DNA from: an uncultured Endomicrobiia bacterium
GTDB lineage: Bacteria > Elusimicrobiota > Endomicrobiia > DTEH01
NCBI GenBank assembly: GCA_937928765.1
Contig: CALFVX010000002.1
Coordinates: 1 to 54,263, forward strand
Direction: 5' to 3'
DNA: 54,263 nucleotides
Numbering within the stretch: position 1 is the first letter of the stretch; each line of letters opens with the position of its first letter. Made by a program: the position numbers and the translations under genes. This document shows, piece by piece, positions 1 to 54,263 of this stretch. Below the pieces are notes generated by a model. It did no database searches. It worked only from the letters and a program-made list of their open reading frames with translations, and was not told the DNA's origin.

Positions 1-2
1 AG

Positions 3-140
3 ATGGTAATGCCAGGAGATAACATAGAGATGGAAGTAGAACTAATAACTCCAATAGCTTTAGAAAAACAACTAAGGTTTGCTATAAGAGAAGGTGGCAG
101 AACTGTAGGCGCAGGTGTAGTAACAGAAATTATTGAATAA
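3..140 (+). CDS. tuf: elongation factor Tu, C-terminal fragment
   Basis: Only the last 45 residues are in the window; the gene begins upstream of base 1. The reading frame from base 3 gives the typical EF-Tu domain III ending: [19 protein letters not shown], then [20 protein letters not shown], with a stop at 138-140. EF-Tu delivers aminoacyl-tRNA to the ribosome as a GTPase. The order tuf, rpmG, tRNA-Trp, secE, nusG, rplK, rplA is a classic bacterial arrangement and supports the call. Codon use matches the rest of the window. Confidence 0.97.
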
Positions 141-172
141 AAATTTATATATAAGAAAGTAGGTTTTAAAAA

Positions 173-328
173 ATGGCTGACAGAATAATAAGTATTTTAC
201 AATGCACTGTTTGTAAAAATAAAAATTATTATCACGCTTCTAATAAGAAAAAAGAAAAGAAAATTGAAATAAAAAAGTTTTGTAAGAAATGTAGAAAACA
301 TACTTTACATAAAATGGTTAAATCTTGA
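173..328 (+). CDS. rpmG: 50S ribosomal protein L33
   Basis: A 51-residue protein of the zinc-binding L33 type. Two cysteine pairs are visible: C-T-V-C near residues 11-14 and C-K-K-C near residues 37-40. They would hold one zinc ion. The lysine-rich body and the HTLHKMVK ending fit the family and its usual length of about 50. It sits 32 bases after tuf and 74 bases before tRNA-Trp, the standard location. The gene ends in TGA, which shows that UGA is an ordinary stop codon in this genome. Confidence 0.95.
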
Positions 329-402
329 AGATATTAAAATTTTGTTTTTTAAATTAACCTATCAAAATTTTAGTTCTTGCCTAAAAAATAGGTTTAAAAA
401 TG

Positions 403-473
403 GGGAGTGTCGGTTAATGGCAAACCACTGGTCTCCAAAACCAGGACTGGGGGTTCAAATCCCTCCACTCCCG
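403..473 (+). tRNA. trnW: tRNA-Trp (anticodon CCA)
   Basis: A complete cloverleaf of 71 nt. The acceptor stem GGGAGTG (403-409) pairs perfectly with CACTCCC (466-472); the discriminator is G473. The D stem is GGTT/AACC. The anticodon stem CTGGT/ACCAG encloses loop CTCCAAA with anticodon CCA at 435-437. The T stem GGGGG/CCCTC contains one G-T pair around TTCAAAT. The 3' CCA is not encoded. A tRNA-Trp between rpmG and secE is common in bacteria. The cognate synthetase gene trpS lies at 34819. Confidence 0.97.
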
Positions 474-524
474 TAGGGAAAAATTAGAAGGTTTTAAAAT
501 ATATAAAAATAGGGATTTTTAAAT

Positions 525-734
525 ATGAAAATAAAAGAATATATAAATTCAATAATAAAATTTGTGAAAGAATCTTATGTAGAATTAAAAAAAGTTACCT
601 GGTTAAGTAGAAAAGAGGTTGTAGCATCAAGTATAGTTGTTGTTATTTTGATAATTATTATGTCAATCTATATTGGAATAATAGATTTTATTTTATCTAG
701 AATAGTTTCTTTTTTTGTCGGAGGAAGAATATGA
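525..734 (+). CDS. secE: preprotein translocase subunit SecE
   Basis: A 69-residue single-span SecE, as in most bacteria other than enterics. An amphipathic N-terminal helix carries the family motif ESYVELKKVTWLSRKE around residues 16-31. One transmembrane segment follows at about 35-58. SecE clamps SecY in the Sec channel. The last four bases overlap the nusG start (ATGA), so the two are translationally coupled. Only a weak AGGGA-like ribosome site precedes the ATG. Confidence 0.95.
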   Translation: MKIKEYINSIIKFVKESYVELKKVTWLSRKEVVASSIVVVILIIIMSIYIGIIDFILSRIVSFFVGGRI

Positions 735-1321
735 TTGAAGAAAATAATAATCAAGCAGAAATTCTAACTTCTAACCAGATAAGAGACATAAATTCAGGTT
801 GGTATATAGTATATTGCCAAGTTGGGAAAGAACTTGTAGCAAAAAATCTTATTGAAGAAAAAATAAAATCTACGCCTGGTATGGAAAATAAAATTTTTGA
901 AATTTTAGTTCCTGAAGAAGAAGAAATACAGATTAAAAAAGGAGAAAAAAATATTGTTAGAAAAGCAACTTATAATGGTTATATATATATAAATATGCTA
1001 TTAGATGCTGAAACTTATTGGTTTGTTAGGAATATCAGTTGGATAAAAGGATTTCTAGGTGGAGCTACTCCACAAAAAATGTCTCAGCAGGAAGTAGAGG
1101 GAATTAAAATTTTGTCAGAAAGGATGAAAAGTTCACAACCTAAATTAGTAAGAAAATTTGATTTAGGAGACACTGTAAGAATTATAGACGGACCTTTTAA
1201 ACATTTTACTGGAGTTGTTGAAGAAATTAACGAAGAAAAAGCAAGGTTAAAAGTAACAATTACAGTTTTTGGTAGGCCAACACCAGTAGAATTAGATTTT
1301 CCTCAAGTAGAAAAAATATAG
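731..1321 (+). CDS. nusG: transcription termination/antitermination protein NusG
   Basis: A 196-residue NusG. The N-terminal NGN domain (about residues 22-125) has the [12 protein letters not shown] start and the segment [17 protein letters not shown] that contacts RNA polymerase. A C-terminal KOW domain follows, [20 protein letters not shown], which binds Rho or ribosomal protein S10. The first 20 residues are an acidic, Asn/Glu-rich extension before the conserved part. A GGAGGAAG ribosome site lies inside the end of secE, and the start overlaps the secE stop by four bases. Confidence 0.97.
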
Positions 1322-1362
1322 ATATTTTTATAATTTTATTCAAAGAGAGGAAAAAAAACATT

Positions 1363-1794
1363 ATGGCTAAAAAAATTAAAGCACAGGTTAAACTACAAAT
1401 TCCAGCAGGTCAAGCAAATCCTGCACCACCAGTTGGACCTGCTTTAGGCCAACATGGAGTTAATATAATGCAATTTTGTAATGAGTTTAATACTAAAACA
1501 AAAAATATGGAACAAGGTATGTTAATCCCTGTGATAATAACAATTTATGAAGATAGAAGTTTTACTTTTGTATTGAAGACACCACCAGTTTCTGCTTTGC
1601 TTAAAAAAATAGCTGGTTTGGCAAAAGCTTCAGGTAAAGCAGGTTCAGAAACAGTAGGAAAAGTTACAAAAAGTCAAATAAGAGAAGTAGCAAAATTAAA
1701 ACTTCCAGATTTAAACACTACAACTTTAGAGTCAGCAATAAGAATAGTTGAGGGTACAGCAAGAAGTATGGGCATAGAAGTTGTTGAAGATTAA
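1363..1794 (+). CDS. rplK: 50S ribosomal protein L11
   Basis: A 143-residue L11 with the hallmark [20 protein letters not shown] loop (residues 13-32). The C-terminal RNA-binding domain includes the [20 protein letters not shown] linker and [15 protein letters not shown] end. It binds the GTPase-associated region of 23S rRNA and takes part in factor binding and the stringent response. A GAGAGG sequence stands 13 bases upstream of the ATG. The next gene, rplA, is unusually far away (163 bases). Confidence 0.97.
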
Positions 1795-1957
1795 GTTTGC
1801 TGCCAACTAGTTTTTAAACTTTCAGATTTATATAAAGATAGGTGATAACAAGTAGAGTGTAGTTTTTATTTTTATATTTTTTATATAGTATTTTTTTATC
1901 TTAGATAATCATCATAAGTAAAGTTAACAGAACTAATAATAATTGGAGGTATTTTTT
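1795..1957 (+). promoter_or_regulatory. rplK-rplA intergenic leader, possible L1 control region
   Basis: The 163-base gap between rplK and rplA holds no open frame and is much longer than the few bases usual here. It contains a run of T-rich sequence with a TATAGT hexamer near 1885-1890 that could serve as a -10, and the ribosome site GGAGGT (1945-1950) for rplA. L1 is known to repress its own mRNA in other bacteria, so a separate promoter or an L1-binding RNA may lie here. I could not fold a convincing L1 site by eye. Confidence 0.3.
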
Positions 1958-2650
1958 ATGAGTAAAAGAATGCTTGAAATTGATAAAAAAATTGATAAAA
2001 ATAAATTGTATGATTTAAAAGAAGCAATAGAGTTGTTAAAAGAAGTTAAAAAGACAAAGTTTGATGAAACAGTAGAAGTGCATATAAACTTAGGTATAGA
2101 TCCAAAACAATCTACACAGATAGTTCGTGGAGCATTAGTTTTACCTCATGGTATTGGAAAACAAGTTCGCATATGTGTTTTAGCTAAAGGTGAAAAACTT
2201 AAAGAAGCACAACAAAGTGGTGCTGAGTATTATGGTTCTGAAGAATTAATTGAAAAAATTTCAAAAGGATGGTTAGAGTTTGATGTTTTGATCGCAACAC
2301 CAGATATGATGAAAGATTTGACAAAATTAGGGAAAATCTTAGGTCCTAAAGGTCTTATGCCAAATCCTAAAACTGGTACTGTTACAAATGATATTATTAA
2401 AACAGTCCAAGAAGTTAAAAAAGGTAGAGTAGAATTTAGAAACGACGATTATGGAATACTTCATTGTAGAGTAGGAAGAATTTCTTTTGATACAGAAAAA
2501 CTTATTGAAAACATTAAAGCATTTGTAGAAACAGTTTTAAAATTAAAACCTTCGCAGTCTAAAGGAGAATATATAAAAAGGATGTATGTTTCTACATCTA
2601 TGGGACCAGGGATAAGAATCAATGTTGCGAATTTAATAAAAAAGAAATAG
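1958..2650 (+). CDS. rplA: 50S ribosomal protein L1
   Basis: A 230-residue L1, which forms the mobile L1 stalk and helps release deacylated tRNA. The N-terminal part has YDLKEAIELLKE and FDETVEVHINLGIDPKQSTQ. The middle has LGPKGLMPNPKTGTV, and the end has STSMGPGIRIN. I place the start at ATG 1958, seven bases after the GGAGGT ribosome site, rather than at the in-frame TTG 1943, which lies within that site. The downstream partner rplJ, expected next in most bacteria, is absent; a membrane-protein gene starts three bases after the stop. Confidence 0.96.
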   Translation: MSKRMLEIDKKIDKNKLYDLKEAIELLKEVKKTKFDETVEVHINLGIDPKQSTQIVRGALVLPHGIGKQVRICVLAKGEKLKEAQQSGAEYYGSEELIEKISKGWLEFDVLIATPDMMKDLTKLGKILGPKGLMPNPKTGTVTNDIIKTVQEVKKGRVEFRNDDYGILHCRVGRISFDTEKLIENIKAFVETVLKLKPSQSKGEYIKRMYVSTSMGPGIRINVANLIKKK

Positions 2651-2653
2651 ATA

Positions 2654-3226
2654 ATGTTTGATAAAAAGTTATTTCAAAGAAGAAAGTATATAATAAAAGC
2701 AGAATTGCAGCTTAAATATTTATTTTTTGTCTTATTATTAATTATTTTAATCTCTGGTATTTCTATATATTTTGTTAATCTTACAGTCCGTTCTTCTTCT
2801 GTATTAGAAAATCTTACCTATTTAGAAGTTATTGCTGTAAACAAATTAATAATTGTCATTGTGTTATATGTTGTTGGTATAAGTTGTATTGCTGTGTTTA
2901 TTTTAGGATTATTTTTTTTACACAGGCTCACAGGACCTATATATTTTTTAGAGAAAATGTTTGCTTTAGTTTCTGAGGGTATTTTGGATATAAAGTTTAA
3001 ATTACGGAAAACTGATGAATTAAAAGATGTGGCTTTTGGATTTCAAAATATGATAGATTGTTTAAGAAATTATATTTTAGAAGATAAAAGTAAAGTTGAT
3101 AGTATAAAAAAAGATATATCATACTTAATTGAAAACATAAATACTGTGTCAATAGAGGAAATTAAATTGAGACTTCAAAAAGTTAGACAACAGCTTAATG
3201 AAATATTTATAAAATTTAGAATATGA
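2654..3226 (+). CDS. HAMP domain membrane protein
   Basis: A 190-residue inner-membrane protein. Two hydrophobic segments (about 22-45 and 64-91) flank a short external loop. A HAMP-like helix-turn-helix follows with LTGPIYFLEKMFALVSEGIL and a second helix near DELKDVAFGFQNMID. The protein ends in a charged coiled-coil-like tail with no kinase, cyclase or chemoreceptor output domain. HAMP modules relay signals across the membrane; the partner here is unknown. It starts three bases after the rplA stop without its own ribosome site and overlaps nadX by four bases, so it is probably coexpressed with both. Confidence 0.75.
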   Translation: MFDKKLFQRRKYIIKAELQLKYLFFVLLLIILISGISIYFVNLTVRSSSVLENLTYLEVIAVNKLIIVIVLYVVGISCIAVFILGLFFLHRLTGPIYFLEKMFALVSEGILDIKFKLRKTDELKDVAFGFQNMIDCLRNYILEDKSKVDSIKKDISYLIENINTVSIEEIKLRLQKVRQQLNEIFIKFRI

Positions 3227-4017
3227 AAAAAATAGGTTTTATTGGCACTGGGAATGTTGCAAGCGAAATTTTAAAAACAGATTTGTTTTATGACAGGAAA
3301 TTTTATGTTTATGATATAGATTTTGAAAAATCACACCTTTTTTGTGAAGAATTTAGTGAGATGAATATTGAAGTTTGTTCTTCAATAAAAGAAGTAATTT
3401 TTTCTTCAGAAATAATAGTAGAATGTGCAAGCATTAAAGCAGTTGATGAAATATTTAAATATATAGAGAAGTTTAAGCCAAAAAATTTTATAATTCTTTC
3501 AGTAGGTGGTGTGTTAAAAAATTTTAATTCTTATCAAAGACTTATCTCTAAAGGATACAAAATTCATATTCCTTCAGGAGCAATCGCAGGATGTGATGCT
3601 TTGTTAGCAGCAAAACTTTCTGGTATAAAGTCAATAGAATTAAAAACAATAAAACCACTAAATTCTTTAATTTCTTCTAATTATATTAGAAAAAACAAAA
3701 ATTTGTACAAAAAAATTATTAATTCGAATAAATTTTTAGTATTTGAAGGCAATGTTTTTGATGCAGTAAAAAATTTTCCACAGAATATAAATGTTGCTGC
3801 AACATTAGCAGTCTTATGTGGTGAGCCGCATAAGGTTAAAGTAAAGATAGTTGCAAAAAAAAATTTGAATAAAAACATACACGAAGTAAGTATAGATGCT
3901 TATTCTGGTAAAATTTTTACAAGAACAGAAAATCTTCCTTCGCCAAAAAATCCTAAAACAAGCCATTTAGCTGCATTATCAGTGATATCCTTATTAGAAC
4001 AAATATTACTTAAATAA
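3223..4017 (+). CDS. nadX: L-aspartate dehydrogenase (NadX-like)
   Basis: A 264-residue NAD(P)-dependent dehydrogenase. The Rossmann motif GFIGTGNVASEI opens the protein. The conserved block HIPSGAIAGCDALLAAKLSG (about residues 116-135) and the FPQNINVAATLAVLCG segment (about 185-200) are diagnostic of the aspartate dehydrogenase (DUF108) family. It oxidises L-aspartate to iminoaspartate, the first step of NAD synthesis, in place of L-aspartate oxidase NadB. The genes nadA and nadC are not in the window. It overlaps the HAMP gene by four bases. Confidence 0.88.
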   Translation: MKKIGFIGTGNVASEILKTDLFYDRKFYVYDIDFEKSHLFCEEFSEMNIEVCSSIKEVIFSSEIIVECASIKAVDEIFKYIEKFKPKNFIILSVGGVLKNFNSYQRLISKGYKIHIPSGAIAGCDALLAAKLSGIKSIELKTIKPLNSLISSNYIRKNKNLYKKIINSNKFLVFEGNVFDAVKNFPQNINVAATLAVLCGEPHKVKVKIVAKKNLNKNIHEVSIDAYSGKIFTRTENLPSPKNPKTSHLAALSVISLLEQILLK

Positions 4018-4048
4018 TAAATTAATTTTTCAAGCTACTTCTTAAGGT

Positions 4049-5074
4049 ATGAAACAAATAAAAACACTTTTCTTTAAAAATAGAAAACTTTATATATTAA
4101 ACCAAAAATTATTACCTAATAAAATTCAATATGTTGTTTGTAAAAAATCAAAAGACATTATTTATGCAATAAAAAATATGATAATTCGTGGTGCGCCAGC
4201 AATAGGTATAGCTGCTGCATTTGGTATTGCAATTGCAAGTAAAGAAAAAAATTTTAACTCTTTCTCGCAACAAAAAAAATATATTATAAAGACAGCAAAA
4301 AAACTTTTGGAAACAAGACCGACTGCTGTAAATCTTAAATGGGCAGTTGAAAGAATGTTATCAAAACTAAAACAGTATGCAGAATCCTGTTTGTCTATAA
4401 CAGATCTTCAAAACCAACTTTTAGCTGAAGCTAAAAAAGTTCTTCAAGAAGATATTATAACAAACAGAAAAATTGCTAAAAATGGTGTAAAATTGTTGAA
4501 AAAAAACAGTGTTGTGTTAACACATTGTAATGCAGGCGCTTTGGCTTGTGGTGGTGTTGGCACTGCTTTAGGTATAATAATTGAGGCATATCATAGAAAA
4601 AGAATAAAAATGGTATATGTTGATGAGACACGTCCATATTTACAAGGAGCACGAATTACTACTTTAGAGTTAAAACTTAAAGGTGTTCCTTTTACACTTA
4701 TTACAGACAATATGGCAGGTTATATTATGAAGACAGAAAAAATTGATGCAATAATTGTTGGAGCAGACAGAATCGCAAAAAATGGTGACACAGCAAACAA
4801 AATTGGAACTTATACACTAGCAGTCCTTGCAGAAGCTCATAAAATACCTTTTTATGTAGCAGCACCAACATCAACAATAGATAAAAATATAAAAACAGCA
4901 AAAGAAGTTCCAATTGAAGAAAGATCAATCCAAGAAGTTGTAAAAATTAGTGGTATAAAAATTGCTCCTGATGGGATAAAAGTAAGACATCCTGCATTTG
5001 ATATTACTCCATCAAAATTAATTACTGCAATAATAACAGAAAAAGGTATTTTCAGATATCCTTATAGGTTTTAA
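4049..5074 (+). CDS. mtnA: S-methyl-5-thioribose-1-phosphate isomerase
   Basis: A 341-residue protein of the MtnA/eIF2B-alpha superfamily. It converts 5-methylthioribose 1-phosphate to the ribulose form in methionine salvage. Family motifs are IIRGAPAIGIAAAFG near residue 45, LTHCNAGALACGG with catalytic Cys160, DETRPYLQGARITT, and VGADRIAKNGDTANKIGTYT with catalytic Asp240. Both residues fall at the positions known for bacterial MtnA. AAGG lies a few bases before the ATG. No other salvage gene is nearby, so it may act with a remote partner or on a related sugar phosphate. Confidence 0.93.
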   Translation: MKQIKTLFFKNRKLYILNQKLLPNKIQYVVCKKSKDIIYAIKNMIIRGAPAIGIAAAFGIAIASKEKNFNSFSQQKKYIIKTAKKLLETRPTAVNLKWAVERMLSKLKQYAESCLSITDLQNQLLAEAKKVLQEDIITNRKIAKNGVKLLKKNSVVLTHCNAGALACGGVGTALGIIIEAYHRKRIKMVYVDETRPYLQGARITTLELKLKGVPFTLITDNMAGYIMKTEKIDAIIVGADRIAKNGDTANKIGTYTLAVLAEAHKIPFYVAAPTSTIDKNIKTAKEVPIEERSIQEVVKISGIKIAPDGIKVRHPAFDITPSKLITAIITEKGIFRYPYRF

Positions 5075-5121
5075 TAGTATAATTTTTATATGCGATGAGA
5101 ATAAAATAATTTTTAAAAAAC

Positions 5122-5150
5122 TTGACAAGTAAATAAAAAAATGTTAAAAT
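5122..5150 (+). promoter_or_regulatory. sigma-70-type promoter, near-leaderless
   Basis: TTGACA (5122-5127) and TAAAAT (5145-5150) are separated by exactly 17 bases. Transcription would begin near 5157, only about four bases before the ATG at 5161, and no ribosome site is present. This predicts a leaderless or nearly leaderless mRNA for the phosphorylase-like gene and probably the following ABC transporter genes. Confidence 0.75.
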
Positions 5151-5160
5151 AAAAAAAAAT

Positions 5161-8100
5161 ATGAAAATAAAATTTTATGTAGAAGATGATGAGTTCATAA
5201 TTGAGAATTACAATAATGCAAAAGCGTTTGCAAGTTTTTTACCTTCAATAGCAGGATTGTGGGGAAAACCGTTATGGTTATTTTATGTTAATCGTGGTCA
5301 ATGTATCTCTTCTTTTGGTACAAAAGATAAAGATTCTGCTATTTTAGAGTTTGTTGCTGCGAATAAAGCCTGGAGGTTGACTTCTTTTCAAGGATTTAGA
5401 ACTTTTCTTAAATTTAATAACAAAAAATTTTATGAACCTTTCCAGAATAAAGTTTTAGAAAATCAAAATGTTACACAAAAGATGTATATAACCTCACATA
5501 CATTAAAAATTACAGAGTCAAATCCAGAGTTAGGTTTAGAATTTCAAGTTGAATATTTTACTTTGCCTAACGAAAATTTTCCTGCTTTAATGAGGATTTT
5601 GAATATTAAAAATATATCTAATGAAGAAAAACAGATAGAATTATTAGATGGTTTACCTATAATTATTCCTTACGGGTTAAACAACTTCATGTTAAAAAAT
5701 ATTTCTAGGTTAGCTGAAGGATGGTACAGTGGAGTATTTTTTGTAGGAAAGAGAAAAATTCCTGTTTACAAACTTTTAGTAGAGCCTGAAGATAGACCAG
5801 AAGTTGTTCCGGTAGAAAAAGCAAATTTCTATTTTGGATTTTTAACAAAAGATCATAAAATTTTTGATGTAGAATTTGTAGTAGATCCAGATGTTATATT
5901 TGGTCCTTTCAAAGATTATAGTATACCGGTAGAATTTATAAGTAGTAAAGATTTTAAAAACAATCCAGAGTATGTAGCAAAAAATAAAACTCCGTGTGGT
6001 TTCGGACACTTAAAAGTTTCTTTAGGTTTAAAGCAAAATGTTTTTTATTACTCTATAGTTGGCAATGTGCAAAAAATAGAATTTTTAGAAAATATAGTTT
6101 CTAAACTAAACATTGAATATTTTGAAAAAAAGAAAAATGAAAATAAACAATTAATACAACAACTTACAAATAATATTTATACAGAATCTGCATTTGCTGG
6201 ATTTGATGAATATTGTAAACAGACATTTTTAGATAATATTCTTCGTGGAGGATATCCAATTGTATTAGGTAAAGATGAATATCAAAAAACTTATTATATA
6301 TATTCCCGTATTCATGGTGATATGGAAAGAGAATATAATAATTTTGTTATAATGCCAGAGTATTTTTCTCAAGGTAATGGACATTATAGAGATGTTTTAC
6401 AAAATAGAAGAAATGATGTGTTTTTTAATCCACAATTGAAAGATCAACAGATTATATATTTCATCAATTTAATACAACTTGATGGTTATAATCCACTTCT
6501 TCTTATGGGTTCAAGATTTAAGGTAAAAAATAAAAAATTGTTTTTAAAACTTTTTAGTGATAAAGAAAAAATTATACAATTCTTAAATAAAGAGTTTACA
6601 TTAGGAGATTTATTTAATTTTGTTGAAGAACACAATATAAAACTAGTTTCTGAAAAAGAAAAAGTTTTAGATTTACTTATGCAATGTGTTGAAAAAGTTG
6701 ACAATGTTTTACCAATTACAGGTTACTGGTCTGACCACTGGCATTATAATATTGATTTAATTGAAAGTTTTCTTGCAATATATCCTGAAGAATTAGAAAA
6801 TCTTTTGTTTAACAAAAAGGTTTTTGTTTTTTATGATAATCCAATTGTAGTTATGCCAAGAAGTGAAAAATATGTTTTATTTCATAACAAGCCCAGACAA
6901 TTAAATTCTTTATATCTTCATCCACAGAAACAAAAAGTTATAGATGAAAGAAAAGAAAATAAATACATAGTAAGAACAAATTATGGTAAAGGAAAAATTT
7001 ATAAAACAACTCTTTTTGTAAAATTACTTTGTATTGTTGCAAACAAATTTTCTTTGCTAGATCCAGAATGTGTTGGAGTTGAGATGGAAGCTGAAAGACC
7101 AAACTGGTGCGATGCGTTAAATGGTCTTCCAGGACTTTTTGGTTCTTCTAATGCAGAAAGTTTGGAGTTAATAAGATTAATAAAATTTTTGTTAAAATCT
7201 ATTGAAGAGTTAAATTTGAAAGATGAACAAATAATTTCTTTTCCAGAAGAAATCTATGATTTTATTGAAGGACTAAAAAAAGCTTTAAAAAAGTATCAAA
7301 ACGATGACTTTAAATTTTGGGATGAAAGACATAATGTTTTAGAAAACTACAGAAAAAGAACAATTTTTGGCATTTCAGGTAAAGAAAAAATTTTTCAGTT
7401 AAAACAAATAAAAGAAATTTTGAATTTATTTTTGTTAAAGCTTGAAAATGGAATAAAAAAAGCAATTGATAAAAATACAGGTGTAATTTATACATATTTT
7501 GAAAATGAAGTTGTTAAATATAAAATTTTAAAAGATAAAAATGGAAAGATAAAAAAGAATAAAAAAGGATATGTTTGTATAAAACCTTTAAAATTTAAAC
7601 AAAAATTTTTGCCATACTTTCTTGAAGGTCCGGTGCATTATTTAAGAATTACAGCGGATACAAAAGAAGCAAAAAAAATTCATAACGAAATATTAAATTC
7701 TTCGCTTTATGATAAAAAATTAAAGATGTTTAAGATTAATGCGCCACTTGATAATTTGTCGTTAGATATAGGAAGAATAAAAGTTTTTACTGCTGGTTGG
7801 CTTGAAAATGAGTCGATATGGTTGCATATGGAATATAAATATTTGCTTGAACTTTTAAGGAACTGTCTTGCTGAAGAATTTTGGAAAATATCAAAAGATG
7901 TTTTGATACCGTTTATGGATCCAGAGATTTATGGTAGAAGTATATTTGAGAACTCATCTTTTATAGTAAGTAGTGCACATCCAGAAAGAACTCTTCATGG
8001 ACAAGGATTTGTAGCTAGACTATCTGGAAGCACTGCAGAATTTATTTCTATATGGTTATCAATTACTTGTGGATTAAAACCTTTCTATATTGAAAATGGA

Positions 8101-8370
8101 AAACTGTATCTAAGATTTTCTCCACAAATACCAAAGTGGATATTTAAAGAAGGAAAGTTTAAATTTAAATTTCTTGGCAAAGTTGATGTTGTTTATGTAA
8201 ACCACTCTAACAAAGACACCTATGGCGAAAACAAAGCTGAGATTAAAAAAATAATTTTATACTATGAAGATAAAAGAGAGGTTAACATTAATAGTGATGT
8301 GATAGGTCCTGATTATTCTTATGATGTTCGTTTAGGTAAAATTAAAAATATTATAGCTGAAATGCAATAA
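5161..8370 (+). CDS. GH94/GH149/GH161-like glycoside phosphorylase
   Basis: A 1069-residue protein without signal peptide, so cytoplasmic. The N-terminal beta-sandwich-like part has LPSIAGLWGKPLWLFYVNRG. The (alpha/alpha)6-type catalytic part has GYWSDHWHYNIDLIESFLAI and PNWCDALNGLPGLFGSSNAE. Asp651 in the second motif lines up with the general acid of GH94 enzymes (GDWND). The length and motifs match the large proteins usually named cellobiose phosphorylase, some of which now belong to beta-1,3-glucan phosphorylase families GH149 and GH161. It probably splits imported beta-glucan oligomers with phosphate to give glucose 1-phosphate; a hydrolytic role cannot be excluded. The importer genes follow after 51 bases. 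The exact linkage specificity is not visible. Confidence 0.72.
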   Translation: MKIKFYVEDDEFIIENYNNAKAFASFLPSIAGLWGKPLWLFYVNRGQCISSFGTKDKDSAILEFVAANKAWRLTSFQGFRTFLKFNNKKFYEPFQNKVLENQNVTQKMYITSHTLKITESNPELGLEFQVEYFTLPNENFPALMRILNIKNISNEEKQIELLDGLPIIIPYGLNNFMLKNISRLAEGWYSGVFFVGKRKIPVYKLLVEPEDRPEVVPVEKANFYFGFLTKDHKIFDVEFVVDPDVIFGPFKDYSIPVEFISSKDFKNNPEYVAKNKTPCGFGHLKVSLGLKQNVFYYSIVGNVQKIEFLENIVSKLNIEYFEKKKNENKQLIQQLTNNIYTESAFAGFDEYCKQTFLDNILRGGYPIVLGKDEYQKTYYIYSRIHGDMEREYNNFVIMPEYFSQGNGHYRDVLQNRRNDVFFNPQLKDQQIIYFINLIQLDGYNPLLLMGSRFKVKNKKLFLKLFSDKEKIIQFLNKEFTLGDLFNFVEEHNIKLVSEKEKVLDLLMQCVEKVDNVLPITGYWSDHWHYNIDLIESFLAIYPEELENLLFNKKVFVFYDNPIVVMPRSEKYVLFHNKPRQLNSLYLHPQKQKVIDERKENKYIVRTNYGKGKIYKTTLFVKLLCIVANKFSLLDPECVGVEMEAERPNWCDALNGLPGLFGSSNAESLELIRLIKFLLKSIEELNLKDEQIISFPEEIYDFIEGLKKALKKYQNDDFKFWDERHNVLENYRKRTIFGISGKEKIFQLKQIKEILNLFLLKLENGIKKAIDKNTGVIYTYFENEVVKYKILKDKNGKIKKNKKGYVCIKPLKFKQKFLPYFLEGPVHYLRITADTKEAKKIHNEILNSSLYDKKLKMFKINAPLDNLSLDIGRIKVFTAGWLENESIWLHMEYKYLLELLRNCLAEEFWKISKDVLIPFMDPEIYGRSIFENSSFIVSSAHPERTLHGQGFVARLSGSTAEFISIWLSITCGLKPFYIENGKLYLRFSPQIPKWIFKEGKFKFKFLGKVDVVYVNHSNKDTYGENKAEIKKIILYYEDKREVNINSDVIGPDYSYDVRLGKIKNIIAEMQ

Positions 8371-8421
8371 TATTTTTTTGTTTTTTTAAAATCTTTACAT
8401 AATATAAAATAGGAGGATGAT

Positions 8422-9696
8422 ATGAAATTTAAAAATTTTGTTATTTTTTGTATTCTTATATTTTTATTTTCCTGCAGTAGTAAAAAATCTAAACAAGAGA
8501 TTGTAATCTGGCATTGGATGACAGATAGAGAAGAAGTTTTTAATAAACTTGCACAAAAATATTCAGAATCTAAAGTAGTAACTGTAAAGTTTGAAACATA
8601 TGCTCCGTCTGATGTTTACAGAGAAAAAGTTCGTGCTGCTGCTCAAGGTGGATTATTACCAGATATTTATTCGCCTTTAGGTGACCAAAGAGAACTTGCA
8701 AGTTTTATCAAAGCAGGATATATAGAAGATTTAACTGAATATATGAACACAGGATGGAAAGATTGGTTTTTTGAAGCGGTTCTACAACAAAATACTTATA
8801 AAGAAAATAATGAATGGAATCTGAAAGCTGGTATATACGGTGTTCCAATAGATGTTGTAAGTATACAGATATTTTATAATAAAAAAATTTTTGAAAAATT
8901 AAATCTTTCTGTTCCAAAAACTTTTGATGAATTTATTAATGTTTGCAGGAAACTAAGAGAAAGTAATATCCAACCTTTTGTATCTGGTTTTGGTGAAGAG
9001 TGGCTTATTGATGTTTTCTCAAAATCTTTTGAATATCAAATTCTTGGTGAAGAAGGAATGATAAAGACTATTAAAGGTGAGATAAAATATACAGATCCTC
9101 GTTGGATACAAGTTTTTGAACTTTTTGAAAAAATGCGTGACGAAAAAATTTTTGCTGAAGGAATTATTACTATGATAAACAAAGATGCAGAACGTGTTTT
9201 TGCTACTGAAAAAGCTGCAATGGCACTTAACGGTTCCTGGGGAATAAATGTGTATTCAGGTATGAATCCTGATTTAAAATATGATGTTTTTATGCCACCA
9301 AAAATTGCTAATGCTAAATATCCGCTAAGAATTTGGGTAAGTAGTTCATTTTTAAATGTTAACCCTAAATCTAAATTTAAACAACAAGCAGTTGAATTTT
9401 TAAAATGGCTTACTGAAGAACAACAACAAATTATATTGTCAAAAGAAACAAAAAATATTCCTTCCAACAAAAATGTTTCTTCAGAGATAGAATCCGATGT
9501 ATTAAAAAATTTTGCTTCTAATATTGACAAATCATTTCCAACATTGCCAGTGGTTGAAAATTGGAAAGTTATAGGGACAAAATGTAGGGGAATCCAAAGT
9601 ATAATAATTGGACAAAAAACTGCAAAACAACTTGCATTAGAATTACAAAAAGAAAAAGAAAAAGTTATCTCTGAAATTAAATTAGGTAGTAATTGA
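8422..9696 (+). CDS. ABC sugar transporter substrate-binding lipoprotein
   Basis: A 424-residue family 1 solute-binding protein. A signal peptide ends in the lipobox FLFSC with lipidated Cys18. The mature part begins EIVIWHWMTDREEVFNKLAQ, as in sugar-binding components. Later segments PQDG-free but typical are YGVPIDVVSIQIFYNKKIFE and EKAAMALNGSWGINVY. It would capture oligosaccharides in the periplasm for the two permeases that follow. The ribosome site AGGAGG is well placed at 8411-8416. Confidence 0.92.
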   Translation: MKFKNFVIFCILIFLFSCSSKKSKQEIVIWHWMTDREEVFNKLAQKYSESKVVTVKFETYAPSDVYREKVRAAAQGGLLPDIYSPLGDQRELASFIKAGYIEDLTEYMNTGWKDWFFEAVLQQNTYKENNEWNLKAGIYGVPIDVVSIQIFYNKKIFEKLNLSVPKTFDEFINVCRKLRESNIQPFVSGFGEEWLIDVFSKSFEYQILGEEGMIKTIKGEIKYTDPRWIQVFELFEKMRDEKIFAEGIITMINKDAERVFATEKAAMALNGSWGINVYSGMNPDLKYDVFMPPKIANAKYPLRIWVSSSFLNVNPKSKFKQQAVEFLKWLTEEQQQIILSKETKNIPSNKNVSSEIESDVLKNFASNIDKSFPTLPVVENWKVIGTKCRGIQSIIIGQKTAKQLALELQKEKEKVISEIKLGSN

Positions 9697-9706
9697 TTGT
9701 TAATTA

Positions 9707-10582
9707 ATGAAAAAAGATTATCATATAAGTAATGCATTATTTGTCTTACCTGCAGTATTAATGTTTGCTATATTTACTATTTACCCGTTTGTAAAAACAT
9801 TTCAACTTAGCGTTTATGAGTGGGATGGTATCTCACCTAATATGAAATTTGTTGGATTTAAAAATTACATAGATATTATCTTAGCTGACAAAATTTTTTG
9901 GAAATCAATGACAAATGCTGGAGTTATTACTTTATTGGCCTTAACTTTTCAAAATTTGTTAGCATTAATTTTAGCAGTAATAATAGATAGAGGAATAAAG
10001 TTTGAAAAATTTTTTAGAACAGTATATTTCATACCTCCAATACTTTCAGGAGTTGTTGTAGGTTTGGTATGGAAATGGATCTATGACGGTAATTATGGTA
10101 TATTAAATACTATTTTATCATACATTGGTTTAGAAAAATGTGCAACTTCTTGGCTTTCAAATCCCAAAACTGCTTTATTAAGTGTTGCAATTGTGCATAT
10201 GTGGAAAGGTTTTGGTTGGGGATTTATTATACTTCTTTCAGGATTGCAAACTATACCAAGAGAACTTTATGAAGCTTCTTCAATTGATGGTGCTGACAGT
10301 TTTAAACAATTTTATTATGTTACAGTACCGTTGATGATACCAATATTTTTTATTGTTTCTATTTTAACAATTTTAGGCACAATGCAGATTTTTGATTTAA
10401 TTTATTCTATGACAAGAGGTGGTCCTGCTGGAGCTACTGAAGTTCCCATCAGTTATATTTATAGATATATGTCAAATAACGAACTTGGTTATGCAACTGC
10501 TATGGCAGTAATTTTTGGTATTGTATTATTTTTGTTATCTATATTACAGATAAAAATTTCAAGAAAACTTAAAAAAGTATAA
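9707..10582 (+). CDS. ABC sugar transporter permease (MalF/UgpA type)
   Basis: A 291-residue inner-membrane permease with about six transmembrane spans. The EAA loop, EASSIDGADSFKQFYYVTVP, contacts the ATPase. The N-terminal ALFVLPAVLMFAIFTIYPFV helix and YRYMSNNELGYATAMAV near the end are typical of carbohydrate uptake (CUT1) permeases. It begins ten bases after the binding-protein gene and five bases before the second permease, so the three form one transcription unit. Confidence 0.93.
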   Translation: MKKDYHISNALFVLPAVLMFAIFTIYPFVKTFQLSVYEWDGISPNMKFVGFKNYIDIILADKIFWKSMTNAGVITLLALTFQNLLALILAVIIDRGIKFEKFFRTVYFIPPILSGVVVGLVWKWIYDGNYGILNTILSYIGLEKCATSWLSNPKTALLSVAIVHMWKGFGWGFIILLSGLQTIPRELYEASSIDGADSFKQFYYVTVPLMIPIFFIVSILTILGTMQIFDLIYSMTRGGPAGATEVPISYIYRYMSNNELGYATAMAVIFGIVLFLLSILQIKISRKLKKV

Positions 10583-10587
10583 TTTTT

Positions 10588-11418
10588 ATGAGTTCTAAAG
10601 TAGAAGAAGCGAAATTATCATCATATTTAATACTTTTAGCAATAGCTATAATATGTTTATTTCCATTGTTATGGATGTTATCCTCATCTTTAAAATCTCA
10701 GGCAGAAATTTTTACAAATATGTCTTTGATACCAAAACGAATTTTTTTTAAAAACTATTCTGATGCATGGGTGAAAGGTAAGTTTGCAATTTATTTTTTG
10801 AATAGTTTAATTTATACTTTTTGTGGAGTTTTAGGTATTTTAACAATAGGTTCATTATGTGCATATGGTCTTGCTAGATTAAAAATTCCGTTTAAAGATA
10901 TTATTTTTCTTATTCTAATTATTCCTTTGATTGTTCCTTTACCTGGGACATTTGTACCTTTGTATGTATTACTTAAACGTCTTGGGTTGTTAGATACTAG
11001 GATAGGATTGATTTTATGTTATATAAATGGTGGTTTAGCATTTGGAATTTTTCTTTTGAAAAGCTTCTTTGAAGAAATACCTAAAGAATTAGAAGAAGCA
11101 GCTATAATTGACGGTGCTACAAAATGGCAGATTTATTTCAGAATTATGCTACCTTTAGTAAAACCCGCTTTGGCAACACTTGCTATTTTTAACACTGTTG
11201 CTATATGGAACGAATTTTTGCTTGCTTTGATTATTTTGCAAAATCCTTTAAAAATGCCTATACAAAGAGGGCTTATGGTTTTTCAAGGGACACATATTAC
11301 TGAATATGGTCAGTTGATGGCTGGATTGTCAATTGCAACATTACCTGTTTTAATAATTTATCTGTTAATGCAAAAATATATAATAAAAGGTATTACAGCA
11401 GGTGCATTGAAAGGATGA
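10588..11418 (+). CDS. ABC sugar transporter permease (MalG/UgpE type)
   Basis: A 276-residue CUT1 permease. It has about six membrane spans, the EAA loop EEAAIIDGATKWQIYFRIML and the usual C-terminal QKYIIKGITAGALKG. It pairs with the preceding permease. No ATP-binding subunit gene lies in the window, so the importer must use a shared ATPase (MsmK/MalK-like) encoded elsewhere, as in many CUT1 systems. Confidence 0.93.
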   Translation: MSSKVEEAKLSSYLILLAIAIICLFPLLWMLSSSLKSQAEIFTNMSLIPKRIFFKNYSDAWVKGKFAIYFLNSLIYTFCGVLGILTIGSLCAYGLARLKIPFKDIIFLILIIPLIVPLPGTFVPLYVLLKRLGLLDTRIGLILCYINGGLAFGIFLLKSFFEEIPKELEEAAIIDGATKWQIYFRIMLPLVKPALATLAIFNTVAIWNEFLLALIILQNPLKMPIQRGLMVFQGTHITEYGQLMAGLSIATLPVLIIYLLMQKYIIKGITAGALKG

Positions 11419-11678
11419 TAGTTTAGAAAATACTCAATATGTGGCAAGAAATAATTAGGGATACCTTTTTAGATATTCCATTTTTAAATATCAGTTTCAA
11501 TGTATAGCATTTAACAAGCGGATTTCTTATATTTAAAGATGAAAAAAAGAGTTTGTTTAAATAATTTAACCTCTATCTTTCTTTAATAAGATTTGATTTT
11601 AAAAGTGTTAATTATTTTTGATATAAGTGATTTAGTAAAAAAATTAACAAAACTAAAAAAGAAGGGAGACAAAATAAA
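11419..11678. other. intergenic region with two overlapping hairpins
   Basis: This 260-base gap has no gene. Near its start GGGATA (11458-11463) can pair with TATTCC (11474-11479), followed by a short T tract; this may end the ABC transporter transcript. GATATT (11472-11477) can instead pair with AATATC (11487-11492), and the two hairpins exclude each other. No convincing promoter was found for the next gene, although TTGATA is present near 11619. A good AAGGGAGA ribosome site precedes 11679. Confidence 0.3.
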
Positions 11679-13619
11679 ATGATACAAAAATACAGAAAAG
11701 TTCTTTCTAAAACAATACTTATAATAATAACATTCTGTTCTTTTGTTTTAAGTTTTCAACTTTATGACTATGGAACAGAAGAAATAGTTGATTATGCAAA
11801 GTATGGACAATTCGTTTCTACAGGGACGAGATATTTTAAATATATCATAACAGACAAAAAAGGTTTAGCAAAAGCTGTTGGTGAAGGAATTTTTCCCAAC
11901 GAATCTGTATACGAAGATCCACAATATTTAGAATTGAAAAATTCTGGTCAATTAGAAGGATCTCATTGGAATTTTGTAAGTCAAGATGTAAACTCTTTAG
12001 AAGAACATAAAAGAAATTTTTATAAATGGGCAACTGTGCAAGAAGACCCGGGAGTGAAACTTTTTTATACTGCTTTATCTTTGGAAAAAGCTGCACTTAA
12101 GAAAGATCCTGTTGATTACAAATTATTAAAACATGCGATAAAAGTCTATTATGCTATAGTTATACACTCACCTAGATCTATTGGATATACATATTGGAAT
12201 ACACCATGGTATGTAGCACCTGTTGCAATTGATAAAATCAAATGGTTATGTAGAAAATTTCCCGAGTTAAAGTTAGATTTAGTTGATGCATATGTTATAA
12301 TAGAGAATGGTTATAATGATAAAACAACAGATGATATTTTTATTGTTTCTCACGGTAGATTTGTTAATACTTCACCAAAATTTAAAGTTGAAGTTGATAA
12401 ATCCAAAGTTAAAAAAACTCTTGGAGATAAAAATTTAGTACAACTTATACAGTATGAAAATGACCAATGGCAACTTTTTTATAAAGGAAATCCAATGTTA
12501 GTTAAAGCAGTTGCATATTCTCCTGCACCAGTTGGAACATCTCCAGATACTGGTAGTTGGAACCCGCATCGTGACTGGTTATTTATGGATAAAAACAATG
12601 ATGGCATTTTAGATGTTTTACAAATTTGGGTTGATAAAAATAGAAATAATAAAATGGATAAAGATGAAATTATTCAAGAAGAGTTTGAATTAATGAAAGA
12701 AATGGGAGTAAATGCAATAAGGTTGTATCACCATGGACATAATAAAAAATTGTTAAGAGAAATTTACGAAAAGTATGATATAAAATTTTTAATGGGCGAT
12801 TTTTTAGGTATGTATGCTATAGGTTCGGGTGCTGGTTGGTATGAAGGAACCGATTATACAAATCCTATACATCAGCAGAATATGATGATTTCAGTTAGAG
12901 ATATGGTTTTAGAATATAAGGACGAGCCATATGTTATAATGTGGATTTTAGGAAATGAAAACAACTACGGTGTCGTTGGAGATGAAAATTTTACTGGTAT
13001 GGGATGTCGTGCTAAATCTCAACCTGATGCATATTATTATTTTGTTAACGAGGTTGCAAAATATATAAAATCATTAGATCCTTATAAAAGGCCTGTTGCA
13101 ATTTGTAATGGCGATCTGTTATATTTAGACTATATTGCAAAATATTGTAGTGATGTAGATGTTATTGGAGTTAATGCTTACAGAGGAGCTTATGGTTTTG
13201 GGTTTAGTTTTTGGAATAATATAAAAAGGTTGACAGACAAACCTGTATTAATTACAGAATATGGATGTCCTGCATATGCAAAAGGTGTTTCTGAAAAAGA
13301 GGCAGAAAAGTTGCAAAAAGAATATTTAAAAGGTAACTGGGAAGATATTTATTATAATAGTTGTGGTTATGGTTTAGGAAATGCAATTGGCGGTGTTTCT
13401 TTTGAATGGGTAGATGAATGGTGGAAAGCAGGAACCCCACCAAAGTTTGATCCTTTTTTACAAGAAAAAATTGGACAATTTGCAGGTCCTTTTCCTGACG
13501 GTTGGTTTTATGAAGAATTTTTAGGTATTTGTTCACAAGGTAACGGTAAAAATTCGCCTTTTATGAGACAATTAAGAGAATCATTTTTTATGTATAAAGA
13601 ATTGTGGAAGAAAATGTAA
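11679..13619 (+). CDS. secreted GH2/clan A-like glycosidase
   Basis: A 646-residue exported protein; the first 25 residues form a signal peptide. The N-terminal half (about 26-265) is a helical region I do not recognise. The C-terminal half is a TIM barrel beginning YKGNPMLVKAVAYSPAPVG, with acid/base Glu427 in WILGNENN and nucleophile Glu527 in LITEYG, the clan GH-A layout. A calcium-loop-like insert with D-K-N-N-D-G-I-L-D and D-K-N-R-N-N-K-M-D lies near residues 304-330. The barrel resembles the enzyme at 18900, including GGVSFEWVDEWWK. Likely substrate is a beta-glucan, judged from neighbours only. Confidence 0.7.
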   Translation: MIQKYRKVLSKTILIIITFCSFVLSFQLYDYGTEEIVDYAKYGQFVSTGTRYFKYIITDKKGLAKAVGEGIFPNESVYEDPQYLELKNSGQLEGSHWNFVSQDVNSLEEHKRNFYKWATVQEDPGVKLFYTALSLEKAALKKDPVDYKLLKHAIKVYYAIVIHSPRSIGYTYWNTPWYVAPVAIDKIKWLCRKFPELKLDLVDAYVIIENGYNDKTTDDIFIVSHGRFVNTSPKFKVEVDKSKVKKTLGDKNLVQLIQYENDQWQLFYKGNPMLVKAVAYSPAPVGTSPDTGSWNPHRDWLFMDKNNDGILDVLQIWVDKNRNNKMDKDEIIQEEFELMKEMGVNAIRLYHHGHNKKLLREIYEKYDIKFLMGDFLGMYAIGSGAGWYEGTDYTNPIHQQNMMISVRDMVLEYKDEPYVIMWILGNENNYGVVGDENFTGMGCRAKSQPDAYYYFVNEVAKYIKSLDPYKRPVAICNGDLLYLDYIAKYCSDVDVIGVNAYRGAYGFGFSFWNNIKRLTDKPVLITEYGCPAYAKGVSEKEAEKLQKEYLKGNWEDIYYNSCGYGLGNAIGGVSFEWVDEWWKAGTPPKFDPFLQEKIGQFAGPFPDGWFYEEFLGICSQGNGKNSPFMRQLRESFFMYKELWKKM

Positions 13620-13638
13620 TTTTTATTTTAAAAAATAG

Positions 13639-14805
13639 ATGTTTTATATAAGTGATAGTAAAATTTTTAATTCTGAAAATAAAAAAATAGTTTTAAATGG
13701 AGTAAATCTTGGTGGGTGGTTATTGTGGGAAGGATGGATTCTTGCAGGAAGAAATATCTCAGAAACAGAATTTAAAAAAAAATTTAAAAAAGTTAATGGA
13801 GAAAATGAACTAAAAGAGTTTGAAGAAAAATTTTATAATACTTTTATTACAGAAAAAGATATAAAGTTTATAAAAACAACTCTGAAATTAAACTGTGTTC
13901 GTTTACCTTTGCATTACAAAATTATAGAAAAAAATTTTGACATCTTAAAAAAATTTGTTTTTTGGTGTAATAAATATAAACTTTATTATATCTTAGATCT
14001 CCATGCACTACCTGGATGTCAAAATTTTGATTGGCACAGCGATTCTAATGGTGAATCAATTTTCTTTAAAGAAAAAAAATTTCAGCATAAATATTTTTCT
14101 ATTCTTGAAAAACTTTCATCTGAATTTAAAAATGAAAAATATCTTGTCGGATATGATATAATGAACGAACCTGTAACAAAAAATATATCTTCACTTAAGA
14201 AAGTTTATAGCCAAGCAATTAATATAATAAGAAACAATAATGATAACCATATAATTTTTGTTGAAGGCAATTTTTGGGCTACAGAAATAAAACCATTTCT
14301 TGAATTTTTAAAGTTTGAAAATATATGTATTAGTATCCACTATTACTATCCAGTAGAGTTTACTTTTAATTTTAATAAAAGTTCAAAATACCCAGATAAA
14401 AATATAAGTTATAGTATAATCTATAAACAATTAAAAAAATACTATGATTTAGTAAAAGATAATCCAATTTTTGTTGGCGAGTTTGGGATAAATCTTCGTT
14501 GTAAAAATAGTTGTTTTGGAGAATTAGAATACTTAGAAGATTTAGTAAGAATATTTAACAAATTTGGTTTTCATAGGTGTTATTGGACATATAAAACAGT
14601 TTCAAACAATGTTTTTCCTACAGGAATATTAGTTTATAATAAAACAGCTGATTTTGTTTCACAACATGAAAAATTATTTGGTTGGGAGAAATATATTTAT
14701 AATTGGGGAAAAATGAAAAAAAGTATTATATCTGTTTGGGAAACAAAAAATTATGTTTTAAACAAAGATATAATTAAAATTATAAATTTCAAAGCTAAAG
14801 ATTAA
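13639..14805 (+). CDS. GH5-like glucosidase, probable exo-beta-1,3-glucanase type
   Basis: A 388-residue protein with no signal peptide, so probably cytoplasmic. GVNLGGWLLWEGWI near residue 21 is the mark of exo-beta-1,3-glucanase-like GH5 proteins. Then come DLHALPGCQNFDWH, acid/base Glu177 in DIMNEPV and nucleophile Glu281 in FVGEFGI. It would trim short oligosaccharides brought in by the ABC importer, in parallel with the phosphorylase at 5161. It starts 19 bases after the upstream glycosidase gene. Confidence 0.78.
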   Translation: MFYISDSKIFNSENKKIVLNGVNLGGWLLWEGWILAGRNISETEFKKKFKKVNGENELKEFEEKFYNTFITEKDIKFIKTTLKLNCVRLPLHYKIIEKNFDILKKFVFWCNKYKLYYILDLHALPGCQNFDWHSDSNGESIFFKEKKFQHKYFSILEKLSSEFKNEKYLVGYDIMNEPVTKNISSLKKVYSQAINIIRNNNDNHIIFVEGNFWATEIKPFLEFLKFENICISIHYYYPVEFTFNFNKSSKYPDKNISYSIIYKQLKKYYDLVKDNPIFVGEFGINLRCKNSCFGELEYLEDLVRIFNKFGFHRCYWTYKTVSNNVFPTGILVYNKTADFVSQHEKLFGWEKYIYNWGKMKKSIISVWETKNYVLNKDIIKIINFKAKD

Positions 14806-14904
14806 GTTTAGTGTATCTTATAAATACTTCAATTTTTTTATCTTTGATAGATAGAAAAGTTTATAAATATTTGACATAGATAAAATTAATAGGAGGGTTT
14901 AAAA

Positions 14905-15357
14905 ATGAAAAAAATAATTATTAAAATATTAATCTTAACAATTATATTTAACTATTTTTTATCTTCATCAGAGTTAAGTTTAAATTTTAAACAACACAAT
15001 GGTGTCTCTGCATCAGTTAGATCTTTAATTTTACCTGGTTGGGGACAATATTATAATGAACAGAATAAAAAAGCATATATTATGTTTATAACAACTTTTC
15101 TATCAGCAGGTATATCGTATTATTTTTATAATAAGTCAGATGAGACATACAAAAAATATGAAGAAAGAGGTTTAATAAATGATTCGTTATATTCAGATTA
15201 CGAGGTACAAATTACAGCTGCAAATGTATTTTTGGTTTTAGCAATACTAAGTTGGGGATACAATGTAGTTGATGCTTATATATACGGAGAAAGATATAAG
15301 AAAATGTACGGATTAAAATTTAAAAATAACAATTTAATTTTTGTGTACAAATTTTAG
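14905..15357 (+). CDS. small membrane protein, DUF5683-like
   Basis: A 150-residue protein with an N-terminal signal or membrane segment (about 4-21). The motif SLILPGWGQYYNEQNKKAY (about 41-59) is typical of DUF5683-like membrane proteins found beside outer-membrane proteins. Two further hydrophobic segments follow (about 58-77 and 107-127). The function is unknown. A strong ribosome site AGGAGGG lies eight bases before the ATG. It leads a run of closely spaced genes that continues to 20264. Confidence 0.6.
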   Translation: MKKIIIKILILTIIFNYFLSSSELSLNFKQHNGVSASVRSLILPGWGQYYNEQNKKAYIMFITTFLSAGISYYFYNKSDETYKKYEERGLINDSLYSDYEVQITAANVFLVLAILSWGYNVVDAYIYGERYKKMYGLKFKNNNLIFVYKF

Positions 15358-15388
15358 TTAAATCCACTAAGGAGGTTTTATAGATTTT

Positions 15389-17257
15389 ATGAAATATATA
15401 AAGTATGTTTTTATCATCGCTATTTTTTTATTTTCTAACTTATTATTTTCTGAGGGATATGCTAGTTTAGATTTATTGTTAAACTTTGAAAATATGACGA
15501 AAAAACTTTTAGATGGTTGGGAATATCAAAAAGTAGGCCCCAACGGAATAAACAAAATATACAACAAAAATCCTAATACAACTTCAAATTGGGAAAATTC
15601 TTCTGGATTTAAAATTTTTACAGATTTTAATTTCTCACCATCATACAATATTTTTGTAAAATCTAAGATTCTTTTTCTTCCACAATATGCAGACAGGTTT
15701 TACCAAACTGTAAATGATGAACACAGAATGTTTTTAGAAAAAAATCAAACAAAACTTACAAATTTAGAATTTAAATATGTGCACAATCTTGGATACTTAA
15801 GATATTTCAAAGCAGAAGGTCATTATCATTGGGGGTATGAAAACGATTTGTTTGGTCTTTTTAAAGAACAATTTGATATAGAAAAATACCTTCGTGTTTC
15901 AGGTAGAACAATTCCTGAAGGTAGTGAGTTAAATCTTGCTTATAGAGATAAAAAGCTGCATCTTTTTTTTGGACCTGAAATAATTTGGGGTTATCGTGAT
16001 GGAATTTATTTAAAAGCAGGATTTGATACTGACATATTAGAAAAAACTTTCACTCATACAATATTTTATACTTCAGATAAACCAGAATATATAACATTTG
16101 CAAATCCCAAAGAAACAGTACAAAATTTTGCTTATGTTTTGAAATTTAACACATATAAAAAAGATAATTTAGAAATTGGATTTTTATACAAACCTTTCAG
16201 ATTAAATAAAGAATATAAATATGTAAAAGAAGTTGAAGAAGCAGAAGGAACTTATGCTAGTAAATATCAAATCTTTGAAGATAAAACAAAAACACAAGAC
16301 GCTATCGGAACTTCTATACAATACACGATCTATTCATACAAAAAACTTCTTGAAGAAATAAGAATTAAATATTCTTATTTAGGAGCAGTTGCTGGAAACA
16401 AACAAGAAATTTCTTTTTCTGGATGGAAAAGAATAAATAAAAAAAATACTTTATCAGGAGGATTTGTTTACAGAAAACCAATTTATGGTCCGCTTCCTTT
16501 AATAAAAGACATAAGTGGAACAATAATTTTATCTCCAAGAGGACCTTTTGATCCGTTTTGGGTACATTGGGAAAACAGAGAAAATACAACCTTGTCTTTA
16601 ACTTACACTTATGATCCTACTGCGCCATCTTGGTTTTACAAATATCAACCAGATATTTTAGATTACTGGAACTTAAATCCTAACGAAGATGCAAACTTTG
16701 CTTTTGCAGTTCAAGCAAAGGTTATGAATTATCCTACAAATACTGATAGATTATACTACTGGGATGAAAATGGTAAAATTGTATGGGAATCAAACAATGC
16801 AACTGGTGCATGGGCTACAAAAAGTTTGTTAGGAGAGATAACTTTTTTAGGCAAAATAAAAATATTTCCTTTTAGGTTAACTTCTAAAATTTCGTTTGGC
16901 GATTCTTTAGCAAAAGGTAGTTATGCTTATACAGAAGAAAATTTAAAACCAATCACAAATTTTTATAAATTTTCAATCATAGCAGAAATTAGTCGTTGGT
17001 GGTTGATAGAAACAGATTTAGGTTTTAACATCTGGGGACCTGAAGAATGGTTTGAAACTTTTGGTGAAAGTTATGATAGATTATACAGAATTTCTTTAAC
17101 AAGAAAATTAAATATATTTGATAACAATTTTTATCTTACAGCAAGATATCTTGCTGTAAGAGATGTTGACAACAAGTATCTTTCTTATGAAATTGCTGAA
17201 TTTGACGAAATATATATTTCTTTATCTACAAAGTTTGCTTTGAAATTAAATTTTTAA
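15389..17257 (+). CDS. probable outer-membrane beta-barrel protein
   Basis: A 622-residue exported protein. A signal peptide ends near residue 22 (LLFSEG). The body is rich in alternating aromatic and polar stretches (for example RYFKAEGHYHWGYENDLFG) typical of membrane beta strands. The chain ends in phenylalanine (FALKLNF), the usual C-terminal signature for outer-membrane insertion. It may let oligosaccharides pass the outer membrane; this is inferred from neighbours, since no porin family is recognised. An AAGGAGG ribosome site precedes it. Confidence 0.65.
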   Translation: MKYIKYVFIIAIFLFSNLLFSEGYASLDLLLNFENMTKKLLDGWEYQKVGPNGINKIYNKNPNTTSNWENSSGFKIFTDFNFSPSYNIFVKSKILFLPQYADRFYQTVNDEHRMFLEKNQTKLTNLEFKYVHNLGYLRYFKAEGHYHWGYENDLFGLFKEQFDIEKYLRVSGRTIPEGSELNLAYRDKKLHLFFGPEIIWGYRDGIYLKAGFDTDILEKTFTHTIFYTSDKPEYITFANPKETVQNFAYVLKFNTYKKDNLEIGFLYKPFRLNKEYKYVKEVEEAEGTYASKYQIFEDKTKTQDAIGTSIQYTIYSYKKLLEEIRIKYSYLGAVAGNKQEISFSGWKRINKKNTLSGGFVYRKPIYGPLPLIKDISGTIILSPRGPFDPFWVHWENRENTTLSLTYTYDPTAPSWFYKYQPDILDYWNLNPNEDANFAFAVQAKVMNYPTNTDRLYYWDENGKIVWESNNATGAWATKSLLGEITFLGKIKIFPFRLTSKISFGDSLAKGSYAYTEENLKPITNFYKFSIIAEISRWWLIETDLGFNIWGPEEWFETFGESYDRLYRISLTRKLNIFDNNFYLTARYLAVRDVDNKYLSYEIAEFDEIYISLSTKFALKLNF

Positions 17258-17285
17258 GAAAATAATTTTTTGGAGGATTAGTTTT

Positions 17286-17933
17286 ATGAAAGAAATAAAA
17301 AATTTGTTTTTTTTAACAGTTATAATTTTTATTTTTAGTTGTTCAGAAAATCCTAATGATAGATTGTTATCACCACTTCAACAAATGAACATCTCAGCAA
17401 AAAATTTACAAGAGTTGGTTTTATATGATAACGAACTTAAATTTGGTGGTATAATGTTTTATGTTTCTGCAGATAACCAACAACTTGATTTTAACTACCC
17501 AGATACAAACGAAAACAAATCTATAAAATATACCTGGAATGGTAAAGAAGTATATAATTATGATACAAAACAATATCAAACTTCATGGTGTGGGTTTGGT
17601 ATAATAGTAGGCAAAGATTTTACACAGATAGATAAAAGTCATAATTTAGCAGCATATCAGTTCTCAAAATTAAAATTTAAACTTCGTGGTGGTTGGTTAG
17701 ATAATAATGTTAAATTCAAAGTTATAGGTGCAAAAAAAGCAACCGAATCAGATATCGATGTAAAAACAGTTTCTACTTTGCAACTTTATACTAGTTGGCG
17801 AGAATATGAGATTGATCTAACAAACAACCTTGATGACGTAAACATATACATTGGATTTGTATTTGAAAACACATCAACTTCGCAAAGTAAAGGTGGAGAA
17901 GTTTTTATTGACGATATAAAGTTTGTTAAATAA
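17286..17933 (+). CDS. lipoprotein with carbohydrate-binding-like domain
   Basis: A 215-residue lipoprotein: the signal ends in IFIFSC, lipidated Cys19. The mature part looks like a jelly-roll carbohydrate-binding fold. It has the LRGGWLDNNVKFKVIG strand, SWREYEIDL in the middle and GGEVFIDDIKFVK at the end, as in domains of glycan-binding proteins. GGAGGATTAG is the ribosome site. It belongs to the 14905-20264 gene run and may hold glycans at the cell surface. Confidence 0.62.
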   Translation: MKEIKNLFFLTVIIFIFSCSENPNDRLLSPLQQMNISAKNLQELVLYDNELKFGGIMFYVSADNQQLDFNYPDTNENKSIKYTWNGKEVYNYDTKQYQTSWCGFGIIVGKDFTQIDKSHNLAAYQFSKLKFKLRGGWLDNNVKFKVIGAKKATESDIDVKTVSTLQLYTSWREYEIDLTNNLDDVNIYIGFVFENTSTSQSKGGEVFIDDIKFVK

Positions 17934-17958
17934 TATTAAATGCTAAAAAGGAGGTTTT

Positions 17959-18912
17959 ATGAAAAAAAGTATTTTAATAATAGCATTGTTTTTTATTTTT
18001 TCTTGTAGCAAAAAAGATAGACTACAGATTAATACTTTAGAGCTGTTTATTACACCATCTTCTGTTTCAGTACAAGTTGGTGGAACAGTAGAATTAAGCT
18101 GTATTGGTAAATCTGCAAAATCTGATGATGTTGATATAAATCCGATATGGACAGTTGAACCGGAAACATTAGGAACATTTTCACCTACAAGAGGAAAAAA
18201 AGTTACCTTCACAGCTTCTAGCCAACCAGCAACAGGAAAAATAAAAGCTACCGAAGGTGATGTTTATAAAGAAGTAAGCCTAACAGTAGTTCAAACTACA
18301 CAAACTACAGGCGGTGGAAGTGGTGGTGGAGGCGCTGGAAGTGGTGGTGGAGGTGGTGGAAGTGGTAGCAGTGGAAATGTTAAAATAGTTTTTTATGATG
18401 ATAATGGATTAAATAGTAGTTTTGGTATACCTGATATTTTTACTTGGCCTTCTGGCGGATTAAACTCTTCTGAGATAACCGGCGGTGGTTGTTCTTTAGA
18501 TCCACAAAAATATCAAAAATTTGAGTTTTCTGGTTCAGGTTCAAATTTGTACTTTGGTGGAGGTATAGTTCTTAATAAAGTATCTGTTTCTCCAAATTCA
18601 GTGGATCTATCTCAATATTACTCATCTACAGCTAAATTAAAGTTTTGTATAAAATTAAGCAGAAGCTTAACTGTCAATGAAAAAATAAAAGTTGAAATTG
18701 AACATACGCAACAAGTCACAAAATCAACTTTATATTTATTATCATCTTATGGATTTGATTCTACATCTACAGATTGGCAAACCATCTCCATACCTTTATC
18801 TAATTTTTCTTCTGTAGATTATACAAAAATTTTGTTACCTTTTGAGATCACAGCAGAAAGTTTAGGCAGTCCTTTGACATTTTATTGGGACTATGTACGA
18901 TGGGAAGAATAA
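17959..18912 (+). CDS. lipoprotein: Big-like domain, glycine linker, CBM-like domain
   Basis: A 317-residue lipoprotein with lipobox FIFSC (Cys16). A bacterial Ig-like domain (about 28-112) begins LELFITPSSVSVQVGGTVEL. A glycine/serine linker of about 27 residues follows. The C-terminal carbohydrate-binding-like domain (about 142-317) starts VKIVFYDDNGLNSSFG and ends FYWDYVRWEE. The latter resembles the N-terminal domain of the protein at 24431. AAAGGAGG is the ribosome site. The end overlaps the next gene by 13 bases. Confidence 0.68.
   Translation: MKKSILIIALFFIFSCSKKDRLQINTLELFITPSSVSVQVGGTVELSCIGKSAKSDDVDINPIWTVEPETLGTFSPTRGKKVTFTASSQPATGKIKATEGDVYKEVSLTVVQTTQTTGGGSGGGGAGSGGGGGGSGSSGNVKIVFYDDNGLNSSFGIPDIFTWPSGGLNSSEITGGGCSLDPQKYQKFEFSGSGSNLYFGGGIVLNKVSVSPNSVDLSQYYSSTAKLKFCIKLSRSLTVNEKIKVEIEHTQQVTKSTLYLLSSYGFDSTSTDWQTISIPLSNFSSVDYTKILLPFEITAESLGSPLTFYWDYVRWEE
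18310..18377 (+). repeat. GGT/GGA-rich low-complexity run coding a Gly-Ser linker
   Basis: A glycine/serine codon run built from repeated GGTGGTGGA-like units. It is the only strongly G-rich coding stretch in this AT-rich window. It separates the Ig-like and glycan-binding-like domains of the lipoprotein and could change length by slippage. Confidence 0.7.
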
Positions 18913-20264
18913 AAAATAAAATTTTTTTATTAATTTTAGTTTTTTTTTCTTGTTTAAAAATTTTTCCTTCTACAAAAATTGAGTGTCGTGGAAGAAAAAT
19001 TTATTTAAATAGCGAGATTTTTGTAGTTCGTGGCGTGTGTTATTCTCCAATACCTGTGGGTAAAAATCCTTCCAACTACAGATGGTGGGATGAAAAAAAT
19101 TTTCTTTTAGATATACCGAAGATAAAACAACTTGGTGCAAATGTTATAAGAACATATTCTGCACCACAAAGTTACAATGCTAATTTTGCTGAGTTTTTAG
19201 ATGAATGCTATAAAAATGGTATATATGTTATAGTTGGCTATTGGGTAAATTATGGACAAAATTTTGCTGATCCAGATGTAAGATCTCGTCATAAGCAGAA
19301 TTTTTTAAATATGGTTAATTTGTGGAAAAATTATCCTGCAGTAATAATCTGGTGTTTTGGAAACGAAGTATATCCAGGCGGTGGATCAAGTTGGAAGGAC
19401 TGGTATAGTTTAATTAAAGAAGTATCTCAAGAAGTTAAAAATATTGATAGTGCTCATCTTTTGATGAATGTTGTAACCACAGATCATTTTTATAGTACAG
19501 TTGGTGAGATATCATATGGAAGTGATGATGAGAATTTGTCTTTGCTTGACTTATGGGGTATAAACGCGTATTTGGGTTATGATTTTAAAAATTTATTTTT
19601 TGATTACAAAAATAAAACTTCAAAACCTTTAATTATTACAGAATTTGGTTGTGACAGTTGGAATAAAATATACAATAAAGAAGATGAATTTATGCAAGCA
19701 AATTATATTGTTTCACAATGGAGAGATATTCAACGAAATCTTATTTTAAACAATGGTGTTGCAAGTGGTGGTTGTATTTTTGAATGGACAGATGAATGGT
19801 GGAAAAGTTTCTCAAACTCTTCAGATTATAAACAGGATACTTCCACTGATTGGACAAATTTTAACTATGAAGATCCTAATATGAACGAAGAATGGTTTGG
19901 GATAATGAAAATTTCTTCTAACAGCTACACCAGCTACATCACAACAGCGAAAAGATCTTATTACGAAATACAAAAATTATGGAAAAAATATGTTTTTATA
20001 GAAGAAAAAAAAGTTTACGCATATCCTAATCCTGCTTTAAATTGTGAGTTTGTAAGATTTAGATTACCCTATGATGCTAAAGAGATTAACATTTACACCA
20101 TATCAGCAGAACTTGTAAAAACCATTAAAGTTAACAATATTTTTGACACAAGATGGTATATGGATAATAATAATTATGAAGAAATTTCTTGTGGAGTTTA
20201 TATTTTTACAGTAAAAACAAAAAATTCCAATATTTACAAGAACAAAATTGTTGTTATAAAGTAA
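18900..20264 (+). CDS. secreted clan A glycosidase with C-terminal sorting-like domain
   Basis: A 454-residue protein. I chose ATG 18900 because it starts directly before a signal peptide; ATG 18885 would add five residues. Neither has a ribosome site, and both overlap the upstream gene, suggesting coupling. FFSC near residue 18 could be a lipobox. The TIM barrel has RGVCYSPIPVG, acid/base Glu156 (WCFGNEV) and nucleophile Glu248 (ITEFGCD), close to GH2 and GH72-like barrels. Residues about 375-454 form a beta-sandwich tail with YAYPNPALN, INIYTISAELVKTI and SCGVYIFTVKT, matching type A T9SS/FlgD-like C-terminal domains. Confidence 0.72.
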   Translation: MGRIKNKIFLLILVFFSCLKIFPSTKIECRGRKIYLNSEIFVVRGVCYSPIPVGKNPSNYRWWDEKNFLLDIPKIKQLGANVIRTYSAPQSYNANFAEFLDECYKNGIYVIVGYWVNYGQNFADPDVRSRHKQNFLNMVNLWKNYPAVIIWCFGNEVYPGGGSSWKDWYSLIKEVSQEVKNIDSAHLLMNVVTTDHFYSTVGEISYGSDDENLSLLDLWGINAYLGYDFKNLFFDYKNKTSKPLIITEFGCDSWNKIYNKEDEFMQANYIVSQWRDIQRNLILNNGVASGGCIFEWTDEWWKSFSNSSDYKQDTSTDWTNFNYEDPNMNEEWFGIMKISSNSYTSYITTAKRSYYEIQKLWKKYVFIEEKKVYAYPNPALNCEFVRFRLPYDAKEINIYTISAELVKTIKVNNIFDTRWYMDNNNYEEISCGVYIFTVKTKNSNIYKNKIVVIK

Positions 20265-20278
20265 AATTTTTGTAATAC

Positions 20279-20314
20279 TTGACAAATAATTATTTTTTAA
20301 GTATTATTTGTTAA
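20279..20314 (+). promoter_or_regulatory. strong sigma-70 promoter inside an inverted repeat
   Basis: TTGACA (20279-20284), 17-base spacer, TATTAT (20302-20307): nearly consensus. The arms ACAAATAAT (20282-20290) and ATTATTTGT (20303-20311) form a perfect 9-base inverted repeat that lies over both hexamers and extends to TT/AA with one mismatch. It may be a repressor operator. As RNA, it could also form the terminator-like end of the upstream unit. It should drive 20437 and 21234. Confidence 0.65.
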
Positions 20315-20354
20315 ACAAAAACTTTACAATTTTTTAGATTAAATTATTTTACCA

Positions 20355-20439
20355 AAAAGGGGGTGAGAAAAATAAATTCAAAAAAATTTAAAATCATAAT
20401 GAAAAAAAATAAATTAAGAGGAGGGAAAATAAAACTATG
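20355..20439 (+). promoter_or_regulatory. leader with extra ribosome-site-like motif
   Basis: AAAAGGGGGTGAG (20355-20367) resembles a full anti-16S complement but lies 70 bases ahead of the true start, which has its own AGGAGGG (20419-20425). The frame that follows the motif stays open for 25 codons, is lysine-rich, and ends in a TGA overlapping the ATG of the lipoprotein gene. The same design recurs before 22913. No ATG is properly spaced from the motif, so translation is uncertain. Confidence 0.3.
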
Positions 20440-21198
20440 AATAAAATAAAAGGTTTGTTAGGTATTGTTTTATTAGGTATATTTTTATATGGTTGTGCTA
20501 CAGCACCTTTAGCAGAAGAAGATGAAATGGTACCTAAAAAAACAGCAGTATCAAAAAATATAGAAGAAGAAAAATCGACAACTTTCCAAACAGAGCAACC
20601 TTCAGCTAAATCTTTAACAACACCAGCACCTATTATTCCTCCTCAGGCAGAAGAAACCGGTGCACTTATAGGTTATAAAGTTCAACTTCCTTTCTGGGTT
20701 TACAAAGATAGAATTTCAAGAGAAAACCATTTTATACCTTCAGGTTGGATGGGTGATTATGGCGATTTAAAAATTAACGAAAACTGGAAAGAAAATCCCA
20801 AAGATGGACAAAGCTGTATAAGGTTAGAATATTCAGCTAAACGCTCTCAAGGACAAGGCTGGGCAGGAATTTATTGGCAAAATCCTGCAAACAACTGGGG
20901 AACAATAAAAGGCGGATTTGATCTACGTGGTGCTACAAAACTTACTTTTTATGCAAGAGGAGAAAAAGGTGGTGAAATTTGTGAATTTAAAATGGGTGGT
21001 ATAAGAGGAGAATACAGTGATTCTGATACTTCCACAACAGGTCCTGTGCAACTAACAAAAGGATGGAAAAAATATACTATTGATTTAAAAGGTTTAGACT
21101 TATCATATATTTCAGGCGGTTTTTGTTGGGTATTAACTGCTAATGACAATCCTGATGGTTGTGTAATTTATTTAGATGAAATAGTCTACGAGAAATAA
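20437..21198 (+). CDS. lipoprotein with carbohydrate-binding-like domain
   Basis: A 253-residue lipoprotein (lipobox LYGC, Cys20). A Pro/Thr/Glu-rich spacer (about 21-80) could cross the periplasm or outer layer. The C-terminal domain (about 85-253) includes WAGIYWQNPANNWG, FDLRGATKLTFYARGEKGG, GWKKYTIDLKGLDLSYISGG and VIYLDEIVYEK. This domain is clearly duplicated in the next gene, 21234. The fold looks like a jelly-roll glycan-binding module; the ligand is unknown. It has a strong promoter of its own at 20279. Confidence 0.7.
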   Translation: MNKIKGLLGIVLLGIFLYGCATAPLAEEDEMVPKKTAVSKNIEEEKSTTFQTEQPSAKSLTTPAPIIPPQAEETGALIGYKVQLPFWVYKDRISRENHFIPSGWMGDYGDLKINENWKENPKDGQSCIRLEYSAKRSQGQGWAGIYWQNPANNWGTIKGGFDLRGATKLTFYARGEKGGEICEFKMGGIRGEYSDSDTSTTGPVQLTKGWKKYTIDLKGLDLSYISGGFCWVLTANDNPDGCVIYLDEIVYEK

Positions 21199-21233
21199 AA
21201 ATAAAATTATTTTAAAAACAATAATAGGTTTAT

Positions 21234-22610
21234 ATGTGTAAAAAAATTATACTACTTTTATGCTTATTATATATAAATATTTCGTTATCAGTTTTTGCTG
21301 AAAAATTTTATGTATTCTCTGCTTCACCTAAAGAAAAAAATTTTTATTCACCTACAGGATATATGGGCGATGTTTCTGATATCAATCTTTCTGCAAGTAA
21401 TGAAGTTTTAACTTTGGATAATTATCCATCTTTAAAATTAAGATATAAACCAAAAGGAATACAGAAGTGGATTGGTATATATTTTCAGAATCCGCCTACA
21501 AATTGGGGGCAATATCAAGGCGGCTACGATCTCAGCGGTGCTGAGAGAATTATTTTTTATGCAAGAGGAGAAAGTGGTGCTGAAATAATAACATCAGTTG
21601 GAATTGGTGGTATAAAAGGTAAATATCCTGACTCTGATATTTATCAAACAGGACCTATAAAACTTACAAAAGAATGGAAAAAATATACATTTGATATTTA
21701 TGGCTTAGATTTGAGTTATATCTCTGGAGGATTTTTTTTTATAATAGAAACTAAAGATAACCCTTTAGGATGTATAATATATTTTGGTGATATATACTAT
21801 GAAGGCAAAAGTATAAAAGCTGCAAGAATGTTTGATGATAAAAATCCTCCTGAAATAATTTTGTCGATAAAGCAAAAACAAATAGATATAGAATATGAAC
21901 AAGATGGGATTCCTAAAGAAACAAAAATAGAATTTCAAGTTCTATGTAAAGATGATAAAAATCTTGAAAGATGGAGTTTAGAAATTTTTTCTCCACAACA
22001 AAATTTAGTTAAAAAATTTTCTGGTAGTGGTGAGGTTAATAAAACATTTTTATGGGACGGCTTAGATGATATATATTCAAAAATTGTTCCAGAAGGAAGA
22101 TATAAAGTTGTCTTAACAGCAACAGATTCTTCAGGCAATTCTTCATCAAAAGAAGATTTTTTAAATGTTGTTCATAAAAAGCCTGAACCACAAAAGATTG
22201 TTGAAATTAAAGAAATAATAAAAGAAATTCCTAAGGAAGTAAAGATTGTAGAAGAAGAAAAATTATTAAGAGTGCAACTACAGTCAAGTTTGTTGTTCGA
22301 AACAGGTAAGTTTGAACTTTTAGCTCAAAGTAGAAATGTCCTTTTAAATGTATTAGAACTTTTAAAACAATATCCTCAAAACAAAATCGTAGTTGAAGGA
22401 CATACAGATTCTGTAGGTTCTGATGAGTATAATATGAAATTATCACAGAACCGTGCTGATGCAGTAAAAAAATTTCTTGTAGAAAATGGCATTGAAGAAA
22501 CACGTATTGAAACAAAAGCATACGGAAAAACAAAACCTGTTGCTTCTAACAAAACATCCTCAGGAAGAGCACTCAATCGCAGAGTTGAAATTTTGATAAT
22601 AAAGAATTAA
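21234..22610 (+). CDS. secreted protein: CBM-like, FlgD Ig-like and OmpA domains
   Basis: A 458-residue exported protein with three parts. A signal peptide ends about residue 22 (VFA-EK). Residues about 25-188 repeat the domain of the 20437 lipoprotein (YFQNPPTNWG, YDLSGAERIIFYARGE, LSYISGGFFF). Residues about 210-315 form a FlgD-like Ig domain (FLWDGLDDIYSKIVPEGRYK). The C-terminal 120 residues are an OmpA peptidoglycan-binding domain: LLFETGKFELL, VEGHTDSVGSDEYNMKLSQN-RA and SGRALNRRVEI. It would tie a glycan-binding or structural module to the cell wall. The gap to 20437 is 35 bases. Confidence 0.8.
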   Translation: MCKKIILLLCLLYINISLSVFAEKFYVFSASPKEKNFYSPTGYMGDVSDINLSASNEVLTLDNYPSLKLRYKPKGIQKWIGIYFQNPPTNWGQYQGGYDLSGAERIIFYARGESGAEIITSVGIGGIKGKYPDSDIYQTGPIKLTKEWKKYTFDIYGLDLSYISGGFFFIIETKDNPLGCIIYFGDIYYEGKSIKAARMFDDKNPPEIILSIKQKQIDIEYEQDGIPKETKIEFQVLCKDDKNLERWSLEIFSPQQNLVKKFSGSGEVNKTFLWDGLDDIYSKIVPEGRYKVVLTATDSSGNSSSKEDFLNVVHKKPEPQKIVEIKEIIKEIPKEVKIVEEEKLLRVQLQSSLLFETGKFELLAQSRNVLLNVLELLKQYPQNKIVVEGHTDSVGSDEYNMKLSQNRADAVKKFLVENGIEETRIETKAYGKTKPVASNKTSSGRALNRRVEILIIKN

Positions 22611-22627
22611 AAATATATTTTTTAATT

Positions 22628-22667
22628 TTCACATAATTTTTACATAATCTTCACATAATTTTTACAT
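22628..22667 (+). promoter_or_regulatory. four TTYACA repeats at 11-bp spacing (PhoP/PhoB-box-like)
   Basis: TTCACA, TTTACA, TTCACA and TTTACA begin at 22628, 22639, 22650 and 22661, one per helical turn. The larger unit TTCACATAATTTTTACAT is an exact 18-base direct repeat with a 22-base period. Direct repeats of TT(A/C/T)ACA with 5-base gaps are the known binding site of Bacillus PhoP, and 11-base repeats are general for OmpR/PhoB-type regulators. The last unit doubles as the -35 of the promoter listed next. Confidence 0.6.
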
Positions 22668-22689
22668 TTATATTTATATTTTTTATTTA
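22661..22689 (+). promoter_or_regulatory. promoter for riboswitch-controlled gene
   Basis: TTTACA (22661-22666) is followed after 17 bases by TATTTA (22684-22689). Transcription would start near 22696, about 23 bases before the riboswitch aptamer. The weak -10 and overlap with the four TTYACA repeats suggest a promoter that needs an activator. A second possible -10, TATATT, lies at 22696-22701. Confidence 0.5.
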
Positions 22690-22718
22690 CTTAATTATAT
22701 TTTAATCTTTTATGAGAA

Positions 22719-22818
22719 AAGCAACTTATGGGGAAACCCATAGGACGCAAAACTACGGGTCTAAATACTGTATTATTGTTTAATTTTTAGATACAGTATA
22801 TGATAGCCGGGTTGCCTC
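22719..22818 (+). ncRNA. cyclic di-GMP-I (GEMM) riboswitch aptamer
   Basis: All class I core parts are visible. P1 is GCAAC (22721-22725) with GTTGC (22811-22815). P1b TATGGG/CCCATA (22727-22742) is closed by a GAAA tetraloop. The joining strand has GGACGCAAA (22743-22751), then ACTACGGGTCTAA. P2 is TACTGTAT (22766-22773) with ATACAGTA (22791-22798). The 3' side has GATAGCCGGGTTGCC (22802-22816). The GACGCAAA, CTAA and GCCGGGTTGCC segments match the Vc2-type consensus closely. AAAAGGGGGTGAT follows at once and may belong to the expression platform; no terminator is seen there. Confidence 0.93.
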
Positions 22819-22916
22819 AAAAGGGGGTGATAGTTAAGATTAAAAAAGTGAAAAAGATGATATACAAATACAAAATAAAAAAATTTAAAAATAAAGGAGG
22901 AATAAAAAAAAGATGA
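22819..22916 (+). promoter_or_regulatory. leader between riboswitch and gene, second ribosome-site-like motif
   Basis: AAAAGGGGGTGAT (22819-22831) abuts the aptamer. The following frame is open, lysine-rich, includes GTG 22848 and ATG 22857, and closes with a TGA overlapping the ATG of the next gene (22913). The true gene has its own AAAGGAGGAA site at about 22892-22901. The same arrangement occurs before 20437. It could be a coupled leader peptide, a ribosome standby site, or part of the riboswitch output. Confidence 0.35.
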
Positions 22917-23605
22917 AAAAAATAGGCAAAATAATTTTTATAAGTATAATTCTTTCATTAGTTATAGGCATAGGATTTGTTTCAGCACAGCAGTTTCAAT
23001 CTATTAGAATTTCTACAATCACAGCACAAGCAAATGTTACTGGTGGACAACTTGCAATGTTTGTAGAAATAAGAAGGAGGGATAATAATAATACTGCAAG
23101 CAATATTTCTTGGACGGTTCCTGCTGGTAGTGGTTGGACTTTGGCTGACCAGTATATACTTTTACATTCTACCCTTACACAATCAGGTGGAATAAGGATA
23201 TATACTGATAATAATGCAGCTGATGCTAACCCTAGATATGGAGGGAGTTTTGGTGAGAACAACGGTGCAGGCTTAATATCTACATCTTCAAACACTGCTT
23301 TTTTACCTATGGCATGGTTGATACAAGACAATGTTTCAAACCCACAAACTGGTGATCCTCAAACAAGTTATTCTTGGTTTTATTTTAAAGATAGAAGTCA
23401 GACTAACTTCTGGAGTAATGCAGACACCAGAGATTATTCTACAGTAGCAAGAGCAGGATATGGATATCATTTTGCGCAAGGTCCAGATAATTATGGTGCT
23501 ATGCCATCTCCTAATCCAATATATATAGAGGCAAACTTTGTTAATGCTGTAGGTGGTTGGACATACAGAACTACTACTTTAAGAATTGAGTTGTTTTCAC
23601 AATAA
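22913..23605 (+). CDS. secreted protein, possible surface-fibre subunit, unknown family
   Basis: A 230-residue exported protein with a signal peptide ending VSAQ-QF. The mature start QQFQSIRISTITAQA resembles that of the protein at 25579. The region GGIRIYTDNNAADANPRYGG, LPMAWLIQD, WFYFKDRSQTNFW and the end AVGGWTYRTTTLRIELF aligns by eye with the C-terminal half of the protein at 24431. No known domain is recognised. It is preceded by the PhoP-like repeats and c-di-GMP riboswitch and followed by a strong hairpin, so it is the first and probably most abundant product of this unit. A structural or adhesive surface role is inference. Confidence 0.65.
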   Translation: MKKIGKIIFISIILSLVIGIGFVSAQQFQSIRISTITAQANVTGGQLAMFVEIRRRDNNNTASNISWTVPAGSGWTLADQYILLHSTLTQSGGIRIYTDNNAADANPRYGGSFGENNGAGLISTSSNTAFLPMAWLIQDNVSNPQTGDPQTSYSWFYFKDRSQTNFWSNADTRDYSTVARAGYGYHFAQGPDNYGAMPSPNPIYIEANFVNAVGGWTYRTTTLRIELFSQ

Positions 23606-23622
23606 TAGTTGACAATTTTATA

Positions 23623-23665
23623 ATAGGATGGGAGGATTTGTTTGTTCTCCCATCCTATATTTTTA
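23623..23665 (+). terminator. rho-independent terminator or attenuating hairpin
   Basis: A perfect 12-base stem: ATAGGATGGGAG (23623-23634) pairs with CTCCCATCCTAT (23647-23658) around a 12-base loop. ATTTTTAATTT follows. It is the strongest hairpin seen in the window. It lies 17 bases after the 22913 gene and only 11 bases before the ATG of 23670, so the next four genes would be expressed by partial read-through or from a promoter not recognised here. Confidence 0.88.
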
Positions 23666-23669
23666 ATTT

Positions 23670-24449
23670 ATGTTATTTAATTTTTTTAAAAAAAATTTTT
23701 TTTCTTTATATTTAGTTTTTTTTTTCATAATTAGCAATGTTTATTCAATAAGTGTCTCGCCACAAAGATACGAACTTTTTTTATCTGAAGGTGAAGAGAA
23801 AGAGATAAGGTTTCTTGTAGTAAACGACAGAGATTTTGAACAAGAGATTATGATTTCTTCAACTCCTTGGCATATACTTGAAGAAAACAAAAATATAAAT
23901 ACAGAAGAGTGGTTTTCTTATAAACCACAAAAACTTTTTCTTAAACCTAAAGAAGAGGCAATTGTAATATGTAGTATAAAATGTCCAAAACAAGCAGTTG
24001 GATTTTTAAACAATATGCTCTCTTTTACTGAAGGACAAAAATACGCTGGAATTATAAGTTTAATAATAACAGTTCCTGTTTATGTTATTATAAAAGATAA
24101 ATCAAATTTTGATATAGAAATAAGTTCTTTAATTTTTAGAACAAACCCTGTATCAAAAAAAAATGAAATTTTAGTTGGTATAGAAAATAAAGGTAATGTT
24201 TATATTCGTCCTAAAGGTAAGGTTGAAATTTATAAAACTAAAAAGTTAGTGTATTCATACACATTTGGTGAGATGTATCCTATATTTGTTAAAGAAAAAG
24301 GATATTTGTTTTTACCTTATGAAGAAAAAAATATTTTAAAAGATGGGAAATACAAGGTTTGTTTAGAATTAAACCTGTGGGACAGCTTAAATATTAAAAA
24401 AGAAAAAGATTTTGTTATAAAGAATAACTTATGGATATTAAAAAATTAA
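23670..24449 (+). CDS. periplasmic Ig-like protein, fimbrial-chaperone-like
   Basis: A 259-residue exported protein; signal peptide to about residue 25 (NVYS-IS). The mature start ISVSPQRYELFLSEGEEKEI and the strand-rich pattern with LFLKPKEEAIVICSIKCP recall the two-Ig-domain periplasmic chaperones of archaic pilus systems. It lacks a match I could defend residue by residue to the PapD active site. An alternative is a membrane-associated Ig-like surface protein. No ribosome site is visible. The end overlaps the next gene by 19 bases. Confidence 0.5.
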   Translation: MLFNFFKKNFFSLYLVFFFIISNVYSISVSPQRYELFLSEGEEKEIRFLVVNDRDFEQEIMISSTPWHILEENKNINTEEWFSYKPQKLFLKPKEEAIVICSIKCPKQAVGFLNNMLSFTEGQKYAGIISLIITVPVYVIIKDKSNFDIEISSLIFRTNPVSKKNEILVGIENKGNVYIRPKGKVEIYKTKKLVYSYTFGEMYPIFVKEKGYLFLPYEEKNILKDGKYKVCLELNLWDSLNIKKEKDFVIKNNLWILKN

Positions 24450-25582
24450 AATTTATAATTTTTTTGCTTTTATGTTTTTCTTTAAACTTTTTGTATAGCA
24501 AAATACTTACAATTTATTCTGACGAAGGGATACCTCAGGGAAGTAATCTTTATACATGGTCTGCTGGAGGATTAGGACAATTTAATTCAAAAAATAGTGA
24601 TTTGTTGCAGGTTCCAGTGGGAACTGAATCTTTTAAAACGGTAAGCAATCCATGGTGGAATCCAGGTGGGTGGTGGGAAAACTGGGCTGGCTGGGGTGTA
24701 GTTTATAATAATGAACAAAATTTATCTTTTTATAATAATGGTAGATTAAGATTCTGGATTTATGCTTCTGTAGGTAATATAAGAATAGAAATTGAAGCAC
24801 CAACAGGTAATAAAAACCAAGCAAAATATTTAACAGATCTTGGTTGGAGTAGTTCTGATATTAACAAATGGAAATTTTTTGATGTTCCTCTTTCAAGTTT
24901 CAACATAGAAACTTATACCGCAGTGAAATGTCCTTTTATGATAACTGCAGCTTTAGGTAATTCAACAAATTCTACAACATTCTATGTAGATTTTGTTAGA
25001 TGGGTGTCATCTGATGTTTCCTCTCCTTATTTTAATATAAAAATTAAAGATATAGAAACACACATTCAAAAATCTTCAATAACATTTAATGTGAATTTAC
25101 AACAAGTGTCAAGTTGGACTGTTGCAAATGAATATATAGAAATAGATTTTGATCCTAACAATATCTCTTGGGGAATACAGATTTATACTGATAACAAAGC
25201 ACAAGGTGCTAATCCTGTATATACAGGAAATAAAAATCCTTGTGGTCTTGTGGATACTACAACCACAACAAGAGTTTTGCCAATGGGGTGGACTATTGAG
25301 TCTTCTACAAGAACAAAACAACAGTTAGGAAAAGGTACTCCAGAAAGTTGGGTTTATGGTGGTTTTATGTGGAAATGGATGAAGGATAAGAATACTCAAG
25401 GATTTCAGAATGGTGAAAATTATATAACTTTATGGAATAACAGAGGTGTTTTATGGAATGCTTCTGACCGTGATTGGAAAAATTCGCCTAATTATATTTA
25501 TCTTTCAGCAGATTTTTCTATAGCTGTAGGTGGAAGAACTTATAGAACAAACCAACTTAAAATAGAGTTGTACTATAAATGA
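24431..25582 (+). CDS. secreted protein: CBM-like domain plus subunit-like domain
   Basis: A 383-residue exported protein; the signal peptide ends about residue 22 (LYS-KI). The N-terminal domain (about 24-193: LTIYSDEGIPQGSNLYTWSA to FYVDFVRWVSSD) resembles the glycan-binding-like domain of the lipoprotein at 17959. The C-terminal domain (about 200-383) resembles the whole mature protein at 22913: GIQIYTDNKAQGANPVYTGN, LPMGWTIE, AVGGRTYRTNQLKIELYYK. A binding head joined to a subunit-like domain would fit a tip or capping adhesin; this is inference. It overlaps the next gene by four bases. Confidence 0.62.
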   Translation: MDIKKLKFIIFLLLCFSLNFLYSKILTIYSDEGIPQGSNLYTWSAGGLGQFNSKNSDLLQVPVGTESFKTVSNPWWNPGGWWENWAGWGVVYNNEQNLSFYNNGRLRFWIYASVGNIRIEIEAPTGNKNQAKYLTDLGWSSSDINKWKFFDVPLSSFNIETYTAVKCPFMITAALGNSTNSTTFYVDFVRWVSSDVSSPYFNIKIKDIETHIQKSSITFNVNLQQVSSWTVANEYIEIDFDPNNISWGIQIYTDNKAQGANPVYTGNKNPCGLVDTTTTTRVLPMGWTIESSTRTKQQLGKGTPESWVYGGFMWKWMKDKNTQGFQNGENYITLWNNRGVLWNASDRDWKNSPNYIYLSADFSIAVGGRTYRTNQLKIELYYK

Positions 25583-26724
25583 AAAACAAAATTTTTAGTT
25601 TAACTTTTTTAATTTTTTTGTTTTATATTTTATTTATTTCCGATTTGTTATATTCACAGAATTTTCAAAGTATTTCAATTTCTACAGTTGTAGCAGAGGC
25701 GTATGTTTCAGACGATATTTTGCCACCAAAAATTATACATAACCCAATAAAAAATATTTCTCCTTTAACAAAAATAGCTGTTATTTATGGAACAGCAGAA
25801 GATGAAAAATCTCTTAAAAAAGTTGAAATTCATTATAAAAATTCAACTGAGGCATCATATTTAACACATACTTTTGTATATTTAGATACTAAATCTACTA
25901 CATTTTACTTTGAAATACCAAAAGATTTTATTAAAGAAGATATACAATATAGAATCTTAGCATATGATGAGATAAATTCAACTTATACAATATGGTATGA
26001 TGTAAGTTTTAAAGATTCAATATCTAATAAGATAGATTCTCAAGGAGGTAAAATTGTACTAGAAGATGGCAACCCATTTGATGCTGAAACATTTATATTT
26101 ATTCCACAAGGTGCTTTAGATAAAGAGGTTGAAATATCTATAAAAGAAGTTGCAAATACTTTGGTTCCTAAAAAAAATAAAAGACCAGCATTAAGTGAAT
26201 ATCCTTTTAAAGTTTACAAGTTTGAACCTTCAGGTTTGAGATTTAAAAAACCAGTACAAATTGGACTTTTATATACAGATTTAAACAATGATGGTAAAGT
26301 TGATGCTACAGAGTTTGATGAAAATGTCCTAAGCATATTTTGGTATGATGGTGTAAACTGGAGAAATTTAAAATCTTCAGTTGATAAAGATAAGAATTTA
26401 GTTTTATGTTGGGTGAACCATTTTACATATTTTGGTATTTTTCCTTTAGGTAGTTTAACAAAAGATGATTACAGACCTAAAGAAAAAATAATTACACCTA
26501 ATAATGATGGAGTAAATGATTTCGCTACATTTGATAATATACCACAAGGAACAGAGATAAAAATATACAATCTTCGTGGTAAATTGGTAAGAAAAATTGA
26601 TTCTATTCCTTATGAGTGGGATGGTAAAGATTATGAAGCTAAAGATTTGGAAGTTGGTCCTTACATATACCAATTTAAAATAGATGAAGAGTTAATAATC
26701 GGGGTAATAATAATAGCAAGGTAG
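25579..26724 (+). CDS. secreted multi-domain protein with CHU_C-like C-terminus
   Basis: A 381-residue exported protein. After the signal peptide the mature start QNFQSISISTVVAEA resembles 22913. An Ig-like stretch (about 45-150) precedes a ZU5-like segment GGKIVLEDGNPFDAETFIF (about 155-290). That contains a calcium-loop-like D-L-N-N-D-G-K-V-D at residue 232. The last 80 residues begin IITPNNDGVNDFATFDN and run to IKIYNLRGKLVRKI, YEWDGKDYEAKDL and YIYQFKI, typical of CHU_C/gliding-associated (T9SS type B or FlgD-like) domains. It may be an anchored or secreted surface component. Confidence 0.68.
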   Translation: MKNKIFSLTFLIFLFYILFISDLLYSQNFQSISISTVVAEAYVSDDILPPKIIHNPIKNISPLTKIAVIYGTAEDEKSLKKVEIHYKNSTEASYLTHTFVYLDTKSTTFYFEIPKDFIKEDIQYRILAYDEINSTYTIWYDVSFKDSISNKIDSQGGKIVLEDGNPFDAETFIFIPQGALDKEVEISIKEVANTLVPKKNKRPALSEYPFKVYKFEPSGLRFKKPVQIGLLYTDLNNDGKVDATEFDENVLSIFWYDGVNWRNLKSSVDKDKNLVLCWVNHFTYFGIFPLGSLTKDDYRPKEKIITPNNDGVNDFATFDNIPQGTEIKIYNLRGKLVRKIDSIPYEWDGKDYEAKDLEVGPYIYQFKIDEELIIGVIIIAR

Positions 26725-26730
26725 TAAAAT

Positions 26731-27687
26731 ATGAAAAAAATATTAGTTTCAACATTTTTAGTTTTAATAATTAGTTATAAAATGTTTTCAGCATTTTATT
26801 ATATACCTGAATTTGGAGAAGTATATGGTAGTGGCGGATGCGGTGCTGTAAATTATGGTAATGTTGAAAGTATATTTTACAATCCTGCTGGTTTAGCCGG
26901 GATGACAAAGTATAAAGAACTTGTGTCTTCGTTTAATAAACATCTATATATAGAAGGTGTAGATATAAATATTTATAATTTAGGATACGCAATGCCTGTG
27001 AAGTTTGGTTTAGTTAAAACCAAGAAGGTTGATAATAAATATAAAAGGTATATTATTCCTTTAAAGTTTACATTGGGGTTAGGAATTTATGGTATGGATG
27101 TTAACTCTGGTTTGTATAAAGAAAATATTTATTTATTTTCAATTGCAAGTAAAATAGATTTTAGAAATAAAAAAAGTAAAAATAGTATTTTATATGGTGC
27201 AAGTTTAAAAATTTTATCTTTAGGTTATGCTAAAGACGAGTATACAATAACAGACACTGTCTTTTCTAGTGGTTATAATAAAACTGCGTTTACTTTAGAT
27301 ATAGGTATGATTTATTTGATAAAACAAAGTTTGTTTTTTGGTTTGAATTTTGCAAACATTTTGCCAGCAGATGTTGGACTAAAAGATAAAGAGGAAATAA
27401 AACCAGCAATAAATTTTGGTTTGGGATATAAATTTTTTATGTCAGAAATATTGACTGAGGTGAGGTTTAGAGATAAAGTTGAAGATTATATAATAGGATA
27501 CAGACACTCATTTTTTAATAATAAATTAAGATTTTCAATTGGGACAAACACTACAACAGGAAATTTTTCTTTACGTTATAGGTTTAAATTAAACAGTGTT
27601 ATTTTAGAACCTGTATATAGTTTTTCTTACCCATACAATATGCAAACTTACGGTTCTCATAATATAACTTTAAAATTTAAATTTTAA
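26731..27687 (+). CDS. PorV/UPF0164-like outer-membrane protein
   Basis: A 318-residue exported barrel protein. The signal peptide ends near residue 20. The mature N-terminus has GSGGCGAVNYGNVESIFYNP followed by AGLAG, the conserved opening of UPF0164/PorV-PorQ-like proteins (alternating glycine, N-P-A-G-L). The rest has alternating beta strands and the chain ends KFKF with phenylalanine. PorV is a carrier in type IX secretion; members also occur in organisms lacking it. It ends the unit that carries the CHU_C protein, six bases upstream. Confidence 0.75.
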   Translation: MKKILVSTFLVLIISYKMFSAFYYIPEFGEVYGSGGCGAVNYGNVESIFYNPAGLAGMTKYKELVSSFNKHLYIEGVDINIYNLGYAMPVKFGLVKTKKVDNKYKRYIIPLKFTLGLGIYGMDVNSGLYKENIYLFSIASKIDFRNKKSKNSILYGASLKILSLGYAKDEYTITDTVFSSGYNKTAFTLDIGMIYLIKQSLFFGLNFANILPADVGLKDKEEIKPAINFGLGYKFFMSEILTEVRFRDKVEDYIIGYRHSFFNNKLRFSIGTNTTTGNFSLRYRFKLNSVILEPVYSFSYPYNMQTYGSHNITLKFKF

Positions 27688-27830
27688 TAAAAAATTGCAA
27701 CTTCGCAAATTATATAAACCAATATTCTTTATTTTTCACTTTCTAATTTTCTCAGTTTTTTACTCTTTCACTTATTAAAATGAAATTAAAATAATATTTT
27801 GAGATAAAAGATTTAGGTAAGATATTTAAT

Positions 27831-27901
27831 CTCCGGGGCCTGGACTCGAACCAGGATCAGATGGTCCAGAGCCACCTGTGTTACCATTACACCACCCCGG
27901 A
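27831..27901 (-). tRNA. trnQ: tRNA-Gln (anticodon CTG)
   Basis: Read on the minus strand from 27901. The acceptor TCCGGGG pairs with CCCCGGA, discriminator G. T8, D stem GTGT/ACAC, anticodon stem GGTGG/CCATC, loop CTCTGGA with CTG at 27869-27867, T stem CCTGG/CCAGG with TTCGAGT. Length 71; CCA is not encoded. The first pair is U1-A72, the known mark by which bacterial GatCAB accepts Glu-tRNA-Gln. A second tRNA-Gln(TTG) must exist elsewhere to read CAA. Confidence 0.95.
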
Positions 27902-27914
27902 AAAAATTTTTATT

Positions 27915-28187
27915 TTAGTTAGTTTCTTTTTTAATTTCGTCAGCGTAGTTTAGTTCAAGATCTGTTATTACAGAAATAAGAAGTTTTTCTTCTTCTTCAG
28001 AAAGGTTTCCTTGTGTTTTTTCTTTTAGTGTTCTTAAAAGTTCTATTGTAAATTTTGCGTTTTCAATATCTCTTTCTATTTTGTTAGATACAGGATTTGG
28101 AACTTTACCTAATTGCATCCAACATGTTGATGCTAAAGATGTTATTAAAGCCATAAATAAATTAATTTGGTTTTTTTGTTGTGTCAT
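27915..28187 (-). CDS. DUF1844 family protein
   Basis: A 90-residue protein with the family pattern TCWMQLGKVPNPVSNKIERD, then AKFTIELLRTLKEKTQGNL and SEEEEKLLISVITDLELNYA. I place the start at ATG 28187, which follows AAGGAG at the right distance; an upstream in-frame TTG would add 31 unlikely residues. Function is unknown; the family occurs widely in bacteria, often near tRNA or translation genes. It lies between gltX and tRNA-Gln on the same strand. Confidence 0.88.
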   Translation of the reverse strand: MTQQKNQINLFMALITSLASTCWMQLGKVPNPVSNKIERDIENAKFTIELLRTLKEKTQGNLSEEEEKLLISVITDLELNYADEIKKETN

Positions 28188-28440
28188 ATAATTTTTTCTC
28201 CTTGATGTTATAGTTTTGTTATCTTTCTTAATTAATTTTCCTTCTTTTAAGGAAGTTTCTTTTTTTATTACTTCTATCAATCAAGTATGTTCTTACTTTA
28301 ATTCTTTATCCTATTAAGTATGTGTAATTGAGGTGTTTACAATAATCTTTCTTACTCTATTACTTTTTCACTTTATCAATATTCAGCATCACCTGCATGC
28401 CACTACATATCGCTGATAAATTTCTTACACTCTTACTTTT
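28188..28440. other. intergenic region between gltX and DUF1844 gene
   Basis: About 250 bases without a credible gene on either strand. On the minus strand it holds the AAGGAG ribosome site of the DUF1844 gene and several TTGAT-type hexamers, but none has a well-spaced -10. No strong hairpin or RNA motif was found. Confidence 0.4.
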
Positions 28441-29937
28441 TTACTTAAAAAATCTATTTATTACAATATTTATTCTATTTATAACTTTTTGTTTGCCTAA
28501 AATTTCAAGTAGATCAAAAAGTCCTATACCTTCAATCCTTCCTGAAACTGCAACGCGTAAAGGGTGAAAAACTAACGAAGTTTTGTAATTATTTTGTTGA
28601 CAAAATTCGCGAATTTTTGCTTCTAATGTTATTTTGTCAAAATTTTCTATGTTTATCAACAGTTGTTTTATTTTTGTAAGTATTTTTTTTTGTTCTTCTG
28701 TAGACAAAAATTTTTTTATTGCTTTTTCATCATAGACAACTTCTTCGTCTGGTTTTAGAAAATATTCTATTAAATAAGGAATTTCTTTTAACAATTTTAT
28801 TCTTTCTTTTTCTGCTTCTATAAGTTTAATTAGATATTCTTTGTTAAAGTTTTCTATTTTAAAACCTGCTTTGGTCAAAAATGAGACTGAGTAATTGTAT
28901 AACTTTTCAGTAGAGATTTTTCTTATATATTCAGCGTTCATCCATAACATTTTTTGTCTATCAAAAACAGCAGGTGATTGAGAACATCTATCTAAAGAAA
29001 ATTTTTCTATTAGTTCTTGTTTAGTAAAAAATTGTTGAGAATCTTCTGTAGACCATCCAAGGAGTGCTAAATAATTTATTATTGCTTGTGGTAAATAACC
29101 TTCGTTTTTAAAATCTTCTACTGATACATCGCCACTGCGTTTGCTAAGTTTAGACCTGTCAGGGTTAAGCAACAAAGATAAATGTGCAAACTTTGGTATT
29201 TCCCAGCCAAAATAGTTGTATAAAACAAGATGTTTAGGCGTTGAAGATAACCATTCTTCACCACGAATAACATGTGTTATTTTCATAAGATGGTCATCTA
29301 CAACATTTGCTAAATGATATGTTGGAAAACCGTCGGATTTTAACAATATCTGGTCATCAATTAGTTTTCCGTCAAATTTTACCTCGCCACGGATGATGTC
29401 ATAGAAAACAATCTCTTCATCTGGCATTTTTAATCTTATAGTATAAGGTTTGGATTTAGAGCGTTCATCAGATTCTTTTTGTGATATGTTTCTACAGAAT
29501 CTGTCATACATAGGAGGTTGTTTGTTTAAAAGTTGTGTTTTTCTTAATTCTTCGAGTCGTTTTGGATCACAAAAACATCTATATGCAAAACCTTTTTTTA
29601 ATAAATCTTCTGCATATTTTTTATAAATTTCAACTCTTTGAGATTGTATGTAAGGACCAAAATCTCCTTCTTGATAAATTTTTCCATTTTGATCTAAAAA
29701 AGGTCCTTCGTCATATTCTAAGTTACACCAGTTAAGTATAGAAATTAAATTTTCAGTTGAGCCTTCTATATACCTTGTTCTGTCAGTATCTTCTATTCGC
29801 AAGATAAATTTTCCGTTGTGATGTCTTGCAAAAAGATAATTAAACAAAGCAGTCCTTAACCCACCAATATGAAGAAATCCAGTGGGAGATGGCGCAAAAC
29901 GTACTCTTATATTATCATCAGATTTTTTTATATTCAT
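28441..29937 (-). CDS. gltX: glutamyl-tRNA synthetase
   Basis: A 498-residue class I synthetase. It has RFAPSPTGFLHIGGLRTALF with the HIGH-type motif, LRIEDTDRTR, the YRCFC segment, HVIRGEEWLSSTPKH and the KMSKS-equivalent LSKRSGD. It charges tRNA-Glu and, because gatA and a U1-A72 tRNA-Gln are close by, presumably also mischarges tRNA-Gln (non-discriminating type). It lies 23 bases after hisG on the minus strand. Confidence 0.97.
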   Translation of the reverse strand: MNIKKSDDNIRVRFAPSPTGFLHIGGLRTALFNYLFARHHNGKFILRIEDTDRTRYIEGSTENLISILNWCNLEYDEGPFLDQNGKIYQEGDFGPYIQSQRVEIYKKYAEDLLKKGFAYRCFCDPKRLEELRKTQLLNKQPPMYDRFCRNISQKESDERSKSKPYTIRLKMPDEEIVFYDIIRGEVKFDGKLIDDQILLKSDGFPTYHLANVVDDHLMKITHVIRGEEWLSSTPKHLVLYNYFGWEIPKFAHLSLLLNPDRSKLSKRSGDVSVEDFKNEGYLPQAIINYLALLGWSTEDSQQFFTKQELIEKFSLDRCSQSPAVFDRQKMLWMNAEYIRKISTEKLYNYSVSFLTKAGFKIENFNKEYLIKLIEAEKERIKLLKEIPYLIEYFLKPDEEVVYDEKAIKKFLSTEEQKKILTKIKQLLINIENFDKITLEAKIREFCQQNNYKTSLVFHPLRVAVSGRIEGIGLFDLLEILGKQKVINRINIVINRFFK

Positions 29938-29960
29938 ATTTTTTATTCTAAGTAAGAATT

Positions 29961-30833
29961 TTAATACACAACTTTGTTTAATGGATATTCAATTATACCT
30001 TGGGCACCACATTTTTTAAGCAAAGGTATAATTTTTTTTACTTCAGTTTCTTTTAATACAACTTCAATTGCTAACCAGTTAGGGTTAGAAAGTTGTGATA
30101 TAGTAGGATTTTTTAATGAAGGCAATATTTTTTCTATATTTTCTAAATTTTTTTTCTCTATATTCATTTTTAATCCAACCATACCTTCGGCTTCAAGCGC
30201 ACCTTTAAGCAACATAGATATGTTTTCAATTTTTTCTTTTTTCCATTTATTTTTTAATGCAGCACGGTTTGATATAAACCTCGTTGTGGAAACAAGTATT
30301 TCTTCTATTATTTTAAGTTTATTTGCTTTAAGAGAACTACCTGTTTCTGTAAGTTCAACAATTGCATCTACTAAATCTGGTACTTTTACTTCAGTTGCTC
30401 CCCAGGAAAATTCTACTTTCACTGGGATTCTTTTTTTCTTAAAGTATCTTTTTACATAATTTACAAGCTCTGTTGCTACACGTTTATTCTTTAGTTGATA
30501 TACAGAATTAATATCAGAATTTTCTGCTACAGCTACAACCCATCTTACTGGTCTAAAACCTGATTTTGCATACAAAAGTTCGCATATCTCTTTAACTTTA
30601 GAATTTGTTTCTAAGATCCAGTCATATCCTGTGATACCACAGTCAAACACGCCCGACTCTACATATTTTGGTATTTCCTGTGCACGAACCAAAGTAATAT
30701 CTAATTCTTCATCATCACAGTAAGGTTTATATTGTCTTGATTCAGTATAAATTTTAAATCCAGCTTTTTTAAACAGTTCAAAAGTATTTTCTTGAAGAGA
30801 ACCTTTTGGTAAACCAAGTTTCAATTTTTCCAT
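29961..30833 (-). CDS. hisG: ATP phosphoribosyltransferase, long form
   Basis: A 290-residue HisG of the long, HisZ-independent class. It catalyses the first step of histidine synthesis. KLGLPKGSLQENTFELFKKA, the FDCGITGYDWI segment and the phosphate-binding loop VELTETGSSLKANKL are diagnostic. The last 75 residues (from about 215) form the ACT-like regulatory domain that binds histidine, ending KKCGAQGIIEYPLNKVVY. No other his gene is nearby. AAGGAGAG precedes the ATG. It is divergent from gatA. Confidence 0.96.
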   Translation of the reverse strand: MEKLKLGLPKGSLQENTFELFKKAGFKIYTESRQYKPYCDDEELDITLVRAQEIPKYVESGVFDCGITGYDWILETNSKVKEICELLYAKSGFRPVRWVVAVAENSDINSVYQLKNKRVATELVNYVKRYFKKKRIPVKVEFSWGATEVKVPDLVDAIVELTETGSSLKANKLKIIEEILVSTTRFISNRAALKNKWKKEKIENISMLLKGALEAEGMVGLKMNIEKKNLENIEKILPSLKNPTISQLSNPNWLAIEVVLKETEVKKIIPLLKKCGAQGIIEYPLNKVVY

Positions 30834-30930
30834 AAAAACTCTCCTTAATTACTAAAATTTCACTATTTTAATTTCTGACTTTTTAAATTTATAACTTTCT
30901 ACTAAAAAAATTTAATTTTTTCAATATATG

Positions 30931-30959
30931 TTGAGTTTTACTAAAATTTTTTATAAAAT
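30931..30959 (+). promoter_or_regulatory. sigma-70-type promoter, near-leaderless
   Basis: TTGAGT (30931-30936), 17-base spacer, TAAAAT (30954-30959). Transcription would start near 30966, about three bases before the gatA ATG at 30969. No ribosome site exists. The geometry matches the promoter at 5122 almost exactly. Confidence 0.7.
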
Positions 30960-30968
30960 TAAAAAGTT

Positions 30969-32435
30969 ATGAAAAATTTTTATACATTAACATTAAACGA
31001 GATAAAACAACTTGTTCAAAAAAAAGAATTGTCAAAAAAAGAACTTTTAGAAAGTTTATTTCAACGAATCGATAAGATAGATAAAGATTTGAACGCCTTT
31101 ATTTCTTTGTTTAAAGAAGAAATTGAGATTAGTGATAGCAAAAATTTTTTACCAATTGCAGTAAAAGATAATATTTGTATAAAAGGTAAAAAAACCACTT
31201 GCGGATCAAAAATTCTTGAAGATTATGTTTCACCATATAATGCCTCAGTAATAGAATATTTAAAAAATGAAGGATTTGTTTTTGTAGGTAAGACAAATAT
31301 GGACGAATTTGCAATGGGATCTTCAACTGAAACTTCATATTTTGGTTATACAAAAAATCCTTATGATTTGACTCGTATTCCTGGAGGTTCTTCTGGTGGT
31401 TCTGCAGTAGCAGTTGCTTCATATGAAGTTCCTGTTGCTTTAGGTTCAGATACTGGCGGGTCTATTCGTCAACCTGCAGCGCTATGTGGTGTTGTAGGAG
31501 TAAAACCAACTTATGGAAGAGTTTCAAGATATGGTCTTGTAGCTTTTGCTTCGTCTTTAGATCAGATAGGTGTTTTTGCAAGAAATGTTTTAGATGCTGC
31601 AATTGTGTTAGAAAATATTTGCAGATATGATGAAAAAGATTCAACTTCTATTAATTTAGCTCAGGAAAAGTTTACAGAAGAACTTTGTAAAACAGATGAA
31701 GATTTTATCAAGAGTTTAACGATAGGTGTTCCAAAAGAATATTTTATTGAGGGAATACAAAAAGAGATAAAAGATAAAATTTATGAAGTAATAAATTTTT
31801 TATCAAATCAAGGATTAAAAATAGAAGAAGTATCTTTGCCTAATACAGAATATGCAGTTGCTGTTTATTACATTATTGCTCCGTCAGAAGCATCTTCAAA
31901 TCTTGCAAGATATGATGGTGTAAAGTATGGATATAAATCTGAAGATAAAATAGTAAGTTATTCTCAATCTAAAATGATAAATATGTATCTTCTTACAAGA
32001 AAAGAAGGTTTTGGTAGTGAAGTAAAAAGAAGGATAATGTTAGGAACTTATTCTTTGTCTTCTGGCTATTATGATGCATATTATTTAAAGGCGCAGAAAG
32101 TTCGTAAGTTGATCTTTGATGATTTTATTAATGTATTTAATAAAGTTGATTTATTAATAACACCCACATCGCCTACAACTGCTTTTAAAATTGGAGAAAA
32201 AATTAATGATCCACTTAAGATGTATCTTTCAGACATTTTTACAATACCTTGTAATTTAGCTGGCCTTCCTGGAATGTCAATTCCTTGTGGTTATGATAGC
32301 AACAATTTGCCTATTGGATTACAAATATTAGCACCACATTTTAAAGAAACTAAAATGTTAAAATTAGCGTATTTTATTGAAAAAAATTTTAGATTTAAAA
32401 AAATTACTAATGAATATGTTGTAGGAGAACAATAA
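30969..32435 (+). CDS. gatA: Asp/Glu-tRNA amidotransferase subunit A
   Basis: A 488-residue amidase-signature enzyme. The Ser-cisSer-Lys triad is visible: Lys in PIAVKDNICIKG near residue 60, cis-Ser and catalytic Ser in IPGGSSGGSAVAVASYEVP and ALGSDTGGSIRQPAA. It releases ammonia from glutamine for GatB, which amidates Glu-tRNA-Gln or Asp-tRNA-Asn. The genes gatB and gatC are not in the window. A near-leaderless promoter drives it. The stop overlaps the next start (TAATG). Confidence 0.96.
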   Translation: MKNFYTLTLNEIKQLVQKKELSKKELLESLFQRIDKIDKDLNAFISLFKEEIEISDSKNFLPIAVKDNICIKGKKTTCGSKILEDYVSPYNASVIEYLKNEGFVFVGKTNMDEFAMGSSTETSYFGYTKNPYDLTRIPGGSSGGSAVAVASYEVPVALGSDTGGSIRQPAALCGVVGVKPTYGRVSRYGLVAFASSLDQIGVFARNVLDAAIVLENICRYDEKDSTSINLAQEKFTEELCKTDEDFIKSLTIGVPKEYFIEGIQKEIKDKIYEVINFLSNQGLKIEEVSLPNTEYAVAVYYIIAPSEASSNLARYDGVKYGYKSEDKIVSYSQSKMINMYLLTRKEGFGSEVKRRIMLGTYSLSSGYYDAYYLKAQKVRKLIFDDFINVFNKVDLLITPTSPTTAFKIGEKINDPLKMYLSDIFTIPCNLAGLPGMSIPCGYDSNNLPIGLQILAPHFKETKMLKLAYFIEKNFRFKKITNEYVVGEQ

Positions 32436-33439
32436 TGAAAAGAAATAATTTATCAATTTTAATTTTTGGATGTTTTTTTATACTGCTTTTTATAATTTTT
32501 ATATTAAAAATTAATTCTGCAAATAATAAATCAAAAATAGAAATAAATAAGTTAGAAAAATTGAATAAAGACATACAAAGTTATTTAGAAGATTTAAAAT
32601 ATTTTAATGAAAATTCAAAGGTTGCAGTTTATATAAAAGATCTTTCAACAGATTATGTTATAAAAATTAATTCTGATGAACTGATACCTTCAGCAAGTGT
32701 TGTAAAAGTTCCTTTAATGGCAGCTGTGTATTATCTTGCTTATAGAGGTGAGATTTCATTAGAAGATATTTTAGTTTATAAAAAAAGGCATCATTGTGGT
32801 GGAGCCGGTGTAATTAAAAGATATTCTTATGGTAAAAAGTTTAAAATCAAAGAACTACTAGAGTTGATGATTACAATCTCAGATAATGTTGCTACTCATA
32901 TGCTTATGGATAAAATTGGTATTGAAAGATTAAATAAAATTTTTAAAGATCTTGATTTAAAAAATACTAATGTTAAAAGATATGTAATGGATTTATATTC
33001 AAGAAATAAGGGAATAGAAAATTATACTACAGCAGAAGATATAGGTATGTTGTTAGAAAAAATTTACAAAGGAGAACTTATATCAAAACAAGCTTCTTCA
33101 GAGATGTTATTACTTTTAATGAAACAAAGAATTTGTGACAGAATTCCTAAAAAGTTGCCTAAAGAAGTTACAGTTGCTCATAAAACTGGTCTTATGAGAA
33201 ATGTTTGCCATGATGTTGGGATAGTTTTTAGCAGAAATGGTGATTTTATAATTTGTGTTTTAACTGAAAATATAATAAGTAAATTTGCAAAAAACATTAT
33301 TGCAGAAATTTCTTATAAGACATATAGTTTGTACGACGAAGTTGAAAATAAAGATATAGAAATTACAAACTCTGAGGGTGAGGTAGGCATAGATGAATCT
33401 ACAGATAGTTCTTCTTGGATTGATTCAGGGGGTAACTGA
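32435..33439 (+). CDS. class A beta-lactamase-like serine hydrolase
   Basis: A 334-residue protein with one N-terminal membrane anchor (about 7-27). The penicillin-recognising triad is complete: Ser88-V-V-Lys91, Ser149-Asp-Asn151 and Lys250-Thr-Gly252. The TTAEDIGMLLEKIYKGEL block is typical of class A relatives. It could hydrolyse beta-lactams or act on peptidoglycan peptides; the class A deacylating glutamate is not obvious, so a resistance role is unsure. The tail after about 305 is acidic and Ser-rich and overlaps the start of uppP by 47 bases. Confidence 0.82.
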   Translation: MKRNNLSILIFGCFFILLFIIFILKINSANNKSKIEINKLEKLNKDIQSYLEDLKYFNENSKVAVYIKDLSTDYVIKINSDELIPSASVVKVPLMAAVYYLAYRGEISLEDILVYKKRHHCGGAGVIKRYSYGKKFKIKELLELMITISDNVATHMLMDKIGIERLNKIFKDLDLKNTNVKRYVMDLYSRNKGIENYTTAEDIGMLLEKIYKGELISKQASSEMLLLLMKQRICDRIPKKLPKEVTVAHKTGLMRNVCHDVGIVFSRNGDFIICVLTENIISKFAKNIIAEISYKTYSLYDEVENKDIEITNSEGEVGIDESTDSSSWIDSGGN

Positions 33440-34166
33440 ATTTTTGCCTGTATCAAGTTCTGGACATTTAGTTTTTTTACAAAATATTTTTGGATTTAAA
33501 GAGATGCTTTTTTATGATGTTTTATTACATTTTGCTACATTGTTAGCTGTTATAGTTTTGTTTTTTAAAGATATTTTAGAATATTTAAAAAATACAAAAA
33601 TAATTTTTTACATCTTAGTGTTGAGTATACCTACAGGTATTATTGGTTTAGTAGTTAAGAAATACTTTAGCTCTGTATATGAAAATCTTTTTCTATCTGG
33701 TATTTTTTTAGCTATAACAGGTTTTTGGTTAATTTTTTCTGAAAATAGATATTTAAATAATTCTTTAAATAAAACTGATGTTTCAAATATGAAGATCCTA
33801 AAAGCTTTAGTTGTAGGTGTAGCGCAAGGAATATCAGTATTGCCAGGAATATCGCGTTCTGCAGCTACTTTGGGAAGTATGTTAGTTTTAAATTTTAAAA
33901 AAGAACAATCAGTAAAATTTATTTTTATTGCATCCATACCTGTGATATTAGCAGCTACTTTTTTAGAATTAAAAGATTTAATTTTTACTAATGAGATAAA
34001 TTTTGAATTTTCATATATTTATGGAATTATTACTGCTTTTTTTTGGGGTGTTATATCTTTAAAGTTTTTAATTAATATTGTTCAAAAAGCAAAGTTAAGA
34101 TATTTTGGATATTATTGTTTTTTAATAAGCATAATTTCTATCGCTATAAATTTTTTAAGAAAATAA
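33393..34166 (+). CDS. uppP: undecaprenyl-diphosphatase
   Basis: A 257-residue UppP/BacA membrane protein. LGLIQGVTEFLPVSSSGHLV carries the catalytic glutamate and PxSSxxH-type motif; the second signature is GVAQGISVLPGISRSAATL. About seven membrane helices. It recycles undecaprenyl pyrophosphate for cell-wall and polysaccharide synthesis. The start is supported by GTGAGG about ten bases upstream, although this puts it 47 bases inside the previous gene. Confidence 0.95.
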   Translation: MNLQIVLLGLIQGVTEFLPVSSSGHLVFLQNIFGFKEMLFYDVLLHFATLLAVIVLFFKDILEYLKNTKIIFYILVLSIPTGIIGLVVKKYFSSVYENLFLSGIFLAITGFWLIFSENRYLNNSLNKTDVSNMKILKALVVGVAQGISVLPGISRSAATLGSMLVLNFKKEQSVKFIFIASIPVILAATFLELKDLIFTNEINFEFSYIYGIITAFFWGVISLKFLINIVQKAKLRYFGYYCFLISIISIAINFLRK

Positions 34167-34180
34167 ATCTTTAAACAAAA

Positions 34181-34816
34181 ATGAATTTAATTATAAAACT
34201 TTTTATTCAATATCCTATTCTACTTTTTGCAATAACTGTGCACGAGTATGCTCATGGTAAAACAGCAGATTATTTTGGTGATGATACTGCAAGATTAATG
34301 GGTAGGTTAACTTTAAATCCTTTAGCACATATTGATATATTAGGCACAGTTATTTTACCATTATTAGCTATGATAAGTGGGGTACCACTTTTTGGATGGG
34401 CAAAACCTGTTGTTGTGAATCATTACCGTCTAACAAAAAAACAACTTATGTTTGTAGGACTTTCAGGACCTTTAGCGAATTTTTTTACTGCTGGAATTTT
34501 TGCTACTTTATATTATTTTTTAAATAGAATTGGTGTTGATTTATCTTCAGCAGATATTTTGTTTATATACGCAGTGATTATTAATATAGTTTTAGCTGTT
34601 TTTAATTTAATTCCAATACCACCTTTGGATGGTAGTAAAGTTTTAGTAGGATTTTTGCCTTATTATATAATTAAAGGATATGAAATTTTTTTTAGTAGAT
34701 ACGGATTTTTTATTTTGATATTTTTGTTATATTCTGGTATTTTATGGACAATACTTTCGCCAATAGTTAATTTTTTAGTTAGACTTTTTTTACCACAAAT
34801 GCCAAAGTTTTTTTAA
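34181..34816 (+). CDS. site-2 protease family (M50) membrane metalloprotease
   Basis: A 211-residue polytopic protein. The zinc motif HEYAH (His21, Glu22, His25) sits in the first helix, and the third ligand is in NLIPIPPLDGSKVL near residue 148. The short form lacks a PDZ domain, unlike RseP. The M50-trpS-scpA order is seen in many bacteria. Substrate unknown. Confidence 0.9.
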   Translation: MNLIIKLFIQYPILLFAITVHEYAHGKTADYFGDDTARLMGRLTLNPLAHIDILGTVILPLLAMISGVPLFGWAKPVVVNHYRLTKKQLMFVGLSGPLANFFTAGIFATLYYFLNRIGVDLSSADILFIYAVIINIVLAVFNLIPIPPLDGSKVLVGFLPYYIIKGYEIFFSRYGFFILIFLLYSGILWTILSPIVNFLVRLFLPQMPKFF

Positions 34817-34818
34817 AT

Positions 34819-35793
34819 ATGAAAAAAACGATATTATCTGGGATGCGTCCTACAGGCAAACTTCATATAGGACATTATGCTGGGGTTTTAAAAAATTGGG
34901 TTAAACTGCAAGATGAATATAAATGTTTTTTTATGATAGCAGATTTACATGCACTCACTACAGAATATGAAAATACAAAAACAATAAAACAAAATACATA
35001 CGAAATAGTGGCAGACTGGCTATCTTGTGGGATAAATCCTGAAAAATCTTTTGTATTCTGTCAATCAGACATACCAGAACATTCTGAACTACATTTAATT
35101 TTTTCTATGTTAACTCCACTTGGATGGCTATATAGTTGTCCTACATATAAAGAACAGTTAAAAGAACAAACTACAAAAAATCTTAAAACCTATGGATTTT
35201 TAGGATATCCTGTATTACAAGCAGCAGATATTTTGTTGTATAGGTCAAGTTTTGTTCCTGTAGGTAAAGATCAAACACCACATATTGAGCTAACTAGACA
35301 AATAGCAAGAAGGTTTAACAATTTTTATGGTAATTATTTTGAAGAACCAAAAGAGCTTTTAACAGAAACACCATATATAACTGGAATAGATGGAAGAAAA
35401 ATGTCAAAATCATATAATAATTGTATATATTTAACAGATGAAAAAGAAGAAATAGAACAAAAAGTTATGCAGATGTTTACAGATCCTAATAAGATTCATA
35501 AAAACGATCCTGGAGATCCTGAAAATTGTGTAGTTTTAGCTTTTCATAAAGTTTTTAATTTAAATGAAGCAGAAAATATAGAAAGTTTATGTAGAGAAGG
35601 CAAACTTGGTTGTGTTGAAGATAAAAAAAATTTAGCAAAGATATTAAATGATATATTAGAACCAATAAGAGAAAAAAGAAAAAAATATAATAAAGAAAAA
35701 ATAGAAGAAATACTCTTCGAAGGTAAACAAAAAGCACAAAAAGTAGCAAAACAGACTATAATTGAAGTGAAGAATTTGATAGGTTTAATATGA
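34819..35793 (+). CDS. trpS: tryptophanyl-tRNA synthetase
   Basis: A 324-residue class I synthetase. LSGMRPTGKLHIGHYAGVLK carries the HIGH motif, FGQS-like FVFCQSDIPEHSEL follows, and GRKMSKSY is the KMSKS loop. It charges the tRNA-Trp encoded at 403. It starts two bases after the M50 gene and overlaps scpA by four bases. Confidence 0.97.
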   Translation: MKKTILSGMRPTGKLHIGHYAGVLKNWVKLQDEYKCFFMIADLHALTTEYENTKTIKQNTYEIVADWLSCGINPEKSFVFCQSDIPEHSELHLIFSMLTPLGWLYSCPTYKEQLKEQTTKNLKTYGFLGYPVLQAADILLYRSSFVPVGKDQTPHIELTRQIARRFNNFYGNYFEEPKELLTETPYITGIDGRKMSKSYNNCIYLTDEKEEIEQKVMQMFTDPNKIHKNDPGDPENCVVLAFHKVFNLNEAENIESLCREGKLGCVEDKKNLAKILNDILEPIREKRKKYNKEKIEEILFEGKQKAQKVAKQTIIEVKNLIGLI

Positions 35794-36506
35794 ACCAAAC
35801 TTATGATATAAAATTAGAAATTTTTGAAGGGCCACTTGACCTTCTACTTTATCTTGTAAAAAAGAACAACTTTGAAATTTACGATATTCCTATTTCTGAA
35901 ATTACTCACCAATATTTAGAATATTTAGATTTGATGAAAGAACTTAATTTAGAAATAGCAGGTGAATTTTTAGTAATAGCAGCCACTTTGATGGAAATAA
36001 AATCAAAAAGTTTGCTTCCAAAACCTCAACAGGAACTTGAAGATGAGGTTGAACAAATAAGAAAACAACTTGTTGACAGGTTAGTTGAATATCAGAAATA
36101 TAAAAAAATAGCATTAAATTTTTTTCGTCCAAGAGAAGATATTGAAAGAAATGTTTTTTATAGAAAACTTCCTATATTTACCGAAGATGATTATTATATT
36201 GAAGCAACAATTTTTGATTTATTAACTGCTTTTAACGAAGTTCTTAAAAAATTTCCTAAAGAATATAAAGAAATAGTTGTTGAAGAGATACATATTGAAG
36301 AAAAAATGAGAGAGATTATGGATTATCTTAAAGACAAAAAGTATGTTTTGTTTGAAGAACTTATGCAGTTGGAAAAAACTCGTCGTGGAATTATTGTATT
36401 ATTTTTATCACTTCTTGAACTTATACGATTAAAACAAGTTTTTGTACGACAAAAAGAATTGTTTGGTGAAATAATAATTTATCCTATATTTAAAGATGAA
36501 AAGTAA
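35790..36506 (+). CDS. scpA: segregation and condensation protein A
   Basis: A 238-residue kleisin of the SMC-ScpAB complex, which folds and separates chromosomes. The start YDIKLEIFEGPLDLLLYLVK and ISEITHQYLEYL are conserved, as is GEFLVIAATLMEIKSKSLLP. The C-terminal winged-helix part ends FVRQKELFGEIIIYP. The usual partner scpB is not downstream; a glycosyltransferase gene follows with a one-base overlap. Confidence 0.95.
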   Translation: MNQTYDIKLEIFEGPLDLLLYLVKKNNFEIYDIPISEITHQYLEYLDLMKELNLEIAGEFLVIAATLMEIKSKSLLPKPQQELEDEVEQIRKQLVDRLVEYQKYKKIALNFFRPREDIERNVFYRKLPIFTEDDYYIEATIFDLLTAFNEVLKKFPKEYKEIVVEEIHIEEKMREIMDYLKDKKYVLFEELMQLEKTRRGIIVLFLSLLELIRLKQVFVRQKELFGEIIIYPIFKDEK

Positions 36507-37654
36507 TGATACTAAATTATTGGCTCTACCATTATATTGACCGTTTCATAGGTATACCAATAATAATTTTCTTATCGTTGATACATAATATAAATAAAAT
36601 CTTTCGTGATAACAAAATTCACGAAATAAAAAAAATTTTAGTTATAAAACTTACAATGATGGGTGATACTATCCTTTTATATCCCGCAGTTAAGTCATTA
36701 AAAGAAAAATACAAAAGTGCAAAACTTACAGTTTTATGTTCAAAAGTTAACTTTGATATTGTAAAAATGTGGGATTTTGTAGACGAAATAATAGTGTTTG
36801 AATTTGATAAATTTTTTAAAAATCCGATGGTAATAATTTTACAGTTTTTTTTATTATGGAAAAAAAAATTTGATTTAGGGATTGATTTTGAACAATGGTT
36901 TAGAATAACAGCTATCATATTGTTTTTTTCATCAAAATACAAAGTTGGTTTTAGAACGCCAAAACAATTAAGACATTATTTGTTTGACCACTGGGTGTAT
37001 CATGTTAAAAATAGACATGAGGTTGAATGTTTCTGTGATATAGTAAAAAGTTTATCTATAGAAGTTAAAAATAAAGATTTGTTTCTAAAAATAAATAACG
37101 AGACAAAAGAAAAAATAAAGAATGTTCTTTATTCTCACAATATAGAAGAAAAAAAATTTGTAGTAATACATCCTGGTTGTGGCATCCATGGATTTTATCG
37201 TGAATGGGATATTGAAAGATATGTTGAAGTTGCAAAATATATAATATCAAAATACAAATATAGTATTGTTTTAACTGGAAATAAAGATGATAAAACAAAA
37301 GGAATTTTTTTTGAAAAATCCGATATTGATAAAAAGTATGTCTTAAATATGATAGGGAAAACTACAATTGAAGAATTGATTGCTTTAGTTTCTATGACGA
37401 AATTGATTATTTGTGGCAACACAGGAATTTTACATATTGCCTCAGCGCTAAATATTCCTACAGTTGCAATTCATGGTCCTACAAATCCTATAAAATGGGG
37501 TCCATGGAAAAATAGAAATGTCGTTATAAAAAGTGATTTATCTTGTGTTCCTTGTTCATACCTTGGGTTTGAATATAGTTGTAAAGAAAAAAAATGTTTA
37601 AAATCAATAACACAAGAAAAAGTAAAATTTTATGTAGATATGATAATAAGATGA
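36506..37654 (+). CDS. glycosyltransferase family 9 (heptosyltransferase-like)
   Basis: A 382-residue GT9 protein. Two regions mark the family: ILVIKLTMMGDTILLYPAVK near residue 44 and the nucleotide-binding end ICGNTGILHIASALNIPTVA followed by HGPTNP. A membrane-associating helix (about 14-32) precedes the catalytic part. GT9 enzymes add heptose or other sugars to lipopolysaccharide core, which supports a diderm envelope. It heads the surface-glycan gene run and overlaps the methyltransferase gene by four bases. Confidence 0.9.
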   Translation: MILNYWLYHYIDRFIGIPIIIFLSLIHNINKIFRDNKIHEIKKILVIKLTMMGDTILLYPAVKSLKEKYKSAKLTVLCSKVNFDIVKMWDFVDEIIVFEFDKFFKNPMVIILQFFLLWKKKFDLGIDFEQWFRITAIILFFSSKYKVGFRTPKQLRHYLFDHWVYHVKNRHEVECFCDIVKSLSIEVKNKDLFLKINNETKEKIKNVLYSHNIEEKKFVVIHPGCGIHGFYREWDIERYVEVAKYIISKYKYSIVLTGNKDDKTKGIFFEKSDIDKKYVLNMIGKTTIEELIALVSMTKLIICGNTGILHIASALNIPTVAIHGPTNPIKWGPWKNRNVVIKSDLSCVPCSYLGFEYSCKEKKCLKSITQEKVKFYVDMIIR

Positions 37655-38232
37655 AAATTTTAGAACTTGGTCCCGGATATAATAAGTTTTATAAAGAAGC
37701 AGTAACAATAGATATAAATCCGTTGTGTAAACCAGATATTTTGCATGATTTAAATAAATTTCCTTGGCCATTAAAAGATAATGAGTTTGATATTATTTAT
37801 TCATCACATTGTTTAGAACATTTGGTAGATATAGACAGAGCTATTGAAGAAATTTATAGAATAGCCAAGCATAATGCTTTAGTAATTATAAAAGTACCAC
37901 ATTTTAGCAGCAGAATAGCATATATAGATACTACACATAAACATTATTTTTCAATTCATTCGTTTAGAAATTACACTCCATTGTTTTCACATTTGGGTAA
38001 CAGAAATGTAATTTTTAATATTGAAAAAATTAGATTAGTATATCAACCACCATTAATTTTAGAACTATTACCTAAATGGTGCAAATTGTTTAGTCCTATT
38101 ATTAATTTCATTAATGATTTTGTTAGTTCTCTTGCTAATTTTAATATAGAATTTTGTGAACGTGTTTGGTGCTATTATGTTGGTGGCTTTGGAGAAGTAC
38201 AGTTTTATTTAAGAGTTGTAAAAAAATGTTAG
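37651..38232 (+). CDS. SAM-dependent methyltransferase, type 11-like
   Basis: A 193-residue Rossmann methyltransferase. MKILELGPGYNKFYKEAVTI binds S-adenosylmethionine, then DLNKFPWPLKDNEFDIIYSS and HCLEHL. I place the start at ATG 37651 (ATGA overlap) because an in-frame ATG at 37594 would only add residues out of family. A close paralogue at 42344 shares CERVWCYYVGGF at the C-terminus. The substrate is probably a sugar or lipid of the glycan made by this cluster. Confidence 0.85.
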   Translation: MKILELGPGYNKFYKEAVTIDINPLCKPDILHDLNKFPWPLKDNEFDIIYSSHCLEHLVDIDRAIEEIYRIAKHNALVIIKVPHFSSRIAYIDTTHKHYFSIHSFRNYTPLFSHLGNRNVIFNIEKIRLVYQPPLILELLPKWCKLFSPIINFINDFVSSLANFNIEFCERVWCYYVGGFGEVQFYLRVVKKC

Positions 38233-38281
38233 AGACTAAAAGTTAGTTATAGAAAAAAATAGTTTTTGTATTTAAGATATA

Positions 38282-39709
38282 ATGAAAATACTTTTCATAT
38301 TTCCGCCAAAAGAAAATTGGGCGTTAAGAAATATACAACTGCATAAAAAAATTGATGAAGAATCTGGCAATTACCCACCACTAGGTATTTTATATGTAGC
38401 AAGTTATTTAGAAAAAAACATTCCCTCCTGTGAAATAAAGATTATAGATGCACCAACAGAAAAATTAAGTTTTGAAAATATAAAATCAACTGTGAAAAAT
38501 TTTTTGCCAGATGTTGTAGGTATTTATTTTTGTACAGAATATTTATATGATGCTTACAAAGTTGCCGAGAGTGTAAAAGAAGTAAACAAAAATATTTTAA
38601 CAGTTGCCGGAGGTCCACACTTGCATATATATCCTTTTGAAACAATACAAACTCCATATATAGATTTTGTTGTATACGGTGAAGCTGAAATAGCATTTTG
38701 CAACTTGATTGATTCTTTAATAAATAGTAAAGATCCAAACAATATAGACGGAATTATCACAAAATATAATTTACAAAAACAACATAAAGTCCAGTATATT
38801 TTTAACCTTGACGAGTTAGTTATGCCTAACAGACGATTACTTAATTACAAGCTATATAGAAGTTTTATTACATATTCAAACCCGATTACTACTATGGTGA
38901 CATCTCGTGGTTGTGCTTTTAACTGTTATTACTGCAACAGTATTGAACGGGCAAAAAAAGTAAGGTTTCATTCTGCAGAGTTTGTAGTAAAAGAAATTCA
39001 GGATATAGTAAGTTTAGGAATAAAAGACGTAATATTTTTTGACGAAAATTTTACTTTTAATATACGAAGAGTAGAAGATATTTGTGACCTAATTATAGAA
39101 AAAAGAATAAAAATTCGCTGGCATTGTAGAAGTCGTGCTGATATGAAATTGGAAAAAAAAATACTACAAAAAATGAAAGATGCTGGTTGTAGAATGATAC
39201 AGTTTGGCATAGAAACAGCAACACCTCGCTTACAGAAAATTATAAACAAACATTTAGATTTAGAAAATGTAAAAAAAGTAATAAAGATATGTAAAGATGT
39301 TGGAATATTAACTTATGGAAATTTTATGTTAGGCTTACCTACAGAAACTAAGCAAGAAATGTTAAACACAATAAATTTTGCGATAGAGTTAGGACTTGAC
39401 TATGCACCGTTTGGAGTGTTTAATCCTTTGCCAAAAAGTGTATTTTATGAAAACGCATTAAAAGATAGGACAATTAAAAAAGATTACTGGTATGAATATG
39501 TAAAAGATCCGTCAAAACCGATTGTTGATTACTGGTGGCCATTGCATGATAAAAATATTTTAAAAGAGTTGAATTACTTTGCTTTTAAAAAATTTTATTT
39601 TAGGCCATCTTACATATTAAAATCAATTTTTAGAAAACAATCAATTAAACAAAAATTTTGGCAAGCAAAATCTGCAATAAAATTGTTTTTATCTACATCA
39701 TCAGCTTAA
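38282..39709 (+). CDS. B12-binding radical SAM protein
   Basis: A 475-residue protein. The N-terminal cobalamin-binding domain (about 1-150) has PPLGILYVASYLEK and TVAGGPHLHIYPFETI. The radical SAM domain holds the iron-sulphur motif C-A-F-N-C-Y-Y-C in TSRGCAFNCYYCNS (about residue 210) and MIQFGIETATPRLQKI. Such enzymes often methylate unreactive carbon or link lipids. The target is unknown; the neighbours suggest a glycan or lipid-linked substrate. Confidence 0.9.
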   Translation: MKILFIFPPKENWALRNIQLHKKIDEESGNYPPLGILYVASYLEKNIPSCEIKIIDAPTEKLSFENIKSTVKNFLPDVVGIYFCTEYLYDAYKVAESVKEVNKNILTVAGGPHLHIYPFETIQTPYIDFVVYGEAEIAFCNLIDSLINSKDPNNIDGIITKYNLQKQHKVQYIFNLDELVMPNRRLLNYKLYRSFITYSNPITTMVTSRGCAFNCYYCNSIERAKKVRFHSAEFVVKEIQDIVSLGIKDVIFFDENFTFNIRRVEDICDLIIEKRIKIRWHCRSRADMKLEKKILQKMKDAGCRMIQFGIETATPRLQKIINKHLDLENVKKVIKICKDVGILTYGNFMLGLPTETKQEMLNTINFAIELGLDYAPFGVFNPLPKSVFYENALKDRTIKKDYWYEYVKDPSKPIVDYWWPLHDKNILKELNYFAFKKFYFRPSYILKSIFRKQSIKQKFWQAKSAIKLFLSTSSA

Positions 39710-39715
39710 GTTTAT

Positions 39716-40819
39716 ATGAAGACACAAATTTTAATAATAAATCCTTTTGACAGAACCGGCGGTTCCACAGTAAGAATGAGGAGATTGTTTTTCTTTTTAC
39801 GGGATCTTGGATATGATGTTATATATATAGAATCTAATTCAGATTTAAATTATGAAAATGTAATTTCTGTTTTACAGAAAAATACAATAGTAGGTTTTTT
39901 AATCGGTACTATCAAAAGACTATTTATTTTATTAAGAATAAAATATAAAATACTTTTCATTCAGAAATTACTACCGTTTACTGTTCCTTTTATGTGGATA
40001 GCAAAATTATTCGGCAAAAAAGTGATAGTTGATTTTGACGATTGGGACTCTATGTTACAGAAATCTGTAATCTTGAAATATCTATTTTCGTTTACTGAAA
40101 ATTTATCTTTTAACTTGCCAGACATTTTTATTGTCCCGCATATTTATTTGAAATTATTGCTTGAACAAAAAACAAAAAAAAGAATCTATCTAATTCCACA
40201 AGGAGTTGATACAAACCTATTTTGTCCAGAAAAATACAATAAATTTGAGTTAAGAAAAAAATATGGTTTTCTACAACAAGCAAAGATAGTTGGATTTCTT
40301 GGATGTTTTACTCCAGCAGGTGTTGGAGAATTTAAAAATATACTCTATGGAATGAAAAGAATAATAGAAGAAAATAATGATGTATACTTTTTAGTCATTG
40401 GTGGAGGGAGATTGCTGAACTACTACAAAGAATTATCTTCCAAAATTAATTTAAAAAATACTGTTTTTACCGATACAGTAGAATATCATAAAGTTCCTGA
40501 ATACATTGCTATATGTGATATTATGGTTATTTGGATGAGAAAAGAAATTGGAGATTTTTATAAAGGTACTTTGAAAATACTTGAATATCTTAGTATGAAC
40601 AAACTAGTAGTAGGCCATCTTGTAGGTCAGACAAAAACTTATTTTGGTAAATATTGTATGGAATGTTATCCTACTATAGAATCTTTTGTTGAATCACTGA
40701 AATTAGCATTAGATAGAAGTTACAAAGAAGATGTTTTTACGCACGAAGTTATAAAAAAAGAATATGATTTAAACATTGGCAAAGAAGTGTTGAAAGAAAT
40801 AGTAGAAAATATATCATAA
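39716..40819 (+). CDS. glycosyltransferase family 4-like
   Basis: A 367-residue GT-B glycosyltransferase. The N-terminal half has GGSTVRMRRLFFFLRDLGYD and VIVDFDDWDS. The C-terminal donor domain has VGFLGCFTPAGVGEFKNIL, VYFLVIGGGRLLNYY and GTLKILEYLSMNKLVVG, typical of GT4. It starts six bases after the radical SAM gene. Confidence 0.88.
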   Translation: MKTQILIINPFDRTGGSTVRMRRLFFFLRDLGYDVIYIESNSDLNYENVISVLQKNTIVGFLIGTIKRLFILLRIKYKILFIQKLLPFTVPFMWIAKLFGKKVIVDFDDWDSMLQKSVILKYLFSFTENLSFNLPDIFIVPHIYLKLLLEQKTKKRIYLIPQGVDTNLFCPEKYNKFELRKKYGFLQQAKIVGFLGCFTPAGVGEFKNILYGMKRIIEENNDVYFLVIGGGRLLNYYKELSSKINLKNTVFTDTVEYHKVPEYIAICDIMVIWMRKEIGDFYKGTLKILEYLSMNKLVVGHLVGQTKTYFGKYCMECYPTIESFVESLKLALDRSYKEDVFTHEVIKKEYDLNIGKEVLKEIVENIS

Positions 40820-40826
40820 AAAAGTT

Positions 40827-42347
40827 ATGAAAATACTTTTGGCGAATCCACCTTATAAAATCAAGCTAAATAACCGTTATGAAAGATACTTTGTTCGTGC
40901 AGGAAGTAGATGGCCGTTTTCAATCCAAAAAAAAGTTGATGAAAAACCAATATATGTACCATATCCATTTTTTCTTGGTTACACATCTTCTATAATTCGT
41001 AAGAAAGGTTATAAAGTAACTGCTTTAGATGGTGTTGCTTTAGATCTTAATGAGAATGAATTCATTGAATATGTTTTAGAAAAATCTCCAGATATTATTC
41101 TAATGGAAACTACAACACCAACTTTCCAATATGATGTTTCTTTATCTGAAAAGATAAAAAAAAGAAATAAAAACATAATTATTGTAATGACTGGTACCCA
41201 TGTTACTGTGTTTCCTGATGAAGCACTGAATTCTGAATATGTAGACTATGTAATTGCAGGCGAATATGAAATAGCTTTTACAGAGTTAGCCGATAGATTA
41301 TATAAAAATTTGTCAGTTGAAAATTTAAAAGGAGTATCTTTTAAGAAGAACGGAAAAGTTATTTTTGGGGGATATACAGAGTTAATCTATCCGTTAGACC
41401 TTTTGCCACTTCCAGATAGAAAAATCTTTCCTGATGACGAAAAACCTGATATTAATATATATTGGGATGGTTTTTGTCAATATAAACCTGCAATACAAAT
41501 ACATGCTTCACGTGGTTGCCCGTTTAGATGTTATTTTTGTCTATGGAATCAAGTAATGTACAAAAATGGTAAATATAGAATCTTTTCTTTAGAAAGAATT
41601 ATAAAGGAGATAGAATCAGTCATAGAAGAGTTTCATCCTAAAGAAATATATTTTGATGATGATGACTTCACAGTGAGAAAAGATTATGTGATAAATATCT
41701 GTAAGGAGATCATAAAAAGAAAGTTAAAAATAAAATGGTCTTGTATGGGTAATATAATGAATTTAGATGAAGAAATGATTTACTGGATGAGCAAATCCGG
41801 GTGTATTGGGATCAAGTTTGGTGTAGAAAGTGCTAATAAAGATATTTTAAAAAGTTTAGGGAAACCAATGGATTTAAAAAAAGTGAAATATAATGTGTAT
41901 CTTCTAAATAAGTATAGAATAAAAACACATGCAACTTTTACATTTGGTCTATTAGGTGAAACACTACAAACTATGAAACAGACTATTGATTTTTCTAAAA
42001 AACTTGATACAGATACAGTACAATTTAGTATTACTGTTCCTTATCCTGGAACAAAGTTTTTTTCAATTCTTAGAAACCAAAATTTTATTGATAATTTGGA
42101 CTTAAAAGAGTTTGATGGTAGTTGTAAATGTTTATTTAATTATCCTACACTAAATAAATATGAAATAGAAAAATTTTTAAGTAGCGCTTATACTGGATGG
42201 ATAAAATCTAAACTTTTAAACTTAAAATGGGTATTAAGACAAATAAAACGTGTTATTAAAATTTTGTTTTATGGGAATAAAGAGAGTAGAAAATATATTT
42301 TTAAAGTGATGAAACGAGTTATAACATATTGGGTGATAAAAAAATGA
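40827..42347 (+). CDS. B12-binding radical SAM protein
   Basis: A 506-residue protein paralogous to that at 38282. It begins KILLANPPYKIKL, and the cobalamin-domain motif is MTGTHVTVFPDEALNSEYVD. The cluster motif is C-P-F-R-C-Y-F-C within HASRGCPFRCYFCLWN, and IGIKFGVESANKDILKSLGK follows. A basic C-terminal tail may bind membrane. It overlaps the interrupted methyltransferase gene by four bases, repeating the methyltransferase/radical-SAM pairing. Confidence 0.9.
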   Translation: MKILLANPPYKIKLNNRYERYFVRAGSRWPFSIQKKVDEKPIYVPYPFFLGYTSSIIRKKGYKVTALDGVALDLNENEFIEYVLEKSPDIILMETTTPTFQYDVSLSEKIKKRNKNIIIVMTGTHVTVFPDEALNSEYVDYVIAGEYEIAFTELADRLYKNLSVENLKGVSFKKNGKVIFGGYTELIYPLDLLPLPDRKIFPDDEKPDINIYWDGFCQYKPAIQIHASRGCPFRCYFCLWNQVMYKNGKYRIFSLERIIKEIESVIEEFHPKEIYFDDDDFTVRKDYVINICKEIIKRKLKIKWSCMGNIMNLDEEMIYWMSKSGCIGIKFGVESANKDILKSLGKPMDLKKVKYNVYLLNKYRIKTHATFTFGLLGETLQTMKQTIDFSKKLDTDTVQFSITVPYPGTKFFSILRNQNFIDNLDLKEFDGSCKCLFNYPTLNKYEIEKFLSSAYTGWIKSKLLNLKWVLRQIKRVIKILFYGNKESRKYIFKVMKRVITYWVIKK

Positions 42348-42895
42348 AAATATTAGATCTAGGTTCAGGTCCTTGGAAGTATAAAGGAGCAATAAGTATT
42401 GACTGGAATTCTGAAACAAAACCAGATATATTATGGGATTTAAATAAATTTCCTTATCCATTTAGTGATAATGAATTTGATTTAATTTATGCATCCCATA
42501 TTCTTGAACATCTTAATGAACTAATTAAAGTACTTGAAGAAATATGGCGTATTCTGAAACCCAAATGAGAACTGATTTTAAAAGTACCACATTTTAGTTG
42601 TAGGACTGCTTACGGCAATCCTGAACATAAACATTATTTTAGTTCATTATTATTTGACTATTTTGAGAGAGAAAAACCGTATATATCAAAAACTATAGCA
42701 AAGTTTGAAATTTTGAGAATAAATCTTATATGGTCTGTTCCCGAACCTAATTGTATGAGACAAACACAGAAAAAAATACAACCGATTATATTTTCGTTTT
42801 TTGCAAACTTAAATATAGATTTTTGTGAACGTGTTTGGTGTTATTATGTTGGCGGATTTTCTGAAATACAATTCTATGTAAGAGCTGTAAAATAA
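42344..42895 (+). pseudogene. SAM-dependent methyltransferase interrupted by one in-frame TGA
   Basis: A paralogue of the 37651 gene. Residues 1-74 are intact (MKILDLGSGPWKYKGAISID, YPFSDNEFDLIYASHILEHL). A TGA at 42566-42568 falls where relatives read glycine (LKPGGEL). The frame then stays open for 108 more codons and keeps ELILKVPHFS, HKHYFSS and the C-terminal CERVWCYYVGGFSEIQFYVR. A single G-to-T change would explain it. UGA is a normal stop elsewhere in this genome. It is a recent pseudogene, a sequencing or assembly error, or a read-through case. Confidence 0.85.
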
Positions 42896-42915
42896 AAAAT
42901 TAAAAATAAATTTTT

Positions 42916-45171
42916 ATGCAAAAACTAAAGAAAAAAAGTGTTGAAGAGAGTATTCTAAAAAGTAGAATTGAGCCTATATTTGTTTTTGTATTATTTGGGA
43001 TATGGGTCTATTTTGTATTACTGAAAACTAATTATTTTACTTATTTTCCTTTAGCTTTCAGCAAGACAGGATTGTTTGAAGGTCGTTTATTCATTGATTT
43101 AGCAAAAATTAAATTATTATTAAAAAGTTTTTTTATCTCATTTTTTACAATTTTGTCTTGTTATAACTATGGTTTAATTTTGATAAAAAATTTATTTAAA
43201 AGGGTAATTAATATAAAAAAAGAGTTAGTTTTATATCCAGTTTTAGGTGCTGGATTTGTAGCGATGATAGTATATATTTTAGGGTTATGTGGTCTTGTTT
43301 ATAAATTATGTTATTTAATTTTCATAATAAGCGGTATTTTGTTAGGGTTTATTTTTCATCAGAAAGAAGAATGGAATATTTCAAAAAAATATTTGCCAAA
43401 TTTTAATTTTTTACAACTTTGTTTATTTTTAATTTTTATATATACCTCTTTTATAAACTTACTTGGAGCATTAACTCCAGAAACTTTTTTTGATTCACAA
43501 TTTTATCTTTTGGGAAATTTGAACTTATGGAAGTTAAATCATAAGATTAGTTTCAACCCGTACAGTTTTTCTTCTCTTTATCCATTTAATATTAATATGC
43601 TTTATTTAATAAATATTGTTTTAAACAACGATATCTCAGCAAAACTTATTAGTTGGTTTTGCGGGTTAGTATGTTGTTTTGTAGTTTATAATTTTACAAA
43701 AAAATATTTTTCTAAAACGACAGCGTTAGTTGCAGTTTTAATTTTTTACACAGTGCCGAATGTAATGATGGTTTCTTGGAAAACAGCAATTGAACTTGGA
43801 ATAACAATGTTTGAAACAGCAATGGTGTTTTGTATGATAGAGTTTTTGTTTTCAAAAGAAAAATATTGGCTAATACTTTCAGGAATTTTTGCAGGGTTTG
43901 CTTTAGGAAGTAAATATTTGGTTTTGTTAGAATTTTTTTCAATCTCAGTTGCTTTTTTAATCTTTAGGATTTTAAATAAAGAAAAATTTTTTGAGATTTT
44001 TAAAGATTATGTTTATTTTTTATTTTCTGCTATAATTGTATGTTCTTTTTGGTATCTAAGAAACATAATACTCACAGGAAATCCTGTTTTCCCATTTTTT
44101 GCTCACAAGATAGGTTTTGTTAAACCAAGAATTGTAGGCAACATTTTTTCTGACCCGCCAATGCCTAAGTTTAATTTCAAAAACTATTTTCTTTTTTTAT
44201 GGCCATTAACATTAGGACAACTTCAACAGGAAAGTTATCCTGGCGGAATATTTTTAGTATTTTTACCATTGTTGTTTTTATTTAAAAATGTTGACAAAAA
44301 AATTAAATTTTTAAGTGTTTATGTGATAATTTGTTTGGTTCTTTGGATAATTATTGGTAGGTTTTATCTTAGATATTTTATCCCAGTTTTAGTTGTGATT
44401 TCTGTAATATATGCATATTTTATAATTCAAAATCCATTACCTAATTTTTTTAAAAATTTATTTTTAATTTTGTTAATTTTTATCACAGCTTCAAATATAA
44501 ACTTTTCAATGCGAGTTTTACATTTTACACAAACACCTGCAAAGTTTGTTTTCTCTGATATGACTATAAAAGAATATTTGTCCACACAACGACCTTCATA
44601 TCCTTGTCCTTACTATCAAGTTGCTGATTGGGTTAACAAAAATTTACCTTTAGATTCTAAAATATTGCTTTTAGGTGAAACAAGAGGATTGTTTTTTGAA
44701 AGAAAATATCTAACTCATGGTGTTTTAGAGTATTCACCATTAGTTGAAACATTAAAAAAAGTCAATTCTGCTGAAGAGTTGTATAAAGAGTTTAAAAAAC
44801 AAAAAATTACACATATTCTTTTAAATGTTCCTGAAGCAAAACGGCTTAGTGGGTATGATAATTTTTATTTTGAACTCAAAGAATTTAAAATTTGGGTTGA
44901 ATTCTGGAATAAATATATCAAAGAAATATATCGTGATATTGCAGATATCTCTTTGCCAGAACACGGAATTTATTCTTTAAAACACCAACGGTCTGATTGG
45001 TGGCAACAGTATTCTTCAGATCTGCACAATTATGTATATTTATACGAAATTTTAGACGAAAAAGAAGCAATACAAAAAAAACATACCGTTCCATACAACT
45101 TCTTTTTAGAACCACAAATTTATCCACAACATCGCTGGGAAAAAATAAAAATAGTAATGCAAGAATTATAA
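42916..45171 (+). CDS. GT-C family membrane glycosyltransferase-like protein
   Basis: A 751-residue polytopic membrane protein, about 11-13 helices (residues 20-510) and a soluble C-terminal domain (about 530-751). The first periplasmic loop has TPETFFDSQFYLLGNLNLWK, similar in place to the acidic motif of ArnT/PMT-type (GT39/GT83) enzymes that use polyprenyl-phosphate sugars. It would add sugars on the outer face of the membrane. The family assignment below the clan level is uncertain. Confidence 0.7.
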   Translation: MQKLKKKSVEESILKSRIEPIFVFVLFGIWVYFVLLKTNYFTYFPLAFSKTGLFEGRLFIDLAKIKLLLKSFFISFFTILSCYNYGLILIKNLFKRVINIKKELVLYPVLGAGFVAMIVYILGLCGLVYKLCYLIFIISGILLGFIFHQKEEWNISKKYLPNFNFLQLCLFLIFIYTSFINLLGALTPETFFDSQFYLLGNLNLWKLNHKISFNPYSFSSLYPFNINMLYLINIVLNNDISAKLISWFCGLVCCFVVYNFTKKYFSKTTALVAVLIFYTVPNVMMVSWKTAIELGITMFETAMVFCMIEFLFSKEKYWLILSGIFAGFALGSKYLVLLEFFSISVAFLIFRILNKEKFFEIFKDYVYFLFSAIIVCSFWYLRNIILTGNPVFPFFAHKIGFVKPRIVGNIFSDPPMPKFNFKNYFLFLWPLTLGQLQQESYPGGIFLVFLPLLFLFKNVDKKIKFLSVYVIICLVLWIIIGRFYLRYFIPVLVVISVIYAYFIIQNPLPNFFKNLFLILLIFITASNINFSMRVLHFTQTPAKFVFSDMTIKEYLSTQRPSYPCPYYQVADWVNKNLPLDSKILLLGETRGLFFERKYLTHGVLEYSPLVETLKKVNSAEELYKEFKKQKITHILLNVPEAKRLSGYDNFYFELKEFKIWVEFWNKYIKEIYRDIADISLPEHGIYSLKHQRSDWWQQYSSDLHNYVYLYEILDEKEAIQKKHTVPYNFFLEPQIYPQHRWEKIKIVMQEL

Positions 45172-45219
45172 AAATTTTTGTGATAATTTTTAAAATTTGA
45201 ATTTATTACAAAAATTTTT
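45170..45219. terminator. bidirectional terminator between convergent genes
   Basis: AAAAATTTTTGTGATAA (45170-45186) can pair with TTATTACAAAAATTTTT (45203-45219): 17 pairs including one G-U. The ends are poly-A on one side and poly-T on the other, so it would work for both the GT-C gene (plus) and the amidotransferase gene (minus). The stem is AT-rich and starts within the last codons of 42916. Confidence 0.55.
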
Positions 45220-45289
45220 TTAATTTAATATTTTTTAAAACAAGTTTTAAATCAAATTTTTTTGAGTTTGTATAATTTTCTTTTAGTAT

Positions 45290-45991
45290 TTAGATAATAA
45301 CAAGTTTTGTTTTGTTTATTAATCGCCAATTTAATGTTTCAATGATTTTTTCAGAAGATATTATTTTTGTATTGTTTTTTTCTGTGAGATATAGGGTGTA
45401 GTAATTAGATAATTTTTTGTATTCTCTAAAACAATATAAATTTTTTCCTTCAGAGAATATGCAAGTAAGCGAAGAAAATTTGCATGTTGATTTAATTTCT
45501 TTTATTGTTTTTAAAAAAGCTAATTTGATATTTTTTGTTTTTTTAAAGTTATTTATAAAACACCAAAAATAGGTTTCAGAATCTAGCCAATATGCTTTTT
45601 TTTCTACTATAAACTTCCATAAATTTTTATATTCATATATTGTGCCGTTATGTGCAAAAATAATTTTTGTTGTATCATCTTTGAAAGGATGAGAATGTTT
45701 AGCTAAATTTGTATTTTTCCATGCTGATTTTCTTAGATGTATAATTAAAATTTTTGTTTTGTTTATTTTTTCTATTAAATTAAAAAATTTTTCTTTTTCT
45801 TGTGTCATTGAATTTTCACTTTTATATATTTTTGGTTTGCAGTTTTCATACCATCCAACACCCCAGCCATCAAGATGTCCTTTTTTGTTATTAGGTGGAA
45901 CTTTACCTTTTTCTGCTAACAAAAAAAATTTTTGTATTATATCTTTATGTTTTTGATATTCAAAATTTTTTATACCGAGCATTCTACACAT
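45290..45991 (-). CDS. class II glutamine amidotransferase domain protein
   Basis: A 233-residue stand-alone Ntn-type amidotransferase. The start MCRMLGI exposes Cys2 as nucleophile after Met removal. GHLDGWGVGWYENCKPKIYK, HLRKSAW and FAHNGTIYEYKNLW complete the glutaminase site. Relatives are GATase_4 (YafJ/EgtC-like) enzymes; substrate unknown. It is the last gene of the five-gene minus-strand operon. Confidence 0.9.
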   Translation of the reverse strand: MCRMLGIKNFEYQKHKDIIQKFFLLAEKGKVPPNNKKGHLDGWGVGWYENCKPKIYKSENSMTQEKEKFFNLIEKINKTKILIIHLRKSAWKNTNLAKHSHPFKDDTTKIIFAHNGTIYEYKNLWKFIVEKKAYWLDSETYFWCFINNFKKTKNIKLAFLKTIKEIKSTCKFSSLTCIFSEGKNLYCFREYKKLSNYYTLYLTEKNNTKIISSEKIIETLNWRLINKTKLVII

Positions 45992-45997
45992 AGATTT

Positions 45998-46528
45998 TTA
46001 TCCAAAAAAAATTTTTGCTACTAATATAGCAATAATTATGCCAATTATATCAGAAATTATACATACAAAAACTAAATATTTTGTTTTTTTAATCCTAACA
46101 GAACCTAAATATAAAGATAATACATAAAAAGTTGTCTCTGCTGAACCCATAATTACTGCAGAAATTTTACTTGCTAAAGAATCTGCTTGTGTTGTTTTAA
46201 CTATATCTGTAAAAACTGCAAGTGAAGCGCTGCCTGAAAAGGGTTTTATTAAAGAAATGTATAAAACTTCAATTGGAATGTTTAAAATATTAAATATTGC
46301 AGAAAAAATATTTTTTATAAATTCTATTGCTCCTGAAGATTGGAATGTTTTTATTGCTATAAAAATCGCAAGAATATAAGGAAATATCTTTAATATAATT
46401 TCAAAACCATCTTTTGCACCAAAAATAAAAGATTCATAAACTTTTATTTTTTTTATAACTGCGTATATCAAAACAAAAAATATAAACAACGGTATAATAA
46501 GTTGTGAAACAAGTTGTATGTATTTCAT
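45998..46528 (-). CDS. spmB: spore maturation protein B-like (SpmB)
   Basis: A 176-residue membrane protein of the nucleoside-recognition domain family. It has FIFGAKDGFEIILKIFPYIL, KPFSGSASLAVFTDIVKT and the SAVIMGSAETTFYVLSLYLG motif typical of SpmB. In Bacillus SpmAB helps dehydrate the spore core; homologues are common in bacteria that do not sporulate, with unknown transport roles. The start overlaps the spmA stop by four bases. Confidence 0.9.
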   Translation of the reverse strand: MKYIQLVSQLIIPLFIFFVLIYAVIKKIKVYESFIFGAKDGFEIILKIFPYILAIFIAIKTFQSSGAIEFIKNIFSAIFNILNIPIEVLYISLIKPFSGSASLAVFTDIVKTTQADSLASKISAVIMGSAETTFYVLSLYLGSVRIKKTKYLVFVCIISDIIGIIIAILVAKIFFG

Positions 46529-47112
46529 CTTTTATTTTTTTCAAAAAATTTTTTAAATAGAAATAAGTTTATTACTGCAACAACTGCTGAAATGACAGTT
46601 GAAACAATAGTAGGTAAAACAATTGAAGTTGGCGATTTTGCGCCATATTGAGATAATATACCAACTACACTAAAAGGTATAAGTTGGATACTTGCTGTGT
46701 TTATTACTAAAAACAACATCATTTCAAAACTTACAGTTTCTTTATCTTCATTTAATGTTTGTAGATCTTGCATTGCTTTTATTCCTAAAGGTGTAGCAGC
46801 ATTGCCTAAACCAAAAAGGTTTGCTAAAAAGTTTAATGTTATAGAAGTTATAGAAGGATGATCTTTTGGTATATTTTTGAAAAGTTTTTTTATTATTGGT
46901 TGAAAAAATTTTGAGATATTGTGTATTAAACCAGAATCTTCAATAATTTTTGTAAGTCCTAACCATAAAGAGATTATTCCTAAAAGATACAAAGAAATTT
47001 CAACTGCAGATTTTGTAGCGTCAAAAAGTGACTTTGTAAACTCTTCTGTTTTTCCTGTAATTATAGAAAAAATTATGCTAATTATGATTAGTAAAAACCA
47101 TATTGTATTCAT
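46525..47112 (-). CDS. spmA: spore maturation protein A-like (SpmA)
   Basis: A 195-residue polytopic partner of SpmB. TKSLFDATKSAVEISLYLLG, the conserved FLANLFGLGNAATPLGIKAM and FEMMLFLVINTASIQLIPFS mark the family. The A and B genes are adjacent and overlapping, as usual. Nothing else here suggests sporulation. Confidence 0.9.
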   Translation of the reverse strand: MNTIWFLLIIISIIFSIITGKTEEFTKSLFDATKSAVEISLYLLGIISLWLGLTKIIEDSGLIHNISKFFQPIIKKLFKNIPKDHPSITSITLNFLANLFGLGNAATPLGIKAMQDLQTLNEDKETVSFEMMLFLVINTASIQLIPFSVVGILSQYGAKSPTSIVLPTIVSTVISAVVAVINLFLFKKFFEKNKR

Positions 47113-47118
47113 TTTAAC

Positions 47119-47976
47119 TTATTTTAGTAAATTAATATTCGTGATAATTAAAGATTTGCTATAAGTATTAAGTTCTGCTTCAGCACCAATCGGTAAGGTA
47201 ATTTTATTTTTTAAATGTCCTATGTAATCACAACTTATAACAGGAAAGTTTAGTTTTGTCTGTTCTTTAATAATTTTGTATACATCATTTGTTTTTACAC
47301 CTCTAAAATTGCCTAAAATTAAACCTTTTATATTTCTAAATTTTTTTGTTAAAATCCATTGTGTTAATGCACGGTCAATTTTATAAAGTTGTTCATCAAC
47401 TTCTTCAAGAAACAATATAGAGTTTTGTGTGTTAATTTCCCACGGTGTGCCTATTGTTGAAGTTAAGGTTACTAAATTTCCGCCTTTAAGAATACCTTTT
47501 GTTTTTCCGTGTTTGTATATGTTTATTTTCACATCTTTGAAAAGATTTTTTTCTTCAAATCCGTATGTTGCATTTAGGAAAGATTTTAGTGTAAAATCTG
47601 TGGTGTCAGAAAAATTTATAAGCATTGGTGAATGTAAAGTTATAATTTTTGTGTTTTCATAAATCGTATTAAGTAGAACACTTAAATCACTAAATCCAGC
47701 AAAAATTTTAGGATTTTTTTTAATGATTTTAAAATTTATATATGGAAGTAATTTTATACATCCATAACCACCACGTTGTGCTAATATAATATCAACATCT
47801 TTATTTAAAAATGCTTTATGTAATTGGAGAACTTTTTGTTTTATAGATAGAGGGTTTAGAGGAAATTTTTTGTTTAAAATTTTAAATCCCAAATTTTGTA
47901 GAGTTTTTATTCCTTTATAAAATTCTTTTTTATTTTTTATAATCCATGCAGGAGTGATTATATATATATTATTCAT
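47119..47976 (-). CDS. ldcA: LD-carboxypeptidase (peptidase S66)
   Basis: A 285-residue S66 peptidase. Nucleophile Ser is in KIFAGFSDLSVLLN, with LAQRGGYGCIKLLPYI just before. The partner residues are in FLEEVDEQLYKIDRALTQW (Glu) and YIGHLKNKITLPIGAEAEL (His). It trims the terminal D-Ala from tetrapeptides in murein recycling. No signal peptide, so cytosolic as expected. Six bases separate it from spmA. Confidence 0.92.
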   Translation of the reverse strand: MNNIYIITPAWIIKNKKEFYKGIKTLQNLGFKILNKKFPLNPLSIKQKVLQLHKAFLNKDVDIILAQRGGYGCIKLLPYINFKIIKKNPKIFAGFSDLSVLLNTIYENTKIITLHSPMLINFSDTTDFTLKSFLNATYGFEEKNLFKDVKINIYKHGKTKGILKGGNLVTLTSTIGTPWEINTQNSILFLEEVDEQLYKIDRALTQWILTKKFRNIKGLILGNFRGVKTNDVYKIIKEQTKLNFPVISCDYIGHLKNKITLPIGAEAELNTYSKSLIITNINLLK

Positions 47977-47981
47977 AAAAA

Positions 47982-49118
47982 TTACTTGTATTTTATTTGT
48001 AGTACACTTGATAGAAACGCGCCAAATATAGTCTGTATTCCCATTGCAATAAGCATCACTGAAAAAATTCCTAATTTTGCTTGAGAAAGTTCTCCAAAGT
48101 TTGATTTAGCCCAGATATAAATTATGTAAGAAAGTCCTAATATACCAAAAAGAAATAAAACTAAACCAAAAAAAAGTATGCGTTCAAGAGTTAAAAAATT
48201 TAGCATGGTTTTAATAAACTTGCTTTCTTGAAGTCCTACATTATGAATGTAAACCTTTGCTGAAAACCATATATTTAATATCTGCCAACCAACAAGCGCC
48301 ATTACGCTACTAAAAAATAATACATGTATACCCCAATTTCTGCCAAAAAAATAAACATTGTCTTTAAGTAGAATATTAAAAGACAAATATAATCCAATAA
48401 ATAAAAGTATTAATCCTGGTAAAAGAAATAAATAATCTGGAGAATATAACAACATAAACCTTATATGTCTCCATGCATCTCTAAACGAAGAAAGTTTTGA
48501 CTCACCTATTCTCGGACAGTATGTTATAGGTATTTGTGCTATTTTAAGTTTTTCTTTTAATGCATGGATTACCATTTCAGATGCAAATTCCATACCTGTG
48601 GTTTTTAGGTTCATTTTTTTGTAAGCTTCTTTTGTAAAAGCACGAAGGCCACAATGCGCGTCTGACACATTACCACCAAAAAATAATCTTAACATACCTG
48701 AAAGTATTGGGTTGCCTATGTATCTATGTGAAAAACTCATTGCTCCTTTTAAAATTTTACCTTTAAATCTTGAACCTATAACTAAATCATATCCTTCTTT
48801 TAATTTTTCTAAAAATTTTGGTATTTCATAAAAATCGTATGTGTTGTCAGCATCACCCATTATTATATATCTTGCCTCTGTGTTTTCAATACCTTTTCTT
48901 AATGCAGCACCGTAACCTTTTATGTTTTCAAAAAGTATTCTTACATTTTTAAATCTTTTAGCTTCTTCTACAGAATTGTCAGTAGAACCGTTGTCTACAA
49001 CAATAATTTCACCTTGTAGGTTTAGTTTTTCAAACACATCATTAATTTTTTTAATACAAACACCTACAGATTTTTCTTCGTTTAAACAAGGTAAAACTAC
49101 AGAAATTTCAGGTTTCAT
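47982..49118 (-). CDS. glycosyltransferase family 2 with C-terminal membrane domain
   Basis: A 378-residue GT2 enzyme. It starts MKPEISVVLPCLNEEKSVGV, with GEIIVVDNGSTDNS and GDADNTYDFYEIP (DxD type), then GNVSDAHCGLRAF and SKLSSFRDAWRHIRFMLLYS, typical of dolichyl-phosphate-mannose-synthase-like enzymes. The C-terminal part has four hydrophobic helices (about 225-375). ATG 49118 matches the family start; an upstream in-frame TTG (49136) would add six residues. It probably makes polyprenyl-phosphate sugar, which GT-C enzymes such as 42916 could use. First gene of the minus-strand operon. Confidence 0.9.
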   Translation of the reverse strand: MKPEISVVLPCLNEEKSVGVCIKKINDVFEKLNLQGEIIVVDNGSTDNSVEEAKRFKNVRILFENIKGYGAALRKGIENTEARYIIMGDADNTYDFYEIPKFLEKLKEGYDLVIGSRFKGKILKGAMSFSHRYIGNPILSGMLRLFFGGNVSDAHCGLRAFTKEAYKKMNLKTTGMEFASEMVIHALKEKLKIAQIPITYCPRIGESKLSSFRDAWRHIRFMLLYSPDYLFLLPGLILLFIGLYLSFNILLKDNVYFFGRNWGIHVLFFSSVMALVGWQILNIWFSAKVYIHNVGLQESKFIKTMLNFLTLERILFFGLVLFLFGILGLSYIIYIWAKSNFGELSQAKLGIFSVMLIAMGIQTIFGAFLSSVLQIKYK

Positions 49119-49208
49119 ATTTTTAACGAATAACAATTTAAATTTAAAAATACAATAAATTATTTGTAAAAATCAACTTTTGAATAATTTTTATGTTAAG
49201 TATTGAAT

Positions 49209-49231
49209 TATACTACTAAATTATGTTAATT
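49209..49231 (+). promoter_or_regulatory. possible -10 region for proS
   Basis: TATACT lies at 49209-49214, eight bases before ATG 49223, but no well-spaced -35 is present. Alternatively TTGAAT (49203-49208) with TTAATT (49226-49231) would place transcription just before the family start at 49244. No ribosome site exists for either ATG, so this gene may also have a very short leader. Confidence 0.35.
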
Positions 49232-49243
49232 ATTCAAAAATTT

Positions 49244-51010
49244 ATGAAAATTACAAATTTTTATTTACCTACTTTAAAAGAAGCGCCTGCAGAATGTGAT
49301 ACTGTATCATCTAAGTTGATGTTTCGTGCAGGAATGATAAGAAAACTTGCTAGTGGAATTTATAAATGGTTACCTTTAGGATTACTTGTATTAAAAAAAG
49401 TTGAACAAATCATTAGAGAAGAAATGAGCAATATTGGCGGACTCGAAGTATGGCTGCCACATATCTTACCACGAGAAATTTGGGATGAAACAGGTAGGTG
49501 GAACCTGTATGGTAAAGAACTTTTTCGTTTAAAAGATAGAAAGGAGGCAGAATTTTGTTTATCTCCTACTGCCGAAGAAGTAATTACTGATTTGGTTCGT
49601 TATGAACTTAGGTCATATAAAAATCTGCCAAAGATGTTTTATCAGTTTGGGGTTAAATTTAGAGATGAGATAAGACCTAGGTTTGGTGTTATAAGAGCAA
49701 GAGAATTTTATATGAAAGATGCGTATTCTTTTCATATAGATGAAAAAGATGCTGAAGAATATTATAACAAAGTTTATGATGCATATTGCAAAATTTTTCA
49801 ACGTTGCGGGTTAAACTTTGTTGCAGTAGAAGCTGCAACTGGTGCTATCGGCGGGAAATTTTCACACGAGTTTATGGTAATAAAAGAAAATGATGAAGGT
49901 TTTGTTGGAGAAGAAACAATAGTTTTTTGTAGTAATTGTGGTTATGCAGCTAATGTTGAAAAAGCAGAGTGTGTAAATGAAACTAAAGATTTGATAGATA
50001 AAGAAATGCAGAAGAATCTAGAAGAGGTTTATACACCACAGATGAAAACTGTTCAAGAAGTAAGTAATTTTTTAAATGAAAGATATGAAAAGTTTATAAA
50101 AACATTGGTTTATGTAGAAGATAACTTTAAAAATGTTTATTTAGTATTAGTTGCAGGTAATTATGAAGTAAATGAAATAAAATTAAAAGATGTTTTGTCA
50201 TCAGGAAACATACAACTTGCAGATTCTGAATTAGTAGAAAAGATTTTTTCTGTTCCTGTGGGATTTTTGGGTCCTGTAAGAATTAAACTTAAAGATAATA
50301 GTTATAACTTAAAAATTATTGCTGACTATTCAGCAATAAATATACCAAATGCAGTATCAGGAGCGAATAAAAAAGATTTTCATCTAAAAAATATAAATTT
50401 TAAACGAGATTTTGATGTTGATATGATATCAGATATAAGAAAAATAACCAAAAATGATTTATGTCCTAAATGTAAAAGTAAAAATTCGCTAAAATTTTCT
50501 AAAGGTATAGAAGTAGGACATACTTTTAAACTTGGGACAAAATATTCTAAATCAATGAACGCAACTTTTCTTGATGAAAATAATAAAGAAAAATATTTTT
50601 TTATGGGATGTTATGGGATAGGTGTGTCAAGAATAGTCGCCGCTTTTATAGAACAGTCGTATGATGAAGATGGTATTATATGGCATCCTAATATTGCTCC
50701 TTTTTTGATTTATATATTACCAATAGATTATAACGATACTGATATAAAAAATGTTGCTGATAAAATATATAAAGAATTGATAGATAAAAATTTTGAAGTA
50801 TTATTAGATGATAGAGATGAACGTCCAGGGGTTAAATTTAAAGATGCTGATTTGATTGGTATTCCTGTTAGAATTACAATTAGTAAAAAATTGTTACAAG
50901 GAAATAGTGTTGAGTTATATATTAGAAAGAATAAGTCAAAAATCATAGTAAACATAGAAAATGTTATAGATAAAATTTTTGAAACTGTTGCAATGATAGA
51001 AAAAATTTGA
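49244..51010 (+). CDS. proS: prolyl-tRNA synthetase, bacterial type
   Basis: A 588-residue class II synthetase with the bacterial editing insertion. The start MKITNFYLPTLKEAPAECD matches the family; ATG 49223 would add seven residues. Motif 1 is RAGMIRKLASGIYKWLPLGL, motif 2 is FRDEIRPRFGVIRAREFYMK, and the insertion domain runs about 235-395. YGIGVSRIVAAFIEQSYDEDG is motif 3, and the anticodon-binding domain ends the protein. It heads the proS-rimP-nusA-infB unit. Confidence 0.96.
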   Translation: MKITNFYLPTLKEAPAECDTVSSKLMFRAGMIRKLASGIYKWLPLGLLVLKKVEQIIREEMSNIGGLEVWLPHILPREIWDETGRWNLYGKELFRLKDRKEAEFCLSPTAEEVITDLVRYELRSYKNLPKMFYQFGVKFRDEIRPRFGVIRAREFYMKDAYSFHIDEKDAEEYYNKVYDAYCKIFQRCGLNFVAVEAATGAIGGKFSHEFMVIKENDEGFVGEETIVFCSNCGYAANVEKAECVNETKDLIDKEMQKNLEEVYTPQMKTVQEVSNFLNERYEKFIKTLVYVEDNFKNVYLVLVAGNYEVNEIKLKDVLSSGNIQLADSELVEKIFSVPVGFLGPVRIKLKDNSYNLKIIADYSAINIPNAVSGANKKDFHLKNINFKRDFDVDMISDIRKITKNDLCPKCKSKNSLKFSKGIEVGHTFKLGTKYSKSMNATFLDENNKEKYFFMGCYGIGVSRIVAAFIEQSYDEDGIIWHPNIAPFLIYILPIDYNDTDIKNVADKIYKELIDKNFEVLLDDRDERPGVKFKDADLIGIPVRITISKKLLQGNSVELYIRKNKSKIIVNIENVIDKIFETVAMIEKI

Positions 51011-51033
51011 TAATAAAAAATTTATGTTATAAT

Positions 51034-51528
51034 ATGGACAAAGAAACATTAAAAAAAATAGAAGAAATAATAAAACCTATAATTGAAACACGCAAATTAG
51101 AATTGGTGGATGTTGAATATTTAATAGCTCAAGAAGGCAATATATTAAGGATCTATATTGATAAAGATGGTGGTGTGACACTTAAAGATTGTGAGGATGT
51201 AAGTATAGTTTTATCTAGTGTTTTAGATACTTATGATTTTATTAATCAACAATACTTTTTAGAAGTATCTTCGCCTGGGATATACAGAGAACTTAAAAAA
51301 GAGAAAGATTTTCTAAGATACAAAGGATATAGAATTAAAGTAAAACTTTATAAACCGTTGTTACAACTTAAAGGACAAAAAGTTTTAATTGGAAAATTAA
51401 AAGATTATAAGGACGGTTTTCTAAATGTATTGTTAGATGATAATTCTTGTATATCCTTAGATTTAAAAACTGTAGCAAAAGTTAACCTAGAGCCTGATAT
51501 ATCTGATGTTTTAAACAAAAAAACTTAA
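51034..51528 (+). CDS. rimP: ribosome maturation factor RimP
   Basis: A 164-residue RimP, needed for 30S maturation. It has ELVDVEYLIAQEGNILRIYI followed by DKDGGVTLKDCEDVS, and the EVSSPGIYRELKKEKDF signature. ATG 51034 is preferred over the in-frame TTG 51007, which lies inside the end of proS. There is no ribosome site; TATAAT touches the ATG but is too close to act as its promoter. It precedes nusA by 12 bases, the universal order. Confidence 0.93.
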   Translation: MDKETLKKIEEIIKPIIETRKLELVDVEYLIAQEGNILRIYIDKDGGVTLKDCEDVSIVLSSVLDTYDFINQQYFLEVSSPGIYRELKKEKDFLRYKGYRIKVKLYKPLLQLKGQKVLIGKLKDYKDGFLNVLLDDNSCISLDLKTVAKVNLEPDISDVLNKKT

Positions 51529-51540
51529 CAGGAGATAATT

Positions 51541-52617
51541 ATGGTAGAAATAAAGAGTGAGATTTTACCCGCATTAGAACAAATTGAGAAACTACATAAG
51601 GTTTCTAAAGAAGAAATTATAACACTTCTAGAGACAGCAATTACCAACGCTGCAAAAAAATTTTTTAGTTCTGAATGTAAAATTGTTACAGAAATTGATG
51701 TTAATAATGTTGAAATTAGAACTTATATTTTAAAAAAAGTTGTCTCTAATGTTAAAGAAGATAAAAAAGAGATTTCTTTAGATGAGGCTAAAGAAATAGA
51801 TTCAAATGCAAAGTTAGGAGATGAAATAAAAGTTTTAGTAAACAATGAGGCTTTTTTAAGGATTGCTGCACAATCTGCAAAAAAAGTTATTTTACAAAAG
51901 ATTAGAGAAAGTTATAAAAAGAATGTTATGGAAGAATTTCAGTCTTTAATAGGAGAGATAATTTCAGGTTCTGTTTATGCTATTAGAAACAAGACTGTAA
52001 TTTTAGATTTGGGTAAAGCAGAAGGTATATTACCACAAAGAGAACAGGTTTTTAAAGAAAAATTTAAGATAGGCCAACATATTAAAGTTTTAGTAAAATA
52101 TGTTGAAAAGACAAAAAAAGGAATTTCTGTTATAGTTTCAAGGTTTGATAAAAATTTTATACAAAAACTTTTTGAGACAGAAATACCAGAAATAAAAGAG
52201 AAAGTTATAGAGATTGTTAACATTGTTCGTGCTGCTGGATACAGGACAAAAATAGTATTAAAATCTAATAATCCTAAGGTGGATCCTGTAGGTTCTTGTG
52301 TTGGTATAAAAGGTGTAAGAATAAGACCTATAATAGAAGAGTTGCAAGGTGAAAGAATTGATTTAATTCCATATGTGGAAGATATAGTTAAATTTATTAC
52401 TTATTCTTTATCTCCTTGGAAACCTCAAAAGGTTGAACTAATAGATAAAGATAAAAAAATAGCTAAGGCATTTTTGCCTAAAAATGTTTATGAAACGGCT
52501 TTAAAGAATAATATAAACCTTAATTTAGCTAAAGAGTTGACTGGTTGGGATATAATATTAGAAGATGTTGAAGCAAATTTTAATTTAGAAGAAAATAAAA
52601 ATGAAACAACAAGATGA
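51541..52617 (+). CDS. nusA: transcription elongation/termination protein NusA
   Basis: A 358-residue NusA of the short class. The N-terminal RNA-polymerase-binding domain (about 1-125) is followed by an S1 domain (about 130-200: GEIISGSVYAIRNKTVILDL and EGILPQREQV). Two KH domains follow (about 205-345: DPVGSCVGIKGVRIRPIIEE, LNLAKELTGWDIIL). The C-terminal acidic repeats of enterobacterial NusA are missing. AGGAG precedes the ATG. The stop overlaps infB by 17 bases. Confidence 0.95.
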   Translation: MVEIKSEILPALEQIEKLHKVSKEEIITLLETAITNAAKKFFSSECKIVTEIDVNNVEIRTYILKKVVSNVKEDKKEISLDEAKEIDSNAKLGDEIKVLVNNEAFLRIAAQSAKKVILQKIRESYKKNVMEEFQSLIGEIISGSVYAIRNKTVILDLGKAEGILPQREQVFKEKFKIGQHIKVLVKYVEKTKKGISVIVSRFDKNFIQKLFETEIPEIKEKVIEIVNIVRAAGYRTKIVLKSNNPKVDPVGSCVGIKGVRIRPIIEELQGERIDLIPYVEDIVKFITYSLSPWKPQKVELIDKDKKIAKAFLPKNVYETALKNNINLNLAKELTGWDIILEDVEANFNLEENKNETTR

Positions 52618-54263
52618 TAAAAAAAAACAAAGATCACAAAAAGTTGTTCATAGTAAAGATAAAGTAGATTTAAATAATACCTCTAAAGAATCTACAAAAA
52701 AATCTAAATTGCCAAAGAAAGAAAAAAAGCTTTCCTCTGATAAAAAAACAGCAGAAAAAAAAGATATACAACACAAAAAAACAACCGCTTTTAAATCATC
52801 TAAGAAAACTACAGAAGTTAAAAAACCTAAAAAGATCATACAAAAAGTAATCTCAAAACCTATTTTAAAAATTAAGCTTACGGACGGATTATCTCCTCAA
52901 GAAATCGCTAATTTAACTAGTAATCCAGTAGCTAAAATAATTACAGAATTTATAAAATTAGGTATGATTGTTTCCGCTACACAAAAAGTCAAAGACACCG
53001 ATGCTTTAACTCTCGTATTTTCTGAATTAGGTTATGAAGTAGAATTTTTAGAAGAAATAAAAGAAGAACTAAAGCAAAAAGAAGAATATGTTTTGGCAAC
53101 TGAAGAAATTAAAGAAGCAGTAATACCACAAAAAGAAGCTACTACTGTAAAGAAAGAAGAGATAAGTGTTGTAAAAAAAGAAAAAACAACTCCAGAAAGT
53201 ATTCCTGAAGGATATGTTAAAAAAATTCCTGTTGTTACTATTATGGGCCATGTTGACCATGGAAAGACAACTTTATTAGATACAATAAGAAAAAGTAATA
53301 TTGCAGCACAAGAATACGGAGCTATAACTCAGCACATTGGTGCATATAAAGTTAAAACTACAAATGGAGAAATTACTTTTATAGACACTCCTGGACATGA
53401 AGCATTTTCAACAATTCGTGCAAGGGGTGCAAAAGTTACAGATATTGTAGTTATAGTTGTTGCTGGAGATGAAGGTATAATGCCGCAAACTATAGAAGCA
53501 ATTAATCATGCAAAATCTGCGAATGTTCCTATAATAGTAGCAATTAATAAGATAGATTTACCACAGTGTAATCCAGGTAAAGTAAAACAACAATTTGCTG
53601 ACAAAGGATTTATACCTACTGAATGGGGAGGAAATACTGAATTTGTAGAAATTTCTGCAAGAAACAATATAAATATAGATAAGTTGTTGGAAACAATTTT
53701 GTTTCAGGCAGAGTTAATGCATTTATATGTAGCAATAGATGTTCCTTGTGAAGCCACTGTCATAGAAACAAAGCTTGATCGTAAAAGAGGATATACTGCT
53801 ACAGTTATTGTTTATAAAGGTAAACTTAAAATAGGTGATAATTTTGTATGCTCTAATTCTTATGGAAAGATTCGCGCTATGTTTAATGATAAACAAGAAA
53901 AGATTGAGGAATTACTTCCTGGAGAACCAGCAGAGATTTTAGGATTTGAGGTACAAACAACCGCAGGTGACATACTTAAAGTTGTAAAAGATGAAAAAGA
54001 AGCAAAAAAAATTTTTGAAGAAATACAGGAGAAACAAAAAATAGAATTATCTAAAATTAAAAGACATCTTACTATACAAGATATTATCTCAGGCAAAAGT
54101 AAAGTTTTATCTATTGTGTTAAAAGGTGATACTCAAGGTTCTATTGAAGCAATACAAAAGATGTTAAATTCTGTAGCAGAAGAAATTAAACAAAATCCAG
54201 ATTTACCAGAGTTAAAGATAGTTCATTCAAGTGTTGGTGAAATCACAGAGTCTGATGTTTTGT
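52601..54263 (+). CDS. infB: translation initiation factor IF-2, 5' part
   Basis: The gene runs off the window end: 554 codons are present without a stop. A lysine-rich N-terminal stretch (about 1-85) and an IF2_N-like domain ([20 protein letters not shown]) precede the GTPase. The GTPase has G1 GHVDHGKT (residues 216-223), switch I near [19 protein letters not shown] and NKID. Domains II and III begin after that. IF-2 places initiator tRNA on the 30S subunit. It starts inside the end of nusA. Confidence 0.96.

Follow-up and report, generated by a model that had tools for sequence, protein, structure and literature searches.

From the linkage of five gene families, the homologies of their products and a strand shared by two of them, all of which we observe, we infer that a five-gene unit of an uncultured Endomicrobiia bacterium probably, by a cautious estimate, assembles a surface polymer or complex by donor-strand exchange in the manner of a pilus that has no usher, which would make it the counterpart, in a diderm, of the Gram-positive WxL/Csc clusters. 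The unit lies on the forward strand of the window (the whole 54,263-nt stretch of DNA that was analyzed) and comprises TTYACA repeats, a riboswitch, a hairpin and genes for five proteins, secreted or in the outer membrane, here called A to E, whose open reading frames are all confirmed in the window.

Linkage and candidate 5' regulatory elements of the five-gene unit

The A-E families are found together in 44 loci, with all five present in 15 and at least four in 29. These belong to Elusimicrobiota and to MAGs titled Omnitrophota, Goldiibacteriota, Firestonebacteria, Clostridia and Caldiserica (taxa as given in the record titles). Scanning worked with a 10-row alignment, a 49-row alignment being too divergent, and a single-protein scan of GTDB genome contigs with C gave no match. 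An earlier reading of the sequence alone had named conserved linkage in related genomes as a check on its proposal, and the proposal passes it: the recurrence of five families across 44 loci, together with the specificity of the hairpin for A (see below), indicates a module beyond chance.

Upstream of the unit lie GH5 and GH2-type enzymes, a sugar-binding protein and CBM-like proteins. This neighborhood would suit an ordinary polysaccharide-utilization surface complex with CBM lipoproteins, in which adjacent genes are functionally unrelated, but the five-family genes recur in three loci (L052, L061 and L065) around which no such enzymes or CBM lipoproteins are annotated. The linkage already largely refutes this explanation, and we regard it as very improbable.

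The unit opens with four TTYACA direct repeats at an exact 11-bp spacing (22628..22666). They had been described as PhoP-like; the repeats and their spacing are confirmed, while the link to PhoP is one of resemblance to PhoB/PhoP-type operators. The exact three-repeat pattern occurs at this locus only in the whole genome, where other PhoP-like repeats are degenerate matches no more numerous than in a reversed control. As the sequence-only reading had claimed, a GEMM-I (c-di-GMP-I class) riboswitch aptamer follows (22710..22819; RF01051, 62 bits, the gathering score being 35), with the fold and conserved core of its class. Base 22720, at Rfam model position 11 (the equivalent of G20 in Vc2), is an A rather than the guanine of c-di-GMP-I riboswitches, a change that favors cGAMP and is seen in cGAMP-selective Geobacter riboswitches of the GEMM-Ib kind (PMC6456294, PMC9262584), so that the ligand is uncertain and control by c-di-GMP is not assured. 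A G occupies this position in the sister species (L057) and in L069, L076 and L077, and of the six GGDEF proteins read, four have the canonical Asp rather than the Hypr Ser. Among the related loci scanned, a riboswitch stands 5' of A in only three. Between aptamer and A lies a candidate leader ORF of 22 codons with a GTG start (22848..22916), whose stop overlaps the A start codon (ATGA); an ORF analogous to it is found in the sister genome (L057), where a strong ribosome-binding site lies at the edge of the riboswitch.

A shared domain and a shared N-terminal strand

Protein A (22913..23605) is a secreted subunit-like protein with a signal peptide, an N-terminal extension and an all-beta domain of ~180 aa. 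Its AlphaFold2 model is confident (overall pLDDT 88.8, and above 90 for most of the domain), and the domain found no match in Pfam, NCBIfam or PDB sequences. Structural searches gave nothing significant either (best E=0.11), pilins included, and among the best non-significant matches strand-sharing polymers (TasA, CanA, FimF, Caf1 and PsaA) are overrepresented. A comparison with viral structures yielded nothing significant, and phage records yielded no match. We also considered a divergent WxL domain, which we rejected: hhalign against four WxL domains gave a probability of 0.1%, and PF13731 (WxL) matched none of 40 members. No cysteine follows the predicted signal-peptide ends of the window copies of A and D, which sets them apart from the lipobox-bearing type V pili of Bacteroidetes (FimA/Mfa1).

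Immediately 3' of A stands the strong mid-operon hairpin that had been noticed at the outset (23623..23658; 15-bp stem, -24.7 kcal/mol, z=-5.1). Relatives carry a hairpin in the same position 3' of most A genes, and hairpins of -18 kcal/mol or lower follow 18 of 29 A genes versus 6 of 75 B, C or D genes (p=6e-6). The hairpin is thus specific to A, and it recalls the hairpin 3' of the abundant-subunit gene in chaperone-usher pili.

Protein C (24431..25582) joins a head (~24500-25006) to an A-type domain (25013-25579). The suspected kinship is borne out, as the C-terminus of C is homologous to A (E=1.6e-19, 40% identity), placing both in one family, and the glycan-binding-like head falls in a CBM30-like family. 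Neither a difference in fold between the two nor a failure of the genes to co-occur, the outcomes that would have spoken against the original proposal, was found. C lacks an N-terminal extension, and minimal C proteins (L084, L085 and L080) consist of the bare domain right behind the signal peptide. The Omnitrophota loci encode a C whose A-type domain is N-terminal, which means that anchoring of a C-terminal carboxylate by a chaperone cannot be general.

Protein D (25579..26724) combines an A-like N-terminal extension, an Ig/ZU5-like middle and a type IX secretion system (T9SS) type B sorting domain (~26485-26682). The mature starts of A (QQFQSIRISTITAQANV) and D (QNFQSISISTVVAEAYV) match, and the CHU_C-like tail is recognized both by Pfam (1.6e-11) and by TIGR04131 above its cut-off, as predicted. 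The extension of A, a candidate donor strand, covers approximately residues 26-46 (22988..23050) and starts QQFQSIRISTITAQANVTGG. Across the loci, the strand motif is present in 30/42 A and 33/42 D proteins and in 2/45 C proteins. Strands of A and D are more similar within loci (24.8) than between loci (16.4; permutation p=5e-5), and the N-terminal similarity of A and C equals the shuffled background. A short N-terminal extension resembling a beta-strand is common to A and D and absent from C.

What the extension does is open to a second reading, to which we give a modest but real chance: the module would be the same, and the extension would be a docking or sorting peptide for a common partner (B, E or a translocon), with A, C and D reaching the surface separately to form a small complex and no polymer. 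As would be expected of a sorting tag, the extension sits at the N-terminus and has no structure in the AlphaFold2 model of A (pLDDT 53-61, outside the confident domain), and it is common to two proteins that need not touch. Yet C has no extension and goes to the same surface, the match between A and D is locus-specific, which a general translocon signal would not need, and the alternating hydrophobic pattern of the extension suits a strand. Donor-strand exchange, the reading we prefer, has to accommodate one locus (L053) in which an A-type domain is fused straight to the D body and the extension is absent. The spread of the extension could also be due to a role as a signal for sorting or docking, or to duplicated 5' ends of genes.

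A WxLIP-family chaperone-like protein and a probable type IX anchor

Protein B (23670..24449) is a two-Ig-domain member of the WxLIP (DUF916-DUF3324) family with a fold like that of the chaperones of chaperone-usher systems. PF06030 (WxLIP_PGBD) matches 8 of 16 family members, exceeding its cut-off in L086, and hhalign aligns B with a Paenibacillus WxLIP over both domains (E=1e-12). Its fold matches CfaA (E=7e-11), the WxLIP structure 9i25 (E=1e-9), CsuC, FimC and Caf1M, in agreement with the chaperone-like Ig assignment made from sequence. By homology B belongs with the WxL-interacting protein, and by fold with pilus chaperones, among which it corresponds to the two-Ig-domain chaperone of a chaperone-usher pilus, with a putative periplasmic location.

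In WxL systems, AlphaFold2 predicts that a strand of WxLIP completes the WxL sandwich, and the same paper describes WxLIP as a protein of the surface (PMC10599100). B might likewise remain at the surface in the role of a structural partner, with A and C binding peptidoglycan or another glycan and nothing polymerizing; the pairing of a large and a small protein would then parallel cscB/cscC (PMC1534035). This strikes us as improbable: B is ~235-290 aa long and its window copy ends without the transmembrane helix of WxLIP, A is not homologous to WxL, and the strand on the anchor D would be left unaccounted for. Donor-strand exchange accounts for that strand but has its own difficulties. In an AlphaFold2 model of an A-B read-through, both parts are folded and the interface is not (pTM 0.48); of the predictions proposed earlier, the model of A is confident and that of the complex is not. 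The lack of a confident complex would also suit a docking peptide. A has no significant fold match, and A and C carry no T9SS domain, the proposal giving them no route across the outer membrane.

Protein E (26731..27687) is a PorV / PorP-SprF-like outer-membrane beta-barrel. The PorV-like label first given to it is weak for the protein alone (NF033709 E=2e-4) and gains strength from its relatives (PorV 7e-16, PorP/SprF 4e-11). The gene for D is as a rule followed by one for such a barrel, and D and E are adjacent in 24 cases, placing a type B sorting domain beside a PorP/PorV-like gene, and proteins with such domains are anchored by PorP-like barrels, as in SprB-SprF (PMC9143113). D differs from SprB in its A-like strand and in that it seems to be a base for other proteins. 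SprA is divergent in Elusimicrobiota, and the candidate homolog in this genome, a 1744-aa ORF (E=4e-10), falls below the family cut-off. SprA is present in 26/28 genomes with A, a co-occurrence that is uninformative because SprA is nearly universal in the phylum (162/199).

A proposed route of assembly and its relation to known systems

We propose that Sec exports A, B, C and D and that B lends a strand in the periplasm, stabilizing the incomplete domains of A and C. C would offer a groove, A a groove and a strand, and D a strand and an anchor, with B as chaperone and no usher. The N-terminal extension of A would fill the groove of C or of a preceding A, and the extension of D would fill the last groove. 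The T9SS, of which a putative divergent SprA is present, may carry D to the surface, where E would hold its type B sorting domain, giving a chain whose CBM30-like glucan-binding tip (C) is joined by A subunits to a D-E anchor. The hairpin would keep A above the downstream products in abundance, and a cyclic-dinucleotide riboswitch may switch the unit. The roles guessed from gene order (abundant subunit, chaperone-like, tip-like, anchor and outer-membrane protein) fit every comparative test run.

The structure had been thought to be of unknown type. It is indeed without a usher (PF00577 was found in 0/60 related genomes, with a positive E. coli control) and without a pilin match, but it has known kin in the csc/WxL clusters, in which cscA encodes WxLIP/DUF916-DUF3324, cscB a small WxL protein, cscC a large WxL protein and cscD an LPxTG mini-protein. 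Both systems have a WxLIP homolog, a small domain-only protein, a large protein in which sugar-binding heads accompany the domain (in most cases C-terminal), a distinct protein for anchoring and a tie to plant-polysaccharide use. They differ in that neither the small nor the large protein here has a detectable WxL domain, in that D is anchored by its sorting domain and an outer-membrane barrel instead of LPxTG and sortase, being analogous to CscD in role only, in the missing C-terminal transmembrane helix of B, in the diderm hosts and in the riboswitch of some loci. With chaperone-usher pili (FimC, CsuC, CfaA, Caf1M) the unit shares, beyond the chaperone fold and the hairpin, a tip with head and subunit domain but no extension and a rod-like protein with domain and extension; T9SS components stand in place of the usher, and the anchor has a strand and no groove.

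It is conceivable, though we hold it as the less likely case, that these are members of an undescribed class of usher-less donor-strand polymers governed by a single rule across Gram-negative and Gram-positive bacteria: the adhesin has a groove only, the subunit a groove and a strand, and the anchor a strand and a sorting signal (T9SS type B or LPxTG), while a protein of the WxLIP type is the chaperone. A cross-check of the strand rule in three Gram-positive clusters on Enterococcus plasmids is suggestive only (p=0.06, 0.05 and 0.017; the clusters are not independent and their proteins are not Pfam WxL).

The finding joins three systems that are usually kept separate: pilus chaperones, WxL/Csc surface complexes and type IX secretion anchors. 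The unit would be a second surface structure, common to several uncultured phyla. If the general rule is true, the tiny CscD proteins would be explained as strand-carrying anchors, and the old puzzle of what the very short LPxTG-anchored CscD is for becomes testable by asking whether CscD carries the donor strand of the small subunit.

A five-gene unit and its upstream elements

The unit spans 22628 to 27687 on the forward strand. It comprises four TTYACA repeats at 11-bp spacing (from 22628), a GEMM-I riboswitch scoring 62 bits, a candidate leader ORF and five genes: a secreted subunit (A, 22913), a chaperone-like protein (B, 23670), a tip-like protein (C, 24431), an anchor-like protein (D, 25579) and an outer-membrane barrel (E, 26731). 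The sequence-only reading had described such a unit at 22611-27687, and this observation proved correct in every part, with repeats, riboswitch and genes A to E all found. The host genome measures 1.54 Mb and is 96.5% complete. CBM-like lipoproteins and an OmpA-domain protein lie upstream of A (17959-22610); the same is seen in several relatives (L031, L034, L035 and L049), which suggests a longer conserved locus.

Of 199 genomes taken from across the phylum Elusimicrobiota, 28 gave matches in a search with A alone. Profile annotation of the fetched loci linked the five families in 44 loci, a count that includes near-duplicates (L054-L056, L044/L045): all five occur in 15 and at least four in 29, with many others cut by contig ends. 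The gene order is A-B-C-D-E or a variant (A-C-B-D-E, E-A-B-D-C), and the set is also present in MAGs titled, by record name only, Omnitrophota, Goldiibacteriota, Firestonebacteria, Clostridia and Caldiserica.

Riboswitches of the GEMM-I class likewise stand ahead of A in L057 (the sister genome), L077 and L076; the remaining related loci searched showed none upstream of A, and the element is therefore not a fixed part of the unit. At the position equivalent to Vc2 G20, the window riboswitch carries A (22720) and all four related riboswitches read carry G. An A there accompanies cGAMP selectivity in Geobacter riboswitches (PMC6456294), this base being described as a selectivity factor rather than a hard filter (PMC9262584), and the window riboswitch may sense cGAMP. 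The four GGDEF proteins read, of six in the host genome, have the canonical aspartate. Right behind the riboswitch, a short basic leader ORF (22848-22916; L057:12070-12120 in the sister genome) has a stop that overlaps the A start (ATGA), and the two may be translationally coupled. Of 29 relatives, 18 have a strong hairpin behind A; among genes of families B, C and D, such a hairpin follows only 6 of 75 (p=6e-6). Its specificity to A fits the expectation if this subunit must outnumber the other products. Elsewhere in the host genome (L072:6095-14001, contig C1) lies another c-di-GMP-I riboswitch, scoring 69 bits. The genes behind it encode a T9SS-CTD mini-protein, a PorV-TPR protein, a FliG-like protein that has TPR repeats, and a long coiled-coil protein; the phylum is described as devoid of flagellar machinery (PMC11257099).

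Subunit domain, shared strand and chaperone-like protein

Protein A opens with a signal peptide, followed by an extension of 20 residues and then by a domain of ~180 aa, for which searches of Pfam, NCBIfam and PDB returned no sequence relatives. AlphaFold2 (window A, 31 sequences) predicts a confident all-beta domain (mean pLDDT 88.8, pTM 0.84) and a disordered extension. Foldseek gave no significant match to this model; strand-sharing polymers (TasA, CanA cannulae, FimF, Caf1, PsaA, uromodulin) feature prominently among its top, non-significant hits, a hint that A might be a subunit of such a polymer. The C-terminus of C is the same domain (E=1.6e-19), preceded by a head that has kinship with carbohydrate-binding modules of family CBM30 (E=2e-4 to PDB 1wmx and 2c24; in relatives, 1.9e-5 to Pfam CBM30). 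In relatives, one to seven such heads stand ahead of the A-type domain, and minimal forms of C (L080, L084, L085) are the bare domain straight behind a signal peptide.

An alternating-hydrophobic motif (roughly Phi-x-A-x-V-x-F) marks the mature N-termini of A (30/42) and D (33/42) and is rare in C (2/45). Across 28 loci, A resembles the D of its own locus (mean score 24.8) more than that of other loci (16.4; permutation p=5e-5), and the similarity between A and C N-termini is at the level of shuffled sequences. Because of this distribution, the locus-matched likeness and the bare-domain C, domain and strand are separable modules: C has the domain only, A both and D the strand only. In donor-strand polymers the tip has only a groove and the rod a groove plus a strand. 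C and A would follow the same module logic, to which the unit adds a base, D, with a strand and without a groove. A natural fusion (L053:8719-10401) joins an A-type domain to a D body with no N-terminal extension between them.

Protein B belongs to the WxL-interacting protein (WxLIP) family: WxLIP_PGBD is detected in 8 of 16 members, one above the curated cut-off, and alignment with a Paenibacillus WxLIP spans both domains (hhalign E=1e-12). Structural matches to its model include chaperones from chaperone-usher pili and the Enterococcus WxLIP structures. When A and B of L077, in-frame neighbours, were modelled as one chain with two stops read through, both parts folded, with no confidence in their relative placement (pTM 0.48). 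In a published AlphaFold2 prediction, a WxLIP hairpin strand completes the WxL sandwich (PMC10599100); from this and homology we infer a chaperone-subunit step between B and the A-type domain.

Export and anchoring

Protein D carries a T9SS type B sorting domain, and E and its relatives are PorV/PorP-SprF-like barrels, usually encoded next after D (24 adjacent pairs). In Bacteroidota, PorP-like barrels anchor type B sorting-domain proteins (PMC9143113). The host genome has a divergent SprA-like ORF of 1744 aa (L071:4875-10109); among the 28 genomes that carry A, 26 also have SprA, and SprA-like matches occur in 162 of the 199 sampled from the phylum. Descriptions of the T9SS often restrict it to Bacteroidota. 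A search for an usher in 60 related genomes found none, and A and C have no T9SS domain. The model leaves its largest gap at the passage of these two across the outer membrane; one possibility is that they would be pulled out while attached to D.

Relation to known systems and function

In how its subunit logic works, the unit is closest to chaperone-usher pili, from which the lack of an usher and of any pilin match sets it apart; judged by its genes, it is not such a pilus. Its gene set and the homology of B place it nearest to the csc/WxL clusters (PMC1534035), but it has neither WxL domain nor LPxTG, and we class it on these sequence features as a variant of that kind outside strict membership. 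The CBM30-like heads, together with GH5 and GH2-type enzymes and a sugar-binding protein encoded upstream of A, lead us to infer attachment to beta-glucans as its function.

The csc clusters contain a tiny LPxTG protein whose mature part is just 40-60 residues (PMC1534035). Three Enterococcus plasmid clusters encode LPXTG mini-proteins (L106:7624-7866, L104:6399-6644, L108:7640-7906), apparently without signal peptide, whose N-terminal strand resembles the mature start of the adjoining small surface protein. If the present model is true, the tiny csc LPxTG peptide would be a donor strand, a prediction with which these three clusters seem loosely compatible.
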